DNA of 64,000 nucleotides from positions 62,001-126,000 of the forward strand of contig JAKRSH010000031.1 of the NCBI GenBank assembly GCA_022402465.1, given 5' to 3'. Shown here piece by piece: positions 1 through 64,000 of the stretch (position 1 is the stretch's first letter; each line of letters begins with the position of its first letter). The notes below the pieces were generated by a model that saw only the letters and a list, made by a program, of their open reading frames with translations, was not told the DNA's origin and ran no database searches. Made by a program: the position numbers and the translations under genes. Source of the DNA: Leptospiraceae bacterium (GTDB lineage: Bacteria; Spirochaetota; Leptospiria; Leptospirales; Leptospiraceae).

Positions 1-155
1 ATCCTATAATTCATAGGGGCAATTTAGATATAATCTATGTTAGTAATAATTATTTTTTTATAATTTTTTTGAAAAAAAATATGTTTAGGAAATAAATATA
101 TTGACAGTTTGAATAATATCTGAAAATGTTTTGATACTATTCAAGGAGATTATTG

Positions 156-788
156 ATGACAAGTAAAGTAAAAGGGCTAGTAATAGCTCTAGTTGTAACT
201 ACTTTTGTTGTAGGAAATTGTACTTCTATTGGTCACGGTGCAACTATGAAGAATGAATTGGCTGTAAAGTCAGACATTCACACTAATGTTGCAAGACCAG
301 TAGAATTTACACATGAAATTAGAGAAACCAATGTATCTGGCGAAGCAGAAGCTATGATCATTTGGATTCCTTTCGTTTTCGATGCTGGACTAACTGCGGT
401 TGGTTTAGTCGGTAAAGTTGGTGGAGCTGTATTAGGCGGAGTCGGTGGAGCTGTAAGTGCAATTCCTGTTGTAGGAAAGAAAGCTGGCGAAAAAGTTGCT
501 AACGGTGCAAACACTGTAAGTAATCTTGGACCAATCCTAGCGAATGCTTACCTTCTTCCTCTTTCCAACGAAGCAGAAAATAAAGCAATCTATGCTAATA
601 ATATTGATGGTATACTTAGAACGAATGTTGAAGCTTCTATAAGCATCGAATATTTAATCTTCAAGAACTATAAAGTAAAAGTTACTGGAAAGCCAGTAAT
701 CGTTAAAAATATCGGACCTATGAGTGATTCTAGACTAGCTAAAATCCAAACTCTTAGAGCTGTAAACAAATATATTGAGGAAAACTAA
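156..788 (+). CDS. Putative lipoprotein with glycine-zipper segment (tandem paralogue A)
   Basis: I do not recognise a named family. The protein is about 210 residues with an N-terminal export signal ending in VVGNC, a loose spirochaete-type lipobox, so it is probably lipidated. Residues ~65-115 are rich in Gly/Ala/Val (GKVGGAVLGGVGGAV) and look like a membrane-associating glycine zipper. The C-terminal ~80 residues match the following gene: both have a KV-V-GHP/KPV stretch followed by LGP or IGP and M/VS-D/E. I chose the ATG at 156 over the in-frame TTG just before it because AAGGAG at 143-148 is correctly spaced. The next gene starts one base after this stop, so the two are co-translated. 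The function is unknown. Confidence 0.8.
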   Translation: MTSKVKGLVIALVVTTFVVGNCTSIGHGATMKNELAVKSDIHTNVARPVEFTHEIRETNVSGEAEAMIIWIPFVFDAGLTAVGLVGKVGGAVLGGVGGAVSAIPVVGKKAGEKVANGANTVSNLGPILANAYLLPLSNEAENKAIYANNIDGILRTNVEASISIEYLIFKNYKVKVTGKPVIVKNIGPMSDSRLAKIQTLRAVNKYIEEN

Positions 789-789
789 G

Positions 790-1356
790 ATGAAAAAATA
801 TTTAACACTAGTTATTTTATCAACTGTAGTGGGTCTCATTGGATGTGTTTCTTCTGGTAAAGACAACGCTACTTTTCACCCTGAATTGAATACAACTTCT
901 CAACAAATCGTTGTAAGACCTACCGAATCTACTTTATTAGTTGACACTAATACTTGGGTAGAGGGTGTTTCTTACGAAGGTTCTGAGCTTTTTGGAATTT
1001 CTTTCTTTGAGAATAGATTTGTATCTCCTACTCTTTTGAACAAAGAGGGTTATGATGCTTATACTTTGGATGCTATCAATGATGCTATCCAAAAGTCTAA
1101 GTCTGACTCTTTTCAAGTAGTAAAGACTGAAGTGGAAGCTTTCGTATTCCCTTCTAAATTCTTTGCTATTTATGGAACTTACAAAGTTTCTGTAAAAGGT
1201 CACCCAGTAAAATACAAATTCCTTGGACCAGTTTCTGAAGCGAAAGCTGATGAAGTGTATGCAAGAGGAATTGCAAAGAAAGGTTTGGCTTTGGAAGATG
1301 CGGCAACACCACTTTATCCTGAGCAAAATCTAAGACCAGAGTGCTGTAAGAAATAA
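790..1356 (+). CDS. Putative lipoprotein (tandem paralogue B)
   Basis: Lipoprotein of about 188 residues: the signal sequence MKKYLTLVILSTVVGLIGC ends in a lipobox with Cys19. It is a diverged duplicate of the preceding gene. The C-terminal part (YKVSVKGHPVKYKFLGPVSEAKAD) aligns with that protein, but the glycine-rich central insert is missing. The ATG at 790 follows GAGG at 777-780, and the previous stop ends at 788. An upstream in-frame TTG at 775 lies inside the previous gene and is less likely. A strong terminator follows, so these two genes form a complete short operon. The biochemical role is unknown; an outer-envelope location is inferred. Confidence 0.82.
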   Translation: MKKYLTLVILSTVVGLIGCVSSGKDNATFHPELNTTSQQIVVRPTESTLLVDTNTWVEGVSYEGSELFGISFFENRFVSPTLLNKEGYDAYTLDAINDAIQKSKSDSFQVVKTEVEAFVFPSKFFAIYGTYKVSVKGHPVKYKFLGPVSEAKADEVYARGIAKKGLALEDAATPLYPEQNLRPECCKK

Positions 1357-1378
1357 TCTTTCTAGCAATCTAGTTGAG

Positions 1379-1406
1379 AAAAGGGACTTTAGGGTCCCTT
1401 TTTTTA
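1379..1406 (+). terminator. Rho-independent terminator of the lipoprotein pair
   Basis: The inverted repeat AAGGGAC / GTCCCTT (1381-1387 and 1394-1400) encloses a short loop and is followed directly by a run of T to 1405. It lies 25 nt after the second lipoprotein stop. Confidence 0.88.
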
Positions 1407-1438
1407 TGCCTTGTGAATTTCTTGTTTTTGAAACTCTA

Positions 1439-1466
1439 TTGACGGAATTGCTATAAATTGAATAAT
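1439..1466 (+). promoter_or_regulatory. Putative sigma-70 promoter giving a leaderless mRNA
   Basis: TTGACG (1439-1444), a 16-nt spacer and AATAAT (1461-1466) end 7 nt before the ATG at 1474. No Shine-Dalgarno sequence is visible, so transcription probably begins at or next to the start codon. This is inferred from spacing only. Confidence 0.5.
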
Positions 1467-1473
1467 TCTCTTT

Positions 1474-2655
1474 ATGATTGCAACAACTCAAAAGCCTAAA
1501 TTTGATCTTTTTAATCCAACAGAATCACATATATCTCTTCGGGAGTCTGTTTCCAATTTTGCTGAAAGAGAAATGGATCTTCAAGCAACAGAACATGACG
1601 AAAAGGAAACATTCAATCTACCTTTATTTAAGAGGCTCGGATCTGAGCTTGGTCTATTTGGTATTACTATTCCAGAAGAAGCGGGAGGTCATGGTTTAGA
1701 TCCTTTGGCAAGTGTTATTGTTCATGAAGAGATGTCTCGCTTTGATCCAGCTTTTACTCTTTCCTATCTAGCTCATGAAGTGCTGTTTGTGAATAATTTT
1801 TATTATAGTTCAAATAAGGAGCAGCAATCAAGATACCTCTCTAAAGTTCTAAGTGCGGAGTGGATAGGTGGTATGGGAATGACAGAACCAGGTGCAGGAA
1901 CTGATGTGCTTGGGATGTCTACTGTTGCAAAGAAAGTTGGCAATAAATACATTTTGAACGGAACGAAGCAATACATAACAAATGGAAACACTTCATCGGT
2001 CTTTGTTGTTTACGCAAAACTAGATTCCATCAATAACCGTAAGACTACGGCTTTTATAGTCGAATCTTCCTATAAAGGATTCTCTGTAGGAAAGAAAGAA
2101 GAGAAGATGGGAATGCGAGGTTCGCCTACAACACAATTGATTTTTGAAGATTGTGAAGTCCCAGAATCGAATTTACTTGGTGTTGAAGATGGCGCATTAA
2201 CGCATATGATGCGAAATCTTGAAATTGAGAGAGTTACTCTTGCCGCTCAATCTCTCGGTATTGCTCGAAGATGTATAGATATAATGTGTGATTATTCTAT
2301 GCGCTATAGGGAAGCTTTTGGGAAAAAACTTTCCGAGTTCGGACAAATACAAAGAATGATTGCGGAATCTTATGCAGATCTTGCAGCTGCAAGAGCATTA
2401 GTTTATCAAGTAGCATCAGAAATACATCCTGAGAATAGATCTTCTTTGGGTGCTGCAAGTGCTAAATTGGTAGCAACTCAAATGGGAGAGAGAGTATCCA
2501 GAAACGCGATACAAGTCTTAGGTGGTTATGGTTATTGTAGAGAGTATCCCGTAGAGAGGCTACATAGAGATTCCATTTTACTTTCGATAGGCGGTGGAAC
2601 AAATGAAGCTATGCAGAAAAATATAGTTTCAGATTTGCGTCGCATGTATACTTAA
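1474..2655 (+). CDS. Acyl-CoA dehydrogenase, isovaleryl-CoA dehydrogenase type
   Basis: FAD-dependent alpha,beta-dehydrogenation of an acyl-CoA, passing electrons to ETF. All three domains are present at the usual length (393 residues). The flavin/substrate loop GMGMTEPGAGTD lies near 133-144, and the C-terminal YGYCREYPVERLHRD is typical. The usual catalytic Glu in the C-terminal I-Y-E-G-T motif is replaced (IGGGTNE). A Glu instead sits at residue 252 in NLEIER, the position used by isovaleryl-CoA dehydrogenase (Glu254). This points to branched-chain acyl-CoA oxidation, for example leucine breakdown, but the substrate is not proven. There is no Shine-Dalgarno; see the promoter directly upstream. 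Confidence 0.92.
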   Translation: MIATTQKPKFDLFNPTESHISLRESVSNFAEREMDLQATEHDEKETFNLPLFKRLGSELGLFGITIPEEAGGHGLDPLASVIVHEEMSRFDPAFTLSYLAHEVLFVNNFYYSSNKEQQSRYLSKVLSAEWIGGMGMTEPGAGTDVLGMSTVAKKVGNKYILNGTKQYITNGNTSSVFVVYAKLDSINNRKTTAFIVESSYKGFSVGKKEEKMGMRGSPTTQLIFEDCEVPESNLLGVEDGALTHMMRNLEIERVTLAAQSLGIARRCIDIMCDYSMRYREAFGKKLSEFGQIQRMIAESYADLAAARALVYQVASEIHPENRSSLGAASAKLVATQMGERVSRNAIQVLGGYGYCREYPVERLHRDSILLSIGGGTNEAMQKNIVSDLRRMYT

Positions 2656-2700
2656 ATTTAAAGTTAATTTTTATAGCTTTGATATTATTCTAATTCTTTA

Positions 2701-4263
2701 ATGCATACTAGAAATTCTCTTTCGCCAGACCTTTTTGAAACAATTGTTATAGGAACGGGACTTGGTTCCCTTTCCTATGCCGCCTTAGCTGCGAATAAAG
2801 GGAAGAAAGTTCTTGTTTTCGAAAAGGCAGCCGAGCCTGGAGGTTGTGCTTCTTCTTATACAAAAAATGGAATCCGATATGAGGCTGGAGCAACCACCTT
2901 AGTTGGAATAGAATCTGGTTTACCTATTAATGAACTAATGAAAGAGCTTGGGATATCCCTTGGAAACTTACCATTGGTTATTCTGCCCAAATCTATGAAG
3001 GTAAAGATGAAAGATTCCCATTCAGAAAGCCCAGCTAAGGAATTTATTGAAAGGAATAATAACCGTTCGGAGTGGATGCAAGAGGTCGCTCATCATTTTG
3101 GAGAAAGACAGAAGCAGAAAAGATTTTGGGGACTTATGTTCTTCTTATCTGATCATGTATGGGATGTCTCTTCGAGATTAATTCGTTTTCCTTTTAGAAA
3201 TCTAACAGATGTTTTAAGGACAATTCTAAAATTGAAGGCTAAAGATATAATACTTTTCCTATTCTCTTTGGTGCGAATTGAGAGTTTATTAATGTTTCCA
3301 GGTTTTCCTAAATCAAAAGAGTTCAAGAAATTTCTTGATGAGCAATTATTGATTACTGTTCAAACAAATTCTAAGAAAGCTCCAACGACTTTGGCGTCCG
3401 CAGGATTGACCTATGCCCATCTAGACAATTACTATGTCTTAGGAGGAATAGGGGAATTAGCAAGATTTTTAGTTGATTTTATTATTTCAAAAGGAGGTGA
3501 AGTGTATTTCAAAGAAGAGATTATCGAAATCCAAATTGATAAAAAAGACTCGAACATTTTGTATTCAGTTCTCACTAGGAAAAATAAAACTTACTTCACA
3601 ACTTCAATTGTCTCCGGGATTCCAATATGGAATCTACCAAAACTATTTGAAAATACTAATAATCCCACTCAAAAAAAGTTTCATCAATATATAAAGAGAA
3701 GAAGCAATCGATATGATAAAAATATCTGGGGAGCATTTAACATTTCTATTTTAATGGAAGATTTTCTTGGTGATGAAGATTGCATTCACTTTCAATTTCA
3801 TCTAGAGGAAGAGCTTCCATATGGATTAGGCGATTCAATCTTTATTTCTTTGTCTCACATAAGTGATGATAAGCGATGTGCTAAAGGTCAAAGAGTATTG
3901 GCAATTTCCACTCATGCAGCAAATCCTGAATCTTGGGATAGAAGAGAAGATTCTTACAAAAATAAAAAGCAAGAAATTATCTCAAAAGTAATCGAATACC
4001 TTGAAAAGAATTGGAAAGGATTTTCTAAAGATAAAATTTTACAAATACAAGCTGCCTCTCCTGCAACATGGGAAGTATGGACAGGACGTTACCAAGGAAG
4101 AGTTGGTGGAATACCAGCTAGTTATTTCAAGAATTTGTTGACTTACCCGAGTTCTTTTACTCCGTCAAAAGGTTTCTACTTACTTGGAGATACAGTCTAC
4201 CCAGGCCAAGGAATTCCTGGAGTTGTATTGGGAGCATTGAATCTCTTTAAGAGATTAGGTTGA
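2701..4263 (+). CDS. FAD-dependent oxidoreductase, carotenoid isomerase / phytoene desaturase-like
   Basis: This 520-residue protein starts with a Rossmann FAD-binding motif (VIGTGLGSLSYAALAANKG, residues ~16-34). The Glu at the end of strand 2 is in VFEKAAEPGG, followed by CASSY and GIRYEAGA, as in the CrtI/CrtISO/retinol-saturase group. The C-terminal FAD-contact segment GFYLLGDTVYPGQGIPGV is also characteristic. The group acts on polyenes and related hydrophobic substrates, and Leptospira make carotenoid-like pigments in some species, but the substrate cannot be read from sequence. It lies 45 nt after the acyl-CoA dehydrogenase and 34 nt before thrB, so the three may be co-transcribed. No clear ribosome site is seen before ATG 2701. 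Confidence 0.85.
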   Translation: MHTRNSLSPDLFETIVIGTGLGSLSYAALAANKGKKVLVFEKAAEPGGCASSYTKNGIRYEAGATTLVGIESGLPINELMKELGISLGNLPLVILPKSMKVKMKDSHSESPAKEFIERNNNRSEWMQEVAHHFGERQKQKRFWGLMFFLSDHVWDVSSRLIRFPFRNLTDVLRTILKLKAKDIILFLFSLVRIESLLMFPGFPKSKEFKKFLDEQLLITVQTNSKKAPTTLASAGLTYAHLDNYYVLGGIGELARFLVDFIISKGGEVYFKEEIIEIQIDKKDSNILYSVLTRKNKTYFTTSIVSGIPIWNLPKLFENTNNPTQKKFHQYIKRRSNRYDKNIWGAFNISILMEDFLGDEDCIHFQFHLEEELPYGLGDSIFISLSHISDDKRCAKGQRVLAISTHAANPESWDRREDSYKNKKQEIISKVIEYLEKNWKGFSKDKILQIQAASPATWEVWTGRYQGRVGGIPASYFKNLLTYPSSFTPSKGFYLLGDTVYPGQGIPGVVLGALNLFKRLG

Positions 4264-4297
4264 TCGTTTTCTAGCTCTCTAGAAATCTGGTTTGAGT

Positions 4298-5251
4298 ATG
4301 TCTCTCAACAAAAGAGTATCCATCAGAGTTCCTGGAACAGCAGCAAATTTAGGACCTGGATTTGATATTTTGGGGATGGCGCTGAATCTCTATAACGAAT
4401 TTGAGTTTATTTTAAATGATACTTCTAATTTCAATCTATCTATGCGAAATGGACATTCTGTACCTTTTGAGGCTAAAGATGATTTAACTCTTCATTCCTA
4501 TAAACAGTATTTTCAGATTTTTTTAAATTCTATAGAACCACCGACGTACGATTGTAAGATGAACTTAGAGCTACCCATGAAAGGAGGATTAGGTTCCAGT
4601 GCTTCAGCTGTAGTTGCGGGTTTTTGCTTCGCTAGAGAGGTTCATAAAGCTTTGTTTAAAGAGATTGCTCTACCATCAGTTGGTAGATTTTTGTATGAAC
4701 TTGCTATGCAAGAAGGCCATCCTGATAATACTAGTCCAGCCTACTTGGGCGGTTATGTTCTATCTTATTTTGATAGAAAAGATCATTTAAGCTACTACCA
4801 AAAGCGCTTTCCTCAGTCAGCGGCAGTGTATATTTTCACACCTCATCTAGAAGTCTCGACACATGAAAGTCGTAAAGTACTACCTAAATCCTATAGCACA
4901 GAAGATGTCATATTCAATATGACAAGAATAGCAACATGGATACAGTATTTTGATACAAGACGTTTTTCTGATTTAAAACTTGCTTTGCAAGATAGAATTC
5001 ATACACCTTATCGTATACATGCGATAGAACCCTTACAAGAGATTATTCGTCTTGTAGAGAAGAAACAAATGGCATATTGTCTCTCAGGTTCGGGGCCTAC
5101 CTTATTGATTTTTATGGAGAGGAAGAAAGTTTCTCAATTAGAGAAATCACTTTTTATAGAAATTTCTGAAATCATGAAATCATTGAATACTGATTATATA
5201 TTAAGAAGAGCCAAATCAGATAATATTGGCACAACTATAAAGATTAAGTAA
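4298..5251 (+). CDS. thrB: Homoserine kinase
   Basis: GHMP-family kinase that phosphorylates homoserine to O-phosphohomoserine on the threonine pathway. It has the N-terminal substrate motif RVPGTAANLGPGFD (~8-21), the ATP loop KGGLGSSASAVVAGF (~91-105) and the C-terminal motif CLSGSGPT (~259-266). The 317-residue length is normal for the family. I chose ATG 4298 over a TTG two codons earlier; neither has a convincing Shine-Dalgarno. The stop codon abuts the stop of the convergent gene with no base between them, so neither gene has its own terminator here. No other thr genes lie nearby. Confidence 0.92.
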   Translation: MSLNKRVSIRVPGTAANLGPGFDILGMALNLYNEFEFILNDTSNFNLSMRNGHSVPFEAKDDLTLHSYKQYFQIFLNSIEPPTYDCKMNLELPMKGGLGSSASAVVAGFCFAREVHKALFKEIALPSVGRFLYELAMQEGHPDNTSPAYLGGYVLSYFDRKDHLSYYQKRFPQSAAVYIFTPHLEVSTHESRKVLPKSYSTEDVIFNMTRIATWIQYFDTRRFSDLKLALQDRIHTPYRIHAIEPLQEIIRLVEKKQMAYCLSGSGPTLLIFMERKKVSQLEKSLFIEISEIMKSLNTDYILRRAKSDNIGTTIKIK

Positions 5252-5914
5252 TTAATCATTGTCATCACTACCATCCTCATCTGAACCTTCCTCTTGTCCC
5301 CAATCAAAAGTGCCCTCTCGGTTACGTTTTGCACGGTTTAAACCTGGTTGGATCTTTGTTATTGTAAATGTGAATTTCATTCTTTCATTTCCACTTTTGT
5401 TAAAAAAGAAGGAAGAACTCATGCTTATTTCAACAAAGTTAATCATACGCTCCTTAACTACCTTATCACTTAGCCGAAAATCTGCAGTATGACCAATGAT
5501 TTCATTGCTTTCGAGAGTTTCTTTGGAATCCATCTTGGAATAGATATCCATTCGGGGAGGTTTATAAAGGACTAATCCATTTTTTTGGATGCTAATGTCG
5601 TAGTCTTCGGAGTCTCTTGCTTTTTTGAAATGGAAAACTAAATGGTCTTCGGTGATTGCTTTGGTAAGAGTTTGAATGTTTCCGATTTTTTTTCCAATGG
5701 CAAAATGAGCTATTCTTTCAATCTCATTTACAACTAGATCATAGCTGTCGCCAACAGAAATTGGATTAGGCAATTCAAGAGACTTCATTCTAATGATGGG
5801 TAGAATGAACTGGTTGATAATGATTAGAAATAGGCCTACTATAGAAATCGAGAAAAAAATCCAAAGAACAATTGTTTGGCTGTCCTGTAGAAGTATTCCT
5901 AGGGGTAGGCTCAC
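5252..5914 (-). CDS. Hypothetical protein with one N-terminal membrane segment
   Basis: Not recognised. The 220-residue protein has one hydrophobic segment (about residues 14-40, IVLWIFFSISIVGLFLIII) that anchors a soluble domain, and an acidic C-terminus rich in Asp/Glu/Gly. The start is a GTG whose G is shared with the TAG stop of the upstream gene (TAGTG), indicating translational coupling. The basic stretch RAKRNRE lies near residue 196. The gene converges exactly on thrB. A structural envelope role is possible but not shown. Confidence 0.75.
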   Translation of the reverse strand: MSLPLGILLQDSQTIVLWIFFSISIVGLFLIIINQFILPIIRMKSLELPNPISVGDSYDLVVNEIERIAHFAIGKKIGNIQTLTKAITEDHLVFHFKKARDSEDYDISIQKNGLVLYKPPRMDIYSKMDSKETLESNEIIGHTADFRLSDKVVKERMINFVEISMSSSFFFNKSGNERMKFTFTITKIQPGLNRAKRNREGTFDWGQEEGSDEDGSDDND

Positions 5915-6261
5915 TATCTTTTTACATCTAGGTTGTGTTTATCGTCCTCTCTTTGAACGGGAAACCTTGTGATAAGTGAAAGTAAGTCTTTGACCTGCTC
6001 AGCACTGATTACCTGAGACATTCTTTCTTCTAAGCTAATAGGAGACGGCTTCATTACCAAATCTTCTAGCTTTAATTTTTCTTTTTTACTATCCTCTGCT
6101 TCTTTTTTATTACCAGGCAATTTAAGATTGGCATGGATTTCTTCAACTTTCTCATCCTTCTTGGATGGATTGAGTGGAAGTTCAACATCCTGCCCAGGCA
6201 AACCCGATTTTGGCATGAAAGCAGCGGAATTTAGATACTGCTGTATATTTGTTACATTCAT
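5914..6261 (-). CDS. Hypothetical small charged protein
   Basis: Not recognised. About 115 residues, highly charged (Lys/Glu), with no signal peptide or membrane segment. The middle region (~30-70) is low in hydrophobics and probably disordered, followed by a likely helix (SLEERMSQVISAEQVKDLL). Two ATGs lie six bases apart. GGAGG (complement of 6271-6275) is 9 nt from the second (6261) but only 3 nt from the first (6267), so I prefer 6261. It is coupled to the downstream membrane protein by a one-base overlap, which suggests the two work together. Confidence 0.7.
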   Translation of the reverse strand: MNVTNIQQYLNSAAFMPKSGLPGQDVELPLNPSKKDEKVEEIHANLKLPGNKKEAEDSKKEKLKLEDLVMKPSPISLEERMSQVISAEQVKDLLSLITRFPVQREDDKHNLDVKR

Positions 6262-6414
6262 AGTCATAAACCTCCGTGTTTATGCACATGGAAAAATAGT
6301 TTTTCCTCTGTCGTACTTATCGGCTAAACGGCTTCCTGCTTTAGTAAAAATAGAGAAAATTACCAAAAATTTTCCATTTGCACAAAACCCCAAACCGTAC
6401 GACCTTGGTTTGCA

Positions 6415-7488
6415 ATGGAACAAAATACCCCTTTTTGGAAAAAATACCTCGATTTTAAAAATCTCCCATTAGATAGCAAAGTTTTCTTAGGAGTGATTGC
6501 AGCTCTTTTGGTTTATGTCGCTACTACTCTACCGACCATCATTAAGTCTTTTACAAATAAAAATTCCATTTCTATAGATGGAACTACTTACAATATTGAA
6601 GATTTAGAAAAAGAGAAGCCACAGATTTATGTAAAGTATAGAAATGATTTGGCCTCTTTGTTGAAAGAAAGCTTCAGTCAGTTTGCAGAAGCCAAAATTC
6701 TTGAATTAGCTGCCAAACAAGAAGGACTCGAATCTCCTGATGATGTTCTTAAGAAAGGATTTACCGCAACTGAACCTTCTGATGAAGAAATAATTTCTAT
6801 TTACAACCAATACAAAAACCAATTGGGTGATAGACCCATAGAAGAAGCCAAAGATTTGATCCGTAAGCAAATGCTTATGCAACAAGAAAGAGCATTTGCA
6901 CAAAATATTCAGAAAGATCTCATTAAAAAATATGAAGTTAAGTTTAATATTGCTGAACCTCCTGTTGTCCGTATGGAAGTTCCAGAGGGCGAGAACCCAA
7001 CGACTGGACCTAAAAATGCTAAGGTGACAATCATTGAATTCTCGGATTTTGAGTGCCCTTTCTGTAAAAGAAGCCAAGAAGTAAATCGTAGACTTCGAGA
7101 TAAATACAAAGATAAGATTCGTTGGGTGTTTAGAGACTTTCCATTGGATTTTCATCCGAACGCAATGTACGCTCATATGGCAGTGAATTGCGCAATTCCT
7201 CAGAACAAATATTGGGAAATCTTCAATGTTTTGTTTGACAACTCTGGTGATTTGGAAAGATCTAACGTAGATTATCTGGTCACTAAAAATGGATTAGATA
7301 AAACAAAATACAACCAATGTATGAAAGAAAATGAAAGAAAACTAGTTTCCGAAATTCAAGCAGATATCCAAGAAGGACAGAAGTTTGGTGTCTCTGGAAC
7401 CCCAGCATTTTTCATCAATGGTATCTTTGTAAGTGGGGCACTTCCCTATGAGCATTTCGAAGAAATAATTGAGAAAGAATTGAATTAA
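6415..7488 (+). CDS. Membrane-anchored DsbA-family thiol:disulfide oxidoreductase
   Basis: 357 residues. One N-terminal transmembrane segment (~22-42) directs the rest to the periplasm. A helical region follows (~45-180), reminiscent of SurA/PpiC N-terminal helices. The C-terminal thioredoxin-fold domain has the active site C214-P-F-C217 in FSDFECPFCKRS and the cis-proline loop GVSGTPAFFING. This is the Thioredoxin_4/DsbA-like architecture of BdbD or DsbG-like proteins. It probably oxidises or isomerises disulfides in exported proteins. The partner DsbB/VKOR is not in this window. ATG 6415 has no clear Shine-Dalgarno. The gene is monocistronic between a divergent hypothetical and mdh. Confidence 0.88.
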   Translation: MEQNTPFWKKYLDFKNLPLDSKVFLGVIAALLVYVATTLPTIIKSFTNKNSISIDGTTYNIEDLEKEKPQIYVKYRNDLASLLKESFSQFAEAKILELAAKQEGLESPDDVLKKGFTATEPSDEEIISIYNQYKNQLGDRPIEEAKDLIRKQMLMQQERAFAQNIQKDLIKKYEVKFNIAEPPVVRMEVPEGENPTTGPKNAKVTIIEFSDFECPFCKRSQEVNRRLRDKYKDKIRWVFRDFPLDFHPNAMYAHMAVNCAIPQNKYWEIFNVLFDNSGDLERSNVDYLVTKNGLDKTKYNQCMKENERKLVSEIQADIQEGQKFGVSGTPAFFINGIFVSGALPYEHFEEIIEKELN

Positions 7489-7595
7489 ACCTAAACATCA
7501 GAAATCAGAATTTTGAAGTTTTCAAATGAATGGCTTTCTTACACAAATTTATGTATGAAGTGTTAAATTAAATTAAGTAAAAAAAGGAATAAAAT

Positions 7596-8576
7596 ATGAA
7601 TAAAGCAGTAAAAGTAGCAGTAACAGGTGGTGCAGGACAGATAGGATACTCCCTTCTTTTTAGAATTGCATCCGGGGCTATGTTTGGACCAGAGACACCA
7701 GTCGAATTGCAGTTGTTAGAACTTGAGCAAGCTCTTCCAGCAGCAAGAGGTGTAATCATGGAACTAGATGATTGTGCATTTCCATTATTGCAGAAAGTAT
7801 CAGTTTCTCATAAAGCAGAAGAAGCTTTTGCAGATGTAAACTGGGCGCTATTAGTTGGATCTGTTCCAAGAAAGGCTGGTATGGAAAGAGGAGATTTATT
7901 GAAAATCAACGGTGGTATCTTTACTTCCCAAGGTAAAGCAATTGAATCTTCAGCAGCAGCTGATGTAAGAATTCTTGTTGTTGGAAATCCTTGTAATACA
8001 AATTGCTTGATTGCGATGAACAATGCGAAAAAGATTCCATCGAACCGATGGTTTGCATTAACTAAGTTAGACGAGAATCGTGCTAAGTCCCAATTGGCTC
8101 AAAAAGCAGGAGTTCCTGTTTCTCAAGTTAGCAATATGACAATCTGGGGAAATCATTCTGCAACTCAGTATCCTGATTTTTTCAATGCAAAAGTAGCTGG
8201 GAAAGCGGCACCGGATGCAATCTCAGACCATGAGTGGCTTAAGGGAGAATTCATATCTTCCGTTCAGAAAAGAGGAGCAGCAATTATCGCTGCAAGAGGT
8301 CTCTCTTCTGCTGCATCAGCAGCCAACGCAGTAGTGGATACAGTTCGAAATATAATCACTCCTACAGCTAAAGATGATTGGTTCAGTGTAGCTGTGTGTT
8401 CTAACGGTGAATATGGTGTAGATAAGGGTCTTATCTTTGGATATCCAATTCGTTCTAATGGAAAGGAAGTTGAAATCGTAAAAGATCTTCCACTGAACGA
8501 ATTTGGTAAGGGAAAATTTGATCTGACACATACAGAACTTAAAGAAGAAAGAGACGAAGTTAAGGATATGATTTAA
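7596..8576 (+). CDS. mdh: Malate dehydrogenase
   Basis: NAD-dependent interconversion of malate and oxaloacetate in the TCA cycle, in the cytoplasm. The nucleotide loop TGGAGQIGY lies at residues 10-18. Substrate arginines are R92 and R98 ([10 protein letters not shown]) and R162, and the catalytic pair is D159 ([13 protein letters not shown]) with H187 ([13 protein letters not shown]). The 326-residue length fits the cytosolic-type (type 2) bacterial MDH. ATG 7596 follows AAAAAAGGA with good spacing. A terminator about 70 nt downstream closes the unit, so mdh is probably transcribed alone. Confidence 0.97.
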
Positions 8577-8647
8577 GGAAAAGATAATTCGTCTCTGTCG
8601 AAACTAATAAAGATTAGAGAACCTTATTAGAATCCATAAATGAAATT

Positions 8648-8676
8648 AAAAGGCGATGTCTTGCATCGCCTTTTTT
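8648..8676 (+). terminator. Rho-independent terminator after mdh
   Basis: AAAAGGCGATG (8648-8658) pairs with CATCGCCTTTT around a very short loop and is followed by six or more T to 8676. The A-rich 5' flank could let it act weakly in the other direction for lpxD as well. Confidence 0.88.
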
Positions 8677-8780
8677 GTAGGAAGGTAAATCGTTGAAATC
8701 CAGGTTCCTTGCGCTTTTGAAGATCTAAGACTAGGAAGCTTGTTCTGGGTATTGAAGTTATATTCTATAGTATCTCTAAT

Positions 8781-9797
8781 TTAATTTTTCTCTTCTAACT
8801 TTTTAACACGCTTCATTAAATCAGGTAAATCACCTAGGACAGAAGATACTCTTAGCATTTCTGTTGCATTTCTTGCAGGAATACCAAAATACATTCCCTT
8901 TTCTTCAGTGTCCTTGGTAACGCCCGTTAGTCCCATTATTAAGCTACCTTTCTTAAGAGTTATGTGCTCAGCGATAGCACATTGGCCACCAACCATTACA
9001 TAATCTTCCACAACAACTCCACCAGCAAATCCAGCAGTTCCAGCAGCGTAGACATATCTTCCTATCCTACAGTTATGTCCTATATGAACATGGTCATCGA
9101 TTTTGGTATGCTCTCCAACACTAGTTGTTTCAATTGCAGCTCGGTCTATAGTACAATTTGCACCAATTTCAACATGATCCGCTATTTCAACATTTCCAAT
9201 TTGTGGAATTTTATGTCTTTCCCCAGAAACATCAATAAAGCCAAAACCATCGGCTCCAATGGTAGTATTGGAATGTAGGATACAATGTGAGCCTATTTTG
9301 CATCGGTAGCCTATAACAACATTTCCTCGAATGACAGTATTTTCTCCAATTTCTGAATAAGGTTCCAAAATTGTGTGTGGATGAATAATGCTATTATCTC
9401 CAATTTTCACACCTTCCATAATAACTGCAAAATCCATAACTGTCACATTTTTACCAAGGCTTGCAGTGGGATGAATGGAGGATCTTTCAGAGATTCCTTG
9501 GGGATAGTGAGAAGGTTGCTCAAAAATTCCCAATAATTTAGCAAAAGTTAATTTAACAAGCTTTTCGTCAGCGATTAATCCATTCGCAAATTCTGATTTT
9601 AGTTTGTCAGTTGTTAATACAATATTGATAGATTTCGCTTGGCTATTTTTCTCAAGGACTTTTTTGGAGGTAACAAGATAGATAGCTGAATCGAGAATCG
9701 GTGTAGGAAAAGCCAAGTCTCTTATTGCTGTGACTTCTTGATTTTCATCCCCAAAGAAAGTAGTTCCAAGTTTGTCTGATAGTTCTTTTAGTTTCAT
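8781..9797 (-). CDS. lpxD: UDP-3-O-acylglucosamine N-acyltransferase
   Basis: Third step of lipid A synthesis: N-acylation of the UDP-(3-O-acyl)-aminosugar from acyl-ACP. The N-terminal uridine-binding domain (~1-100) is followed by a left-handed beta-helix of hexapeptide repeats (~105-300) and a C-terminal helix ending in coiled-coil-like KRVKKLEEK. The catalytic His is H241 in VHIGHNCRIG (E. coli H239). 338 residues is normal. GAGG lies upstream of ATG 9797. It is co-directional with the Hpt gene 25 nt upstream, an unusual partner, while lpxA is divergent. Confidence 0.95.
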   Translation of the reverse strand: MKLKELSDKLGTTFFGDENQEVTAIRDLAFPTPILDSAIYLVTSKKVLEKNSQAKSINIVLTTDKLKSEFANGLIADEKLVKLTFAKLLGIFEQPSHYPQGISERSSIHPTASLGKNVTVMDFAVIMEGVKIGDNSIIHPHTILEPYSEIGENTVIRGNVVIGYRCKIGSHCILHSNTTIGADGFGFIDVSGERHKIPQIGNVEIADHVEIGANCTIDRAAIETTSVGEHTKIDDHVHIGHNCRIGRYVYAAGTAGFAGGVVVEDYVMVGGQCAIAEHITLKKGSLIMGLTGVTKDTEEKGMYFGIPARNATEMLRVSSVLGDLPDLMKRVKKLEEKN

Positions 9798-9822
9798 TTC
9801 GCCTCAAATTAAATATATTGAA

Positions 9823-10161
9823 TCATTTTGTAATAATTTCTTGTTTGGTCTGTTCCCAAACTACAACTAAAGATTGAGTAATCTGAAAAGCTTCATCCGG
9901 AAGATCTTGTTGTAGAAGGCCTTCTGCTTTCAGTACTAAATCATAAAGATCCATTAAACCAAAATTGCTTGCAACTCCTTTGATCTGGTGGATTTCAGAT
10001 TTGAATTTAATTGCATCTCTCAATTCAGAGTAAGATGATATGTTCTTGATCCTCTCTTCCATGTTGGAAACCAAAGTATCAATCATATCTTTGAGCCAAG
10101 CCTTATCTTCGTCACTGTCTGAATCTATTAAAGAATTAATTCTATTCCAATCAATTAACAA
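9823..10161 (-). CDS. Single-domain Hpt (histidine phosphotransfer) protein
   Basis: The Hpt signature H-x-x-K-G-x-x-S-N-F-G is present (IHQIKGVASNFG; phospho-His H58 with this start), in an all-helical protein of about 112 residues. Such proteins relay phosphate between response regulators and hybrid kinases. No kinase or receiver protein lies beside it. The reading frame stays open to 10254, but I prefer the TTG at 10161, which has GTGAGG five bases upstream. The longer version would add a hydrophobic stretch not expected in an Hpt protein and leave only 8 nt to the divergent lpxA. The gene precedes lpxD in the same transcription unit. Confidence 0.8.
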   Translation of the reverse strand: MLIDWNRINSLIDSDSDEDKAWLKDMIDTLVSNMEERIKNISSYSELRDAIKFKSEIHQIKGVASNFGLMDLYDLVLKAEGLLQQDLPDEAFQITQSLVVVWEQTKQEIITK

Positions 10162-10262
10162 ATTGTCCTCACTTTCTGAAAGTACTAATAAAAAATCTTC
10201 CAAAGGAAACAACAAGTGAAAAATTGTTGCAATTAGTTTTAGCGTAAAAGACAACTCTATCT

Positions 10263-11078
10263 ATGAGTATTCATCCTACAGCCATAGTTCACAAAGGTGC
10301 CCAGGTTCATGAAAATGCCGTTGTTGGTCCATTTTGCATCGTAGAAGATCGTGTGGTTCTCGGAGAGGGAAGCCATCTCCATTCCCACGTTGTCCTTCAT
10401 ACAGGAGCCATAATTGGAAAAAATAACCAAATCTACCAAGGGGCTTCCCTTGGAGGATTGCCTCAAGATTTGAGTTTTAAACCAGAAACTGAAACCCAAA
10501 TTATCATTGGGGATGGGAATACCATTCGTGAAGGTGCAATTTTTCATAGAGGAACTAAGAAAGAGACTCCAACAACCATTGGAAACAACAATTACCTCAT
10601 GGGAAATATCCACTTGGCTCATGATGTAAAGATGGGAAATAACAACATTATTGTTCAGAACTCCATAGTCGCTGGAGTTGTTGAAATTGGTTCCTACGTA
10701 TTTGTCTCTGGTTTAGTTGCCATTCATCAATTTGCAAAAGTCGGTGACTATGCTATGCTTGCAGGATGTAGTAAGATAGTAAAAGATGTTCCTCCTTACT
10801 CAACCATAGATGGCAATCCAGCTACTGTAATCGGTTTAAATTCAGTAGGCTTAAAGAGGGCAGGTCTTTCTCCAGAGACAAGAGCTGCCATTAAATCTGC
10901 TTATAAAATCATTTACCATAAAGGAATGAACATTAAACAAGCCTTAGCTGAACTTAAAACTTTAAATTCACCTTTTCCGGAAATAGAATATATAATCCAA
11001 TTTTTTGAAAAATCCAAACGAGGCGTAACTGCTCACCGCAAAATTGGATCAGGGGCTTCTTCAGAAAGTGATGAGTAA
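10263..11078 (+). CDS. lpxA: UDP-N-acetylglucosamine acyltransferase
   Basis: First step of lipid A synthesis: acylation of UDP-GlcNAc or, as known in Leptospira, its 3-amino analogue. The hexapeptide beta-helix runs from residue 1 to ~190, followed by a helical C-terminal domain (~195-260). The catalytic His is H120 in NIHLAHDVKMG (E. coli H125). IHQFAKVGDYAMLAG and GNPATVIGLN are standard LpxA segments. 271 residues is normal. There is no Shine-Dalgarno before ATG 10263. The 3' end overlaps galE by 8 nt. Confidence 0.95.
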   Translation: MSIHPTAIVHKGAQVHENAVVGPFCIVEDRVVLGEGSHLHSHVVLHTGAIIGKNNQIYQGASLGGLPQDLSFKPETETQIIIGDGNTIREGAIFHRGTKKETPTTIGNNNYLMGNIHLAHDVKMGNNNIIVQNSIVAGVVEIGSYVFVSGLVAIHQFAKVGDYAMLAGCSKIVKDVPPYSTIDGNPATVIGLNSVGLKRAGLSPETRAAIKSAYKIIYHKGMNIKQALAELKTLNSPFPEIEYIIQFFEKSKRGVTAHRKIGSGASSESDE

Positions 11079-12054
11079 ATTGAAAGTATTAGTAACAGGC
11101 GGAGCTGGGTACATAGGCTCGCATATTGTTTTAGAATTAAATAGACTCGGTCATGAGGTTTTAATTGTTGATGATATGCAGAAAGGGAATGAAAAGAATT
11201 TATTTCCTCAAAATCAGTTCATATTAGGTGAGATCCAAGATCCTAAAGTATTAGATAAGGTTTTTTCTCAAAATATAGATGCAGTTTTTCATTTTGCAGC
11301 ATGGAAGGCAGCTGGTGAGTCTATGACAGATCCTGCTAAATATACTTTGAATAATTTGAATGGAACCTTTTCACTTTTGGCAGCTATGGATAAGGTTGGT
11401 TGTAAGAATTTTATTTTTTCCTCTTCTGCTGCAGTTTATGGATCACCCGAATATCTGCCCATAGACGAGTATCATCCAAATAAACCAGAGAATTACTACG
11501 GTTATACTAAGCTTTGCATAGAGGAAAATTTAAAATGGTATGACAAATTGAAGGGAATGAAATTTGCTGCTCTTCGTTATTTTAATGCTGCTGGTTATGA
11601 TCCACAAGGACGTATCCTTGGTTTGGAAAGAACTCCCGCAAATCTTCTTCCTATTATTATGGAAGTTGCTGTCGGCGAAAGGACTTCCTTGCAAATTTAT
11701 GGTGATGATTATGAGACACCGGATGGAACATGTATTCGTGATTACATTCATGTGAGTGATTTAGCTAGTGCTCATGTTCTGGCTCTTGATAAAATTCGGG
11801 AGACCGATGAATCTATTATTATAAATTTAGGTTCAGAAAATGGTTATTCGGTATTGGAGATGACAGAACTCGCTAGAAAAATCACAAAACAAGCAATCCC
11901 CATTGAAATCGTTGCAAGGCGTGCAGGAGATCCAGCTAAGCTTTTAGCATCTTCTAGTAAGGCGAAGGCTTTATTGAATTGGCAGCCACAATATTCATCG
12001 GCTGAAACTTTAATTCAAAGTATGTGGGATGTTTATAAGAATAATTTTAAATAA
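11071..12054 (+). CDS. galE: UDP-glucose 4-epimerase
   Basis: Extended short-chain dehydrogenase that interconverts UDP-glucose and UDP-galactose (or the N-acetyl forms) using bound NAD. The nucleotide loop TGGAGYIGSH is at the N-terminus, with FSSSAAVYG, the catalytic YYGYTK (Tyr-x3-Lys) and the GalE-specific RDYIHVSDLA. 327 residues. ATG 11071 overlaps the last eight bases of lpxA, so translation is coupled; an earlier TTG inside lpxA is less likely. Linkage to lpxA suggests supply of sugar nucleotides for lipopolysaccharide. Confidence 0.93.
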   Translation: MSKLKVLVTGGAGYIGSHIVLELNRLGHEVLIVDDMQKGNEKNLFPQNQFILGEIQDPKVLDKVFSQNIDAVFHFAAWKAAGESMTDPAKYTLNNLNGTFSLLAAMDKVGCKNFIFSSSAAVYGSPEYLPIDEYHPNKPENYYGYTKLCIEENLKWYDKLKGMKFAALRYFNAAGYDPQGRILGLERTPANLLPIIMEVAVGERTSLQIYGDDYETPDGTCIRDYIHVSDLASAHVLALDKIRETDESIIINLGSENGYSVLEMTELARKITKQAIPIEIVARRAGDPAKLLASSSKAKALLNWQPQYSSAETLIQSMWDVYKNNFK

Positions 12055-12084
12055 GAATATTCTTTTTTGAAAAGTATTCTTATT
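12050..12084. terminator. Bidirectional hairpin between galE and the VanY-like gene
   Basis: AATAAGAATA (12050-12059) pairs with TATTCTTATT (12075-12084), with a second nested stem CTTTT/AAAAG (12062-12066 and 12070-12074). Its right arm ends at the first base of the convergent gene's stop codon. The flanking T-runs are modest on both strands. Confidence 0.6.
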
Positions 12085-12878
12085 TATTTACATTCACTAG
12101 AAATTTCGGAAACATAATCCAAAGCTTTAGAATTCATAATTTCTACACCATTGTATCCAGATAATTGTAAGGATTTTGATTGGTATTCTGAAATCCACAT
12201 TTTTCGAAGTGAACTGGATATAGGTTTATAGGACCAATGCCATTTTTCTTCTTCGTATCCTTTGTTGTTTCTCAAAGATTTCGCATTATAAGGTTGACAA
12301 AAACCAAATCTTTTGGCATTAGCGCTGAGCCATGAGTATATTTCAAAACCTTTGCCACCTTTCTCAAAATAAGAATTTTCTAAAGCATTCAAATCCAAAT
12401 CTGTACCCCAATGGTGCCTGGAAGTACCTGGAGCGCTAGAAAATTCTAGAATCAAATCAACGATTTCTTCGGGTGTTTTGCCTTTTACAGTTTCTCTCAT
12501 CTTTCTTTGCCCTGAGTATTTTGCCTCCCAGATAGATTTCTGTTGGTTGAAACTTCTAAAACTAGATACAAGAAAAATCGACTGCCTAGAATCTTTACTC
12601 TTTTCTCTCTCGTAAGCAGCGACCATAGCTGTCCATTGTTTAGCAACTTCTGGTAAAAGGTAATGATTCTTAGTTCCTGAAATATCTTTTAATTCTGTAT
12701 GAACAGAAGATGCTTCGTATCTACCTGTTAGGTAGTTGATCTTCCCACTAGCTTGCAAAAAAATACTATCGAGGTTGGAAGATTTTTGTTCTTGAGCAGA
12801 AGGTTGTTGTTCTGTGTAACAAAATGTAACCAAGAGAAATAAAAAAATTATAAATCTTTGCTTAGGGATATGCTTCAT
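12084..12878 (-). CDS. D-alanyl-D-alanine carboxypeptidase, VanY family
   Basis: Zinc peptidase acting on peptidoglycan stem peptides in the periplasm. After a signal sequence (residues ~8-21), the metal and catalytic motifs are S-R-H155-H-W-G-T-D-L-D162 and K-W-H214-W-S-Y, which is the VanY/LAS pattern. SSFRSFNQQKSIW is the family's substrate-side helix. I took ATG 12878 because it places the signal peptide at the N-terminus; the frame is open to 12950 but would bury it. The protein is 264 residues. The lipobox is poor (VTFC), so cleavage by signal peptidase I or an N-terminal anchor is possible. It diverges from a small lipoprotein gene. Confidence 0.88.
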   Translation of the reverse strand: MKHIPKQRFIIFLFLLVTFCYTEQQPSAQEQKSSNLDSIFLQASGKINYLTGRYEASSVHTELKDISGTKNHYLLPEVAKQWTAMVAAYEREKSKDSRQSIFLVSSFRSFNQQKSIWEAKYSGQRKMRETVKGKTPEEIVDLILEFSSAPGTSRHHWGTDLDLNALENSYFEKGGKGFEIYSWLSANAKRFGFCQPYNAKSLRNNKGYEEEKWHWSYKPISSSLRKMWISEYQSKSLQLSGYNGVEIMNSKALDYVSEISSECK

Positions 12879-12968
12879 GGTTTCGCCTTTTTTAAATTGG
12901 AAATTAATTTTTAGTGTATTTTTGAACTTCAATAAGCATCTTTGACACAAGAAGAGGTTTATACAATT

Positions 12969-13322
12969 ATGAAAAAGAAACTAAGTTTATTTATCATTCT
13001 TTTGACAGTATCAAACTGTTATATATTTGACACAATCAATTTTACATACCCTTGGAATGGTGTTATAAAAGGCGACGAAGCAAAAGACCAAATCTATACT
13101 TCAGCCTTAATTGGAGTGGCAGCAGATAGAGATGATGCAGACGATTTAATAGCTTTGGTATCTGCACAATTGACCGGTATTAATGATAGTAGATACTATC
13201 TAAAAGAAGATATTGATAAATGCGCAAACGACGCATTGTTAATCAACTTCATTACTGTTGATATTGGTGGATATACTTGTGAGGCTCGTGAGAGAAAGAT
13301 CATCATAGATCCAGTTCTTTAG
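12969..13322 (+). CDS. Small Leptospira-type lipoprotein with YY...C motif
   Basis: 117 residues. The signal peptide MKKKLSLFIILLTVSNC gives a lipobox with Cys17. The mature part contains SRYYLKEDIDKC and several Asp-rich turns. It resembles the Leptospira-restricted lipoproteins defined by a YY...C motif (I recall this as TIGR04452; the match is from memory). ATG 12969 gives a complete signal peptide, with AGAGG 11 nt upstream. The function is unknown. A strong hairpin follows between this gene and recG. Confidence 0.78.
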   Translation: MKKKLSLFIILLTVSNCYIFDTINFTYPWNGVIKGDEAKDQIYTSALIGVAADRDDADDLIALVSAQLTGINDSRYYLKEDIDKCANDALLINFITVDIGGYTCEARERKIIIDPVL

Positions 13323-13383
13323 ATACAGAATTTCCTATTAGATATGTAAATTCAGAATCATTTACTATTCTAATATAGAGTAA

Positions 13384-13418
13384 CTAAAAACCCTAGAGCT
13401 TTGCTTTAGGGTTTTTAG
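13384..13418. terminator. Bidirectional Rho-independent terminator (lipoprotein / recG)
   Basis: A 16-bp stem (13384-13399 with 13403-13418, one G-U pair) has a 3-nt loop. The core is AAAAACCC...GGGTTTTT, so both strands end in a T-run. The recG stop codon (13415-13417) lies inside the right arm. Confidence 0.9.
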
Positions 13419-15490
13419 TTTGTAAATAAGATTCTGCCTTCTTGGAAACGATTTCGAATTTCATTTTTTTCTAAACTACCTGGCTCCCCAAATTGAAGTG
13501 CATCTTCACGTGCTTCTTTGAGCAATTGGTCATCTTCCTGGATATTTGCTATCTTAAACTCTGGTAGACCACTTTGTCTGAGTCCAAGTAGCTCGCCTGG
13601 TCCTCGGATCTTTAGATCTATTTCGGATAGTGCGAATCCATCTTCAGTTTCACATAAAGCTGTTAGTCTATCCTTGGCATCGGATGATACATTTTTATTC
13701 GTTAACAGGATACAGAAACTCTTATGGTGTCCCCTACCGACTCTCCCTCTTAGCTGATGCAATTGACTTAAACCAAAGCGATCAGCATGCTCTACGACCA
13801 AAACAGTTGCATTGGGCACATCAACTCCCACTTCAACTACAGTGGTAGTTACTAAAATATGGATATGCCCTTTTTTGAAATCATCCATAACTTTAGATTT
13901 TTCCAAGTTTTTCATTTTACCATGCAATAATCCAAGCTTCAAATCAGGAAACACATTGAGTCTTAAATCCTCAAAAGATGAAATGCAAGAATTTAAATCT
14001 AGCTTTTCTGATTCTTCCACCAATGGATAAACGATATAGCACTGCCTTCCTTGCTCGATATATTTTCGAATGGAATTGTAAATTCCAGGTTTCTTATCTT
14101 CGAAAAACCATCTTGTATCTATAGCTTGCCTGCCAGCAGGTTTATTTCGCATAACAACCATTTCTAAATCACCATAAAGTGTTAAACAAAGTGTACGTGG
14201 GATGGGTGTTGCTGTCATAGCTAGAATATCTGGATTTTTACCTTTGGAGCGAATATTCTCTCTTTGTTCTACCCCAAATTTATGCTGTTCATCGATGATG
14301 ACCAAGCCAAGATCTTTAAATTGAATATCTTCTTGGAAGAGAGAATGAGTTCCTATAGCAATTAAAGTCTCACCATTTTTAAATCTGTAAAGTTTGTCTG
14401 CGCGAATTTTTTTCGGTTCACCACCCAACAAAAGTTCAACATTTAGAAAGGGAAGATTCCCTAAATACTTTAAGATAGTATAATAGTGTTGCCTTGCTAG
14501 AATTTCAGTTGGGGCGAGAAAGACTACTTGGATATTATTATCAGTGTAATGGAAGGCTATAGAGAGGGCGGTGAGAGTCTTACCAGAACCTACATCACCT
14601 TGTAGTAAGCATGCCATAGGACGATCTGAAGAAGTATACTTTTTTATAGATTCAATTGCATTTAATTGATCCGTTGTTAGCTGAAATGGAAGATTGCTAA
14701 CTAATTTATTATATGATTCTGATTTAGGTAAGGGCCAAAGTTCTCTTTGGATTTGCCTTCGTAGATTCATCTTATAGAGAAGTAATAATTGGAAGAAGAA
14801 GAACTCTTCATACTTTAATCTTTGGCAAGCATGCTCCCAAGACTCGAGGCTATCAGGAAAATGGATTTGCCGTAAGGCTTCTGATCTAGGTAGAAGTTTC
14901 CTTTTCGTGATGATTTTCTTGGGAAGAACCTCCGGAATGTCGAGTTTGGATTCAAGTATTTGTCCTATGATTCTTCGAAATCCTCTCGAATCCAAGCCTT
15001 CTCGTTTGAGAGATTCATTGGATGGATATAAGGGTACAATTCGTCCAACATGAAGTAAGTTCTCAGAGTCCTTGGAATCTGATTCAGGATCAAGAATTTC
15101 AAAATCAGGATGAACGATCTGAAAGCCTTTAAAGTATTCTAATCTACCCGTTATTACTAAATTAAGATTTTTCGTTAGTTGCTTTTGGAAGAAATTAGCA
15201 CCTTTGAAGAATACTAAATTAATCCTTTCATTGTTTTTTGTTCTAAATCCTACTATAAGCCTAGATGTCTTTCCATGTGCTAAATAAGAATCTATAATAT
15301 TACCTACTAAGGTTACGGTTTGTCCTTGGGAAAGTATAATTTGTTCAGTTAGAGATCGGTCTAGGTATCTTCTAGGGAAGTAGTATAATAAATCTGATAT
15401 CGTTTGAAGTCCATTGCTTGTTAAGGTATCTTGTCTCTTGGGGCCTATACCTTTTAAGGAAGAGAGCGGATCACCTAAAAGCAATTTCAT
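13415..15490 (-). CDS. recG: ATP-dependent DNA helicase RecG
   Basis: Superfamily 2 helicase that reverses stalled replication forks and branch-migrates Holliday junctions. The N-terminal wedge/OB domain (~1-170) is followed by the helicase core. Walker A is GDVGSGKT (298-305), motif II is DEQH (400-403), motif III is MTATPIPRTL, and motifs V-VI include HQLRGRVGRG. GIGPKR near residue 15 is the usual N-terminal signature. 691 residues is normal. The ATG overlaps the upstream stop by one base (TAATG), so it is coupled to the zinc-ribbon gene. It is the last gene of a four-gene minus-strand operon. Confidence 0.96.
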   Translation of the reverse strand: MKLLLGDPLSSLKGIGPKRQDTLTSNGLQTISDLLYYFPRRYLDRSLTEQIILSQGQTVTLVGNIIDSYLAHGKTSRLIVGFRTKNNERINLVFFKGANFFQKQLTKNLNLVITGRLEYFKGFQIVHPDFEILDPESDSKDSENLLHVGRIVPLYPSNESLKREGLDSRGFRRIIGQILESKLDIPEVLPKKIITKRKLLPRSEALRQIHFPDSLESWEHACQRLKYEEFFFFQLLLLYKMNLRRQIQRELWPLPKSESYNKLVSNLPFQLTTDQLNAIESIKKYTSSDRPMACLLQGDVGSGKTLTALSIAFHYTDNNIQVVFLAPTEILARQHYYTILKYLGNLPFLNVELLLGGEPKKIRADKLYRFKNGETLIAIGTHSLFQEDIQFKDLGLVIIDEQHKFGVEQRENIRSKGKNPDILAMTATPIPRTLCLTLYGDLEMVVMRNKPAGRQAIDTRWFFEDKKPGIYNSIRKYIEQGRQCYIVYPLVEESEKLDLNSCISSFEDLRLNVFPDLKLGLLHGKMKNLEKSKVMDDFKKGHIHILVTTTVVEVGVDVPNATVLVVEHADRFGLSQLHQLRGRVGRGHHKSFCILLTNKNVSSDAKDRLTALCETEDGFALSEIDLKIRGPGELLGLRQSGLPEFKIANIQEDDQLLKEAREDALQFGEPGSLEKNEIRNRFQEGRILFTN

Positions 15491-15861
15491 TACAATCCAT
15501 CCAATTCTTTTAATTCATTGGACATGCTAGTTGAGTTGAACTCACCTAAGTAACAGTATTTGCAACCATAAATATGAGCTTGGCGTTTGCCTTCCGAGTT
15601 GATCTGGTCTGAGATTGAGGCATAGAGATATTCTTCTTTCTTTAGTAAGGTACCACAAGCAGGACAGACTCTTGGCCTTGGGACATTGGGATCCCAGTTT
15701 TTATTATAGATTTTTCTTGGGTCTGCTGATTTGAATTTGCTTTCTTCCTTATCTCGCTTGGCTTGTGATCTGTCTATTGCGTTATTATCATAAGCCGCAA
15801 GCACATAGATGAAAAATGCTGCTGCAGCTAAAACTCCAACTAAGGTAAGGAAGGTTGTCAT
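15490..15861 (-). CDS. Small membrane protein with zinc-ribbon motif
   Basis: Not assigned to a named family. 123 residues: one N-terminal transmembrane helix (~5-24), a charged linker, then CPACG (~67-71) and CKYC (~99-102). These two Cys pairs about 30 residues apart are typical of a treble-clef or zinc ribbon. The zinc domain is probably cytoplasmic if the N-terminus faces out. Both ends overlap neighbours by one base (TAATG at each junction), so expression is locked to the metallophosphoesterase and recG. A role in DNA repair is only suggested by position. Confidence 0.75.
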   Translation of the reverse strand: MTTFLTLVGVLAAAAFFIYVLAAYDNNAIDRSQAKRDKEESKFKSADPRKIYNKNWDPNVPRPRVCPACGTLLKKEEYLYASISDQINSEGKRQAHIYGCKYCYLGEFNSTSMSNELKELDGL

Positions 15862-16862
15862 TACTTTCTCACGAAGCTTTCAATATCTACATCTGAGTCA
15901 GGGTGAAGATTTTTACCAACTAAGCCTTCTTCGTCGTTGCTAATGTTCATTAGGCAAATGTTTTCGCCTTCTCGCATTCTATTTAGATTAACTTGCCTTA
16001 CCCTCTTGTTTTCGATAAGAACTTCTGCATAATAACCACCATACTGAAATCCTGCAATCGAATCCACTGCTCCAAAATTGGATGGATTCAGAAAGATTGT
16101 ATTTTTCTTTCGAATGATACCTTGGTCCTCATGAACATGCCCAGACACAACTAAAGCAGGCTCGTTGTCTTCCAAATAATTTCGAATACCTTGGGATCCA
16201 ACATGGCCTATACCAGGAATTTTATCCAAGTATCCATAGGCTGGATTGTGGATTACACAAATATCAGGTTTTTCTTCTTCAAAGAAATCTCCAGGTTCGC
16301 TGTAGTTCTTTCCATTTTTCAAGTATTCATGAAATACAACAGCTAACTTCTCTGGTATGCCAGAAGTAGGAATAGGTGCTCCACCGTATCCAGAAAATTT
16401 TAAACCAAGAAGATCAAACGATTTTCTATGCAAGTCTCTTTCATACAATGCAGTATACTGAAGATCAATGTCATAGTTGCCAGGTAAGGTGAGAACGGGT
16501 GACTTCGAATACTTTTGAATTAAGGCTTCGATGAGAGCATACTTTTCCTTCATGGTTTTAGCGGCTCTTTGGAATAAATCTCGGTATTGTATGGCTTTGT
16601 CAAAAAGTTCTTTAGTATACTTATTAGGGAAGCGAATGATTTTTGTTGCAAAATCAAATGGCTTTAATTCTTCATTGCCTGAGTTCATCATAGCGTAAAA
16701 ATCTTCTTGAAGCCCACAAAAGTCTATGATCCTGTTTTCATTGAAGAAGGCTTTATAAATTATATCACCTGAGAAAAGATACAGATCAGCTTCTGTTTCT
16801 GTAAGAATTCTTTTTAAACCAGGCAAGCCATCATGGATATCAGTAAGATAAATAATTTTCAT
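15861..16862 (-). CDS. Calcineurin-like metallophosphoesterase
   Basis: 333 residues with the full two-metal phosphoesterase set: D-I-H near residue 8, SGD near 33, GNYD (the GN-H/D motif), I-H-N, and the C-terminal GHVHE. No signal peptide, so it is cytoplasmic. A ~75-residue helical insert lies between the second and third motifs. The substrate is unknown; the family includes nucleotide and phosphoprotein phosphatases and nucleases. GAGGTG precedes ATG 16862. It is second in an operon whose last gene is recG, so a DNA-related substrate is plausible but unproven. Confidence 0.87.
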   Translation of the reverse strand: MKIIYLTDIHDGLPGLKRILTETEADLYLFSGDIIYKAFFNENRIIDFCGLQEDFYAMMNSGNEELKPFDFATKIIRFPNKYTKELFDKAIQYRDLFQRAAKTMKEKYALIEALIQKYSKSPVLTLPGNYDIDLQYTALYERDLHRKSFDLLGLKFSGYGGAPIPTSGIPEKLAVVFHEYLKNGKNYSEPGDFFEEEKPDICVIHNPAYGYLDKIPGIGHVGSQGIRNYLEDNEPALVVSGHVHEDQGIIRKKNTIFLNPSNFGAVDSIAGFQYGGYYAEVLIENKRVRQVNLNRMREGENICLMNISNDEEGLVGKNLHPDSDVDIESFVRK

Positions 16863-16870
16863 AGAATGAA

Positions 16871-17527
16871 TTACACCTCACCATCATAACTAATCTTAAT
16901 GTACTCTGGTCCAAAGAAATCCATAAGAGGTTTCATGATAACAGAAGATTTTGCACCAAAATACATATTTCCATTATCGGGCAAGGCTGTAATCACATGA
17001 ATCTTACCTGCTATGGATGGAACTTGGTTTAGAAAATAATTTAAATTCAATTGAACTTCCCATTTAATCGGAGTTAATTTAAGTGTATTCGGAAAACCTC
17101 TTACTATTTTATTTAGAATTCTTTTCTTATGGATGGGATCAAAACGGGAGAAAAATCGAATAAAGTCCCATTTCTTCTTACCAGGATTATCAAGAGAATA
17201 TGCTGTAAATTTGAATCGAACTATATTATCTTCTACGTGAACCACTTTCAATCGAGCTTGGTAGTGTATTTTTTTGATGCGGAGAATTTTTGCCCAAAAA
17301 TATTTCCTTGGATTATAAATGCCTTCTAGACTGAGCTCACCAGATCTTGAATCAAGATTTAAGCTTTCAAGTTCTTCTGTTGGTTCAACAATTTTTTTCT
17401 GGATGTAGCGATCCAAATTCTTTAAGAAGAGAATCGCATGGTAATTGCTCTTCATCCCTGGCAGAGATTGGGTGGATTCCCAGAAAATTTTAACAGGATT
17501 TAACTTCAAAAGTTCATCTAAAATCAT
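16871..17527 (-). CDS. Hypothetical protein
   Basis: Not recognised. 218 residues, no signal peptide or membrane segment, rich in Lys, Phe, Tyr and Trp. It has alternating short strands in the centre ([22 protein letters not shown]), suggesting a beta-rich or START/lipocalin-like fold; this is a guess from the pattern. It is first in the operon leading to recG, 8 nt before the metallophosphoesterase, and diverges from gpsA over 59 nt. The ATG has no clear Shine-Dalgarno. Confidence 0.72.
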
Positions 17528-17577
17528 CTATTTTTAAAATATTTTATGTTGCCATTTTGGAAAGCGAAATTAGAGTT

Positions 17578-17583
17578 TATAAT
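17578..17583 (+). promoter_or_regulatory. Consensus -10 box immediately before gpsA
   Basis: A perfect TATAAT ends only 3 nt before the gpsA ATG. No Shine-Dalgarno is seen, and no later in-frame Met could keep the dinucleotide fold. If used, it would give a leaderless transcript. The -35 candidates (TTTGGA at 17556) are weak. Confidence 0.4.
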
Positions 17584-17586
17584 CTA

Positions 17587-18591
17587 ATGAAAATAGGCGT
17601 AATTGGTTCGGGAAGTTTTGGCACTGCATTAGGCTCCTTGCTTGCAGATAAAGGGTATGATGTTGTTCTTTGGACCAGGAGCCAAGAGATGGTTGATTCT
17701 GTTAATCAAAACCATAGAAACTTTCGCCATCTACCTGATTTAGTGCTTCCTCCTAAACTTACAGCAAGTACCAGCTTAGAAGAGGTTGTGCAAGGCAAGG
17801 ATATGATAGTCTCGGCTCCTCCTTCTCATGCTCTAAGTGAGATTCTTCATAGAATCAAAGACATCCTGCCTGCTAAGATCCCTATTGTATCAGCAAGCAA
17901 GGGTATAGAAAATAATTCTCTACGATTGGTTTCTGAAATTTTTGAATCGGAACTTCCAGGAAGCTATCACTCTCAGTTATCCTATCTTTCTGGGCCTTCT
18001 TTTGCCAAAGAAATTGTCTCCAAGGTTCCAACAATAGTTTCTATCGCATCTAAGAATGAAGCAACAGCACGCAAAGTACAAGAGATATTTAGTTTTACTT
18101 ACTTTCGTACATATTGGACTCCCGATGTTGTGGGAGTAGAGATTGGTGGGGCTTTGAAGAATGTGATTGCAATAGCTGCAGGTGTATCAGATGGCTTAGG
18201 GTTTGGGCAAAATACCAGAGCTGCATTGATAACACGTGGGCTAACAGAGATTTCACGAATGGGACTAAAGATGGGTGCTGATCCTATGACCTTTCTTGGA
18301 CCTTCTGGGATGGGAGATTTAGTGCTGACTTGTTGTGGGGAAGCATCACGTAACCGGACTGTGGGCTTTCGATTGGGCAAGGGTGAAAAATTGAAAGACA
18401 TTCTTGATTCCATGAACGAGGTTGCAGAAGGTGTAAAGACTACCATGAGTGCAAAGAACCTTAGTGATAAGATGCAAGTGGAAATGGCAATTACCCAAGA
18501 GGTTTATAAAATGCTTTATGAAGACAAAGATCCTAAACTTGTAGTCAAAGATTTAATGAGTCGTGATTTGAAAAGAGAAGGGGTACATTGA
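17587..18591 (+). CDS. gpsA: Glycerol-3-phosphate dehydrogenase [NAD(P)+]
   Basis: Reduces dihydroxyacetone phosphate to sn-glycerol-3-phosphate for phospholipid synthesis. [12 protein letters not shown] (from residue 4) is the nucleotide loop, SASKGIE is the middle motif, and the catalytic Lys lies in [30 protein letters not shown] and [10 protein letters not shown] are standard. 334 residues. ATG 17587 is the only start that keeps the Rossmann loop complete. The last four bases overlap the next gene's TTG start. First gene of a six-gene operon. Confidence 0.96.
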
Positions 18592-21182
18592 TTTTTAAGA
18601 ATTTTACTTTTCTTGGAATTGTATTTGTTTTAGTATTCGCTTCAGAGACATTCGCAACCGAAAGCACGGGATGGTTTCCTAAGGGCAAAGAGTATGTTCT
18701 CTTGCTTGAAGGAAGAACGATCTATGACACGTCTCAAGGTCAGACAATTAATTTACCAGCTGATCTAAACAGCGCTCAACAAATCGAAGCCTATCTATAC
18801 CTAGGTGAATTTTTTATTAAGAATAAGAATAAACAAGGTGTAGCAACTATACTCTATCAGATTCGATTGAAATCTTCCGAATTTCGTTTGGCTGATGCTA
18901 TCATCACAACTCTGTGGAAGAAAACTCAGAATGAAGAATCTGCTTCCCAAAAGACACTAGAATCTTACATAAAAATCGAAAGCAATATCTATTATAAAAA
19001 TCTTGCTAAAAATATTTATACTTCTTTATTCACCGAAGGTGAGGATGAAAAGAAATCTCCTGTTGATTTGAATTGCATCAATAAATTACCATATTATTCA
19101 ATTTGTAGAGTCTTCCGTCTGCAAGCCTTCTTGGATAAAACGCCTGCGAAATCATCTGAAGTTAATACGCAATATTCAAATATTATGAAGGTCTTATCTC
19201 CTTTTTATGAAGAGAGTATATTGCAATCTGTTCCTTTATTGGGAGACTTAGATCAGGATCTTCCACCGAGACTCGCTTTCTTAGGATTTGCTAATGAGGC
19301 AATTAATTTCCAAAGAATGATACTAGAAGCAGAGAGAGCAGCCTATGAGAATTACACTGAAAATTCTTTAGAGCGATATGCATTTTTTCAAGTACTTGCT
19401 GGTAAATACAATTTAGCAGAAGCTAGTCTGAATGAATTATTGTTGGTCTCTAAGAATCGCAAAGCTTCCATCAAAAATCGTATCTATATCAAATTGGGCG
19501 CTCTTGCTTATCTTCAGAAAAGATACAAAGAATCTCTAGACTATTATATCAAAATTGATTTTAATGATTGGTCATCAGCCATACTTCATCCTTTTTTCAA
19601 TGAGTCCTTATCAATTCCCCAAGCTAAAGACCTAATTGCGGTAAGTGTTTGGAAGGCACAGGGCTCTAAGGTTGCCTTGCAAGCTCTGAGACAGATTCCG
19701 AGTCAAGAGAAGATTTTTCAAGAGGAAGTCTGGCCAAGGCTTCGTATAGCCCAAATTTTACGTGATTCCAATCCTGAACTTGCAAGCCGGATAACAGATG
19801 AAATTAGCTACCTTGCTCAGAGTCGTGGTTGGAAGAGATTGGAATATTCTGCAACTGTATTGCAGGGATACAATCATATTGATAATCAATTGTATCGGAA
19901 ATCAACGGTAGAGTTTACAAAATCAAGAGGCATACTTTCTAAAGAAGAGCAAGAATTTGGTTCGGATTGGCTTCGTTATACGGGCTTGGTTTTTGCTCAC
20001 CAAGCCTCAGGTCAGAAGTCGCCTGTAATTAGTTTTATCAATGATGCTTTGGCAATTCTAAAGAATGAATCTCCAGAAGAAGATATTATAACAATTCGAA
20101 GTTATAAACCTGCCAAATACACCAAAGACGGCTTTATACAAACTTCCTTAGAAGCGCTTTCGGATGGCAACCATGCTCAAACTATGATGGAATTGCTAAC
20201 GGCGCATAGGTTATCCTCTATAGACTTACCTGGAATCTTTGAAACAGGGCTTTTTCAGATTAATTTAGTAGACAATCGATTGAGGTATCTTTCTGGATTT
20301 CAATCCTTTCGAGAATCCATTTTTCATGATTCTATCTACAACCATGCTCGTGAAATGGAAGTTAGTTATTTAAAAAAAGAAAGGGAAGATATTTCAAATA
20401 CGTATTCTGAGGAACTATCAAGTCCTGTGATTGCAATTCTGCCATGGCAGAGCTCGATCTACCTTTTCTACACCAAGGGAAATAGTGGAAAACGAAATAC
20501 CTGGGAATATAAACTCTTTAGTGATGCCAATGCAAATTCTTTTCAGATCAAACAAAGTCTCAAAGAAATTGCTGGTTCAAACCTAACAGAGGGGACAATT
20601 CAAATCTATCTTAATGAAAGTGGACTTACAGCTTTCGAGTTCCTTCGCAAAGAGTTTCAAGATCAGAAATTTTCTTTATTTTATAGATTCAAAACATCCC
20701 AAATCTCATTAAGAAATTCAAACCTAATGCCTATTATTTGGGATACAAAAAAATCTGAATCCTCTTCCAATTCAGTGGATAGAATGAGTTTTGAAGGCAC
20801 AAAAGCGCTTTTGCAGAATTATAGATTGCATATATGGGACTATGAATTGCTTAAGAAAAGCAATCGTCTGCTAGACATGGAATGGAAGAACTCCCATGAT
20901 TCAGAAACTATTTCCATGAAGCGAGTTATAAGACGTATGGATGAGAGAACTATACCGACCGCTATACTTGTTTCCTCTCGTAACTTGGGAGATACAAACT
21001 CATTTTTAAATCAAAATACTATCCTAGATTGGTGTTCTTTTTGGTTGAGAAGTGGTGTTGGATCCGTCTATTTTAAGAAGGAGATGAAAGAATCCCTTGT
21101 GCCATTCTATTCTAAGCAACCCATTGGAGTATCGTATAAAGAAGACCCAGACTCTGTGAATATCAATAGGGATCTCTTTTAG
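18588..21182 (+). CDS. Exported TPR protein with decayed CHAT-like C-terminal domain
   Basis: 864 residues with a signal peptide (~1-23), then a long helical region with tetratricopeptide-like repeats (for example [20 protein letters not shown]) to about residue 590. The C-terminal ~260 residues have the strand-helix order of CHAT (caspase HetF associated with TPR) domains: [10 protein letters not shown], a LHIW strand where the His lies, and an AILVSS...GVGSVYF segment. The expected THG and the catalytic Cys are not conserved, so if it is CHAT it is probably inactive. TTG start at 18588 overlaps gpsA and has a strong AAGGGG. The CHAT link is my inference. Confidence 0.75.
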
Positions 21183-21183
21183 A

Positions 21184-22080
21184 ATGAGTTCTGCTTTTCG
21201 AAAGATTCTATGGACTCGTATCCTATCTGCCTTAGTATTTGGAATTTTTTTTGCAAATCCACTTCTTTCTCAAGTAGGCGAAACCCAGCATGATTTTATC
21301 AAGACAGATCAGGATTTTTTCTATACTCGTGCTTGGGTTCTTTCCTCAACTAAAACAAAATCCACTATACTTCTTGTAGGAGTGGTTCATGTAGCAGAAG
21401 CTCAGTATTTCAAAGAAATTGATCTATTGCTCCAAAGGTGTGAAATAATTTTTTATGAAGGAATCCACCCAAAATCTAGCAACCCTCATTCTAAAGAGAT
21501 AAGGCTTGGTAGAGATCCCCTTTCTTGGGAAATAGAAACCTCATCTAAGCTTGAGATCAATTTAGAAAAAATTAGAGAGGAGCAATTGGAATTTGCCCAA
21601 GAACTTGATCTATCCTTTCAATTTCATATTTTGAGCCCCCAAGAGAATTGGGTACTATCAGATACCACCTCGGAAGATTTTGCGAAAAGCATCCAAGACC
21701 TTTCTCATGAAGAATTATCTCTAGACAAAAATCCGCTTGAAGAGAAACCTAATGATATCAGGCAAATGGGCCCAGATTCTGCTAATTCAATCCAAGCTAA
21801 ATATTTCATTCGCAGAAAACTTGCGGAGGAAATAACTACATCTTCTCAGAAAATCAATAATAACCCGAAGTATGCTAAAGTTTTGGATGCCTTAGTTAAG
21901 AAAAGAAACAGTATTGTCCTGAAGAAATTATCTAGCTATTTGGATACATCTTCTACACTAGGAATTATCTATGGTGCAGCACATATGCCAGATTTTTTAA
22001 CACGACTTGAAAATGAATGGGGATATAGAGTCGTAGGAACAAGATGGATCCCTGCATGGAGCTTAAATAAGGAAGACTAA
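21184..22080 (+). CDS. TIKI/TraB-family putative metalloprotease
   Basis: 298 residues with a signal peptide (~10-30). The TIKI/TraB/GumN family pattern is present: GVVHVAEAQ near residue 66 (GxxH), a conserved Glu in IIFYEGIH, the KRN-SIVLKKL basic motif, and a C-terminal GAAHMPDFL. The paired GxxH/GxxH motifs are thought to bind metal in this protease superfamily. It is probably periplasmic. It starts one base after the upstream stop and is 15 nt from the next gene. An exported protease-like protein directly coupled to a CHAT-like protein is notable. Confidence 0.82.
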   Translation: MSSAFRKILWTRILSALVFGIFFANPLLSQVGETQHDFIKTDQDFFYTRAWVLSSTKTKSTILLVGVVHVAEAQYFKEIDLLLQRCEIIFYEGIHPKSSNPHSKEIRLGRDPLSWEIETSSKLEINLEKIREEQLEFAQELDLSFQFHILSPQENWVLSDTTSEDFAKSIQDLSHEELSLDKNPLEEKPNDIRQMGPDSANSIQAKYFIRRKLAEEITTSSQKINNNPKYAKVLDALVKKRNSIVLKKLSSYLDTSSTLGIIYGAAHMPDFLTRLENEWGYRVVGTRWIPAWSLNKED

Positions 22081-22095
22081 GTCTTCCAAACAAAA

Positions 22096-23445
22096 ATGGA
22101 ACTATTTGGATTACTCATCATTATCGCCTTGGTTGCAATCAATGGATTTTTTGTTGCTGCTGAATTTTCTCTTGTTTCGATACGGAAGTCGAGATTAGAA
22201 GAACTCATAAAAGAAAATAGACCACTTGCTTTGCTTACAAAGAAAGCGGTAGTGAATTTGGATAATATGCTTTCGGTTTGCCAAGTTGGAATAACTTTAG
22301 CAAGTCTTATGCTAGGTTGGGTGGGCGAGGAATATCTTGCTACCATTGTGACTAATATATTCCATCTTTTGGAATACGTTCCTCCTTCAAATATCACAAT
22401 ACATTCCATTTCAATTGGAGTTGCATTTAGTATTATTACACTGATGCATATTATTTTAGGGGAATTGCTTCCCAAGACCATAGCTATCCAAAGTACAGAA
22501 TCCATAGCTCTTTCAGTTGCGATGCCAATTTGGTTCTTCTATTATATTTTCTATCCTATAACTTATTCTATGAATAAGGTAACTCTCGCATTGCTTAGAT
22601 TACTCGGTTTGAAAAATACCAGCGATAAATATGTTCACTCGCCCCAAGAGTTGATGATTATTATCGAAGAACAATCTAAATCAGGGCGAATCCAGAAAGA
22701 AGAGATGGAGCTGATCCAAAAGACTTTTAACTTTTCTGAGCACATTGCTAAAGATGTAATGACGCACCGACTTTCTGTGATTGGAATTCCTACGGATGCT
22801 ACTGTTGATAAATTGCTTCCTTTAATCGCGGAACACCATTTTTCACGCTACCCTATTTATGAAGAAACCTTGGATAAGGTTGTAGGTGTTGTTCATGTTC
22901 AGAATTATTTGCAATGGTTGTCTGAGAATCCTAAAAGCAAAAAAGAAAAGATTACAAGCATTATGCAAGATCCTATTTTTGTTCCTGAATCTCTTTCTAT
23001 AGAAAAGGTTATGCAGAAACTTCGTCTAACAAGCCAACATATGGCTATTGTAATTGATGAATATGGCGGTGTTGCAGGTCTGTTAACCTTAGAAGATATC
23101 ATGGAAGAAATTTTCGGTGAAATTCGTGATGAGACTGACCAAGACGAAAAAGATGTTCCCGATTGGAGTCGAAATAAACCCATAAGCTTGGATGGAGAAA
23201 CAGAAATCGATGAAATTCCAGAAATTCTTGAGGGAGTTGATGAGAGTGAATTGGAAGAAGTTAGAACCATAGCTGGTCTTTTCCTTGAAAAACATGAAGA
23301 TATGCCTAAAGAAGGTTCGATTATTCAAATTCCTAAAGGGGAATTAAAGATTAAAAAAATGGATGGTAACAAAATTCTAAGCATCCAATTTACAAATAAC
23401 AGTCCTCAATCAACTAATAAGGAAAAAGAATCTCCATTATTATGA
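22096..23445 (+). CDS. CNNM/CBS/CorC_HlyC domain transporter (hemolysin TlyC family)
   Basis: 449 residues. The N-terminal CNNM (DUF21) domain has about four membrane segments and the conserved [19 protein letters not shown]. Two CBS domains follow (~205-330, with [23 protein letters not shown]) and a C-terminal CorC_HlyC transporter-associated domain (~345-435). The family exports Mg2+ or related divalent cations; the 'hemolysin' label is historical. It overlaps coaC by four bases (ATGA). No strong Shine-Dalgarno is visible at ATG 22096. Confidence 0.93.
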
Positions 23446-23975
23446 CTATGAAAGGTGATGTTTTAATTGCTATTACTGGAAGTATAGCAGCCTACAAAAC
23501 TTGTGATCTAGTACGTAGTCTAGTCAAATCTGGAATCTCCACCAGAGTGATCATGACTCCTAATTCTACCCATTTTGTGGGAAGAATCACATTTGAAGCT
23601 TTGACAGGCAAACCTGTATTAGTTGATGAGTATGCATCGGGAATGCCTCATATAGAAGCCAAAAATGGAATTGCTTTGATGGCAATAGTTCCTGCCACAG
23701 CAAACACAATAGCAAAATGTGCGAATGGTATTGCTGATGATTTAGTTAGTTCTACTTATCTTGCGGCACAATGCCCTATATTAATTGCTCCAGCAATGAA
23801 TCCAGGTATGTGGTCGCATCCATCCACCCAAAGAAATATACAAACATTAATGAAAGACTCCGTTCAGATACTTTCTCCTCAAGATGGAATCGTAATATGT
23901 GGAGATGAAGGACAAGGTAAACTTGCAGACATCTCAAAGATTGAAGAAGCTATTCGCAAAATTTATAATTCATGA
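23442..23975 (+). CDS. coaC: Phosphopantothenoylcysteine decarboxylase (stand-alone CoaC)
   Basis: FMN-dependent decarboxylation of phosphopantothenoylcysteine in coenzyme A synthesis. ITGSIAAYK is the flavin loop. H70 (MPHIEA), N120 in PAMNPGMW and C153 (ICGDEGQGK) match the His/Asn/Cys active-site set of the E. coli CoaBC decarboxylase domain (H75/N125/C158). Most bacteria fuse this to CoaB; here it is 177 residues and ends before the ligase. The start ATGA overlaps the transporter's stop; another ATG two codons later is possible. Confidence 0.93.
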
Positions 23976-24640
23976 TTAATAAAGTAATCGTTACGAGTGG
24001 ACCCACTAGGGAGTGGATAGATCCTGTTCGCTATATTTCGAACGCTTCCTCTGGAAAAATGGGATTCCATTTAGCAAATTCAGCCAAAATCATTACACCT
24101 AATATTGTTTATATAGCTGGTGGAGTGGAAAATGCATATTCTAAAGTTCAAGATGCAAAGTGTGTATCTGTAGAAACTACTGAAGATTTGTTACAAGCCG
24201 TACTTGCTGAACTAGAAGACAATACTTTACTTATTATGGCTGCTGCGCCTGCTGATTATAAACCCTTACATCCCAAAGATCAGAAGATGAAAAAGCAAAT
24301 AGGCGAACAAGGTTTGATTTTGGAATTTACTGAGAATCCAGATATTTTAAAAAATGTTTCTTTAATGAAAACTAAACTTGGTTTTGGTAATTTTTGGACT
24401 TTAGGATTTTCAGCCGAGACTGAATCTTTAGAAAGAAATGCAAAGATCAAGTTAGAGTCTAAAGGTTTAGATTGGATAGCTGGTAATAGAGTAGGTAAAG
24501 ATTTAGGTTTCGGTGAAGTTAGATCAGAGATTTCCCTATTCTATAAAACGGGCGAAAGCAAACAAATCGGACCAGGCACCAAAGAGTTCTTAGCTGATAC
24601 ATTGGTATCAATCATTCAAAAAGATCTTTCATCTTTATAA
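23972..24640 (+). CDS. coaB: Phosphopantothenate--cysteine ligase (stand-alone CoaB)
   Basis: Joins cysteine to 4'-phosphopantothenate. TSGPTREWIDPVRYISNASSGKMG is the nucleotide motif, MAAAPADYKP replaces the usual AAAVADYRP, KMKK is the dimer loop with LILEFTENPDIL, and GFSAET and KGLDWIAGN follow. 222 residues, the size of the isolated ligase domain. The start overlaps the coaC stop by four bases (ATGA), so the split enzyme is made in equal amounts. Its 3' end overlaps the convergent membrane-protein gene by 25 bp, and no terminator is visible. Confidence 0.93.
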   Translation: MINKVIVTSGPTREWIDPVRYISNASSGKMGFHLANSAKIITPNIVYIAGGVENAYSKVQDAKCVSVETTEDLLQAVLAELEDNTLLIMAAAPADYKPLHPKDQKMKKQIGEQGLILEFTENPDILKNVSLMKTKLGFGNFWTLGFSAETESLERNAKIKLESKGLDWIAGNRVGKDLGFGEVRSEISLFYKTGESKQIGPGTKEFLADTLVSIIQKDLSSL

Positions 24641-26214
24641 AGAAAAAATACAAACTTTGAACAAAGGATACGTTCACTTGGTTCTTTGTATTTTTCTAGA
24701 AAAGAAGACTCAAGTATTCTTGAACCCTCCCCAAGAATTGCAAATTGAAACTTATCACCATCTTCTAGTATCCGATTTCGTCCAACCCACTCATAGGCTT
24801 GCATATTATTGATGGCTTGAATTTGGACTAGATTATTCGAAAGAACCGTTACTGGTTTTGCAAGCCAATAATCCGCCACTCCAAAGGATCCCTTGAGTAA
24901 GTATTTCAATTCTGGATGAGTCTGAATGCAATTTAAGACTGGGTTAGAATATATTTTCATCTTGGACAGGGAGAAGTTCGCAGTAAAAATGCTCTGACTA
25001 AAAAGCAGTAACAAACCTAGGCTGAAGGCTATTAAGGCGTGGATTTTATTTTTCCTTCTAAAAGCAGAAATTAAATTCAAGGAACTATATGGGATCATAA
25101 GAAACAGAAAAAAGAATATAGGACCATAGTATCTGTAAGCATAAAGAAGATCTTTAGAGAATGTATATTGGATTAATAAAATTGATACTAGTTGTGAAAT
25201 TACTGAGAGAAATATAAAAACTAAGAAGAAAATATTTTTAAAAACCATCTGGTCCGTATTTATCTGCTTTGTTAAATTTCTTGATTCGGAAAATAAGATA
25301 TATAAACTTCGAAGTACTGAAAGCATAAGGATTGCGAGTCCTAAAAGTAAAATTCCTGATTCATAAAATGGAAGCGTTTTTATAAAAGAAATAACATCAT
25401 TCCAAAATAAATCTTTTGGAATTCCTTTATCCTTAAGACCATTCCAAATTAATTTTTCCGGTTGGTATACTGAAATAGTGAGAAATTTATTGATAAGGAT
25501 GTATTTACTTGGGTGAATTAGAATGCAAAAGAAAGCAATGATGAGTGTTGGTAGCAATGAATATTTTCTAAGCTGAGAACTAAATACACTTAGCAGTAAT
25601 ATTGTTGCTAAGAAGGGAACCATAAAAACAGAAAGAAAAATTCCATCATTCCATCTTGCAAATATTAGAAGAATTGTGATAGGAATAACCAATTTGTAAT
25701 TTATGACGAAATTCTTATCTAAAACAAATGCTAGTAAGGCTATTGCTATTAATAAGGAACCGCCATGATGTCCTGTTATGAACAATGGTAAAAACAAGAG
25801 ATTCTTCTGATTCAGAACAACTAAAAGTGTTAAAATAGTTAAGCAGAACAAAAAAATAATTCTTATCCTCCAAACTTCAAGATCCTGCAATTCCTGCAAA
25901 ATCCGAATGGAAAAGATGCAAAGGATAAAGGCATACAGCATTAAGTAGATATGAATTGAAGCAATATAATTTCCAAAGGAAAGTATAAGACTAATTAAAT
26001 ATATAAGTCCATCAGGGAAAAATGTAGGCGCAGGTGGTAGATTCCATTTTGGGATTTCATAGGCTCGATTCCAAATGTCTTGAAAAAAAGCAGGAAAATA
26101 AAAATGATCTGCTGAAAAAAATAGTTCATAGAAGGGTTCTATCATGGGAAGAACAAGCAATAATAAAAAGAGGCTTAGGCTAAGAAGAATGATAGATTGG
26201 ATTTCTTTCTTCAT
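24616..26214 (-). CDS. Polytopic membrane protein, possibly GT-C-like
   Basis: 532 residues with about 11-13 hydrophobic helices and a ~120-residue soluble C-terminal tail. An acidic/His motif (SADHFYFPAFFQDI, ~33-46) sits in the first large loop, where GT-C glycosyltransferases carry their catalytic acid. ATGHHGG-like and FARWND segments occur in later loops. This general layout fits lipid-linked sugar transferases or O-antigen-type enzymes, but I cannot assign a family. The gene overlaps coaB at the 3' end and is followed upstream by DUF486 and the sirtuin on the same strand. Confidence 0.7.
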   Translation of the reverse strand: MKKEIQSIILLSLSLFLLLLVLPMIEPFYELFFSADHFYFPAFFQDIWNRAYEIPKWNLPPAPTFFPDGLIYLISLILSFGNYIASIHIYLMLYAFILCIFSIRILQELQDLEVWRIRIIFLFCLTILTLLVVLNQKNLLFLPLFITGHHGGSLLIAIALLAFVLDKNFVINYKLVIPITILLIFARWNDGIFLSVFMVPFLATILLLSVFSSQLRKYSLLPTLIIAFFCILIHPSKYILINKFLTISVYQPEKLIWNGLKDKGIPKDLFWNDVISFIKTLPFYESGILLLGLAILMLSVLRSLYILFSESRNLTKQINTDQMVFKNIFFLVFIFLSVISQLVSILLIQYTFSKDLLYAYRYYGPIFFFLFLMIPYSSLNLISAFRRKNKIHALIAFSLGLLLLFSQSIFTANFSLSKMKIYSNPVLNCIQTHPELKYLLKGSFGVADYWLAKPVTVLSNNLVQIQAINNMQAYEWVGRNRILEDGDKFQFAILGEGSRILESSFLEKYKEPSERILCSKFVFFLYKDERSF

Positions 26215-26233
26215 ACTTACAAATTAAGACTTT

Positions 26234-26590
26234 TTATTGGATTTTAGGTAAACGAGGAAAAGCAAATGCAAAGTATCCAGCGAGCAGAATAAATCCGAAA
26301 CTTAGAATATAATTCCATTTAATTTTCTCACCAAGCACAAATACTGCAAAAAGTAAAAATACCATTAAAGTGATAATCTCTTGGATGATCTTTAACTGGA
26401 ATCCTTCAAATTTATAAAACTGGAATCCCATACGATTTGCAGGAATCATTAGAGCATATTCAAAAAATGCTATTCCCCAAGAAATAAGAACTATTTGAAT
26501 AATACTATGATCCTTAAAAAATTTTAAATGACCATACCAAGCAAAAGTCATAAATATATTGGAAAGCATAAGTAAAAGAATTGTGATCAT
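26234..26590 (-). CDS. DUF486 / DMT-type small membrane protein
   Basis: 118 residues with four predicted transmembrane helices. NIFMTFAWYGHLK at the N-terminus and SWGIAFFEYALMIPANRMG in the middle are the DUF486 signature; the family belongs to the drug/metabolite transporter group. The substrate is unknown. The ATG overlaps the sirtuin stop (ATGA at 26587-26590), so translation is coupled to it. Confidence 0.87.
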   Translation of the reverse strand: MITILLLMLSNIFMTFAWYGHLKFFKDHSIIQIVLISWGIAFFEYALMIPANRMGFQFYKFEGFQLKIIQEIITLMVFLLFAVFVLGEKIKWNYILSFGFILLAGYFAFAFPRLPKIQ

Positions 26591-27327
26591 CGAATCTCCG
26601 TTAATTGCATAATTAAATCTGGTAGTATTTTTGCTGAATATCCTCTGAGATGAATGGATACCTTCTGACTTAAGCTTGATTTTTCTGGATTGATGTCAAT
26701 CGAATAAGCTCCTGCTCGAATCGCTTCTTCAGCGAGGTAAACAGGAACTGTAACCTGACCTGAAGTTCCTACTATGAGAAGAATATCCGCTGCATTCAAT
26801 ATTTCCCTACATTTTTCTAATACCTTTATATCATAGGTTTCTCCAAACCATAAAATGTGAGGACGCAGAATGGAATTGCATTTTGGACAAAGAGGTGGTA
26901 GGGTAAAGTTGTCGGATTCTTGTATTGTTTTGAAAGTGCATTTTGTACATCTTGAAGTAAATATATTTCCATGAAGTTCAGTTATATTTTTGGAACCCGC
27001 TCTGTTATGTAAATTATCTACATTTTGAGTAATAAGATGAAATTCAGGAAAGATTGATTCCATTTCTGCCATAGCTAAGTGTCCTGGATTTGGTTCTGCC
27101 TTTCTACAGATTGCCATACGCATTTGGTACCATTCCCAGATAAGTTTTGGATTATTTTCAAATGCCTGATTATTTGCAAGATCTTCCGCTCGGTAATTCT
27201 TCCAATAACCATCCTTACCGCGAAAAGTAGGAATTCCACTTTCAGCAGAGATTCCTGCGCCTGTAATCGCAACAACTCGCTTGGCTGTTTTACATTTTTC
27301 TAGTAGAATTTCATCCAAAGCTTGCAT
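26587..27327 (-). CDS. cobB: NAD-dependent protein deacylase, sirtuin class III
   Basis: Removes acyl groups from protein lysines using NAD. GAGISAESGIPTFRG (23-37) and TQNVDNLH (100-107) bind NAD, and the general base is H119 in ELHGN. The structural zinc is held by C127, C130, C147 and C150. Y67 and R70 (WYQMR) are the class III (SIRT5-like) residues that recognise succinyl or malonyl groups, so desuccinylation is likely the main activity. 246 residues. It diverges from bioF over only 40 nt. Confidence 0.93.
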   Translation of the reverse strand: MQALDEILLEKCKTAKRVVAITGAGISAESGIPTFRGKDGYWKNYRAEDLANNQAFENNPKLIWEWYQMRMAICRKAEPNPGHLAMAEMESIFPEFHLITQNVDNLHNRAGSKNITELHGNIFTSRCTKCTFKTIQESDNFTLPPLCPKCNSILRPHILWFGETYDIKVLEKCREILNAADILLIVGTSGQVTVPVYLAEEAIRAGAYSIDINPEKSSLSQKVSIHLRGYSAKILPDLIMQLTEIR

Positions 27328-27367
27328 CTAATCCTCACTCTGAATGATTGGAAACAAGAGTTGATCT

Positions 27368-28468
27368 ATGTCGAGTGGAATTTATACTAAGATAGATAAG
27401 GAATTGCAAAAGAGAAATGAAAGATCTCTTTTGAGAGAACTGAAAACTTCGAAAGGCAAGGATTTTTGTTCTAATGATTACCTCGGTCTTTCCAATCATC
27501 CAGAAATATTACAAGCCATGCATGAAGGGATAAATCATTTAGGCTTGGGCTCTACAGCATCCAGATTAGTTAGAGGTCATTACCAAGTATTCAATGATTT
27601 AGAGGATGTAATCTGTGGAATAACGCAGACAGTTTCAAGTTTATTCGTAGCGAATGGATTTATTGCAAACCTTGGATTAATTGATGCACTTTCTGATTCG
27701 CGGACACATATTTTTACAGATAGACTCAACCATGCTTCCATACTTGATGGAATTCGAATTGCTGGTTCCAAGAAAATATATTTCAACCATTTAGATTATG
27801 ATGATTTGGAAACAAAATTAAAGAAATCAAACCTAGATGATAGTAAAATAATTATTGCTGAATCAATTTATAGTATGGACGGTGATCGTTCGGATGTAAA
27901 GAAACTAGTAGATTTGAAGATTAAGTATAATGCGTGTTTGATTCTTGATGAGACTCATGCTTTCGGTGTAGAGGGTAAGAAAGGATCTGGTCTTGGCACA
28001 GATTATTCAGAAATTGATTTTCGAATCTTTACACTTGGTAAGGCACTTGGTCTGGAAGGTGGTATCATTACTTGCAATAGATCTCAGGCTAAGGACTACC
28101 TTATCAATTGTATGAGAAGTTTTGTTTTTTCCACTGCACCCATGCCTGCCATTGCTTATGCTGGAATTACTGCTATCAATTTGATGTCCAAAATGGACAG
28201 AGAACGTGAACATCTTGCTAAGGTAGGAATTTTGCTTAGAGAAGGCCTTCAGGCAAAAGCTTTTCACACAGGAAATTCCACTACTCAAATAGTTCCCGTA
28301 TTGCTGAGTTCCGAAGATGAAGCTCTGGCTATGGCTGATAAATTCCAAAAGCTAGGATTTGATCTAAGAGCAATCAGACCACCTACAGTTGCAAGGCCGA
28401 GAATTCGTATTTCCCTTCACTCCAACCATACTGAGCTTGATGTAGCTTGCTTGGTCCGTAATTTCTGA
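27368..28468 (+). CDS. bioF: 8-amino-7-oxononanoate synthase family enzyme (alpha-oxoamine synthase)
   Basis: PLP-dependent condensation of an acyl-CoA/ACP with an amino acid; for BioF, pimeloyl and alanine in biotin synthesis. NDYLGLSNHPE (~36-46), GSTASRLVRGH, DETHAFGVEGKKGSG (D194, H197) and the PLP lysine K225 in FTLGKALGLEGG are present. 366 residues is slightly short for BioF, mainly at the N-terminus. The family also includes KBL and HemA-type enzymes; the context gives no biotin genes. The ATG has no strong Shine-Dalgarno. Confidence 0.85.
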   Translation: MSSGIYTKIDKELQKRNERSLLRELKTSKGKDFCSNDYLGLSNHPEILQAMHEGINHLGLGSTASRLVRGHYQVFNDLEDVICGITQTVSSLFVANGFIANLGLIDALSDSRTHIFTDRLNHASILDGIRIAGSKKIYFNHLDYDDLETKLKKSNLDDSKIIIAESIYSMDGDRSDVKKLVDLKIKYNACLILDETHAFGVEGKKGSGLGTDYSEIDFRIFTLGKALGLEGGIITCNRSQAKDYLINCMRSFVFSTAPMPAIAYAGITAINLMSKMDREREHLAKVGILLREGLQAKAFHTGNSTTQIVPVLLSSEDEALAMADKFQKLGFDLRAIRPPTVARPRIRISLHSNHTELDVACLVRNF

Positions 28469-28509
28469 TTTTTCCTTTTCCACTAGCCTCCAAATAAAAA
28501 ACTGACCCT

Positions 28510-29514
28510 ATGGTTCCATCAATCCTACGTTTTGCCCCTATCTATAAAGATAAAATCTGGGGTGGTAGAAAGTTAGATTCTATTTTAAAAAGAAATATTC
28601 CAAATGGTGATATAGGTGAGTCCTGGGAAATTTCGGATTACTTAGAAGATAAATCGGTAGTAATGGATGCTCCCTGGAAGGGAAGAGATTTCCGGTCTCT
28701 CTACAAAATGTATCCCAGAGAAATCCTGGGTGATGGCATGGAAGGTAAATCATTTCCTTTATTAATAAAAATTATTGATGCCAAGGAAAAATTATCCGTT
28801 CAAGTTCATCCTAATGATGCTTATGCGAAAAAAAATGATCCCAAAAATGCAGGCAAGAAAGAAGCATGGATAGTCATACAAGCGGATCCGAATGCAGAAT
28901 TAGTCGTAGGTTTCGATCAGAATACAACGAAAGATAAATACAAAGCTCTGGTTGAGAAAAAAGAAGCGGAATCTATTCTCAAATCACATCCAGTGAAGAA
29001 AGGGGATGCATTTTTATTAGAGCCAGGCACCATACATGCAATAGGTGGTGGAGTTTTGCTTCTCGAAATACAACAATCATCCGATTCAACTTACAGAGTT
29101 TATGACTATGGCAGACCAAGAGAATTGCATTTAGATAAGGCTTTGGATGTTTTAAATTACAAAGCTTTCAAAGGAAAAGAAAAACTTACTTATAAGGAAT
29201 CCTTCTTTGCAGGTGCTGGCGAACTTAGTGAGCTTACTGAAAATGATAAGTTTAGAATCTATTCTTTGGTTCTTGATGATCTAAGCGAATTTGAACCTGA
29301 AGATTTTATACTACCAGTTGTCACTAAAAAGCCAAGATTTCATATCTACTCTATGTTATCTGGTGAAATCAAACTAGGCAACGGAATGCACTTTAAGCAA
29401 GGTGATACCTTTCTGGCAACTGCAAAGGGAACCCAAGAGGAGCAGCTCTTTCAGGTAGTAGGTTCATCCAAGGTTCAAATGATTATTTCCACAGTTGGTA
29501 GTGATTTCGATTAA
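28510..29514 (+). CDS. manA: Mannose-6-phosphate isomerase, class I
   Basis: Zinc cupin enzyme interconverting mannose-6-phosphate and fructose-6-phosphate. Metal ligands lie in SVQVHPND (~97-104), a KKEAW Glu, and [10 protein letters not shown] (~174-183). [15 protein letters not shown] is the short-form (Bacillus-type) signature. 334 residues. It supplies GDP-mannose precursors for glycans. It starts 41 nt after bioF with no clear Shine-Dalgarno, and its stop overlaps the stop of the convergent transporter by 4 bp. Confidence 0.92.
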
Positions 29515-30827
29515 CTCTTAGGCTTAAGATTCCATGTGAAGGAAAGTAAGATGATAGCCATAACACAAGAGCATACTATAAATCCTAAGCTCACATTCCA
29601 ATTGTAATGAGTAGATAAATATCCTATTGCCTTTCCTTGTATGGCACTTCCCGTATAACCAAAAAAACCGATAAATCCCGCTGCAGTACCAACTGCTTTC
29701 TTTGAGGTATAATCCAAGCCAGATACACCAAGTAGCATAACAGGTGGATATATGAAGAATCCAATGATTGCAAATAAACTTAGATCTATCCATAAATAAC
29801 CAGGAGGAGTGAAAATGATTCCAATAAATGCAAATAAAATAGGGATCATACAAAGTAAACTTACCATACCTCTTCGACCTCCTGTCTTATCGGATATCCA
29901 TCCTATTAAGATCGTTGGTACTATAGCCGCAAACTCATAGATTAAAGTCGAATATCCTCCACCTTCAAGGCTTGCTCCTTTCATTTCTTTTAAATAAGAA
30001 GGACCCCAATAAATCAAACTATACCTAACCATATATACAAAGAAATTGGAAAGTGCAAATAGCCAAATGTATTTGTTCTTAAGAACATTTTCAACAATCA
30101 ATTGATAAGCTGTTAACTCTTGCTCATGAGTTTCTTTAGATTCTGGATAATCATTATTGTATTCCTCAATGGGGGGTAGTCCAAGGGATTGAGGTGTATC
30201 AACTAAACGATAAAATAAATAAATTGCTGTAATAAGCGCTAGGATACCAGGAACAAAAAAGGCATACTGCCAGCCAAAATAAGAAGCCGAGTAGGCAGCT
30301 ATGACTCCTATTAAACCACCACCAACATTATGAGCAGTATTCCAGGTTGCAAATATTGTCCCACGTTCTCGAACACTGTACCAATGCCCCAAAGATCTTC
30401 CACAAGGAGGCCAACCCATACCCTGGGCTAATCCATTTAATCCCCAAAGAGCAATATGAACATGTAAACTATCTGTAGATCCAAAGGAAAAATTTAAAAT
30501 GGCAGTAAGGAGCAAACCAAAGGGCATGAAAATTTTAGGATTCGATCTATCGCTTAGAGAACCCATAACAAATTTACCAACAGCATAGGAGATGGAGAAA
30601 GCAAAAAGTATATCCCCTATATCATTCTTAGAATAAGAAAGTGCTTCACCAACTTCTTTAGAAACTACAGAAAAATTCCCCCGAACAAAATAGAAAACAG
30701 CATATCCAACAAAGGTTGATTCTAAGATTTGCCACCGGAACCTTGGATACTTAAGATCAATTTCTTGGCTAGAAAGACGTGGAATGGCTTTGGCAGGTTG
30801 AAAGATGGCAAGAAACTTCTGAAGCAT
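29511..30827 (-). CDS. MFS organophosphate:phosphate antiporter, GlpT-like
   Basis: 438 residues, 12 transmembrane helices with a central loop (~210-240). It has the GlpT hallmarks: [14 protein letters not shown] and [12 protein letters not shown] with H166 (E. coli GlpT H165), R49 in YFVRGNFS (GlpT R45) and the helix 7 Arg in [20 protein letters not shown] (GlpT R269). These residues bind the phosphate of glycerol-3-phosphate or sugar phosphates. The lysine that follows R45 in GlpT is Gly here, so the substrate may differ. Probably transcribed alone. Confidence 0.87.
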
Positions 30828-30945
30828 TCCCGAAGCATTGTAGTTTTCTTCGTATTGTCAATGTTTTTTTAAGGAAGCTGAGCCTGTATTTGTCTAGAAA
30901 AATCAAAAAAGCGTCGATCAGTAAAGGGAAATCCTAAATTTTTCT

Positions 30946-32109
30946 ATGAAAGTTATTTTAAGTATCATCCTTCTCATTGTTTGCATGTTAAGCTGCACCT
31001 CAATTTCAGCCCAGGCTGTAGAAGATGAATTGGTATTTTCTTTTCGAAAATACAAGGGCACTGAAGCCCAAAGAATGATTGTTGTTGGTGAAGTTGTATC
31101 TATTGAAAAAGCAGAATTGCTTGAATCTAAATCTACCTCCTTACTTGGTTTAGATACAAGACCTGATAATGTTGTTGTGAAAATTCTAAATCCAAGAGGT
31201 GTAAGAGTAGGTCAGACCTTGTATTTAGTTGAAAAACACCCAGACCATAGACAATTTCGAAATGGAAATATTGTCGGTGAGATAAATGTGCGTTCTATCT
31301 TTGATACAACATTTTTTGGCAAACAGTTGCGTGGTGTAGGATTTACTCGAATGATTGAGAATCGACCTATGACAGTTGTGAGACCTCTTATCACAGAGAA
31401 AACCGAAGAAGCCTTAGATTTGAAGCGTAAGGCAGATGCACTTGCCTACCAAGATAGCGATGCTGAGGCTATGAAGTTTTTAAAGAAAGCTATTGCACTC
31501 GATCCAAAACTTCCAGATCCTCATTACGCTCTTGGTTTGATGTATAAAAAAGAAGGAAACTCATGGAATGTTTCTAGTCTTGGTGAATTTGCTCTTGCAT
31601 GGAAATATAAAGATTCCTTTTCTGATTCAAGAGAAAAATACAATTTCTACCAAAACTATTTATCTTTAATTAGAGAGAATGTGGAACTTGGAATCACTAG
31701 TCCTAAGATAAAAACGGATATGTTGAAAAGAGGTCTAGAGATAATTAAAGATAGTGAATCTCACTTCGGCAAAAGATTTGAAACATCCGTTACTAAAGCA
31801 TGGCTTCTGTATAAATCGTATCTGAATGCTGAACCAAGAGATATTTCTAAGAATCTGTTATGGGAAAATTCTATCACAGCCTTACAAGAATCAGAATCTT
31901 ATTCTAAGAATTCATTGCTTTACCACCAAACAGCTATTTTGATTTATTCTGAATATTTAAACGGCTGGAATCCAGGCAAACAAAAAACAGCCGATATTGC
32001 AAGGGCTATGGATAAAATCAAATTCCATGGACGAACTTATTTGACTATCAACCCTCCAGGCAATACAGTTCCTTCATCAATTTTAGATATTTTAGAACTC
32101 ATAGAATAA
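30946..32109 (+). CDS. Putative exported or lipid-anchored protein with TPR unit
   Basis: 387 residues. The signal sequence MKVILSIILLIVCMLSC gives a possible lipobox at Cys17; cleavage after ISAQA is the alternative. Residues ~40-130 form a beta-rich region (VVGEVVSIEKAELL, VRVGQTLYLVEK), like a small OB or SH3 barrel. One clear TPR pair follows (AMKFLKKAIALDPKLPDPHYALGLMYKKEG, ~180-210), then a helical C-terminus. No named family. It stands between divergent glpT and a convergent PilZ-like gene. Confidence 0.8.
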   Translation: MKVILSIILLIVCMLSCTSISAQAVEDELVFSFRKYKGTEAQRMIVVGEVVSIEKAELLESKSTSLLGLDTRPDNVVVKILNPRGVRVGQTLYLVEKHPDHRQFRNGNIVGEINVRSIFDTTFFGKQLRGVGFTRMIENRPMTVVRPLITEKTEEALDLKRKADALAYQDSDAEAMKFLKKAIALDPKLPDPHYALGLMYKKEGNSWNVSSLGEFALAWKYKDSFSDSREKYNFYQNYLSLIRENVELGITSPKIKTDMLKRGLEIIKDSESHFGKRFETSVTKAWLLYKSYLNAEPRDISKNLLWENSITALQESESYSKNSLLYHQTAILIYSEYLNGWNPGKQKTADIARAMDKIKFHGRTYLTINPPGNTVPSSILDILELIE

Positions 32110-32117
32110 TTGTATTT

Positions 32118-33407
32118 TTATTCGGAAATGGTGTTGAGACTTTTCTCAAAAAGATAAGACTCTAGATGGAGCATATCGTCTGGATTTGAATCAAAAAAGT
32201 TTACTCCAATCAAATAAGCTCCGTCTCTTTCTATGAATCGAACTATCTCTCCACGTAAGGATAGTTCCACATTAGGAAGTAATGGAATATTCATCTTTAA
32301 AATATTGTGCCGCTTTAGGTAATTGAATAATTTTTTATTTCCTATTTCAAATAGCAGGCCATCCATAGAAATGTCTATGATTTTAGTAGTATGAGCATAG
32401 GTTTCATAGGAAGAAACTTGAATGGTCACCTTGGTTATGGCATAATTTGCAATTTCAGATAGTTCATGTATAAATACAGCCTGGGGATGAGTAATTGTAA
32501 ATCTCTCCATCGCAGTTGAATATACTTTAATATAGCCAACTACCTGATCATAGATTCGAATAGCTGAATAGATATAGCTAACATAAAACTGACGGTTTTC
32601 TTTTTTAGAGAGCTCTTCAAAGAATGAAAGTGCTTCAAGTTCATTATTCGATTCAGCAAGTTCTTTGAATTCATAGTTAAAAGTTGTAAGTATTTCATCA
32701 TCACTCGGCTCAATATATTTTTCTAATTTGTTACAATCAGAAATATAAATTGACTTTTCCGTTCGACCAATAGCTTTTCGAATGAATCTTTCAAAGTCAT
32801 CAATCTCTTCATCTTGTTTGTAAATAACAATATCAAAATATTTGGATACAGATTTGATATAATCTGTTATCATAATATTGATTAATTTAAGATTAGGTTT
32901 ATCTTTCCGAATTTCTCGCATGAGGAAAGGATACCTTCTTTCGGCATAAAGATTTTTACCAACGGATCTTGCACCACCTGAGAGAGATCGAAACAAGATG
33001 ATAAAGTTCATGAATAAATCGTCCACAATAATTCGTTTGGATTGCCGAAGTTGCATAGATTGCAATTCACTAGGAATCTTTATCAACACTTGATCATTGC
33101 GTAAGTCACTAATCAGAACATCAAATTGGTACATAATGTTCATAATTTCAAATCGAATTCTTGCTCTTCTTTGTCCTTCATCGTGGAAGTTAGGCACATC
33201 AAGCATTACTGTTTCATCGTAAATTTCATGAACTATGGCTGCATCCAGCTTTTCATTGTAGATAAAATCTATTTCCTTATCATCAGCTTTTAAGTAATAG
33301 AAGAGGTGTTTTACTAGATTTATGTCGCTTCCGATGATAGTTTCGGGAAACAAGGATTCCAAAATAGTTATTAATTCTTGAAGTGAATCCGAGCGACCAA
33401 TTGCCAT
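32118..33407 (-). CDS. PilZ-like protein of the Leptospira DUF1577 type
   Basis: About 429 residues, no membrane segment. VLIKIPSELQSMQLRQSKR (R121-x3-R125) looks like the linker of YcgR-type c-di-GMP receptors. D345-I-S-M-D-G350 in the C-terminal barrel matches the DxSxxG half of the PilZ motif. The ~215 residues between the two halves form a GAF-like region. I believe this is the Leptospira family DUF1577, from memory. I start at ATG 33407; the frame is open to 33485, but that would leave only 19 nt to the divergent gene. Motility or second-messenger sensing is inferred. Confidence 0.68.
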   Translation of the reverse strand: MAIGRSDSLQELITILESLFPETIIGSDINLVKHLFYYLKADDKEIDFIYNEKLDAAIVHEIYDETVMLDVPNFHDEGQRRARIRFEIMNIMYQFDVLISDLRNDQVLIKIPSELQSMQLRQSKRIIVDDLFMNFIILFRSLSGGARSVGKNLYAERRYPFLMREIRKDKPNLKLINIMITDYIKSVSKYFDIVIYKQDEEIDDFERFIRKAIGRTEKSIYISDCNKLEKYIEPSDDEILTTFNYEFKELAESNNELEALSFFEELSKKENRQFYVSYIYSAIRIYDQVVGYIKVYSTAMERFTITHPQAVFIHELSEIANYAITKVTIQVSSYETYAHTTKIIDISMDGLLFEIGNKKLFNYLKRHNILKMNIPLLPNVELSLRGEIVRFIERDGAYLIGVNFFDSNPDDMLHLESYLFEKSLNTISE

Positions 33408-33504
33408 ACTATTAGTATCGAATTTTGACCCACCTGATATTGAGTGAAAGTGAAAAAAGGAAAAAGGTTGAAGGGAAAATTGCATTTCACCCGAAAATTA
33501 TTCT

Positions 33505-34038
33505 ATGGAACAAAACTCAGAATTAAACCCAGAACTTTTTGAGATGGTAAGAACTGGCAAATTAACCAGTGCAAAAATTGTGGCTCTGATCTTCTTAAAG
33601 AATTTAATCGATCAATACAGTTCAAAACCTTTTCTAGAAAATGAAAAGCTAGAAGAGATCAAACAAAAGTTTGGAGTTTATCCTGATATAATGACATGGG
33701 GTGACTATTTTCAAACTGAAATAGCTTCAAAATACTTTGATCAGTCTGATGAAAAATTCCAAGTGATCATAGATACAATCCGTTTCGATTTAATCTCAGC
33801 TTATTTAATTTTCCAAGGAAAGCCTGACAATTTTACAGATAGAATTCGGACGGAAGCTTTAATTGCCAAATCTATAGATTCCTATCTTTGGAGTTTTGAA
33901 AATGAGGAAAATATTCACCTAGAGATTCTATTGGATTATTTTGAAAATTTAGGCTTGGCCGAAAGACCACTTCCTATTTCAGAAAAAATTTGGTATGAAA
34001 GTTTTGATTTAAAAAATTTGGTTCAGGCTGTAGTTTAA
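33505..34038 (+). CDS. Hypothetical cytoplasmic protein
   Basis: Not recognised. 177 residues, mostly helical, with no signal peptide or membrane segment. GKLTSAKIVALIFLKNLIDQY at residues ~18-38 forms an amphipathic helix, and WGDYFQTEIASKYFD is near the middle. The stop overlaps the start of the crotonase gene (TAATG), so the two are co-translated and may act together. ATG 33505 lies 6 nt after GAAAAT with no Shine-Dalgarno, another possible leaderless start. Confidence 0.75.
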   Translation: MEQNSELNPELFEMVRTGKLTSAKIVALIFLKNLIDQYSSKPFLENEKLEEIKQKFGVYPDIMTWGDYFQTEIASKYFDQSDEKFQVIIDTIRFDLISAYLIFQGKPDNFTDRIRTEALIAKSIDSYLWSFENEENIHLEILLDYFENLGLAERPLPISEKIWYESFDLKNLVQAVV

Positions 34039-34829
34039 TGTCATTGGTTGAAGTTGAGTATACAGAAAATTCTTCAGATGACATTTGTTATGTGTACTTA
34101 AATAATCCTAGTTCCAAAAATTCCATGACCTGGGCTATGGGAGAGCTATTCCAAAATCAGATGAATAAGCTTTCTGCTCTTAAACGTAAGCCTAAAGTCA
34201 TTCTTCTTTCTGGGAAGAACGATGTTTTTTGTGCTGGAGGAGATTTAAATCTTCTTCGAAGTTTCTCAAGCAAAACTTTTTCACAAAATAGAAAAGGAAT
34301 GAGAACCTTTTATAATTTCTTTCTATCAGTAAGAAAAGTTCCAATTCCTATTCTTTGTGTTGCAAAAGGTCATGCAATAGGTGCAGGCTTAGCTCTTCCG
34401 CTTGCCTGTGATCTTAGAATTTTTTCGAATGAAGGAAAATATTCTTTTAACTTTGTAAAATTAGGAATCCATCCTGGTATGGGAAGTTCTTATACAACTC
34501 CTGAATTGATAGGTAAGTCTAAAGCCAATCGTATGCTTTTTCTTGCTGAAACAATCAATGGTATACAAGCCGCAGAATGGGGATTATGCGATTATAGTTT
34601 TCCTAAAGAAGTAATCATGGAAGAAGCGAAGAAAATAGCTGATGGAATCTGTGAGGCAGCACCGCTTGCCATGCAGGAACTAAAGAAAAATTCCTATTCA
34701 GACAAAGCCTTACAAAAAGCTTTAAAGATGGAATCAGAGTCCCAAGCAAGAAACTTTATTAGTAAAGATTTTAAAGAAACCATGGCTTCCATAGTAGAAA
34801 AGAGAAAGCCCATATTTATTGGAGAGTAA
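34038..34829 (+). CDS. Enoyl-CoA hydratase/isomerase family (crotonase) protein
   Basis: 263 residues with the crotonase fold: NNPSSKNSMTWAM, the oxyanion strand FCAGGDLNLL, and KGHAIGAGLALPLACDLRI. In hydratases two glutamates (rat Glu144 and Glu164) activate water; here the matching positions are non-acidic (GAGLALPLA and FNFVKLGIHPG). It is therefore probably not a standard hydratase; an isomerase, a hydrolase or a non-enzymatic relative is more likely. Coupled to the upstream hypothetical by a one-base overlap, and overlapping the convergent lipoprotein gene by 14 bp. Confidence 0.86.
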   Translation: MSLVEVEYTENSSDDICYVYLNNPSSKNSMTWAMGELFQNQMNKLSALKRKPKVILLSGKNDVFCAGGDLNLLRSFSSKTFSQNRKGMRTFYNFFLSVRKVPIPILCVAKGHAIGAGLALPLACDLRIFSNEGKYSFNFVKLGIHPGMGSSYTTPELIGKSKANRMLFLAETINGIQAAEWGLCDYSFPKEVIMEEAKKIADGICEAAPLAMQELKKNSYSDKALQKALKMESESQARNFISKDFKETMASIVEKRKPIFIGE

Positions 34830-35292
34830 ATTTCTGAATAAGGCTATGTTTGGTTTCTTTTGTGATCAACAAATTGTAATTCAAAACTAAGCCTTCTTTG
34901 TTGCTTGTTTCAATTATAAATTGAATCTCTCTTTGGCTATCTAGATCTTTGTTTTCATAGAGCCAAGAATTATTTCTATTCCTCAAATCGATATAATTAC
35001 TACGAAGTTTCATAAAAGGAAGAGCACCTAACGATTTGTTGAATAAAATATTTCCTGATTTTAAATCCAATATCTTAAGTTGAACGCTTTCATTCTTCTT
35101 CCAGTGAACTAAGAAATCAATGACTACAAATAACTCCGCGTCCTTAGATTCAAAAGTAAGATAGCTATCTTGAATCTTTAAGTAGGCATTTTCATAATTT
35201 GTAGATTCAGAAGGATTCTTGTTCTGAAGAAATTTGCAATTTCCTAAGTTCGACGATAATACAATCACAATATATAGTAAAGTTTGTTTCAT
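34816..35292 (-). CDS. Hypothetical lipoprotein
   Basis: 158 residues. The signal MKQTLLYIVIVLSSNLGNC ends in a lipobox with Cys19. The mature part is beta-rich (ELFVVIDFLVHWKK, VQLKILDLKSGNILF, REIQFIIETS) and resembles an immunoglobulin-like or jelly-roll module; no family is recognised. It lies 2 nt after the adenylate cyclase gene on the same strand, so it is the third gene of the ODP-cyclase operon. Its 3' end overlaps the convergent crotonase gene. Confidence 0.75.
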   Translation of the reverse strand: MKQTLLYIVIVLSSNLGNCKFLQNKNPSESTNYENAYLKIQDSYLTFESKDAELFVVIDFLVHWKKNESVQLKILDLKSGNILFNKSLGALPFMKLRSNYIDLRNRNNSWLYENKDLDSQREIQFIIETSNKEGLVLNYNLLITKETKHSLIQKFTLQ

Positions 35293-35294
35293 AA

Positions 35295-37001
35295 TTAACT
35301 AGATAGAATTTCTTTTTTAGCTTCTAATTCTTTATCATGGCTTTGTTTCGAAATGATATACTTTCCATCTCTTCTCATGATATGCTTTCCATCTCTAAGT
35401 GCCTCGAATAGCTTATAGAAATTTATATTGGGTATAAATTTGGTATTGTCATTTTTAGCATAAAGTCCAGTTTTTAAACCAGATAATTTATAAAGATCAT
35501 GCATACCAACTCCTTTTAATTCTTTCTCACCTATGTAATCGAAATCAAAAAGATCTCTCGTAAAATCAAACATATTTCGTGATACAGTAATTTCTCCACC
35601 CTTTCCGACGCCTTCAATTCGTGCCGCAATATTAACAGTATGCCCCCAGATATCGAAGGCAATCTTTTGGTGTCCAACAATACCAGCAATTAAAGGACCC
35701 GAATGAATTGCTAAACGTATGCCCCAAGCATCTTCTCCTTGGAGTTTCAATTCTTCTCTGCGAGAGTTTGTAAATCTCATCATTTCTATTCCTGCTAGTA
35801 AAATATCAATACCAGCAGTTCTATGGTTTCCACTAAGACCTGCTACACAAAGAAATGAATCTCCTATGGTTTTAACTTTTTCAATTGAGTATATCTCACA
35901 GATCCTTTCAAACTCATCAAAGTAGATAGTAAGTTCCTTAAGAAGTTGGGTCGGGCTCATATATCGGGAAATCTTTGAAAAGCCAACAAAATCAGTAAAC
36001 ATAACAGCAACTTGGTCATATTGTACAGGTTGTACCTTGCCATATCTTTTAAGATCTTCAATCATATATCCTGGTAGAATATTGGACAGCAGTAGATCTG
36101 CTTTTTTCTTTTCTTCTGAAAGCAGGTTTTTATCACTATCCACCATATGATTGAGTAATTCTTTAACCAAGGTCTCTTTGTGGCGGTATCTAGAAATTCT
36201 TGATATTGCTCGGTAATAATCTTCTTCTTTTTGGTTATCAGAAGAAAATTCTCTTAGTATGATCATTACTTCATCTGTATCTATCTTTACAAATCTTGCT
36301 TCAATATTGTGATTTACTGAAGCATAATTCATATAAAATGATTTATTCACTAATTTATTGTTGGTTAAAACATTCTTTATTTCTTCCTGTAAGAGGCGTG
36401 ATGTATCCTGTGGAAAAATTTCACTCAACATTTTCCCTTGAATGGATTCTTTGCCTATCATTAGATTGATGATTTCACTATCGTTTGAAATTTTATAATC
36501 TAATATGATACCCTTGCTATTTGCTTGGATAAGATAATCTGGTTGAGCATTTAAAAGTGCAGTATTTTTTTTCTCAATACGTTTAATTACATTTTTATTA
36601 TCTAATAAATCCCATCTTGTAATGATCTTTTCTATAGAATTGTTTACAACTACAGCAAACCTTGAGGGAATATTTTGAATGATGTAATCCGAAACGCCTT
36701 TCTTGGTTTCATCGATGGCGCTTTGTAGAAAATCCATATTCGTATAAAGTATGAAAATGGTTTCCTTGGTTTTACTGCGGAAGTATTCCAAGGCATCCAA
36801 GCCCATTTCAGTCTCGGGTAAATAATCAGAGATCACGATTTCGGGCATCTTAGTTGGATTCGTATCCAACCAAGACGTAAGATTTTTGTATCTTGTTGCT
36901 ACTAACTTACTATCAAAATCTTTTAGAGCTGATTCAAGTTCTTCGTATTTATCCTCTTCTTGTATGAGAAAGAGTAAATGGATAGTATTAAAAGTATTCA
37001 T
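35295..37001 (-). CDS. Class III adenylate cyclase with REC and PAS-like sensor domains
   Basis: 568 residues. Residues ~5-120 form a receiver-like domain (D59 in VISDYLPE; the usual switch Lys is missing). Residues ~145-255 form a PAS-like module (NAQPDYLIQANSKGIILDYK). The cyclase domain begins near 325: metal ligands D337 (MFTDFVGFS) and D381 (IGDSF), ATP-selecting K377 and D450 (FDIWGHTVN), transition-state N457 and R461. All catalytic residues are present, so it should make cAMP. A dimerising helix (SEEKKKADLLLSNILP) precedes the catalytic domain. It lies 2 nt after the ODP-like gene. Confidence 0.92.
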   Translation of the reverse strand: MNTFNTIHLLFLIQEEDKYEELESALKDFDSKLVATRYKNLTSWLDTNPTKMPEIVISDYLPETEMGLDALEYFRSKTKETIFILYTNMDFLQSAIDETKKGVSDYIIQNIPSRFAVVVNNSIEKIITRWDLLDNKNVIKRIEKKNTALLNAQPDYLIQANSKGIILDYKISNDSEIINLMIGKESIQGKMLSEIFPQDTSRLLQEEIKNVLTNNKLVNKSFYMNYASVNHNIEARFVKIDTDEVMIILREFSSDNQKEEDYYRAISRISRYRHKETLVKELLNHMVDSDKNLLSEEKKKADLLLSNILPGYMIEDLKRYGKVQPVQYDQVAVMFTDFVGFSKISRYMSPTQLLKELTIYFDEFERICEIYSIEKVKTIGDSFLCVAGLSGNHRTAGIDILLAGIEMMRFTNSRREELKLQGEDAWGIRLAIHSGPLIAGIVGHQKIAFDIWGHTVNIAARIEGVGKGGEITVSRNMFDFTRDLFDFDYIGEKELKGVGMHDLYKLSGLKTGLYAKNDNTKFIPNINFYKLFEALRDGKHIMRRDGKYIISKQSHDKELEAKKEILSS

Positions 37002-37003
37002 AC

Positions 37004-37807
37004 CTATTTTTGAAGGGCTTTCCTCATATAATCATCATCTATTAAATCAAGACCGCATTTCAAATCCCAGAGTGATTGTATGATAGTATCTAGTTGCTGT
37101 CTTTTGATAATTTGTCCATGTTGAGGCGCTATGATTTCTGCGTCCACAGATCGAATTTTGAGAAGCGCATAACGAAGTGCTAGGTTAGAAGGCATATACA
37201 AAGATAAAAACTTCTTCATATTAGCGAGTGCTTGCTCGGTATGGTAGAGCTCCCAATCGGCACCTAGACCTCCTAGGATATCAGAAGTAAAGAGAACTTT
37301 AGACTTTACATCATATGTCATGATGGCTCCCGCAAAGTGAGCAAAGGGAGTCATTAGGAATTCAAGCTTTCGTCCATTGGGTGTTGTATAGATTGAATTA
37401 TCAGGAGACACCATATGCAAATGTCCTTTTACACCATAGTGTTTGATAAGATAGGACGCCCGTACCTCGGAAATAATGACATGTTCGTAGTCATTGCGAA
37501 GATCTTCAAAGATAGGAACTCCTGCACATAAGTCAGGATCTTGGTGTTGAAGAATGATGGTATCTATTGCTTGGGCTTGGATGATGGAGAATACTTTTCT
37601 TGCTACGATAGGGAAATCTGGTACAGAGCCTGGATCAATCAGTATCCCTGATTCATTGGATTTTATGAGGTAAGGATTGCAGTGCAATGCATCCTCTTCT
37701 GAGTAGAATCCTACCCAATATACACCATCGGCTATTTCTACTGCATAATTCGTATCAATATCAATTTGCAATTCTTGTGTTGAATTTGGATTATTTTTCT
37801 GTACCAT
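37004..37807 (-). CDS. Di-iron oxygen-binding (ODP/FprA-like) metallo-beta-lactamase fold protein
   Basis: 267 residues. Metal ligands run H88-Q-D90-P-D92, H157 (PFAHFAGA), D176 (FTSDILGG) and H230 (APQHGQ). This is the flavodiiron arrangement, with the usual H-x-E-x-D-H changed to H-x-D-x-D-L and with no flavodoxin domain. Such ODP proteins bind oxygen at a non-haem di-iron site; in Treponema denticola one is known to feed a chemotaxis system. It starts the operon with the adenylate cyclase and faces an FNR-like regulator, which suggests oxygen or NO sensing rather than hydrolysis. The function here is inferred. Confidence 0.85.
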   Translation of the reverse strand: MVQKNNPNSTQELQIDIDTNYAVEIADGVYWVGFYSEEDALHCNPYLIKSNESGILIDPGSVPDFPIVARKVFSIIQAQAIDTIILQHQDPDLCAGVPIFEDLRNDYEHVIISEVRASYLIKHYGVKGHLHMVSPDNSIYTTPNGRKLEFLMTPFAHFAGAIMTYDVKSKVLFTSDILGGLGADWELYHTEQALANMKKFLSLYMPSNLALRYALLKIRSVDAEIIAPQHGQIIKRQQLDTIIQSLWDLKCGLDLIDDDYMRKALQK

Positions 37808-37827
37808 ATGACCAGTTCTTGTGCTGT

Positions 37828-37843
37828 AATTTTAATTAAAATT
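37828..37843. promoter_or_regulatory. 16-bp perfect palindrome upstream of the ODP-cyclase operon
   Basis: AATTTTAATTAAAATT is a perfect palindrome centred about 28 nt upstream of the ODP start codon. The A+T-richness makes chance plausible, but the position suits an operator for the divergent regulator. Confidence 0.35.
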
Positions 37844-37888
37844 CTAATTCAGATTATATGATTTAGACCTTCCTCAAAAATAGATTTC

Positions 37889-37931
37889 TGTTTAAAAAAA
37901 ACATTGTCAAATATTAAGTAAAAAGTAGAAT
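37889..37931 (+). promoter_or_regulatory. Promoter of the FNR-like gene with an abutting inverted repeat
   Basis: TTGTCA (37904-37909), a 16-nt spacer and TAGAAT (37926-37931) form a good promoter, with AAGG about 10 nt before ATG 37951. TGTTT-N5-AAACA (37889-37903) ends at the -35 box and could be an autoregulatory site. Confidence 0.55.
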
Positions 37932-37950
37932 CATTCTAAGGTACACAAAT

Positions 37951-38682
37951 ATGAACGGTACAGATTTCGATTCGGAAAATCCTAATTGTGAAACTTGCAA
38001 CATAAGAACCAAAAGTATTCTGCAGAACGCGACTCCAGAGACTATAGAGAAAATCAACAATGGAAAGCATTTCAACAAACACAGTCGCGGGAATCATATT
38101 TTTAAATCAGGCGATTTAGCTTCAGGATTTTATTTTATCAAATCAGGTTTCGTAAGAAATTATAGAAGCACTGGCGGTAAGGAACAGACATTCAATATTA
38201 GAGGACCTGGGGATTGGATAGGTTTTAGAGATGCTATGTCAAGCGACTCTTTTTTCCATTCCTGTATCTGTTTGGAAGATGTAGAAACTTGTTTTATCAC
38301 CAAAGAGCTTACAGAAATATTGATGAAAGAAGACGAAAAATTCCAGTCTGAAGTCTTACGGCAAATGGCCAAAGAATGGAGAGAAAGCGAGAGCCAGGTT
38401 GTTTCCTTAGGGACCAAGCAAGTCCATTCCAAGCTAGCTGAGCTCCTCATTACACTCAAGGATGCAGCAGGCGGTTCGGATGAAATTGAAATCAAAATGA
38501 CTCGAGAAGTACTGGCTTCTATCATTGGTACTACTACAGAAACACTTGTTCGAGCTCTTACTGATTTTAAAAATAGAAATATTGTCCACGTAGAGAAGCA
38601 TAAAGTTACATTTCAAGATATGGCTACTTTGTATTCCTTATCAGAAATGGAATTGGACAAAATGGTAAAAGTTCACTCGTAA
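37951..38682 (+). CDS. Crp/Fnr-family transcription regulator with N-terminal CxxC
   Basis: 243 residues: cupin-like sensor domain (~40-135), a long dimerisation helix, and a winged helix-turn-helix (~170-225; LASIIGTTTETLVRALTDF with the FNR-like E-x3-R recognition pattern). Cysteines C13 and C16 (NCETC) plus C105, C107 and C114 are placed as in FNR, where N-terminal cysteines and one central Cys hold a [4Fe-4S] cluster. The third N-terminal Cys of E. coli FNR is missing, so cluster binding is plausible but not certain. It may instead bind cAMP. It diverges from the ODP-cyclase operon over 143 nt. Confidence 0.88.
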   Translation: MNGTDFDSENPNCETCNIRTKSILQNATPETIEKINNGKHFNKHSRGNHIFKSGDLASGFYFIKSGFVRNYRSTGGKEQTFNIRGPGDWIGFRDAMSSDSFFHSCICLEDVETCFITKELTEILMKEDEKFQSEVLRQMAKEWRESESQVVSLGTKQVHSKLAELLITLKDAAGGSDEIEIKMTREVLASIIGTTTETLVRALTDFKNRNIVHVEKHKVTFQDMATLYSLSEMELDKMVKVHS

Positions 38683-38758
38683 TTTTTTTTTTAGAAACAC
38701 TAAAGGTTTTTTTGGATTCTCCGACTTTGTTAAGGATTGATAATCACACTCCAAAAGC

Positions 38759-38791
38759 GGGAATCCTTAGCCGAAGGGTTCCCATTTTTTT
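38759..38791 (+). terminator. Rho-independent terminator after the FNR-like gene
   Basis: GGGAATCCTT (38759-38768) pairs with AAGGGTTCCC (38774-38783, one T-G pair), followed by A and seven T. It lies 76 nt after the regulator's stop and 41 nt before the rhomboid start. Confidence 0.88.
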
Positions 38792-38797
38792 GCCAGC

Positions 38798-38825
38798 TTG
38801 ACAAATACTTTCAATCCCAAATCCT
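38798..38825 (+). promoter_or_regulatory. Putative promoter for a leaderless rhomboid mRNA
   Basis: A perfect TTGACA (38798-38803), a 16-nt spacer and a weak -10 AATCCT (38820-38825) end 6 nt before ATG 38832. There is no Shine-Dalgarno. Confidence 0.45.
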
Positions 38826-38831
38826 TTCCTT

Positions 38832-39776
38832 ATGCGTCGTAATACCTCTTCTCTTTTTGGATATTCTATCTATCATCCCATCAATCTCATTCTATTCTTT
38901 AATATTTTCATTTTTATTCTACAGAATATTAATTCTAAGGTTATGGATTTCCAATTCGGATTAATACCTATTCATGTGTTAGATGGGAAAGTTTGGCAGT
39001 TGTTTACCTATGGATTCCTCCATTCTACCAGTTTTATTCCTCATATACTTTTTAATATGTATGGTTTCTATATGCTAAGCTCTATCATAGAATCAACTAT
39101 CGGTAAATGGAGGTTAGTTGCACTTTATTTTACCGCACAACTTGGTGGTGGAATTCTTGTTTTTGCATTTGGGATAATCAATGGATTATTTTTTGAGAAT
39201 CGAATGCCGCTTTTAGATCTTCCCTACAGTGTGACCATAGGAGCAAGTGGAGCTGTCTTCGGTCTCTTAGCAGTCTTTGGTTTATTGTTTCCTGAAATGG
39301 ATATTCTTTTACTTTTTATTCGAGTTCGTGCTAAGAATGCAGTATGGATTTCTTTAGCACTTGGATATGGATTTAGTCTATTGGGAGATTCCAATATTTC
39401 AAATACTTGCCATCTTGGTGGAGCCTTAACAGGATATGCATTTTACTATTTGATTCTTGAACCTAAGAGAAGATCTGGTAAATTTTCCATACCGAATTTT
39501 CTTGCAAATACAAGAAATGAATCCTTAGAGCAAGAGTTAAAACCTCCAGAACCCAAAATGGTAGATTATTTTGAAAAGCAAATTCAATCCAATGAGAAAT
39601 TATTAAACCAATTAAAAACTGCCGATATAAAAGACATTCCAAATATATTAATTCCTATACAAGTCTCTAATGCAAATATTTGCCCTCCTATTGCCTACAA
39701 TCCTGAGGATTCAACCTGCTTGCGTTGTGAGTGGCTTCCTAATTGTGCTTTGAGAAAACATGAGTCCAAGAAATAG
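38832..39776 (+). CDS. Rhomboid intramembrane serine protease with C-terminal Cys cluster
   Basis: 314 residues. Six or so transmembrane helices hold the catalytic dyad S139 (TIGASGAVFG) and H194 (NTCHLGGALTG). The first large loop has the rhomboid WQLFTYGFLHS and a following HILFNMYGFY. After residue ~215 comes a ~100-residue soluble tail ending in four cysteines (NICPP, STCLRCEWLPNC), a possible metal-binding knuckle not usual in rhomboids. Substrates are unknown. An overlapping open frame in another register (38737-38964) crosses the terminator and is rejected. Confidence 0.9.
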   Translation: MRRNTSSLFGYSIYHPINLILFFNIFIFILQNINSKVMDFQFGLIPIHVLDGKVWQLFTYGFLHSTSFIPHILFNMYGFYMLSSIIESTIGKWRLVALYFTAQLGGGILVFAFGIINGLFFENRMPLLDLPYSVTIGASGAVFGLLAVFGLLFPEMDILLLFIRVRAKNAVWISLALGYGFSLLGDSNISNTCHLGGALTGYAFYYLILEPKRRSGKFSIPNFLANTRNESLEQELKPPEPKMVDYFEKQIQSNEKLLNQLKTADIKDIPNILIPIQVSNANICPPIAYNPEDSTCLRCEWLPNCALRKHESKK

Positions 39777-39784
39777 AAAAAACT

Positions 39785-39812
39785 TTGACAAAAATCTTTC
39801 CAAAAATAAGTT
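39785..39812 (+). promoter_or_regulatory. Putative promoter giving a leaderless mRNA
   Basis: TTGACA (39785-39790), a 16-nt spacer and TAAGTT (39807-39812) end exactly 6 nt before ATG 39819. The spacing is the same as upstream of the rhomboid and Rrf2 genes. Confidence 0.45.
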
Positions 39813-39818
39813 TTTTAT

Positions 39819-40292
39819 ATGACAGAAGAAAATAGAAGATCTGTACTTCATGATATCTTAAAGAGAGAAAGAGAAAATAAAAAGCTTCTTAAAGAAAAAT
39901 CTCCCACAGTTTCTAAGTCTGTTTCAACAGCAAAATCACAAATTGATGAAAAATCATCTCCTTCTCAATCAGATGCATCCAAATCCAAAACATCCTCAAA
40001 ATACTATGACGATGCACTTGCTGATGTGATTTTGGATTTGCGATTCTATTTTCTTCGTGAGGGCGACTTCACTGGACAATTCAAGGCACTATATACCGAA
40101 CTTGCAAGCGAGATGAACAAGTATGGAATCAATGCTCGCAAATACTTGGATTATGTTCGGGAGTCATTTGATCGCTATAAGAATACTCATAAGATGATGC
40201 CATTAGATCCCATGAATCTGAAAGCCTATAAGTATGTAGAAGCAAGCTTTCGGGAACTTCTGAAGATGATGCAACTTAAGTTTAAAAAGTAA
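39819..40292 (+). CDS. Hypothetical protein
   Basis: Not recognised. 157 residues: a basic, Ser/Lys-rich N-terminal half (~1-65), probably disordered, then a helical domain (~66-157; DDALADVILDLRFYFLREGDFTGQF...LYTELASEM). No membrane segment. It stands between the rhomboid and the Rrf2 gene on the same strand, each apparently with its own promoter. No Shine-Dalgarno. Confidence 0.75.
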   Translation: MTEENRRSVLHDILKRERENKKLLKEKSPTVSKSVSTAKSQIDEKSSPSQSDASKSKTSSKYYDDALADVILDLRFYFLREGDFTGQFKALYTELASEMNKYGINARKYLDYVRESFDRYKNTHKMMPLDPMNLKAYKYVEASFRELLKMMQLKFKK

Positions 40293-40321
40293 TTGTCTGC
40301 TATTTTAAATCATTTTTCTAT

Positions 40322-40349
40322 TTTACCGATTAGGGATTCCCTTTAGAAT
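40322..40349 (+). promoter_or_regulatory. Putative promoter for the Rrf2 gene (leaderless)
   Basis: TTTACC (40322-40327), a 16-nt spacer and TAGAAT (40344-40349) end 6 nt before ATG 40356. The partly palindromic AGGGATTCCCT between the two boxes (40332-40342) could be an operator for autoregulation, as is common for Rrf2 proteins. Confidence 0.5.
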
Positions 40350-40355
40350 CATCCT

Positions 40356-40790
40356 ATGCACCTCAGCAAATACACAGACTATTCCTTTCGTATCCTAATG
40401 TATCTCGGTACACATGAAGATCGTCTTGTCACTATTTCAGAAGTATCCAAACGCTACACTATTTCCAAGAACCATTTAGTCAAAATTGTACACCATCTCG
40501 CTCAAGCTGGTATTATTAAATCCGTACCAGGTAAGAAAGGTGGGATCACCCTAGGCAAGGATCCAAAGAAAATCAACTTGCTTGATGTCATTGAAATTAC
40601 AGAAAGTAATTTTGATCTAGCTGAGTGCTTTACGGAACATGGTTATTGTGTGATCCAAAACAATTGTAAGCTAACCAAAATTCTTACAGAGGCATTGTTT
40701 AGCTTTTTCAAAGTAATGGGTAAATACAATCTTTCGGACCTGCTAAGGAATGATCAATTGCGAAACCAACTCCGTAAAATGGCTGTATAG
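40356..40790 (+). CDS. Rrf2-family regulator, NsrR-like
   Basis: 144 residues. The winged helix-turn-helix is at ~1-65 (SKYTDYSFRILMYLG, TISEVSKRYTISKNHLVKIVHHL), with the GKKGGITLGKDP wing. Three cysteines C91, C98 and C104 (AECFTEHGYC...NNCKL) match the Fe-S ligand set of NsrR. NsrR senses nitric oxide and represses NO-detoxifying genes; the symbol is not given because other Rrf2 subfamilies share the triad. No obvious target gene lies beside it. It is 28 nt before mutL. Confidence 0.88.
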   Translation: MHLSKYTDYSFRILMYLGTHEDRLVTISEVSKRYTISKNHLVKIVHHLAQAGIIKSVPGKKGGITLGKDPKKINLLDVIEITESNFDLAECFTEHGYCVIQNNCKLTKILTEALFSFFKVMGKYNLSDLLRNDQLRNQLRKMAV

Positions 40791-40818
40791 AATTTTCCTT
40801 ACTTCTTAAACTGGTTTC

Positions 40819-42624
40819 ATGGGGAAGATTCATAGCTTACAACAAGATTTAATCAACCAAATCGCTGCCGGTGAAGTCATAGAATCTTCTCATTCTATTC
40901 TAAAGGAATGTATAGAGAACTCTGTCGATGCAGGAGCAAGTCAAATTAGCATTGAGACTAAGGCAGCTGGTCTCGATAAGATAGTTATCGTTGATAATGG
41001 TTCAGGTATCTTAGAAGAAGATCTTGAGTTAGCTGTTATGCGACATGCAACTTCAAAGATAGAATTTCTTCCTGACTTAGATTCATTATGTACTTATGGT
41101 TTCCGAGGTGAAGCACTTGCTTCCATAGCTTCTGTTTCTAAGATGAGTTTGGAAAGCGGTGTGGAGTCATCAAGATTTGCCTATAAGATAGAACTAGAGA
41201 ATGGTAGAATTACATCCAAAGAGCCAACTGCTCATTTTGTTGGAACTAAAATTGAAATTCATGATTTATTTTACAATACACCAGTTAGACGGAAGTTTTT
41301 AAAATCAGAAAACTCAGAAGATCGCAAGAATAAATCTCGCATACAAATATCAGCCTTGACCAGACCGAATGTTGCATTCCATTATGTTCAGGATGGAAAG
41401 ACTATCTATCGTCTAGCTAGCGAGGATAGGCAAGAAAGAATCATTTCTATTTTTGGTGAGAATCTCAGGGACCATCTCCTGCCCATTGAATACGAACGTA
41501 ATGGCATGAAGATTACAGGTTTTATATCTGATCCAGATTTCTATAGATCCAATCGTATGGGCCAATACTTCTTCGTAAATGATAGACCCATTGATTTAAA
41601 GCATGGATCTTATCTTTTAAAGAAATGCTATGATGAATTATTGCCACCAGGTGCCCATCCTTGGTGTTTTCTATACTTTGAAATCCCCCCAGATCGTATT
41701 GATGTAAATGTACATCCCCAGAAGAAGGAAATTCGCTTTCTAGATGATGAATTTATCAATGGATTTTTAATTTCTGCTCTTCAAAGGGAATTACGATCTT
41801 CAACTCCAGTTAGTTTCTTAGAGCTGAAGAAGCGCATGTCAGCACCTATTCGGGGTACAGGGAATTTTGCATCCTTTCAACCGAATAATCAAAATTATGT
41901 GCAAGATTCTAGTCAGACTTCTCAATTTCAGGACATTTTGCACAGAGATATCTTCCCCAATGCAGAAAGGAGGGAAGCTTATGAACTTTCCAATACAGGA
42001 GCCGGTACCAATCTTTCTGAATTGACTGATTCTCCGATCAAGCACAGTCAATTTATTCCTAAGCGCCATTATGGAATATTATTTGAGACTTTTATTTTAG
42101 CCGAGGCTGAGGATGGATTGTACATCATTGATCAACATACTGCTCATGAGCGAATTCGTTATGAAGAAGTATTAAAGAAACTTAAATCAAAGGGATATGG
42201 TACCCAACCTCTACTAACTCCTATTCGACTGGATCTCTCAAATGATGAGGCAGAAGATATCTTAAGTAAGCAGACCGACTTGCAAGAATTGGGAATAGGT
42301 ATTGAAGATTTTGGAAACGGTTCTTTGGTAATTCGTGAGGTTCCTGGTTATATGGACTCAGGCAAGGAGAAAGAAACCATCCTTGATTTTATGAATCGAA
42401 CCTTGCACTCTGATACAGCCGAACCAGAACCTTATGACCTAATGGCAAAATCGGTAGCCTGTAGATCAGCAATCCGTAAGGGTTCTCAGGTTTCTGATCC
42501 TATCATTTCAGAAATTTTAAATAGGCTTAGTTATTGTGATAATCCAGCACGTTGCCCACATGGAAGACCCACCCTTGTAAAACTAACAAGAGATGATTTG
42601 GAAAAAATGTTCCATAGAAAATGA
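40819..42624 (+). CDS. mutL: DNA mismatch repair protein MutL
   Basis: 601 residues. The GHKL ATPase domain (~1-330) contains [31 protein letters not shown] and [11 protein letters not shown]. After a variable linker (~335-410), the dimerisation domain carries the endonuclease motif D438[12 protein letters not shown] with [11 protein letters not shown] and the C-terminal CPHGRP. This is the nicking MutL found in bacteria without MutH. The absence of MutH is inferred, not seen. ATG 40819 has no Shine-Dalgarno; TAAACT lies 6 nt before it. Confidence 0.96.
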
Positions 42625-42679
42625 GGAAAATTTAATTTCCTTGAATTCAATCTACAAGATACTGACCTAAAGAATCAAG

Positions 42680-43288
42680 ATGAGTAGAAACGCACTAGCC
42701 AAAAAAGGCATGACGATGAGAGAAAAGGAGATCATTCTCCTTCAGAAAATAAAAGCAGGAGATAAAACTGCTTACATGACTCTTGTAAGTCCTTATCGAG
42801 AAAGACTATTCCGTAAGGCAGTCTCCATGGTAAAAGACGGGGATGATGCAGAAGACATTGTACAAGATGCTTTGATTTCTGGTTATAAATCCATTCAGAA
42901 TTTTCGAGCAGAGGCAGGAGTATATACCTGGCTCTATAGAATTGTTGTAAACAAATCCAAGGATCTACTTGCTAAGAAAAAGCGTGGTAGAGAAAAGCCT
43001 ATCGATGACTCCCAAGATAACCAATTTATGGACGAAAGAATGGGTTATGAAAAAAAATTGGAACTTTTTGAAGAGTCGAAGTATCTAAAAGACAAGATCG
43101 ATGCTTTGGAAGATATTTACAAAGAGGTGATCGAGTTAAGGTATTTCCAAGAAATGTCTTATTCTCAGATTGCTGAAGTTCTAGAATGCAATATTGGAAC
43201 CGTAAAGAGTCGCCTCTTCAAAGCAAAAGAATTTTTAAAACATTCTATATTGCAGGACAATAAAGGAGAAGGTTATTTTGGCTCTTGA
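42680..43288 (+). CDS. ECF-type RNA polymerase sigma factor (sigma-70 family)
   Basis: 202 residues with only regions 2 and 4. Region 2 contains DAEDIVQDALISGYKSIQNF and TWLYRIVVNKSKD; region 4 contains LRYFQEMSYSQIAEVLECNIGTVKSRLFKAKE. This is the RpoE-like layout of extracytoplasmic stress sigma factors. I keep ATG 42680, but the ATG at 42716 has an AAAAAAGG upstream and may be the true start. The last bases overlap the next gene, which looks like its anti-sigma partner. Confidence 0.92.
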   Translation: MSRNALAKKGMTMREKEIILLQKIKAGDKTAYMTLVSPYRERLFRKAVSMVKDGDDAEDIVQDALISGYKSIQNFRAEAGVYTWLYRIVVNKSKDLLAKKKRGREKPIDDSQDNQFMDERMGYEKKLELFEESKYLKDKIDALEDIYKEVIELRYFQEMSYSQIAEVLECNIGTVKSRLFKAKEFLKHSILQDNKGEGYFGS

Positions 43289-43835
43289 AATCAAATTATT
43301 TTCGAAAATACGGGAACTCTTACAGAGAAAAGAAGTGGAAGAGGATATAATCCTTGAACATAAGTTAGTTGATTTATTCTGTCAGGTTCGTAAGTGGGAA
43401 GAGAAAAACCCAATTAAACTTTCTACAAGTTTTGATGAAAGAGTTTTTGAGAATATCAAAAATCTTGAAATCGATAACCCAAATTGGAAAGAAAGAATCC
43501 TCCCTTATTTTCTTGAGAATAGACCTATGCAATATGGAATAACAGTTGCTCTTGCTTCCGTTCTTGCAGTTGTTATGATTTCAAGATCTGGCACTTCTGT
43601 TCCCCAATCTCTTTCTGATTCAGCAGGTGTGATTATTGATAACACTTCCTACTTAGACAAACCTTCCTCAGTTGAATATGCTGACTCCTACCACAAGCGT
43701 GTATTCTTAGAACAAATGAAGCAAGACCCCAAAGGAATAGAAACTCTTTCTAAATTAGAAGCCTACTATCTTTCTACGGGAAAGCAATCAGTCGCTAATG
43801 AAATTAGAAACTTTATTGAGGAAGCTCGCCGTTAA
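43278..43835 (+). CDS. Likely membrane-anchored anti-sigma factor
   Basis: 185 residues with no recognised family. A cytoplasmic N-terminal part (~1-80), one transmembrane helix (~85-101, YGITVALASVLAVVMIS) and a short periplasmic tail: the layout of ECF anti-sigma factors. The usual zinc motif (H-x3-C-x2-C) is not present, so it would be a non-zinc type. TTG start at 43278 overlaps the sigma gene by 11 nt and follows AGGAGAAGG, so synthesis is coupled. The role is inferred from topology and position. Confidence 0.75.
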   Translation: MALEIKLFSKIRELLQRKEVEEDIILEHKLVDLFCQVRKWEEKNPIKLSTSFDERVFENIKNLEIDNPNWKERILPYFLENRPMQYGITVALASVLAVVMISRSGTSVPQSLSDSAGVIIDNTSYLDKPSSVEYADSYHKRVFLEQMKQDPKGIETLSKLEAYYLSTGKQSVANEIRNFIEEARR

Positions 43836-44736
43836 GAATAGAGTTTGATTCAATTAAGAATCTTTTTGTTCGGTTGATTTCGTTCGGATAATCTCTCTCT
43901 GAAAAATTTTCCAAGATACTAAGTGCAAAAGCCTGGGTTCTCCAGGCTGTTTTCTTTTGAAACTTTGCCGTTTGGGTATTTTGAAAATGGTTCAAGCGAA
44001 TCATTTGATCCATCCAATGATCTAAGTCTTGTTTCTTTTTGGGTTTTTGGTTTCTAAAGATTCCTCTTCTAAGCCCCAAAACTGGAATAGCAAAAGATTT
44101 GGATTCCGCATCCATTTGGGTTGAATCTATTTCTTGACAAATCAATTGTAAATCCCGCCAGAAGTTGCATTGCCTATTGAATCTTAATGGGTCATCCAGG
44201 AAAGAGTGAAGGTAGAGATTTTTGCCATCGTCATTGAGTCCAGTACCCAAGTAGCATTCTGCAATTAAATAGCCATATTCGGAGGATTGCAGAGAAGACT
44301 TTGAAATGGGTTCTAATATTTCTAAGGCTTGAGAAAATTCACCCAAACGAAGGTGACAGATAGAAAGACCCTTTAAACTGCTAAGATCTAAGCCATTCCA
44401 ACCTTCCATTCGAAAAGAAATTCTAAGATGGTGTATTGCCTCTTCGAGCACGCACTGTAAAGCAGTTTGTAGAATTGTATCTCTAGGGAAATTTCTCGAT
44501 ACAATTTCGGTTTCGAATAAATCAAGATAATTAAGTAGTGCCTTTCCTCTTTCTTTGCCTTCACTTAGGCTGAGTAAATGATCTAATTTATTATCCCAAA
44601 AGCTAGATATATAGTATCCAGCCTTCCAAGTTTCTTCTTGCGGTGCTCCATCCAGTAAGAGGGAGAAGATTGTCTTTGCTTTTTCAAATTCACCATCTCT
44701 TAAAAAGAAGATAGCCTCTTCTACATTTCCTGGCAT
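43813..44736 (-). CDS. TPR-like hypothetical protein
   Basis: 307 residues without signal peptide. At least three helix-turn-helix repeats resembling TPRs: EEAIFFLRDGEFEKAKTIFSLLLDG (~6-30), LSICHLRLGEFSQALEILEPI (~124-144) and GYLIAECYLGTGLNDDGKNLY. Probably a protein-binding scaffold. It lies 12 nt after the ribosome hibernation factor on the same strand. It overlaps the anti-sigma gene by 23 bp at the 3' end. Confidence 0.75.
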   Translation of the reverse strand: MPGNVEEAIFFLRDGEFEKAKTIFSLLLDGAPQEETWKAGYYISSFWDNKLDHLLSLSEGKERGKALLNYLDLFETEIVSRNFPRDTILQTALQCVLEEAIHHLRISFRMEGWNGLDLSSLKGLSICHLRLGEFSQALEILEPISKSSLQSSEYGYLIAECYLGTGLNDDGKNLYLHSFLDDPLRFNRQCNFWRDLQLICQEIDSTQMDAESKSFAIPVLGLRRGIFRNQKPKKKQDLDHWMDQMIRLNHFQNTQTAKFQKKTAWRTQAFALSILENFSERDYPNEINRTKRFLIESNSILNGELPQ

Positions 44737-44748
44737 GGAGCGAAGAAC

Positions 44749-45036
44749 TTAGTGTTTGGACATTTTGTCGTGGTGCTTGGATACTTGGGCTTGGATCTTA
44801 TCTTCTAGACCATCGATACAGGCATAGATATCCTTATTCGTATTATGTGCATTAAAAAAGGAGCCGTCGCCATGCAAATTCATATTGGCATGAACCTCTC
44901 CATGAATCATTTCAAAGGAGATATCACAGGATACAATTTTATGAAGAAATTTACTTACTCTATCAATCTTCTCATCACTGTATTCTTCTGCTGGAATTGA
45001 TCTATCCATATGCTTCCATGTATAATTTATTTTCAT
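44749..45036 (-). CDS. hpf: Ribosome hibernation promoting factor (short HPF/YfiA)
   Basis: 95 residues, the length of short HPF. The beta-alpha-beta-beta-beta-alpha order is visible: MKINYTWKHMDRS, SDEKIDRVSKFLHKI, CDISFEMIHGEVHANMNL, and the C-terminal helix KDIYACIDGLEDKIQAQVSKHHDKMSKH with basic residues that contact 16S rRNA. It inactivates ribosomes in stationary phase. GGGAGAAA lies upstream of ATG 45036. It is followed by a TPR-like gene and diverges from the DUF4912 gene. Confidence 0.9.
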   Translation of the reverse strand: MKINYTWKHMDRSIPAEEYSDEKIDRVSKFLHKIVSCDISFEMIHGEVHANMNLHGDGSFFNAHNTNKDIYACIDGLEDKIQAQVSKHHDKMSKH

Positions 45037-45155
45037 ACTTATTTATTTCTCCCTTTCGATTTCTTATAAAGATAAGATAATTCGCAAGAACTAAGAGTCA
45101 ATAAAAAAGAATTGAATCTTTCCTATAGGTAGGTAGAATAGGGAAGGTTATTCAA

Positions 45156-45881
45156 ATGACTCCTAAGAAGAAAGGTACAAAACCAATTGCTAAAAAGAAA
45201 GTGAAATCTCCTTCCGAGGAAAAAGTTAAACTGATTCTAAATAGCAAGAAATCTCCTTCTACTCAGGCGAAGCCTACCCAAGAAAAAAGCAAATCTAAAG
45301 ATCTACCTTCTGTTAAATTAAATGTAGGCAAGATTTATGAAGATGAGAAATTTCAGAAACCACTATCATATTTGAATTTTGATATAATTAAGATCCTTAC
45401 TAAAAATCCATGGGAAGCTTATATCTTTTGGAATATAAATGGAAATACCTACCAAAAATGTGTGGATCATTTTCAAGTACCGAGTGAAAGTATTCAGCTC
45501 GAAATATGCTTAGATTACTTGGAAGAAAATGGGATCAAGAAAACTCGTTCTATTTCGATTCATCCCTTATCGAATAATTACTATTGTAAATTTGAAAATC
45601 CCGTTGCTAACTTAAAAGCTTTAATCTATGCCAATTATTCTGATAGAAAATACCTTCTGTTTGATTCCGCCCAAGTGAGTCTGCCTATGGATCATGCTTC
45701 CTTTAAATTTGATGAACAATGGATCAATCAAGAATGGGTAGAGCATGGCTTAATTGCCAAAGATGCAAATGGAAATATTGTATTTCAATCATCACCTCAA
45801 AGGGAACAAACCCATGCTTCAACCCAAAAGATGAGTTTTGGATCTTCAGGAAATTCCTCTTCTCGTGCAATTGGTTCTTAA
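45156..45881 (+). CDS. DUF4912 domain protein
   Basis: 241 residues. A Lys/Ser/Pro-rich N-terminus (~1-60), probably disordered, precedes the DUF4912 domain (~75-195): NPWEAYIFWNINGNTYQK, LEICLDY, and the strand-rich SISIHPLSNNYYCKF. Members of this family usually sit beside GH57 branching enzymes, as here (10 nt gap), and are thought to help polysaccharide metabolism. GGGAAGG precedes ATG 45156. Confidence 0.85.
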   Translation: MTPKKKGTKPIAKKKVKSPSEEKVKLILNSKKSPSTQAKPTQEKSKSKDLPSVKLNVGKIYEDEKFQKPLSYLNFDIIKILTKNPWEAYIFWNINGNTYQKCVDHFQVPSESIQLEICLDYLEENGIKKTRSISIHPLSNNYYCKFENPVANLKALIYANYSDRKYLLFDSAQVSLPMDHASFKFDEQWINQEWVEHGLIAKDANGNIVFQSSPQREQTHASTQKMSFGSSGNSSSRAIGS

Positions 45882-45890
45882 GGAATATAC

Positions 45891-47480
45891 ATGTCAATAG
45901 TAGGAAATCTTTTATTCGTTCTACATGCTCATCTTCCCTTTGTTAGGCATCCAGGTTATAAGAGACCCTTTATTGAAGAAAACTGGTTGAATGAGGCCAT
46001 CCTTGAGACTTACATTCCCTTGCTGCGAGTTTTTCGAAACCTAAAGCAAGAAGGGATCTATTTCCGTATCACTATGTCTTTTTCCCCTTCTTTATCCTCC
46101 ATGTTAGTTGATGCTTATTTGCAGGATAAATTTCGCTCCTATATTTCTAACCTCATTCAATTGGGCGAGAAAGAAGTGGAGCGAACGACTTATGATTCTC
46201 ATTTGAATTATCTCTCTAAGAAATACCTGGGGCATTTTCAAGATACACTTAAGATCTTTGATGAGTTGAATGGTGATCTCACGAAAGGCTTCCGAGAGTT
46301 TCTAGAAAATGGAAGTTTGGAAATTATCACCTGTCCTGCGACCCATGGCTTCCTTCCATTTATGGAATCGGAGCCTGCCTCTGTCAAAGCACAAATTCGC
46401 AATGGAAGGCGAACCCACAGAAGAATTTGGGGGCGTGATCCAAAGGGAATTTGGCTTTCTGAATGTGGATACTACAAAGGCTTGGAAAAGCACTTAGCCG
46501 ACGAAGGATTGAAGTATTTCTTTGTAGATACTCACGGTATAGAGCATGCTGAACCAAGACCAAAGTATGGAGTTTATGCGCCTGTTGAAGTGGGAGAAGG
46601 TGTTTTTGCATTCGGTCGTGATCCAGAAAGTTCGAGGCAAGTATGGAGTTCCCAAGATGGTTACCCTGGTGATTTTCGTTATAGAGAATACTATCGCGAT
46701 ATTGGACATGACTTAGATTACAATTATATCCACCATTATCTCAATTCGGATGGAATTCGTATCAATACAGGAATCAAATACCACCGTATAACAGGTAAAG
46801 AATCGTATAAGGAATACTATAATCCAGATGCGGCTATGGAAGCTTGCGGAAATCATGCTACGGACTTTTTGAATCGAAGAATAGAACAAGCAAAGAACTT
46901 CTACAATGAAATGGGACAGGCAGCCATAATTGTCAGTCCATATGATGCGGAATTGTATGGACATTGGTGGTATGAGGGTCCACAGTTTATCGAGTATTTA
47001 TTTAAAAAGATACACTTTGACCAAGATTCTATTCGACCTATACACGCTTTGGAATCTCCAGGAATCGTAAATCGAATCCAAAGTGTAAGAATGTCTATGT
47101 CAAGTTGGGGGGAAAATGGATACGGTGATGTTTGGCTCAATAAGACCAACGACTGGATCTATCCGCATTTACTTGCAGCCGCTGCAGATATGCAGGCTAT
47201 TGCTCACAGCTATAAGACAACTGCGGATGCCTGGCAGATTCGAGTTTTGAATCAAATGGGTAGGGAACTCTTGCTTGCTCAAAGCTCAGATTGGGCATTT
47301 ATTATGAAGACAGGAACTATGGTTGACTACGCAGTTCGCAGAACAAATGTTCATGTGAATCTGTTCTACCATCTTAAGTCAATGCTTACAAATGATGATA
47401 GAGATGATAAGAACCTAGACCAAATGGAAGTAGAACACAATATATTTCCAGATATATCCTTTAAGGATTGGATAAAGTAA
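45891..47480 (+). CDS. GH57-type 1,4-alpha-glucan branching enzyme (DUF1957)
   Basis: 529 residues. The GH57 barrel starts at FVLHAHLPFVRHPG; the nucleophile is E191 (WLSECGYYKG) and the acid/base is D352 (SPYDAELYGHWWYEGP), the pair known in GH57 branching enzymes. The C-terminal helical region (~400-520) with AAADMQAIAH and LLLAQSSDWAFIM is the DUF1957 part needed for branching. It forms alpha-1,6 branches in glycogen-like glucans, or acts on a related glucan. AAGGA precedes ATG 45891. Operon with DUF4912. Confidence 0.92.
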   Translation: MSIVGNLLFVLHAHLPFVRHPGYKRPFIEENWLNEAILETYIPLLRVFRNLKQEGIYFRITMSFSPSLSSMLVDAYLQDKFRSYISNLIQLGEKEVERTTYDSHLNYLSKKYLGHFQDTLKIFDELNGDLTKGFREFLENGSLEIITCPATHGFLPFMESEPASVKAQIRNGRRTHRRIWGRDPKGIWLSECGYYKGLEKHLADEGLKYFFVDTHGIEHAEPRPKYGVYAPVEVGEGVFAFGRDPESSRQVWSSQDGYPGDFRYREYYRDIGHDLDYNYIHHYLNSDGIRINTGIKYHRITGKESYKEYYNPDAAMEACGNHATDFLNRRIEQAKNFYNEMGQAAIIVSPYDAELYGHWWYEGPQFIEYLFKKIHFDQDSIRPIHALESPGIVNRIQSVRMSMSSWGENGYGDVWLNKTNDWIYPHLLAAAADMQAIAHSYKTTADAWQIRVLNQMGRELLLAQSSDWAFIMKTGTMVDYAVRRTNVHVNLFYHLKSMLTNDDRDDKNLDQMEVEHNIFPDISFKDWIK

Positions 47481-47919
47481 GGTTAGAAAGCTCTATATTC
47501 GAACTTGCATTCGTGCAAGATTCCCATTTCTGCATATAATCTTTAGAGGGAATGATTTTTCTATCCATGAATTGGTAGATTTTTGCAGCTTGCATAAAAT
47601 GTTTTTTACCAGTGCAAACGGAAGAGAGATTCATAAAACTGCTTACCATAGCCAAATGAGTTTTCGCTGTTTCTTCCGAGTGACCCAAACCCAAGCCTTC
47701 GCTGATTCCAAGTGAAATTTGAAGATCTTGGATAGCGTCTTGGTATTTACCCAGCTCATTCAATTTGAGACCTTTTTCTAGGTAGTGTTTTGCAAAAGTC
47801 ATAGCTTTTCGAGGTCTTTCTTTATCCAAAATAGATTTAACCTTAGTGATTGGATCGTTAGCCCAGAGACTTGCTGAAAAAAGGAGCAGGCTGCTGAAAA
47901 ATAGTATGTTCTTATTCAT
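47461..47919 (-). CDS. Exported TPR-like hypothetical protein
   Basis: 152 residues with a signal peptide cleaved after SLWA (~20) and therefore probably periplasmic. One TPR-like pair (YLEKGLKLNELGKYQDAIQDLQISLGI, ~46-72) and a second helical pair with VCTGKKHFMQAAKIYQ. No named family. Its 3' end overlaps the GH57 gene by 20 bp, and its 5' end is 75 nt from rnpB. Confidence 0.75.
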   Translation of the reverse strand: MNKNILFFSSLLLFSASLWANDPITKVKSILDKERPRKAMTFAKHYLEKGLKLNELGKYQDAIQDLQISLGISEGLGLGHSEETAKTHLAMVSSFMNLSSVCTGKKHFMQAAKIYQFMDRKIIPSKDYMQKWESCTNASSNIELSNLTLSNP

Positions 47920-47994
47920 TTATTATCCCTGATTAATAAAATTCTTCTTCAATTATATGTATGCATAGATTGTACCATTTTTCATTCTGGTTTA

Positions 47995-48433
47995 GAAAGT
48001 TTCTACTGGGCGACTGCTTCTTTTTTGGCTGAACAAAAAGGAAGAGGAAAGTCCGGACACCAGGGAACCAAAGGACTGGGTAATCACCAGTATTTTGCTT
48101 GGAATTTTGAATTGGCCGCAAGGCTGGTTCTCAAAGAAAAGTAGGATAGATCAGTGCAACAGAAAATATACCGCCCAGCACCATTTTACGCTGAGCTTTG
48201 CTCAGCTAAATGGTGCTGGGTAAGGATGAAATGGTGGAGTAAGAGCCCACCGCCTCAACCGCGAGGAAGAGGGCAGGGTGCATCTCCTGTGTGCAATCTC
48301 AAGTAAACGGCCGTTTGTAGCAGGTTCCGCGAGGCCTAAGGGTAGAGAGCAAGTCTTAGAGAAATGGGAACATTGTTCTAAGTTAGATAAATAGTCGTCC
48401 TAGACAAAATCCGGCTTATAGGTAGGGACTTTC
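47995..48433 (+). ncRNA. rnpB: RNase P RNA, bacterial type A
   Basis: Catalytic RNA that removes 5' leaders from tRNA precursors. The universal elements occur in order: GAGGAAAGTCCGG (48044-48056, P4 5' side), ACAGAAA (48159-48165), GTAAGAGCCCACC (48239-48251) and ACAAAATCCGGCTTAT (48404-48419). P1 is formed by GAAAGTTTCTA (47995-48005) and TAGGGACTTTC at the 3' end. P12 is long: 48174-48186 pairs with 48208-48220, with a second inner stem. The 3' end and its T-run overlap the stop of the convergent NERD-helicase gene. Confidence 0.96.
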
Positions 48434-50074
48434 TTTTTTTTTCTTAGGATTGAGTAGGTCGATTAACTGTGGCTTGATTATTTCTGGAAATAGTATAGTG
48501 CAAGCTTGGTTGCAACGTGTCAAGGCATGGTAGTAAATATCCCAATATTTTGGGTCATTGAAATCTTTAATGCCCGTTAGAATCACGTACCCTTCTTCTT
48601 CACCATAGAATTCTTCTAGGGTCGCAATTCGCAATCTATAATCGGACTCAGCTTGCGAGAAGGTATCATAGTCCTTAATACGAACTAGATTGATATGGCT
48701 TGTAAAATACTTACCTGACGAACCGAGGATATCATCTACATCTTGTTCTTCTAAACAAAGTAAAATAGAATCTTCCAAAGGAATTTGCAATTCTCTTCGT
48801 CCGAAATGAATAGCCCATTCTAACTTTTGATAAAACTCCATAGGATTTTCAAAGGTTGCATACTGAATCCCCGTTATATCAGGAAGCCTTGAGCTTATAA
48901 ATGGTTTTCTACCTAGAATGCAAGCCTGCTCATAGACCTTGCGGGGTGTTCGTATGTTTCGATTCCAATACTCGGTTCTATCGGATAGAGATTTTAAGAA
49001 ATGAATTTCTTTATAGTACACAGGATGAGTTTCTTGGTTCGCATATTCAGCCATTACGAGCCAGGAGCCATTCTGCCAATGCTTGTTTAATTTGGATCCC
49101 ATCAATTCAAAAAGTTTTGCATCCATCATTTGTTCTGAGCTATCCAATATTAAAAATTCAAAATCATTGGGTAATGATTCCAATCTTTCAAATAGATTTT
49201 TTTCTTTTTTGTAAGATACAAAATGTGTGAACTTCCAAAGGTTTGCAAGCCCATCATCAGAGTCAGAATGATCATTTCCTAGAATGACTAGAGTCTTTAC
49301 TCCAAGATTTTCCATTCTCTTGGCTTGTTCCATACTAACAATTGTTTTGCCTGATCCAGGAACGCCAATCACAAGGGATCGGCTTGGTATTTTCGATTTT
49401 TGTATGATTTCAAATTGTTCTCTTGTGAGAGATATAAGTTTGGCATTTTGTCTAAATTTTTTCTTGGTGATATCAAATACAAAATTTAAATTTAAGCGAA
49501 TGATTTCATGTAAGTTAGCAAGAGTTTTTGAGCCAAGTGTTTTAAGCGATTTAGATTCCATACGTTTAAGTAAAGTCTCTAAAGAAAGATTGGAATTTTT
49601 TAAGGCAGATTTTCCAAAAATAAAATCAGATTCATGGGCAGGTCTGGGAAAATCATGTGCTTCATTCTTTAGAAAGAAAATAGCAGAATGAAAGTATTCT
49701 TTGGGAACAGGATCTTGGAAGGAATTGTGATCATTCAAGAATTCCATTAAGATTTTGCTAGCTGACTGAACCTGGTCTAAAGGATCGGAGTAAGGTTTGT
49801 CTGTATAACTTTCCCAATTTTTCTTACGTCGATTGTAGAATTCCCATTTTGAATTTTTGTATCTCCATTTTCCATTCTTCAGTTCTATGCAAAGGATCAT
49901 TTTATCAGAAACCACTACAAAATCTATCTCTCGCATTGGAATATCGGGAGTAAAAAGTTTCAAAGAATAGTAAACTGTGTATTCCTTGCCAAGTTCTAAT
50001 TTGAATCTAGAATGAAAACTTGATTCATTTGAATAATCCTTGGTATTGGCGGGAAATTCAAATGGGTAAATCAT
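48416..50074 (-). CDS. NERD nuclease-domain / superfamily 1 helicase-like protein
   Basis: 552 residues. The N-terminal NERD domain (~15-130) has the PD-(D/E)xK-type residues D51 (MREIDFVVVSDK) and E64-x-K66 (CIELKNGKW). A helicase-like core follows: Q-like motif SLTREQFEIIQ, Walker A GVPGSGKT (237-244), LILDSSEQM in place of the Walker B DEAQ, and a C-terminal YHALTRCNQACTIL matching motif VI of UvrD/RecB-like helicases. Such fusions occur in DNA repair and in some anti-phage systems; neither is shown here. The last codons overlap rnpB by 18 bp. Confidence 0.85.
   Translation of the reverse strand: MIYPFEFPANTKDYSNESSFHSRFKLELGKEYTVYYSLKLFTPDIPMREIDFVVVSDKMILCIELKNGKWRYKNSKWEFYNRRKKNWESYTDKPYSDPLDQVQSASKILMEFLNDHNSFQDPVPKEYFHSAIFFLKNEAHDFPRPAHESDFIFGKSALKNSNLSLETLLKRMESKSLKTLGSKTLANLHEIIRLNLNFVFDITKKKFRQNAKLISLTREQFEIIQKSKIPSRSLVIGVPGSGKTIVSMEQAKRMENLGVKTLVILGNDHSDSDDGLANLWKFTHFVSYKKEKNLFERLESLPNDFEFLILDSSEQMMDAKLFELMGSKLNKHWQNGSWLVMAEYANQETHPVYYKEIHFLKSLSDRTEYWNRNIRTPRKVYEQACILGRKPFISSRLPDITGIQYATFENPMEFYQKLEWAIHFGRRELQIPLEDSILLCLEEQDVDDILGSSGKYFTSHINLVRIKDYDTFSQAESDYRLRIATLEEFYGEEEGYVILTGIKDFNDPKYWDIYYHALTRCNQACTILFPEIIKPQLIDLLNPKKKKESPYL
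48430..48445 (+). terminator. T-run ending rnpB transcription, antisense to the NERD-helicase 3' end
   Basis: TTTC followed by nine or more T comes directly after the P1 stem, which can serve as the terminator hairpin. On the other strand these bases encode the Lys-rich tail of the NERD-helicase. Confidence 0.6.
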
Positions 50075-50120
50075 GCTATTACAGATTCAAGTTTGTCACT
50101 CATCCTGCAATCGAAATTCA

Positions 50121-50149
50121 TTGACAGGAATCTTATTCTTAGAGAAGCT
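50121..50149 (+). promoter_or_regulatory. Putative promoter giving a leaderless mRNA
   Basis: TTGACA (50121-50126), a 17-nt spacer and a weak GAAGCT (50144-50149) end 7 nt before ATG 50157; no Shine-Dalgarno. The -10 matches only at its two most conserved positions. Confidence 0.35.
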
Positions 50150-50156
50150 TTGAGCA

Positions 50157-50786
50157 ATGAAATTTATTCAAGCTGCTTGCAACTTCTTATTCCTGTTTTC
50201 CATAATGCTCTTACAATTCTGTGCCTCTGGTAATATTTGGCTCTACGTGAACGAAAATGGTTCGGGTCGAATGCAAATGGTTAGAAAAGAAATCCAAGCA
50301 AGACAGAAGATGGATTTAGAGTTTCTGAAAGGAAGCTCATCTGAACTTACAGAAATGAAGATTACATCCGTGGATTCAAATTTTTCTTCCATATATACAT
50401 TGAAAATGAAAGGTGCAAGTTTTATCTATTACCCTCATGAAGTTAATTCTGAAATTTATAACTGTCTTCTTTTCACACTAGATACCTCTGCTGAATCTGA
50501 GTGGTTTCGGTATTTTCAGATAACAGATGTTAAGATGAATCTTTTTGACAAAGAAGCGAAATCCAGAGATGATCTTGCAAGGTTTAATAATCTTGCCGAA
50601 TACTTTGTTTGGGAGATTCACCTTGCGGGAGATGTGAAAACTGTGAAAGATTTCCAACCATTGGGTCCTGAATGGTGGATTTCAAAACACTCCAACTCTA
50701 AAGTGATTTTAAAAATACCAGCCAGGGATATCATAAATTCAAGAAGAAAGTTCTCAAGTTACGAAGTGTGCTCTTCTCCCAAGTAG
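50157..50786 (+). CDS. Putative lipoprotein
   Basis: 209 residues. The hydrophobic signal ends in LLQFCASG, giving a weak lipobox at Cys22. The start of the mature part (NIWLYVNENGSGRMQMVRKE) resembles the beta-strand opening of LppM/DUF3153-like lipid-binding lipoproteins; this is a faint likeness only. Later strands (KVILKIPARDI) support a beta-rich fold. It lies between the divergent NERD-helicase and the fliK-flgD-flgE cluster, 105 nt before fliK. Confidence 0.75.
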   Translation: MKFIQAACNFLFLFSIMLLQFCASGNIWLYVNENGSGRMQMVRKEIQARQKMDLEFLKGSSSELTEMKITSVDSNFSSIYTLKMKGASFIYYPHEVNSEIYNCLLFTLDTSAESEWFRYFQITDVKMNLFDKEAKSRDDLARFNNLAEYFVWEIHLAGDVKTVKDFQPLGPEWWISKHSNSKVILKIPARDIINSRRKFSSYEVCSSPK

Positions 50787-50891
50787 AAAAAAATTCGATA
50801 TTGAGATCCAATGCGACATAAGTGAAAAAAGGAAGAAGATAAAGTGTAAAGTTTTATGGGAATCCTTCGATCCTTATTGCAGGGTAGGGTG

Positions 50892-52547
50892 ATGAATATA
50901 TCTTTTTTTCCAATCAAATCAAGTGAAGTTTCTCAAGTTAAGAATCTTCTCTCGGAGGCATCGAATCTCTCACAAGAATCCATACTATCGAATTCACATT
51001 CCTCCTTTGCAAGTTTTATGAAAGGAAATTTTGATGCAAGCTCTGCCTTAGATAATAAATTTCCTATTGCTTCTAATTTTCCCCAGCCTGCTTCCTTCCA
51101 CGAATCCAGTTCTTTTCAAAGCCATTCTTCTTCCCAAGCTTCCTTGTCAGAACAAAACGAACACAATGCGGAGACCTATTCTACTCTTGCTACAGTTGAA
51201 AATCCAAGTCAGGAATCAGAAAAATCTGAAGAAATTTCTTCTAAGGAAATAGTGAAAGAAGATACGAACATTGAATCAAGGAAAGAGGAAGAATCTGAAA
51301 AAGAAATTGAATCCAATAAAAAAGTATCAGAACAAGATGAGACACTTTTTGAATCTATAGCATCTTGGTTTCATACTTTAGGTCTTAGTAAAGAAACCAA
51401 AGAATTAAATGCAAGCAACCAAGAGAAGGCATTTCAAATTTCTAAAAATCAATCTGAAACAGAATTAAAATCAGCAAATCGGGAAAATTCTAAATCAGAA
51501 CTCAAAGAGCAGGATGCTAAGTCTCAGAAAATCCAGGATGAATGGGAGAAAAAAATAGTTACAACGAACGAATTGTTCGCAAAATTTTCCCAGGCAAAAA
51601 CTAAAAGCACAGAAGAATCCAAAACCAATGCGAAACCTTTCCAAGAAGCTAAGTCTCTTGAAGGCAAAGACGTAGATAAAAATTTAATTCCCAATAACCA
51701 AGAATTAGTATCTAAAAATTTAAAATCAGAAAATGGAATTTTGGAAAATAAAGAAACCAATCGTAAATCCATACAAGAACCAAAATCCAAGAGTGAAACC
51801 AAACTTGAATCTTTGGAAAAGCCTGAATCCAAAGATATACCCAAGATAACCATTGATAAAATGGAAAAAGGTGAAACACCAAAAGATATGAGTAAGTGGG
51901 AAATTCGCCAAGAAAAATCTAAGCAAGATTTTTCGAACTTAACACAGTCTTCACAAAACAAAGATTCAGTGCTTGCCTTAGAGTCAAATTCTTCTTCCAA
52001 CTCATCTAAATCTCAAGGCGATACAGCCAAGGATCAGGGCAGTGAAAATTTCAAAGCAGACTTACTCAGAGCTAATCTCAGTAAGAAGCCTGATTCCCTT
52101 GCTTCTAAGTCATCTGTCTTTGATGCAGAAGAAATGAAGGCGAACATGGATAAATTGGTTCAGAAAGCCAAAATCCAAATCATCAATGAAGGGAGAAGCC
52201 AAGCTGAGATTCGTTTGAATCCTATGGAACTAGGAAGAATGATACTTAAGATTTCCGTTCAAAATGATAAAGTGCAAGGTAAGGTTTTGGTTGATTCAGA
52301 AGCTGTGAAAACAGCCTTGCAAAATGATCTTTCCAGTCTGAAAGAAGACTTACGCGCCCAAGGACTTGATTTGCAATCCTTATCCATAGATGTTAATTTG
52401 GATTCCCACCAAGATTTGCAAGGAAGACAAGAGCAATTTGCTAAGATAGATAACTTTGGGAACAGAAATAAAAAAGAATCGCTATCCGATATAGAAGTTC
52501 CAAAAACGATTCGAGTCTCAGATTCTTTGCTCGATGTGATCGCATAA
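50892..52547 (+). CDS. fliK: Flagellar hook-length control protein
   Basis: About 551 residues. The first ~420 are low-complexity, rich in Ser/Lys/Glu, as expected of the unfolded ruler part. The C-terminal ~120 residues form the conserved Flg_hook domain: AEIRLNPMELGRMILKISVQNDKVQGKVLVDSEAVKTAL and LRAQGLDLQSLSIDV. FliK measures hook length and switches export specificity. I prefer ATG 50892 (MNISFFPIKSSEV); ATG 50856 is the alternative. FlgD follows 10 nt later. Confidence 0.9.
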   Translation: MNISFFPIKSSEVSQVKNLLSEASNLSQESILSNSHSSFASFMKGNFDASSALDNKFPIASNFPQPASFHESSSFQSHSSSQASLSEQNEHNAETYSTLATVENPSQESEKSEEISSKEIVKEDTNIESRKEEESEKEIESNKKVSEQDETLFESIASWFHTLGLSKETKELNASNQEKAFQISKNQSETELKSANRENSKSELKEQDAKSQKIQDEWEKKIVTTNELFAKFSQAKTKSTEESKTNAKPFQEAKSLEGKDVDKNLIPNNQELVSKNLKSENGILENKETNRKSIQEPKSKSETKLESLEKPESKDIPKITIDKMEKGETPKDMSKWEIRQEKSKQDFSNLTQSSQNKDSVLALESNSSSNSSKSQGDTAKDQGSENFKADLLRANLSKKPDSLASKSSVFDAEEMKANMDKLVQKAKIQIINEGRSQAEIRLNPMELGRMILKISVQNDKVQGKVLVDSEAVKTALQNDLSSLKEDLRAQGLDLQSLSIDVNLDSHQDLQGRQEQFAKIDNFGNRNKKESLSDIEVPKTIRVSDSLLDVIA

Positions 52548-52557
52548 GGAGTATTAA

Positions 52558-53205
52558 ATGCCTGAAATTAATGCAGCAACCAGAAGCCAATATTTAGAGT
52601 CAGATAAAAACATAAATATCCAAAGTCATTTGAATCAATTGGAGAAAGAAGAAAAATCTGGACTCAAGGGAATAGAGATTCGTGATTCAGCAAAGCAATT
52701 GGGAAAAGATGATTTCCTTAAACTATTAATTTCGCAATTATCTCAACAAGATCCTACCAATCCTATGAAAGACCAAGAGTTTATAGCTCAGATGGCACAA
52801 TTTTCATCTCTAGAGCAGATGAAAAATATTTCCACTGGAATTTCCAGAATGGAAGCTAAGCAATCTTATTCGGTTGTTGGTAAAATTATTTCAGGACCAG
52901 ATTTGGTAACCGGAGAAGAAGTAGTTGGTATCGCAGGTGCAATTTTTTTCGATAACCAAGGTAAGACTTATGCAAGAGTGAACGGACGAACTGTTGATGT
53001 AGAAAAGATTAATTTGATTTCCGATCCTAATCTTATTGATGGATCAGAAAGCAATAAAAAACAAACAGAAGTTAAGCAAAATTCTTCAATAGCAAATACT
53101 CCAAATGGAAAGAGCCAAGATCTTCCTCAAAGAGAAGCAGAGCAAAATTTGGAAATTCCAGGCTACAGACCGCTAGGTGGGAAAAATATTCCCTATGCAG
53201 ATTAA
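52558..53205 (+). CDS. flgD: Flagellar hook assembly (capping) protein
   Basis: 215 residues. The FlgD signature [20 protein letters not shown]...[19 protein letters not shown] lies at ~49-88. It caps the growing hook. A small beta domain follows (~100-155), and a Lys/Gln-rich tail without recognised function (~160-215) makes it longer than the minimal spirochaetal form. AAGGAG lies 7-9 nt before ATG 52558. Between fliK and flgE in one operon. Confidence 0.94.
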
Positions 53206-53250
53206 GTTTTTTATAAATATGACGAAAGGTAATAAAAGAGGGTACAATTT

Positions 53251-54645
53251 ATGATGAGGTCGCTTTATTCCGGTGTTTCCGGATTGAAAAACCACCAAGT
53301 AAGAATGGATGTTATTGGAAATAATATTTCGAATGTTAACACCCATGGTTTCAAAACGGAAAGAGTTACATTCCAAGATATGATCTCTCAAGAATTATCT
53401 GGTGCCTCTGAGCCTAAAGACAATATCGGTGGTATTAACCCTAAGCAAGTTGGACTTGGTTCTTTAATCGCTGCCATTGATAAGATCATGACTCAGGGCT
53501 CTCTTCAGACTACTGGGAAGAATACAGATGTTGCGATTTCTGGTGAAGGTTTCTTTATCGTAAAAAATGGAGATAAAGAATTCTATACAAGATCAGGAGC
53601 ATTCAACGTAGATAAGAACGGTTACTATGTAAATCCAGCAACCGGTGTAAAAGTCCAAGGTTGGAATGCGAGAAAAGATGAAGATGGAAATAGATTTATT
53701 AATTCAGCAGCCTCAGTAGAAGACATCGTTATCCCTCTCTATTCTAAAGAGCCAGCTAAGGCAACTAGCAATGTTGATTTTCAATCTAACTTAAATGCAG
53801 CCGCACTCGCAGTTCCACCTGATGCTACAGATGAAGAAATTAAGAAATACATCAATGATCCAGATCCAAATAAAAGACGAGGACACTTAACTTCTATTAA
53901 AGTTTATGATGACCAGGGGAATACTCGTCAATTGGAAGTAACTCTTTGGAAGGTTCGTGAAAATACTTGGAAGGCTAAATTCAATTTGGATGATGCTTCC
54001 CAAGTTAGTGTGGATGTGAAAGGAACAGGTGGTGAGAACACCCAACTACCAGGAAATGTAGAACTAGAACTAGGTTTTAGCCCTGATGGTAAAATCGTAT
54101 CGGTTTCTGATGGAGTTGATTCTCAGACAGCTGGTAAATTAAATGCACAGATTTCTTTTCGTACAGAAGGGAATCCAGCAGTTCAAAATTTTACTATGAA
54201 TTTTGGAGAGGCAAATTTAGTGAATGGAGTTACACAATTCTCTAGTGATTTCACAACTAAGGCAGTTAAGCAAGATGGATATCCTATGGGATATATGGAA
54301 GCATTTTCTATTGATGATACAGGAACTGTGACGGGAGTATTTTCCAATGGTGTAAGACAACCATTAGCCACAATAGCTATGGCAACTTTTACCAACCCTG
54401 CGGGTCTGAACAAGGCAGGAGACACTATGTTCTCTTACTCCTTAAATTCAGGAGAAGCAAATATTGGAGAGGCTGGAGTCCAAGGAAAGGGTAAAATCAA
54501 TGCTGGATTGCTAGAGATGTCGAACGTTGATCTTTCGGATCAGTTCACAGATATGATAGTAACTCAAAGAGGATTCCAAGCAAACTCAAGAACCATAGTT
54601 ACTTCGGATCAAATGATCCAAGAAGTTCTAGGTCTCAAACGATAA
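53251..54645 (+). CDS. flgE: Flagellar hook protein
   Basis: 464 residues. The N-terminal [31 protein letters not shown] and the C-terminal [25 protein letters not shown] are the axial-protein helices. The centre carries the D1/D2 domains ([13 protein letters not shown] and the [12 protein letters not shown] region). The protein contains no cysteine. K166 and S179 stand where Treponema denticola FlgE has the Lys165/Cys178 pair that forms the lysinoalanine crosslink. AGAGGG lies before ATG 53251. The next gene is not flbD or motA. Confidence 0.95.
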
Positions 54646-54671
54646 TTAGAATTCTCACTTGAAACTTAAAG

Positions 54672-54693
54672 CGCTTCCAGAAACCTGGAAGCG
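54672..54693 (+). other. Hairpin abutting the TTG start of the TPR-methyltransferase gene
   Basis: CGCTTCCAG (54672-54680) pairs perfectly with CTGGAAGCG (54685-54693) around AAAC. There is no T-run, so it is not a standard terminator. The right arm contains the only possible Shine-Dalgarno (GGAAG) for the TTG at 54694 and would hide it when folded. Confidence 0.6.
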
Positions 54694-57129
54694 TTGGAAG
54701 TAAATAAGAAAATATTTATCGGCTTCGTACTTGCATCAAGCATATACTTTGCGTTTAGGTCCTACTCCCAAGGATTTCCTTTCCAAACTTCCCAAGCACA
54801 TTCTCAAACAAGTCTAGCTACCTTAGAAACTCTCACAAGTACCTTAGCTCTAGCTCCCATACAAATCAGTGACTCTAGTCTAAAGTCAACCTCAATTGCT
54901 TATACAAATCAATGGAATCTTTGGTTGGAGCTAAATCCTTCCATCTACCATACTAAACTAAACAAACGTGATTACTCCTTGCAAGATAGAAGAACGATCT
55001 ACTTTCAAGAATGCAATCAATCTGGAATAGATTTTATTCTGTCAGGAACCTTGTCTATAGAAGATGGACAAAAGATTTTTACTCCGCAAATCTATAGTAG
55101 ACAAGATGACCAAATCTATACAGAAAAAGGAATTGTCATTCATGACATGACAATTGGTTCTGATCTTAGAACTTCCTTGGAATTTCTTCTAGGTATGGTT
55201 GAGAGGAATTCAGCTAACAACAATAAGCTCTTGCAAATAGAAAATCCTTCTCTTTTTCTAGAAAATTGGAATGTATCTCCAGATACTTGGGAAAGATACA
55301 TTGCTCTAATAGAAAAACAAGTTCAGAAAATTCCTATAGAACCGTCGGAGTGGGAAGAACTTGCCAAAAGAGAATCCAACTTCTGGTTGCCTTGGGAAGA
55401 ACTGATTCTTGCAAGGTATACTGATAAACCAGAATCTTTTGATTTAAGATATCTCTTAGAGACCTACCCAAGTAGATATTCAAAGCAATTCAATCCCATT
55501 CTTGCAAGACTTGCTCATACTTTTGCAGAAATTTGTTTAGCTAAGAATAACAAATACCAGGCAAGCAGTCTTATGGAAGTTGCCTCTACGTATTTCTTGC
55601 AATCCAATAAAACATATTCTATCCAATATGCGAACTTTCTGTCCACAGAAGCTAAGATATTAATCCTAGATAAGGATCTTAGATCAGCACAACTCAGCCT
55701 CTTGAATGCTCAGAAAATTTACCAAGAGCTAGGGCAGACTACAAATAGCAAATATATTGATAACCAAATTGAACTTTCCAAGATTTATTACCAATTTGGC
55801 TGGCTAGGTATGTCTTTTCTTGAAATGGAAAAGTCCTCCAAGGCTATACATAAAAAGTATCAATACAATGAATCCACTGAAACCTACAATTTAGCAAGAG
55901 CCTCTTTTAATCTGGGAACATTGAGCTTGATGATGGGTAAAAACAAAGAAGCTATGGAGTATCTAGAAAATACTATTGACCTTTTACAAAAACATAACTT
56001 AAATTCAACGGAATTAATGATATTTGCGAGAACTAATTTAAGTGCGTCTTATCTTGGACTTCAAAATTGGAATCTAGCAATTTTCAATAGCAGCCAATTG
56101 CTTAAGGATATAAGCATTTATGAATTGAATGGTTCTGAGGCAGAGTCTAAGAATCTTTATAATCTTGCTGTTGCTTATGTAAACAAAGGTGGACTTGAGA
56201 CTTCTAAACAATATCTAGACCGGTATAAAAGAATTACTGCATATTCAAAATTAGTTGAATTCTCTGAAAGTAAAAATGAATTTTTTCCAATTCTAACTGA
56301 ATCCTTAAAGCTGAAAGATTCCTTTATTTTGGATTGGGAAGATAAATTGATTCGTTCCTATACAGGAAAATACCGTATCGATGGTCAGACCCAAGAAATC
56401 AGATCTAGAACATATTTGGATAGGCTAGAGGATCATGATATTTTCATGAAGAATCTTTTAACTCAAGATGGATCAAACCAAGAAAATATGCATCAGTTAA
56501 AACAAATCTTGCATATTTCTAAAGATTATGCGAGTGGAAAGAATGCACTTTTTGTAGATATAGGTCCAGCTCTTGGAAATATTTCACAACCAGCTATCAC
56601 ATCTATGAGTATATTATCTAAATTTCCTGCGATGGAGATGGTTTTAATTGATTTACCTTCTGATGTTGATTTTTTTATGAACCAAACAGATGCTATAGCT
56701 CGTGCCAAATTAATAGAAAATCCAAATATCCACATCATACAAGGTGATGGAACGAACACTCTAAAATCTTGGTATTCAGAAAATTCCAAATCTTCCTGGG
56801 TATTAAAAGATAGAATACCACCATCAACAATAAATAAATTAATTATTCTACGCGCTGCGAATTCCATAGATATTTATGAGCCCTCATCTAAAGTCTTACC
56901 ATTTTTAGAGAGTTTATATTTAGATTATCACCAGAATGATGTAATAGTTTTATTTAATAAAAGTATTTTTGTAAAACCAAAGTCCTGGAACAAATTACAA
57001 CTATTTGGCTCCTTTGCTTCTAGGGCTTACTACCACAATAGCCAAAGTCTGGATCGCCAAGGGGAACCAGCCTACCAATTGAATTCATTGCCACTGAGAA
57101 GGAGATTTTCTATCTATGAATCCAATTGA
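54694..57129 (+). CDS. Exported TPR protein with C-terminal methyltransferase-like domain
   Basis: 811 residues. An N-terminal hydrophobic segment (~5-22) looks like a signal or anchor. A TPR-rich helical region covers ~270-540 (for example ASFNLGTLSLMMGKNKEAMEYLENTI). Residues ~615-770 look like a Rossmann methyltransferase: VDIGPALGNIS as a possible SAM loop, MVLIDLP as strand 2 acid, HIIQGDGTNTL as the following D-G motif, and INKLIILRAANSIDIY. The assignment is by eye. TTG is the only start available. The 3' end overlaps the next gene by 14 nt. Confidence 0.72.
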   Translation: MEVNKKIFIGFVLASSIYFAFRSYSQGFPFQTSQAHSQTSLATLETLTSTLALAPIQISDSSLKSTSIAYTNQWNLWLELNPSIYHTKLNKRDYSLQDRRTIYFQECNQSGIDFILSGTLSIEDGQKIFTPQIYSRQDDQIYTEKGIVIHDMTIGSDLRTSLEFLLGMVERNSANNNKLLQIENPSLFLENWNVSPDTWERYIALIEKQVQKIPIEPSEWEELAKRESNFWLPWEELILARYTDKPESFDLRYLLETYPSRYSKQFNPILARLAHTFAEICLAKNNKYQASSLMEVASTYFLQSNKTYSIQYANFLSTEAKILILDKDLRSAQLSLLNAQKIYQELGQTTNSKYIDNQIELSKIYYQFGWLGMSFLEMEKSSKAIHKKYQYNESTETYNLARASFNLGTLSLMMGKNKEAMEYLENTIDLLQKHNLNSTELMIFARTNLSASYLGLQNWNLAIFNSSQLLKDISIYELNGSEAESKNLYNLAVAYVNKGGLETSKQYLDRYKRITAYSKLVEFSESKNEFFPILTESLKLKDSFILDWEDKLIRSYTGKYRIDGQTQEIRSRTYLDRLEDHDIFMKNLLTQDGSNQENMHQLKQILHISKDYASGKNALFVDIGPALGNISQPAITSMSILSKFPAMEMVLIDLPSDVDFFMNQTDAIARAKLIENPNIHIIQGDGTNTLKSWYSENSKSSWVLKDRIPPSTINKLIILRAANSIDIYEPSSKVLPFLESLYLDYHQNDVIVLFNKSIFVKPKSWNKLQLFGSFASRAYYHNSQSLDRQGEPAYQLNSLPLRRRFSIYESN

Positions 57130-58222
57130 AAGTTTAATGGTGCTTATTGGACTTATCCTTGTTTGCCTCTTCATTCATTTTGTTATAAAAATCCAGGATT
57201 TAATTTCGTCTCTCGACGCTCCATCTACTAAAAATACGATTAGCGTTTCGAATCCTACTATTGAGCCATCTAAGAAATACAAAGAATTTGATTTAAATTT
57301 CCGATGGTATTTCTTGTTATTTTTAGCAATCTTCATTGAAACTTGTTTGAGTGGAATGAATTCTTCAACTAAATTCGCTGAGATAGTTTTACACAGTTTA
57401 CGGATTGCGGGATTGAATTTTATTTTATTTTTTCTTTTCGCCATATTTTTTCTTTCTGAACGAAATCTTTGGTTTCTTAGCTTTGTTTATTGTTTATTTT
57501 ATTCTTTATCAGAGCTCTTTATTCCTTGGGTATTAGCCTTTTATGAGGTTTTACCATCTTCAACTCTTTCGATCTGTAAATTTCACATTGGCATATTTGT
57601 AATCTTGTTAGGTGGAAATATTTTTTATCCAAATTTTATCCGATTAAAAAATATAATAGATGAACATCTTATCAGTGTAGGCAATACATTTCTTTTTATT
57701 TTAGGTTTTGTGGGTATTGCACTTTTATCCTACTCCTTCCTAATCCAATCCAATACTGATATCTTCGAATTGTTTTCCCTTGGAATTTGGTCTGGAATTT
57801 TCAGTAGTATTGTTTTTATCTCTGTATATTACTTTTGGGGCAAGTTGATACCAAGAGATATAGGAATTTTAACATCCTTTGTTTCAGGATTTACAGCAGC
57901 TCAATTCCAATCTCTTTCAGTAACATTTGCTGCCATGCTCTTATTCATATTTGCTCTTGCTCTGATTATAAGTTTTACTTTTTATTTTCTGGTTCATAAA
58001 AGATTCAGCCCACTTTGGGTGAATCTACTCTTATTCGCTGGCCTTGGTATTTTTTCTTACTTAGTTCAACCTTGGATGGAACTTGGAAGCTTAACAAATT
58101 TTGATGGAGTGGAACCATTTACTAAGCGCTTGAATGAAGTCTTTTTTATAGGGACTATTTATGCAATATGTCTTTGGTCTATCGTTGGTTTAGGAATTCT
58201 AATAGACAAAATCAGAAGATAA
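57116..58222 (+). CDS. Polytopic integral membrane protein
   Basis: Not recognised. 368 residues with about nine or ten transmembrane helices and a short cytosolic or periplasmic loop near residues 33-60. No transporter or enzyme motif is evident. ATG 57116 has AAGGAG upstream inside the previous gene and overlaps it by 14 nt, so it is coupled to the TPR-methyltransferase protein and may form its membrane partner. Confidence 0.75.
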   Translation: MNPIESLMVLIGLILVCLFIHFVIKIQDLISSLDAPSTKNTISVSNPTIEPSKKYKEFDLNFRWYFLLFLAIFIETCLSGMNSSTKFAEIVLHSLRIAGLNFILFFLFAIFFLSERNLWFLSFVYCLFYSLSELFIPWVLAFYEVLPSSTLSICKFHIGIFVILLGGNIFYPNFIRLKNIIDEHLISVGNTFLFILGFVGIALLSYSFLIQSNTDIFELFSLGIWSGIFSSIVFISVYYFWGKLIPRDIGILTSFVSGFTAAQFQSLSVTFAAMLLFIFALALIISFTFYFLVHKRFSPLWVNLLLFAGLGIFSYLVQPWMELGSLTNFDGVEPFTKRLNEVFFIGTIYAICLWSIVGLGILIDKIRR

Positions 58223-58265
58223 AAAGAACTAATATAACAAGAAACATTTTAGAAAAAAGGTATTT

Positions 58266-59102
58266 ATGGATTATAATTTAAATGGAAAAACATTTCTCAT
58301 TACTGGAATTACGGACAAGGCATCTTTAGCTCTTCCTGTTGCAAAACACATTCTTTCCCTCGGTGGTAGATTGGTATGCACTGCACTCGGACTTACGGAT
58401 CACCATGATAATCTTTCTGATAAGGCCAAAGAATATTTAACCAAAACATATAACGATTTCAAAGTCGCAGTAAATGAAGAACTTGGATCTTCCGTTATTA
58501 CCTACCCATTGGATGTAACCTTAGATGGAAGTATAACAGATTTCGGAAAGGCCCTGCATAAAGACGGAATCCAATTGGATGGATATTTGCATTCTATAGC
58601 TATGGATAAGACTATCCGCGCAGGGGTTGTTAAGCCATTGATTGAAGTGACTCGTGAAGAGTTTATGGGAGCTATGGATGTTTCGGCTTATTCCTTGATT
58701 TCTTTATCTCGTGCCTTACTCGAGAGTTCTGTATTGAAGAAGGGCTCCTCTATTGCAGCATTTAGCTATTTAGGTGCAGAGAAAATTGTGGTACATCCTT
58801 ATAAGAATATCGGTGTAGCTAAGGCAGCTTTGGAAAGGATCGTTTTTGAACTTGCCTTTGAACTTGGTAAGTCTCACCAGATTCGAGTCAATGCGATTCG
58901 CTTTTCACCATATACAGCGAGTAAGGCGGGGGGAGCCATCCAAGGTTTGGGTGAGGCAGTTGCTTATTGCAATGAAGCAAGTCCCCTTGGAAATGCTCTT
59001 CCAAATGACTTAGCACTTGAGGCTGTTTACCTTCTTTGCCATGCTGGAAGAATTACAGGCGAGATAAGACATGTGGATGGTGGCTACCATATACGCGGAT
59101 AG
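58266..59102 (+). CDS. fabI: Enoyl-[acyl-carrier-protein] reductase [NADH]
   Basis: Last reduction of each fatty acid elongation cycle. 278 residues, SDR fold. GITDKASLALPVAKHI is the FabI-type nucleotide loop, LHSIAMDK is the SIA strand, and the catalytic set is Y168/Y179/K186 (SYLGAEK...PYKNIGVAKAALE), with Tyr and Lys seven apart as in FabI. NAIRFSPYTASKAGGAI follows. FabI is the target of triclosan-type inhibitors. AAAAAAGG lies before ATG 58266. Confidence 0.93.
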   Translation: MDYNLNGKTFLITGITDKASLALPVAKHILSLGGRLVCTALGLTDHHDNLSDKAKEYLTKTYNDFKVAVNEELGSSVITYPLDVTLDGSITDFGKALHKDGIQLDGYLHSIAMDKTIRAGVVKPLIEVTREEFMGAMDVSAYSLISLSRALLESSVLKKGSSIAAFSYLGAEKIVVHPYKNIGVAKAALERIVFELAFELGKSHQIRVNAIRFSPYTASKAGGAIQGLGEAVAYCNEASPLGNALPNDLALEAVYLLCHAGRITGEIRHVDGGYHIRG

Positions 59103-59152
59103 GATGTTCTGATATTAGAAATTATTTATATTAGAATATTTATATTTACTTT

Positions 59153-59188
59153 AATATCCCTGAAGTGCATCATCTTTCAGGGATTTAT
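59153..59188. terminator. Hairpin between fabI and murD
   Basis: TCCCTGAA (59157-59164) pairs with TTCAGGGA (59176-59183) around an 11-nt loop; flanks are A+T-rich but the T-runs are short. It overlaps the region just after the murD stop and could serve both genes. Confidence 0.6.
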
Positions 59189-60558
59189 TCTACCGCACTG
59201 AATAGGATTTGGCTTAGTTCTTTAAAATGCAAGCCTCGTTCTTCAAAGTTTTTAAATTGATCAAAGCTTGCACAAGCAGGACTCAATACAACCCAAGTAT
59301 TTTCTTGTTTCGTCTTAGACCAGATACTTTTTATGGATACCAAAGCTTCCTCCATGCTTTCAACAAAGCTGACCTTTTCTCGAATTAAATTAAAATCCTT
59401 ACGCCAATGTGTTCTTGCCTCTCCGTATACATAAACCTGGCAAGGTAGATTCTTAAGACATGCAATCACAGGCGTCATATCTTCGGATTTTGTTCTTCCT
59501 CCCATGAGTAAGATAAGGTTTGTTGTTTGTGATTCAAAATTTTGCAACCAAGCCATGAGACTGTGAACATTAGTTGATTTTGAGTCATTCACAAAAGTCC
59601 ATCCAAAAGACCGCATAAACTTCTCGAAGCGATGAGCTAATCCTTGGAAGGTCTCAATTTGAGTTTGTATGTGAGTGGATGGAATTTCCAGGGACTCAGC
59701 TAGAAGAATACTTGCTGCAAGATTTTCCAAGTTGTGGTAGCCTTCCAAAGAAAACTTTTGAATGCTATAGCTTGCCTGCTTTGTTTGTATCAAAAGATTT
59801 TCTATATCGATATATGCATCAAGTTTGGGATTTGTTCCAAATAGCTTCACATTGCACTTAAGTTCGTCCAGTTTCAAATTAAGTTTTTGGATGGTTTCTA
59901 ATTTACTAACAAAGATGTGTTGGGGATCATTTTCATTAATGATTCTTCTTTTTGCAATTGCATAGTTTTCCATAGAACCATGTCTCTCTAAATGGTCAGG
60001 GGCAAGGTTCAGTATTGCAGATGAATCTAAATCCAAGGGCAGGGAATCTTCTAATTGGTAGCTGGACAATTCTACCACAGCGAGATTATATTCTTTATCA
60101 GCAAACTCGCTAAAGGCTCGACCTATATTTCCACCGAGTTGGGCTTGGGGATAATCAATCAGAGTTAAATGGTGGGTAAGTGCCGTGGTAGTAGATTTTC
60201 CGTCAGTACCAGTGATGCCAATTATTTTGCCAGAGAAACAAGAACGTGCAAGATCAATCTCCGATTGGATGAGAATCCCTCTTTCTCTAGCAAGGACCAA
60301 CCAAGGATGCTTAGGAGATATTCCTGGACTTTTGGTAATGGATTTGGTTGCATCAGGGATTAGGAGTTCTCTTGCATTTTCCTCGGTATCTGCTACACCT
60401 TGGGGGTCTTTGGCATCTACTAAAATAGGAGTTTCTCCTAATCGAATCAGCAAGTCGAAGGCGGCTTTGCCAGAAATTCCACCTCCGAGGACTATTGATT
60501 TCAGATTTGTCTTTTCCATGGAATTTTCATTAAACTCTGGTTGACTTACTTCTTCCAT
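59185..60558 (-). CDS. murD: UDP-N-acetylmuramoylalanine--D-glutamate ligase
   Basis: Adds D-Glu to UDP-MurNAc-Ala in peptidoglycan synthesis. About 457 residues. The N-terminal UDP-binding domain has VLGGGISGKAA; the ATP loop is GITGTDGKSTTTALTHH; ELSSYQLE, NLAPDHLERHGSMENY and NDSKSTN are standard. I start at ATG 60558. The frame is open to 60621 but would overlap the divergent STAS gene, and an internal ATG near 60519 is also possible. Probably transcribed alone. Confidence 0.95.
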   Translation of the reverse strand: MEEVSQPEFNENSMEKTNLKSIVLGGGISGKAAFDLLIRLGETPILVDAKDPQGVADTEENARELLIPDATKSITKSPGISPKHPWLVLARERGILIQSEIDLARSCFSGKIIGITGTDGKSTTTALTHHLTLIDYPQAQLGGNIGRAFSEFADKEYNLAVVELSSYQLEDSLPLDLDSSAILNLAPDHLERHGSMENYAIAKRRIINENDPQHIFVSKLETIQKLNLKLDELKCNVKLFGTNPKLDAYIDIENLLIQTKQASYSIQKFSLEGYHNLENLAASILLAESLEIPSTHIQTQIETFQGLAHRFEKFMRSFGWTFVNDSKSTNVHSLMAWLQNFESQTTNLILLMGGRTKSEDMTPVIACLKNLPCQVYVYGEARTHWRKDFNLIREKVSFVESMEEALVSIKSIWSKTKQENTWVVLSPACASFDQFKNFEERGLHFKELSQILFSAVE

Positions 60559-60598
60559 CTTTTTATATTGAAAGTATACTATTCTAAGGGCTTTAAAA

Positions 60599-60931
60599 TT
60601 GCTAAAACACAACGTCACCAATGGAATACTAGTAGTTTATCTGGAAGGCAGATTGGATGTATCTGTAGCCAACGAGGTTGAAGAAAATCTCGCAGACCTC
60701 ATTGATAACGGTGGACATACTAAAGTATTACTCAATATGAAAGATGTAGACTATATGTCTTCTTCTGGCTTTCGCGCATGTATTTCAACTCTACGAAAGC
60801 TGAATGCCAAAGATGGACTTCTTAAAATCTGCAATATCAAACCTGCTGTGAAGAGAATCTTTGATGTAATCGAACTAACTTCGCTTTTTGATATATCCGA
60901 AACAGAGGAAGAGGCACTTTCTTCATTCTAA
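60599..60931 (+). CDS. Anti-sigma factor antagonist (STAS domain)
   Basis: 110 residues, the SpoIIAA fold. VVYLEGRLDVSVANEVEENL is the first half, and the phosphorylation site is S55 in VDYMSSSGFRACIS, standing where SpoIIAA-type proteins have D-S-S-G. It is switched off by serine phosphorylation by an HPK/RsbW-type kinase, which is not in this window. Start is TTG 60599 with AAGGGC about 10 nt upstream; no ATG is available. Upstream of trpC with 49 nt between. Confidence 0.9.
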   Translation: MLKHNVTNGILVVYLEGRLDVSVANEVEENLADLIDNGGHTKVLLNMKDVDYMSSSGFRACISTLRKLNAKDGLLKICNIKPAVKRIFDVIELTSLFDISETEEEALSSF

Positions 60932-60946
60932 GCTTTGCTTAGTATC

Positions 60947-60974
60947 TAGAAATCCTTTTCCGAACACTTAGTAT
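60947..60974 (+). promoter_or_regulatory. Putative promoter before trpC
   Basis: TAGAAA (60947-60952), a 16-nt spacer and TAGTAT (60969-60974) end 6 nt before ACG 60981. This is the same geometry as the other leaderless starts in the window, and each box matches 4 of 6 consensus bases. Confidence 0.4.
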
Positions 60975-60980
60975 TCAGCT

Positions 60981-61742
60981 ACGAACCCTGTTCTTTACAA
61001 AATTCTCGCAACAAAAAAAGAAGAAATCGATATTGCTAAATCCTTAGCAGTATCGAAGCAAGCTCTTCCAAGCCTTCCCATTTATGATTTTTATTCCGCA
61101 TTAAGAGAAAAATTCCCAGCAGTGATTGCTGAATGTAAAAAAGGAAGCCCTTCGGCTGGAATTATTCGTTCAAATTATAATCCTGTTGAAATCGCCAAAA
61201 TTTATGAAGGCTCAGGAGCGAGTGCTATTTCTGTTCTTACTGATTCTCGGTATTTTCATGGATCATTGAATGATCTAGCAAAAGTTTCGGAAGCTGTCCA
61301 AATTCCCGTTATACGAAAAGATTTTATCATAGATCCAATTCAAATTGATGAAGCCCGCAGGTATGGTGCTTCCGCAATCTTATTGATTGTTCGTATTTTA
61401 GAACCAGATCAACTTAAAAATCTTCTGGACTATGCTCATTCTTTAGGTTTAGGAGTTTTAGTTGAGACCCATAACAAGCAAGAGGTAGAACTCGCTGTTT
61501 CCCTAGGAGCCCAAGCAATAGGCATAAATACAAGAGATTTGGATACTTTTGAAATCTATCCAAAGCTTATCCAAGAACTTGCATCCCTCATCCCCCAAGA
61601 TAGAATTATCATTGGGGAATCAGGAATTCATTCCAAATCAGATTGGCAGGATTTGGAAGGAGTCGTTCAGGGTTTGTTAGTTGGTACTTATTTTATGAAT
61701 GCTGAAGATATTAGTCTTGCCTATAAGAATTTATTTTCTTAA
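60981..61742 (+). CDS. trpC: Indole-3-glycerol phosphate synthase with non-standard start codon
   Basis: Tryptophan synthesis, (beta/alpha)8 barrel. Numbered from ACG 60981, all active-site residues are present: E51 and K53 (AECKKGSPSAG), K113 (IRKDFIID), E162 (VETHN), N183 (GINTRDLDTF) and E213-S214 (GESGIHS). The reading frame from 60981 gives 253 residues, the normal length, with the N-terminal LYKILATKKEEI helix. There is no ATG, GTG or TTG in the frame between the stop at 60969-60971 and GTG 61122; that GTG would delete the N-terminal helix. ACG in a leaderless mRNA, or a mutated ATG, is the best explanation. Confidence 0.82.
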   Translation, partial: TNPVLYKILATKKEEIDIAKSLAVSKQALPSLPIYDFYSALREKFPAVIAECKKGSPSAGIIRSNYNPVEIAKIYEGSGASAISVLTDSRYFHGSLNDLAKVSEAVQIPVIRKDFIIDPIQIDEARRYGASAILLIVRILEPDQLKNLLDYAHSLGLGVLVETHNKQEVELAVSLGAQAIGINTRDLDTFEIYPKLIQELASLIPQDRIIIGESGIHSKSDWQDLEGVVQGLLVGTYFMNAEDISLAYKNLFS

Positions 61743-61839
61743 TGATACTAATTATCTAAATAATTTAAGTCTCTTTTTTTCTATATCTCTTTTTAAATTG
61801 TCTTCGCTCACTACAATAATATTTTAAAGTTAGTTGATT

Positions 61840-62457
61840 CTATTCTTTGAACTTTAAGCGAAAAAAGATAATTAATAATATAAGAATTAGACAAGCAATA
61901 CTTACAACCACAGGAAAAAGTAAAGTTGTCCAATTGAAGCTATCTAAAGAAGCTATAACTACAAGGTTGCGAGTAACAAATACGAAATAGAAAAATATAT
62001 CTTCTTCAAAGGGCTTAAGTATAGCTTTTTGTATAGTAGGAAGAAATCCTATGATATCTATGGATGTTAAGATAGCAGTTGCCCAGAATGGATCATTACT
62101 TACATACCATGCCGGAATGGATGCTAATGCGATTAATAGGAAAACCCAATCTGATCTAAGGATTGTTAAATCTGATCTATGACGAAATGCAAGAAAGGCA
62201 ACATAAAAAGTAATAAGGCCTGAGATTCCTATAGATATAGATCCATATCCTCCACCACCAGCTAAAGTTGCAAGAAATACTATAAAAGTTGTTAATCCCC
62301 AAATGATCCAAGAGAAATAGTGTGGTTTTACATTATTAGATTTTATTCCAATAATATAAGGTATATAATTGAAAATAGTTATGAAAACCGCGAATCCTGA
62401 TAGAATGGGAAGTAAGGGAACTGCGAATATATAAATATTTGAAAATGGATTCAGCAA
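61840..62457 (-). CDS. PQ-loop-like small membrane protein
   Basis: 205 residues with about seven transmembrane helices. Two similar segments, YIPYIIGIKSNNVKPHYFSW (~31-50) and GFLPTIQKAILKPFEED (~135-151), look like PQ-loop / semi-SWEET repeats, which carry sugars or amino acids in related families. No substrate can be named. TTG start at 62457, no Shine-Dalgarno. It is flanked by convergent trpC and by a lipoprotein gene on the same strand. Confidence 0.7.
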   Translation of the reverse strand: MLNPFSNIYIFAVPLLPILSGFAVFITIFNYIPYIIGIKSNNVKPHYFSWIIWGLTTFIVFLATLAGGGGYGSISIGISGLITFYVAFLAFRHRSDLTILRSDWVFLLIALASIPAWYVSNDPFWATAILTSIDIIGFLPTIQKAILKPFEEDIFFYFVFVTRNLVVIASLDSFNWTTLLFPVVVSIACLILILLIIFFRLKFKE

Positions 62458-62492
62458 GAAGATGTATAATTAGTATTCATGCGATTATTGAA

Positions 62493-62543
62493 ATCAAAAT
62501 AGTCGATAGATTTTCTAGGTCTTTCGACTATTCATTTTTTGAT
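62493..62543 (-). terminator. Hairpin downstream of the lipoprotein gene
   Basis: AATAGTCGA (62498-62506) pairs with TCGACTATT (62524-62532); outer ATCAAA/TTTGAT can extend it with a bulge. On the minus strand it is followed by TTTTGATTT. It would end transcription of the 62558-63775 lipoprotein gene. Confidence 0.5.
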
Positions 62544-62557
62544 TAAGAGTTAACTTA

Positions 62558-63775
62558 TTATTTACCAGAAAATTTCAAAACAACTTCTCCTCTTTTGGAA
62601 GAAACAATCGAAAGCTCGTATTTCCCTATGTAACGGAATCCTCTATCTTTTTTATAAGATAATTCTTCACTGAACATAGATTCTTTGCCTGGATAAGTTA
62701 ATTCCCATTCGGAGGCAGATACATCCGATTTTCTTTCATTGATTTGTTTAACAGAAGTGAATTCAATCAGATCATCTCGGAAAGAAATTGCTTCTTCTGC
62801 AGGTAATCCAGAAAATTTTAGTATTACTGTGTTCTCTTCGGTAAGTTTAAACCATTCTTCTTTGATTTGCTTACCAGCCTTAGTTCCAACTAATTTTGCC
62901 CAGTCTTGGATCGCCTTTTCCCTAGCAACTTCCATGGTAAGATCTGCGCCACGTCCTTCTGAAGAACCTGAGCCAAAAACTTTACCATCACCCCATAACT
63001 GAACCATTTTATAAGGACCAGTCACAGCAGAGCTCAAAATATCCATTTCTTTGCCACCAGGAAGTTTGACTTTTCCTTGGTCCTTAGAGGAAACATATGC
63101 AATAACAAGAACTTCCGCTCCTGCTTCCTGAGCAACTTCTACAAGTGGTGAGCCTGATTCAATATCATCTAGGTTTAGATTCTGCAAGGAAGGATTTTTC
63201 TTCATGAGATTAGAGATTTGATTCGAGGATACAATTTTGTTACCGCGTGATCTTAGAGCCTCTGAAAGTTCAGCTTCAGCTTGGTTCTTAGGATCACCTA
63301 ACTTTAACGATTTGGAGCCTATAGTTCCACCCACAAGAACAACCATTCTAGGATTGCCTACATCATCTAGAAGTTGGTCAACAGCTGTAGATAGGCGAGT
63401 AAGTTCCACTTCACAACGAACTGTGAGTCTAAGCATAGGTTGGGTGTTGAGTTGAAAATTCTCTTCTCCCAGGATTTCATAATTTTTAACAAAGGCATCA
63501 GTCTTTCCGTAGAGCTTAGATCCCAGTGATTGACCATCTGCGACCCCAGTTTTTTGAGTGATTTGCTCACCTATAATTTTCCGTACTGCATTCAGCTTGG
63601 CATCTTTAAGTGCCTTAGATTTTGCAAGAGCACTGTCACCTTGGTAAATGGGGGCTTCTCCTTGAACAATAGCAACATTGCTTGAAGCTGTGGCGTCCGT
63701 TGTTTTGGTAGTAGCAGATCCTCCACAATTTTGTAATAATAACAAGATACCGAAAGTATAAATAAGATTTTTCAT
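62558..63775 (-). CDS. Large lipoprotein with FlgT/LPP20-like N-terminal domain
   Basis: 405 residues. The signal MKNLIYTFGILLLLQNC ends in a QNC lipobox (Cys17). VQGEAPIYQGDSALAKSKALKDAKLNAVRKIIGEQI (~38-73) matches the helix-strand opening of the FlgT-N/LPP20 family. Residues ~145-260 form an alpha/beta domain (MVVLVGGTIG, AGAEVLVIAYV), and a beta-rich C-terminal part follows. Length and layout fit the large surface or envelope lipoproteins of Leptospira; the identity with a particular LipL is not claimed. GAGGAG lies before ATG 63775. Confidence 0.83.
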   Translation of the reverse strand: MKNLIYTFGILLLLQNCGGSATTKTTDATASSNVAIVQGEAPIYQGDSALAKSKALKDAKLNAVRKIIGEQITQKTGVADGQSLGSKLYGKTDAFVKNYEILGEENFQLNTQPMLRLTVRCEVELTRLSTAVDQLLDDVGNPRMVVLVGGTIGSKSLKLGDPKNQAEAELSEALRSRGNKIVSSNQISNLMKKNPSLQNLNLDDIESGSPLVEVAQEAGAEVLVIAYVSSKDQGKVKLPGGKEMDILSSAVTGPYKMVQLWGDGKVFGSGSSEGRGADLTMEVAREKAIQDWAKLVGTKAGKQIKEEWFKLTEENTVILKFSGLPAEEAISFRDDLIEFTSVKQINERKSDVSASEWELTYPGKESMFSEELSYKKDRGFRYIGKYELSIVSSKRGEVVLKFSGK

Positions 63776-63941
63776 CTATGTCTCCTCATCTAAAGAATTC
63801 TTATTTAAGGGAAAATTTCGTCCAACAACTTTTGGCTGGTTTCCAAGAAAAAAGCCAGTCTTCTGCTCTTTATTTTCATAGATGGAGCTATGGATTAGAA
63901 AAAGTTTTGTTTCTTTAGCTTGGCTTCTAAGAATTGCTTAT

Positions 63942-64000
63942 ATGGCATTGAACTGTGGAATCGTAGGCTTACCGAATGTAGGCAAATCAACTTTATTCAA
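63942..64000 (+). CDS. ychF: Redox-regulated ATPase/GTPase YchF (5' end only)
   Basis: The first 19 codons read [19 protein letters not shown], which is the start and P-loop of YchF/OLA1. The window ends inside the gene. YchF binds ATP in preference to GTP and associates with ribosomes. Assigned from this short motif alone. Confidence 0.85.

Follow-up and report, generated by a model that had tools for sequence, protein, structure and literature searches.

An ODP di-iron protein and the adjoining class III adenylate cyclase as a candidate sensory unit in a Leptospiraceae bacterium

Introduction

ODP proteins bind oxygen at a di-iron site, and the ODP of Treponema denticola serves chemotaxis. 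Class III cyclases are very numerous in these spirochaetes, and few of them, to our knowledge, have a known signal. The window analysed here, a stretch of 64,000 nucleotides from a Leptospiraceae bacterium (GenBank assembly GCA_022402465.1, contig JAKRSH010000031.1, positions 62,001 to 126,000), encodes an ODP-like protein directly upstream of a class III cyclase, and both genes diverge from the gene of a Crp/Fnr regulator. The initial annotation proposed that the oxygen state is passed from the ODP to cAMP and from cAMP to the regulator. Does the ODP act on the cyclase, through which part of it, and does the adjoining regulator read the product? The locus comprises the following features.

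34816..35292, minus strand: putative lipoprotein (LGNC lipobox) of 158 aa, gene 3 of the operon, 2 nt after the cyclase stop
35295..37001, minus strand: class III (ATP-type) adenylate cyclase of 568 aa with a degenerate receiver (REC) and a PAS-like N-terminal part, PF00211 at 133 bits
36102..36233, minus strand: cyclase residues 257-300 (QKEEDYYRAISRISRYRHKETLVKELLNHMVDSDKNLLSEEKKK), a candidate ODP-coupling segment by a profile search in 393 genomes
37004..37807, minus strand: ODP, single-domain di-iron protein of 267 aa with the metallo-beta-lactamase fold, predicted O2/Fe(II) sensor
37808..37950, no strand: divergent intergenic region of 143 bp, common to both transcription units, no FNR-box match
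37951..38682, plus strand: divergent FNR-like Crp/Fnr regulator, closest PDB sequences FNRs

Results

The ODP protein

PF19583 is the sole Pfam domain of the protein encoded at 37004-37807 and scores 182.7 bits (E 9e-54) against a cut-off of 27.2. The solved proteins closest to it, in sequence as well as in fold, are the ODPs of Thermotoga maritima and T. denticola, and its ligands align with those of 6qrq and 6qnm. In a Foldseek search with its AlphaFold model (pLDDT 75), ODPs filled ten of the ten top places, the top matches being 6qrq, 6qwo, 6r9n and 6qnm. The six di-iron ligands listed in the initial annotation (H88, D90, D92, H157, D176 and H230) are all there and are invariant in three homologues of 60-62% identity. 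Position 93 is Leu, where zinc hydrolases have His. Pfam found no flavodoxin domain in the 267 residues, again in agreement with the initial annotation and at odds with a flavodiiron/FprA assignment, and no electron donor gene was found within the operon. By its sequence, the protein is a true ODP. Its signal would be O2 or Fe(II), O2 being carried over from the T. denticola ODP.

The rest of the genome holds one weak PF19583 match besides the cyclase-linked ODP. A scan with the window proteins gave no match in genome contigs and none in viral contigs, and an alignment-based scan returned named relatives, with Leptospira absent among them.

The cyclase and its operon

The ATG of the cyclase sits 2 nt past the ODP stop. 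Aligned to mammalian AC9, the cyclase has its entire active site, namely the metal-binding residues D337/D381, the adenine-binding residues K377/D450 and the catalytic residues N457/R461, so that the ATP-type site is complete on one chain; an intact cyclase at this spacing is what had been annotated. From this complete site, cAMP synthesis is predicted. The annotated receiver and PAS-like domains stand in part: the receiver retains E15/E16, D59 and T87, but its conserved Lys is replaced by Q109 and its PF00072 score of 17.3 bits lies under the cut-off of 30.2, which makes it a degenerate rather than a regular receiver, while the PAS-like stretch has no Pfam match. The structure model of the cyclase (pLDDT 41) is too poor for the PAS question or for placing residues 257-300.

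The gene of the putative lipoprotein is a third operon member, overlooked in the initial annotation. Its product has no Pfam, NCBIfam or PHROG match and no homologue in the 29 other genomes of the order, among which it is an orphan. The genome as a whole encodes 32 class III cyclase domains. PADLOC matched PycC to the window cyclase, but we rejected a Pycsar system: the catalytic domain accounts for the match, which any class III cyclase would be expected to give, and an adjacent effector gene is absent.

Orthologous pairs and a segment confined to ODP partners

Three genomes of the order, all of other genera (G148, G191 and G209), encode standalone ODPs 61-63% identical to the window ODP. The G191 ODP (62% identity) is followed, with a 4-nt ATGA overlap, by the orthologue of the window cyclase, which is 53% identical from residue 256 onwards at 364 bits; the runner-up cyclase among 30 genomes of the order reaches 208 bits. 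Homology between the two cyclases thus sets in at the segment, and in G191 the receiver domain is encoded apart, as a divergent gene. In G148, where the gap between ODP and partner is 2 nt as in the window, and in G209, the gene after the ODP encodes a PAS-Hpt-HATPase kinase; ODP and kinase belong there to a CheY-CheX-ODP-kinase cassette, which has a class III cyclase beside it.

All four ODP partners have only one well-conserved stretch in common, of about 45 residues with the pattern EEYYRAIS.I...R.KE.LI.ELLN. In 393 spirochaete genomes from 168 genera, of which the window genome is the only one from its genus, a profile of this stretch gave exactly four strong matches of 87-95 bits, the next best (19.5 bits) being at chance level. 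The carriers are the genes directly downstream of the ODP in the window genome (G000), G148, G191 and G209, and in G148 and G209 the segment is borne by a histidine kinase, not a cyclase. Two genus-mates of G209 (G151 and G175) have neither ODP nor segment. The segment is likewise absent from the window genome's other 31 cyclase domains and, among the 30 genomes of the order, from every other cyclase except the ODP-linked G191 orthologue.

The G148 and G191 loci are syntenic (a ribB-like protein at 76%, a small TPR-like protein at 62%, and others), with a kinase as output gene in one, a cyclase in the other, and the segment in both. Since the flanks are common and the output differs, the output domain has been exchanged at this locus while the ODP and the segment were retained. 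In the window cyclase, the segment is positioned just ahead of the transducer of the catalytic domain. The simplest reading of these sequences is that residues 257-300 are the site of ODP action, and we regard them as a candidate ODP-coupling element. The segment may instead be a mere dimer linker inherited with the locus, given that the four segment-bearing lineages may descend from, and probably share, one ancestral event.

ODP relatives as input modules

Relatives of the window ODP were searched in the 393 spirochaete genomes and their loci inspected. Those most similar to it are mostly joined to signalling output. They include ODP-SpoIIE-TPR fusions (e.g. loci L017-L023 and L054), ODP-GGDEF fusions, mostly with a receiver (L024, L034, L061 and L110), and ODP-class III cyclase fusions (L046, L047, L109 and L111, in genomes G140, G089, G321 and G258). 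The cyclase fusions of L109 and L111 belong to another family, and their ODP is degenerate or incompletely read, the reading of L111 having started inside the ODP domain. Since none of the ODP-cyclase fusions is an orthologue of the window pair, they lend separate support to the same coupling. In the L109 fusion (L109:2240-3901), the first His ligand of the ODP is lost (SQVRPD vs HQDPD).

Standalone ODPs are often followed by kinases (L043, L044, L053, L055 and L060). L043 and L044 carry a CheY-CheX-ODP-PAS-Hpt-HATPase kinase cassette, next to which a class III cyclase is encoded; this is a CheA-like ODP pathway without an MCP. CheY and CheX were named here by their sequences, with no profile match behind them. 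Five further standalone ODPs (L050, L051, L056, L106 and L107) precede a conserved small protein of 91-106 aa, which resembles the region after the ODP in the GGDEF fusions.

Other standalone ODPs are followed by HD-GYP proteins (L059 and L062-L066). In these Clostridia-type MAGs, the HD-GYP proteins follow or overlap the ODP, and their N-termini have a 38-aa segment in common (FDxFAxQxDxxIQNxLIxELM), to which the remaining ORFs of the set offer no strong match. It is possibly a second ODP-coupling segment, in this case for c-di-GMP breakdown. Comparison by HMM and by ungapped profile gave no significant homology between the segment of the cyclase and kinases and that of the clostridial HD-GYP partners; even the best-placed spirochaete segment, from G209, came only at about rank 205 among 3541 ORFs.

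The divergent regulator

The Crp/Fnr regulator, described initially by its NCETC motif and three further cysteines, indeed has five (C13, C16, C105, C107 and C114) and starts 143 bp from the ODP gene. FNR is defined by its binding of [4Fe-4S] and TTGATnnnnATCAA. The regulator contains a CNB-fold domain and aligns with FNR, not CRP. C13 and C16 correspond to C20 and C23 of FNR and C114 to C122, so that three of the four FNR cluster cysteines are aligned. An equivalent of C29 is missing from the window protein, whereas several orthologues of a neighbouring family (f2) possess one, with C-x2-C-x5-C. C13, C16, C107 and C114 are conserved in most orthologues, and C107 could substitute for the missing cysteine.

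The cAMP phosphate-binding cassette (PBC), GE(L/I)...R(S/T)A, is absent from the regulator, which has GFRD...FHSC instead and has lost the PBC Glu and Arg; among the genome's 29 CNB domains, at least eight others match a relaxed form of the cassette. Of the other seven genomes of the family, six or more have a clear orthologue of the regulator (43-51% identity), at positions unrelated to an ODP, and no Crp/Fnr gene lies beside the ODP pairs of G148, G209 or G191. We therefore dropped the step from cAMP to the neighbouring regulator, given the absent cassette, the location of the orthologues away from ODPs, the FNR-type alignment and the lack of an FNR box. Sequence features suggest that the regulator is probably a separate oxygen/redox sensor rather than a cAMP reader, and by its gene neighbourhoods it is no conserved member of the ODP-cyclase unit.

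The regulator may possibly control transcription of the divergent operon. It would then sense O2 or redox state via its cysteines, and ODP and regulator would serve one oxygen response at two levels. The 143-bp promoter region common to both and the conserved cysteines (C-x2-C, the residue aligned with FNR C122, and C107) are consistent with this scheme, which is compatible with the explanation that we favour. However, the third N-terminal FNR cysteine is missing in this family, linkage to the ODP is not conserved, no FNR box was found in 37808-37950 with up to two mismatches (98 matches in the whole window against 97 expected), and no operator common to the window regulator and the upstream regions of its orthologues was found. 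We consider such two-level control unlikely, albeit the least unlikely of the rival schemes.

A perfect palindrome, TAGAATCATTCTA, at 37926-37938 lies 12 bp ahead of the start of the regulator gene and overlaps the likely -10 element. Two kb from the FNR-like regulator, 40356-40790 (plus strand) encodes an Rrf2 regulator that contains three clustered cysteines (CFTEHGYCVIQNNC) and whose best NCBIfam match is RirA at 132 bits, under that model's cut-off, followed by NsrR. It is a putative further redox/iron regulator.

Discussion

We propose that the ODP and the cyclase form a two-component sensory unit in which the state of the di-iron site acts via residues 257-300 on cAMP synthesis, and we hold this to be fairly probable. 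The gene identities, the intact active sites, the translational-coupling spacing, an orthologous pair in another family and the ODP-cyclase fusions are established, and so is the finding that the segment occurs exclusively with this branch of ODPs and is kept where the output is a kinase. In the proposed unit, the di-iron site would bind O2 or report the Fe(II) or redox state, and the ODP would act on segment 257-300, which we infer to be helical and in physical contact with it. Synthesis of cAMP would be raised or lowered by the ODP, either sign being conceivable, the degenerate receiver and PAS-like N-terminus may add further inputs, and receivers elsewhere would answer the changed cAMP level. 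As a counterpoint, the T. denticola ODP uses an MCP for its signalling and no cyclase.

The pair may be real and its signal something other than O2, such as Fe(II) supply, NO, peroxide or another metal. By the title of the primary description (Muok et al. 2019, as listed in PMC10653840), the T. denticola ODP is reportedly a sensor of both Fe(II) and oxygen, which favours this reading, as does the T. maritima ODP, which crystallises with zinc too (6qwo). The conservation of all six di-iron ligands and the Leu in place of the zinc-hydrolase His at position 93 argue against it, and we rate it as rather improbable.

That the ODP is a flavodiiron-like enzyme detoxifying O2 or NO, which shares the operon without regulating the cyclase, is very improbable: it belongs to the same superfamily as FprA and flavorubredoxin, but flavodoxin domain and electron donor are lacking, cyclase, GGDEF and SpoIIE domains are found fused to its relatives, and the coupling segment is exclusive to ODP partners. 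Least probable of all is the full circuit first proposed, with the ODP as O2 sensor, the cyclase as the source of cAMP and the adjoining Crp/Fnr protein as its reader: the three genes do adjoin and the regulator contains a CNB fold, but the PBC Glu and Arg present in other CNB domains of the genome are missing from it, its nearest PDB sequences are FNRs, its orthologues elsewhere in the family lie away from ODP genes and, with 29 CNB and 32 cyclase domains in the genome, an adjoining gene is not needed as reader. Of that circuit, the link from ODP to cyclase is retained, supported by the orthologous pair, the independent fusions and the segment found only in ODP partners, whereas the link from cAMP to the regulator lacks support.

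Beyond the sensory unit itself, we speculate, with slightly less than even confidence, that ODPs are a general and interchangeable oxygen/iron input subunit, which works here in trans via a portable segment of about 45 aa. At the same chromosomal locus, evolution would have joined this segment either to a CheA-like histidine kinase or to an adenylate cyclase, the latter giving an O2-to-cAMP switch. The ODP-cyclase pair offers a signal, O2/Fe(II) at a di-iron site, together with a partner and a 45-residue coupling segment, all three of them testable. If the proposal is true, the role of ODPs widens from chemotaxis to second-messenger control, and the natural fusions and swaps of the ODP are a ready set for biochemistry. 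Our literature search found no paper on an ODP with a cyclase; the primary ODP paper (Muok et al. 2019) was outside its reach.

Several known systems resemble parts of this locus. The regulator matches FNR of E. coli and Aliivibrio fischeri in the CxxC pair, the C122-type cysteine and the GD-x-x-GF region, and differs from it in lacking a C29 equivalent and in having the additional C105/C107. The cyclase has its complete ATP-type site on one chain like homodimeric bacterial class III adenylate cyclases, and the segment sets it and its G191 orthologue apart from the others of the order. Among the described cAMP receptors of Leptospira is the GAF-GGDEF enzyme Lcd1 (PMC8846402). Hemerythrin-coupled diguanylate cyclases (Bhr-DGC) likewise couple O2 sensing at a di-iron site to the making of a second messenger (PMC8846402), but their di-iron fold is unrelated, the two parts are fused and the product is c-di-GMP. 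The ODPs of T. denticola (TDE2498) and T. maritima (6qnm, 6r9n, 6qrq and 6qwo) share the fold, the HQDPD/H/D/H ligands and the single-domain form with the window ODP, although they are only about 25-28% identical to it. Canonical ODPs beside small proteins with MCP-like sequence also occur in other genomes of the window's family. Both the T. denticola and the window ODP are genetically coupled to a signalling partner, which is the MCP-like TDE2496 in the former and a class III cyclase in the latter.
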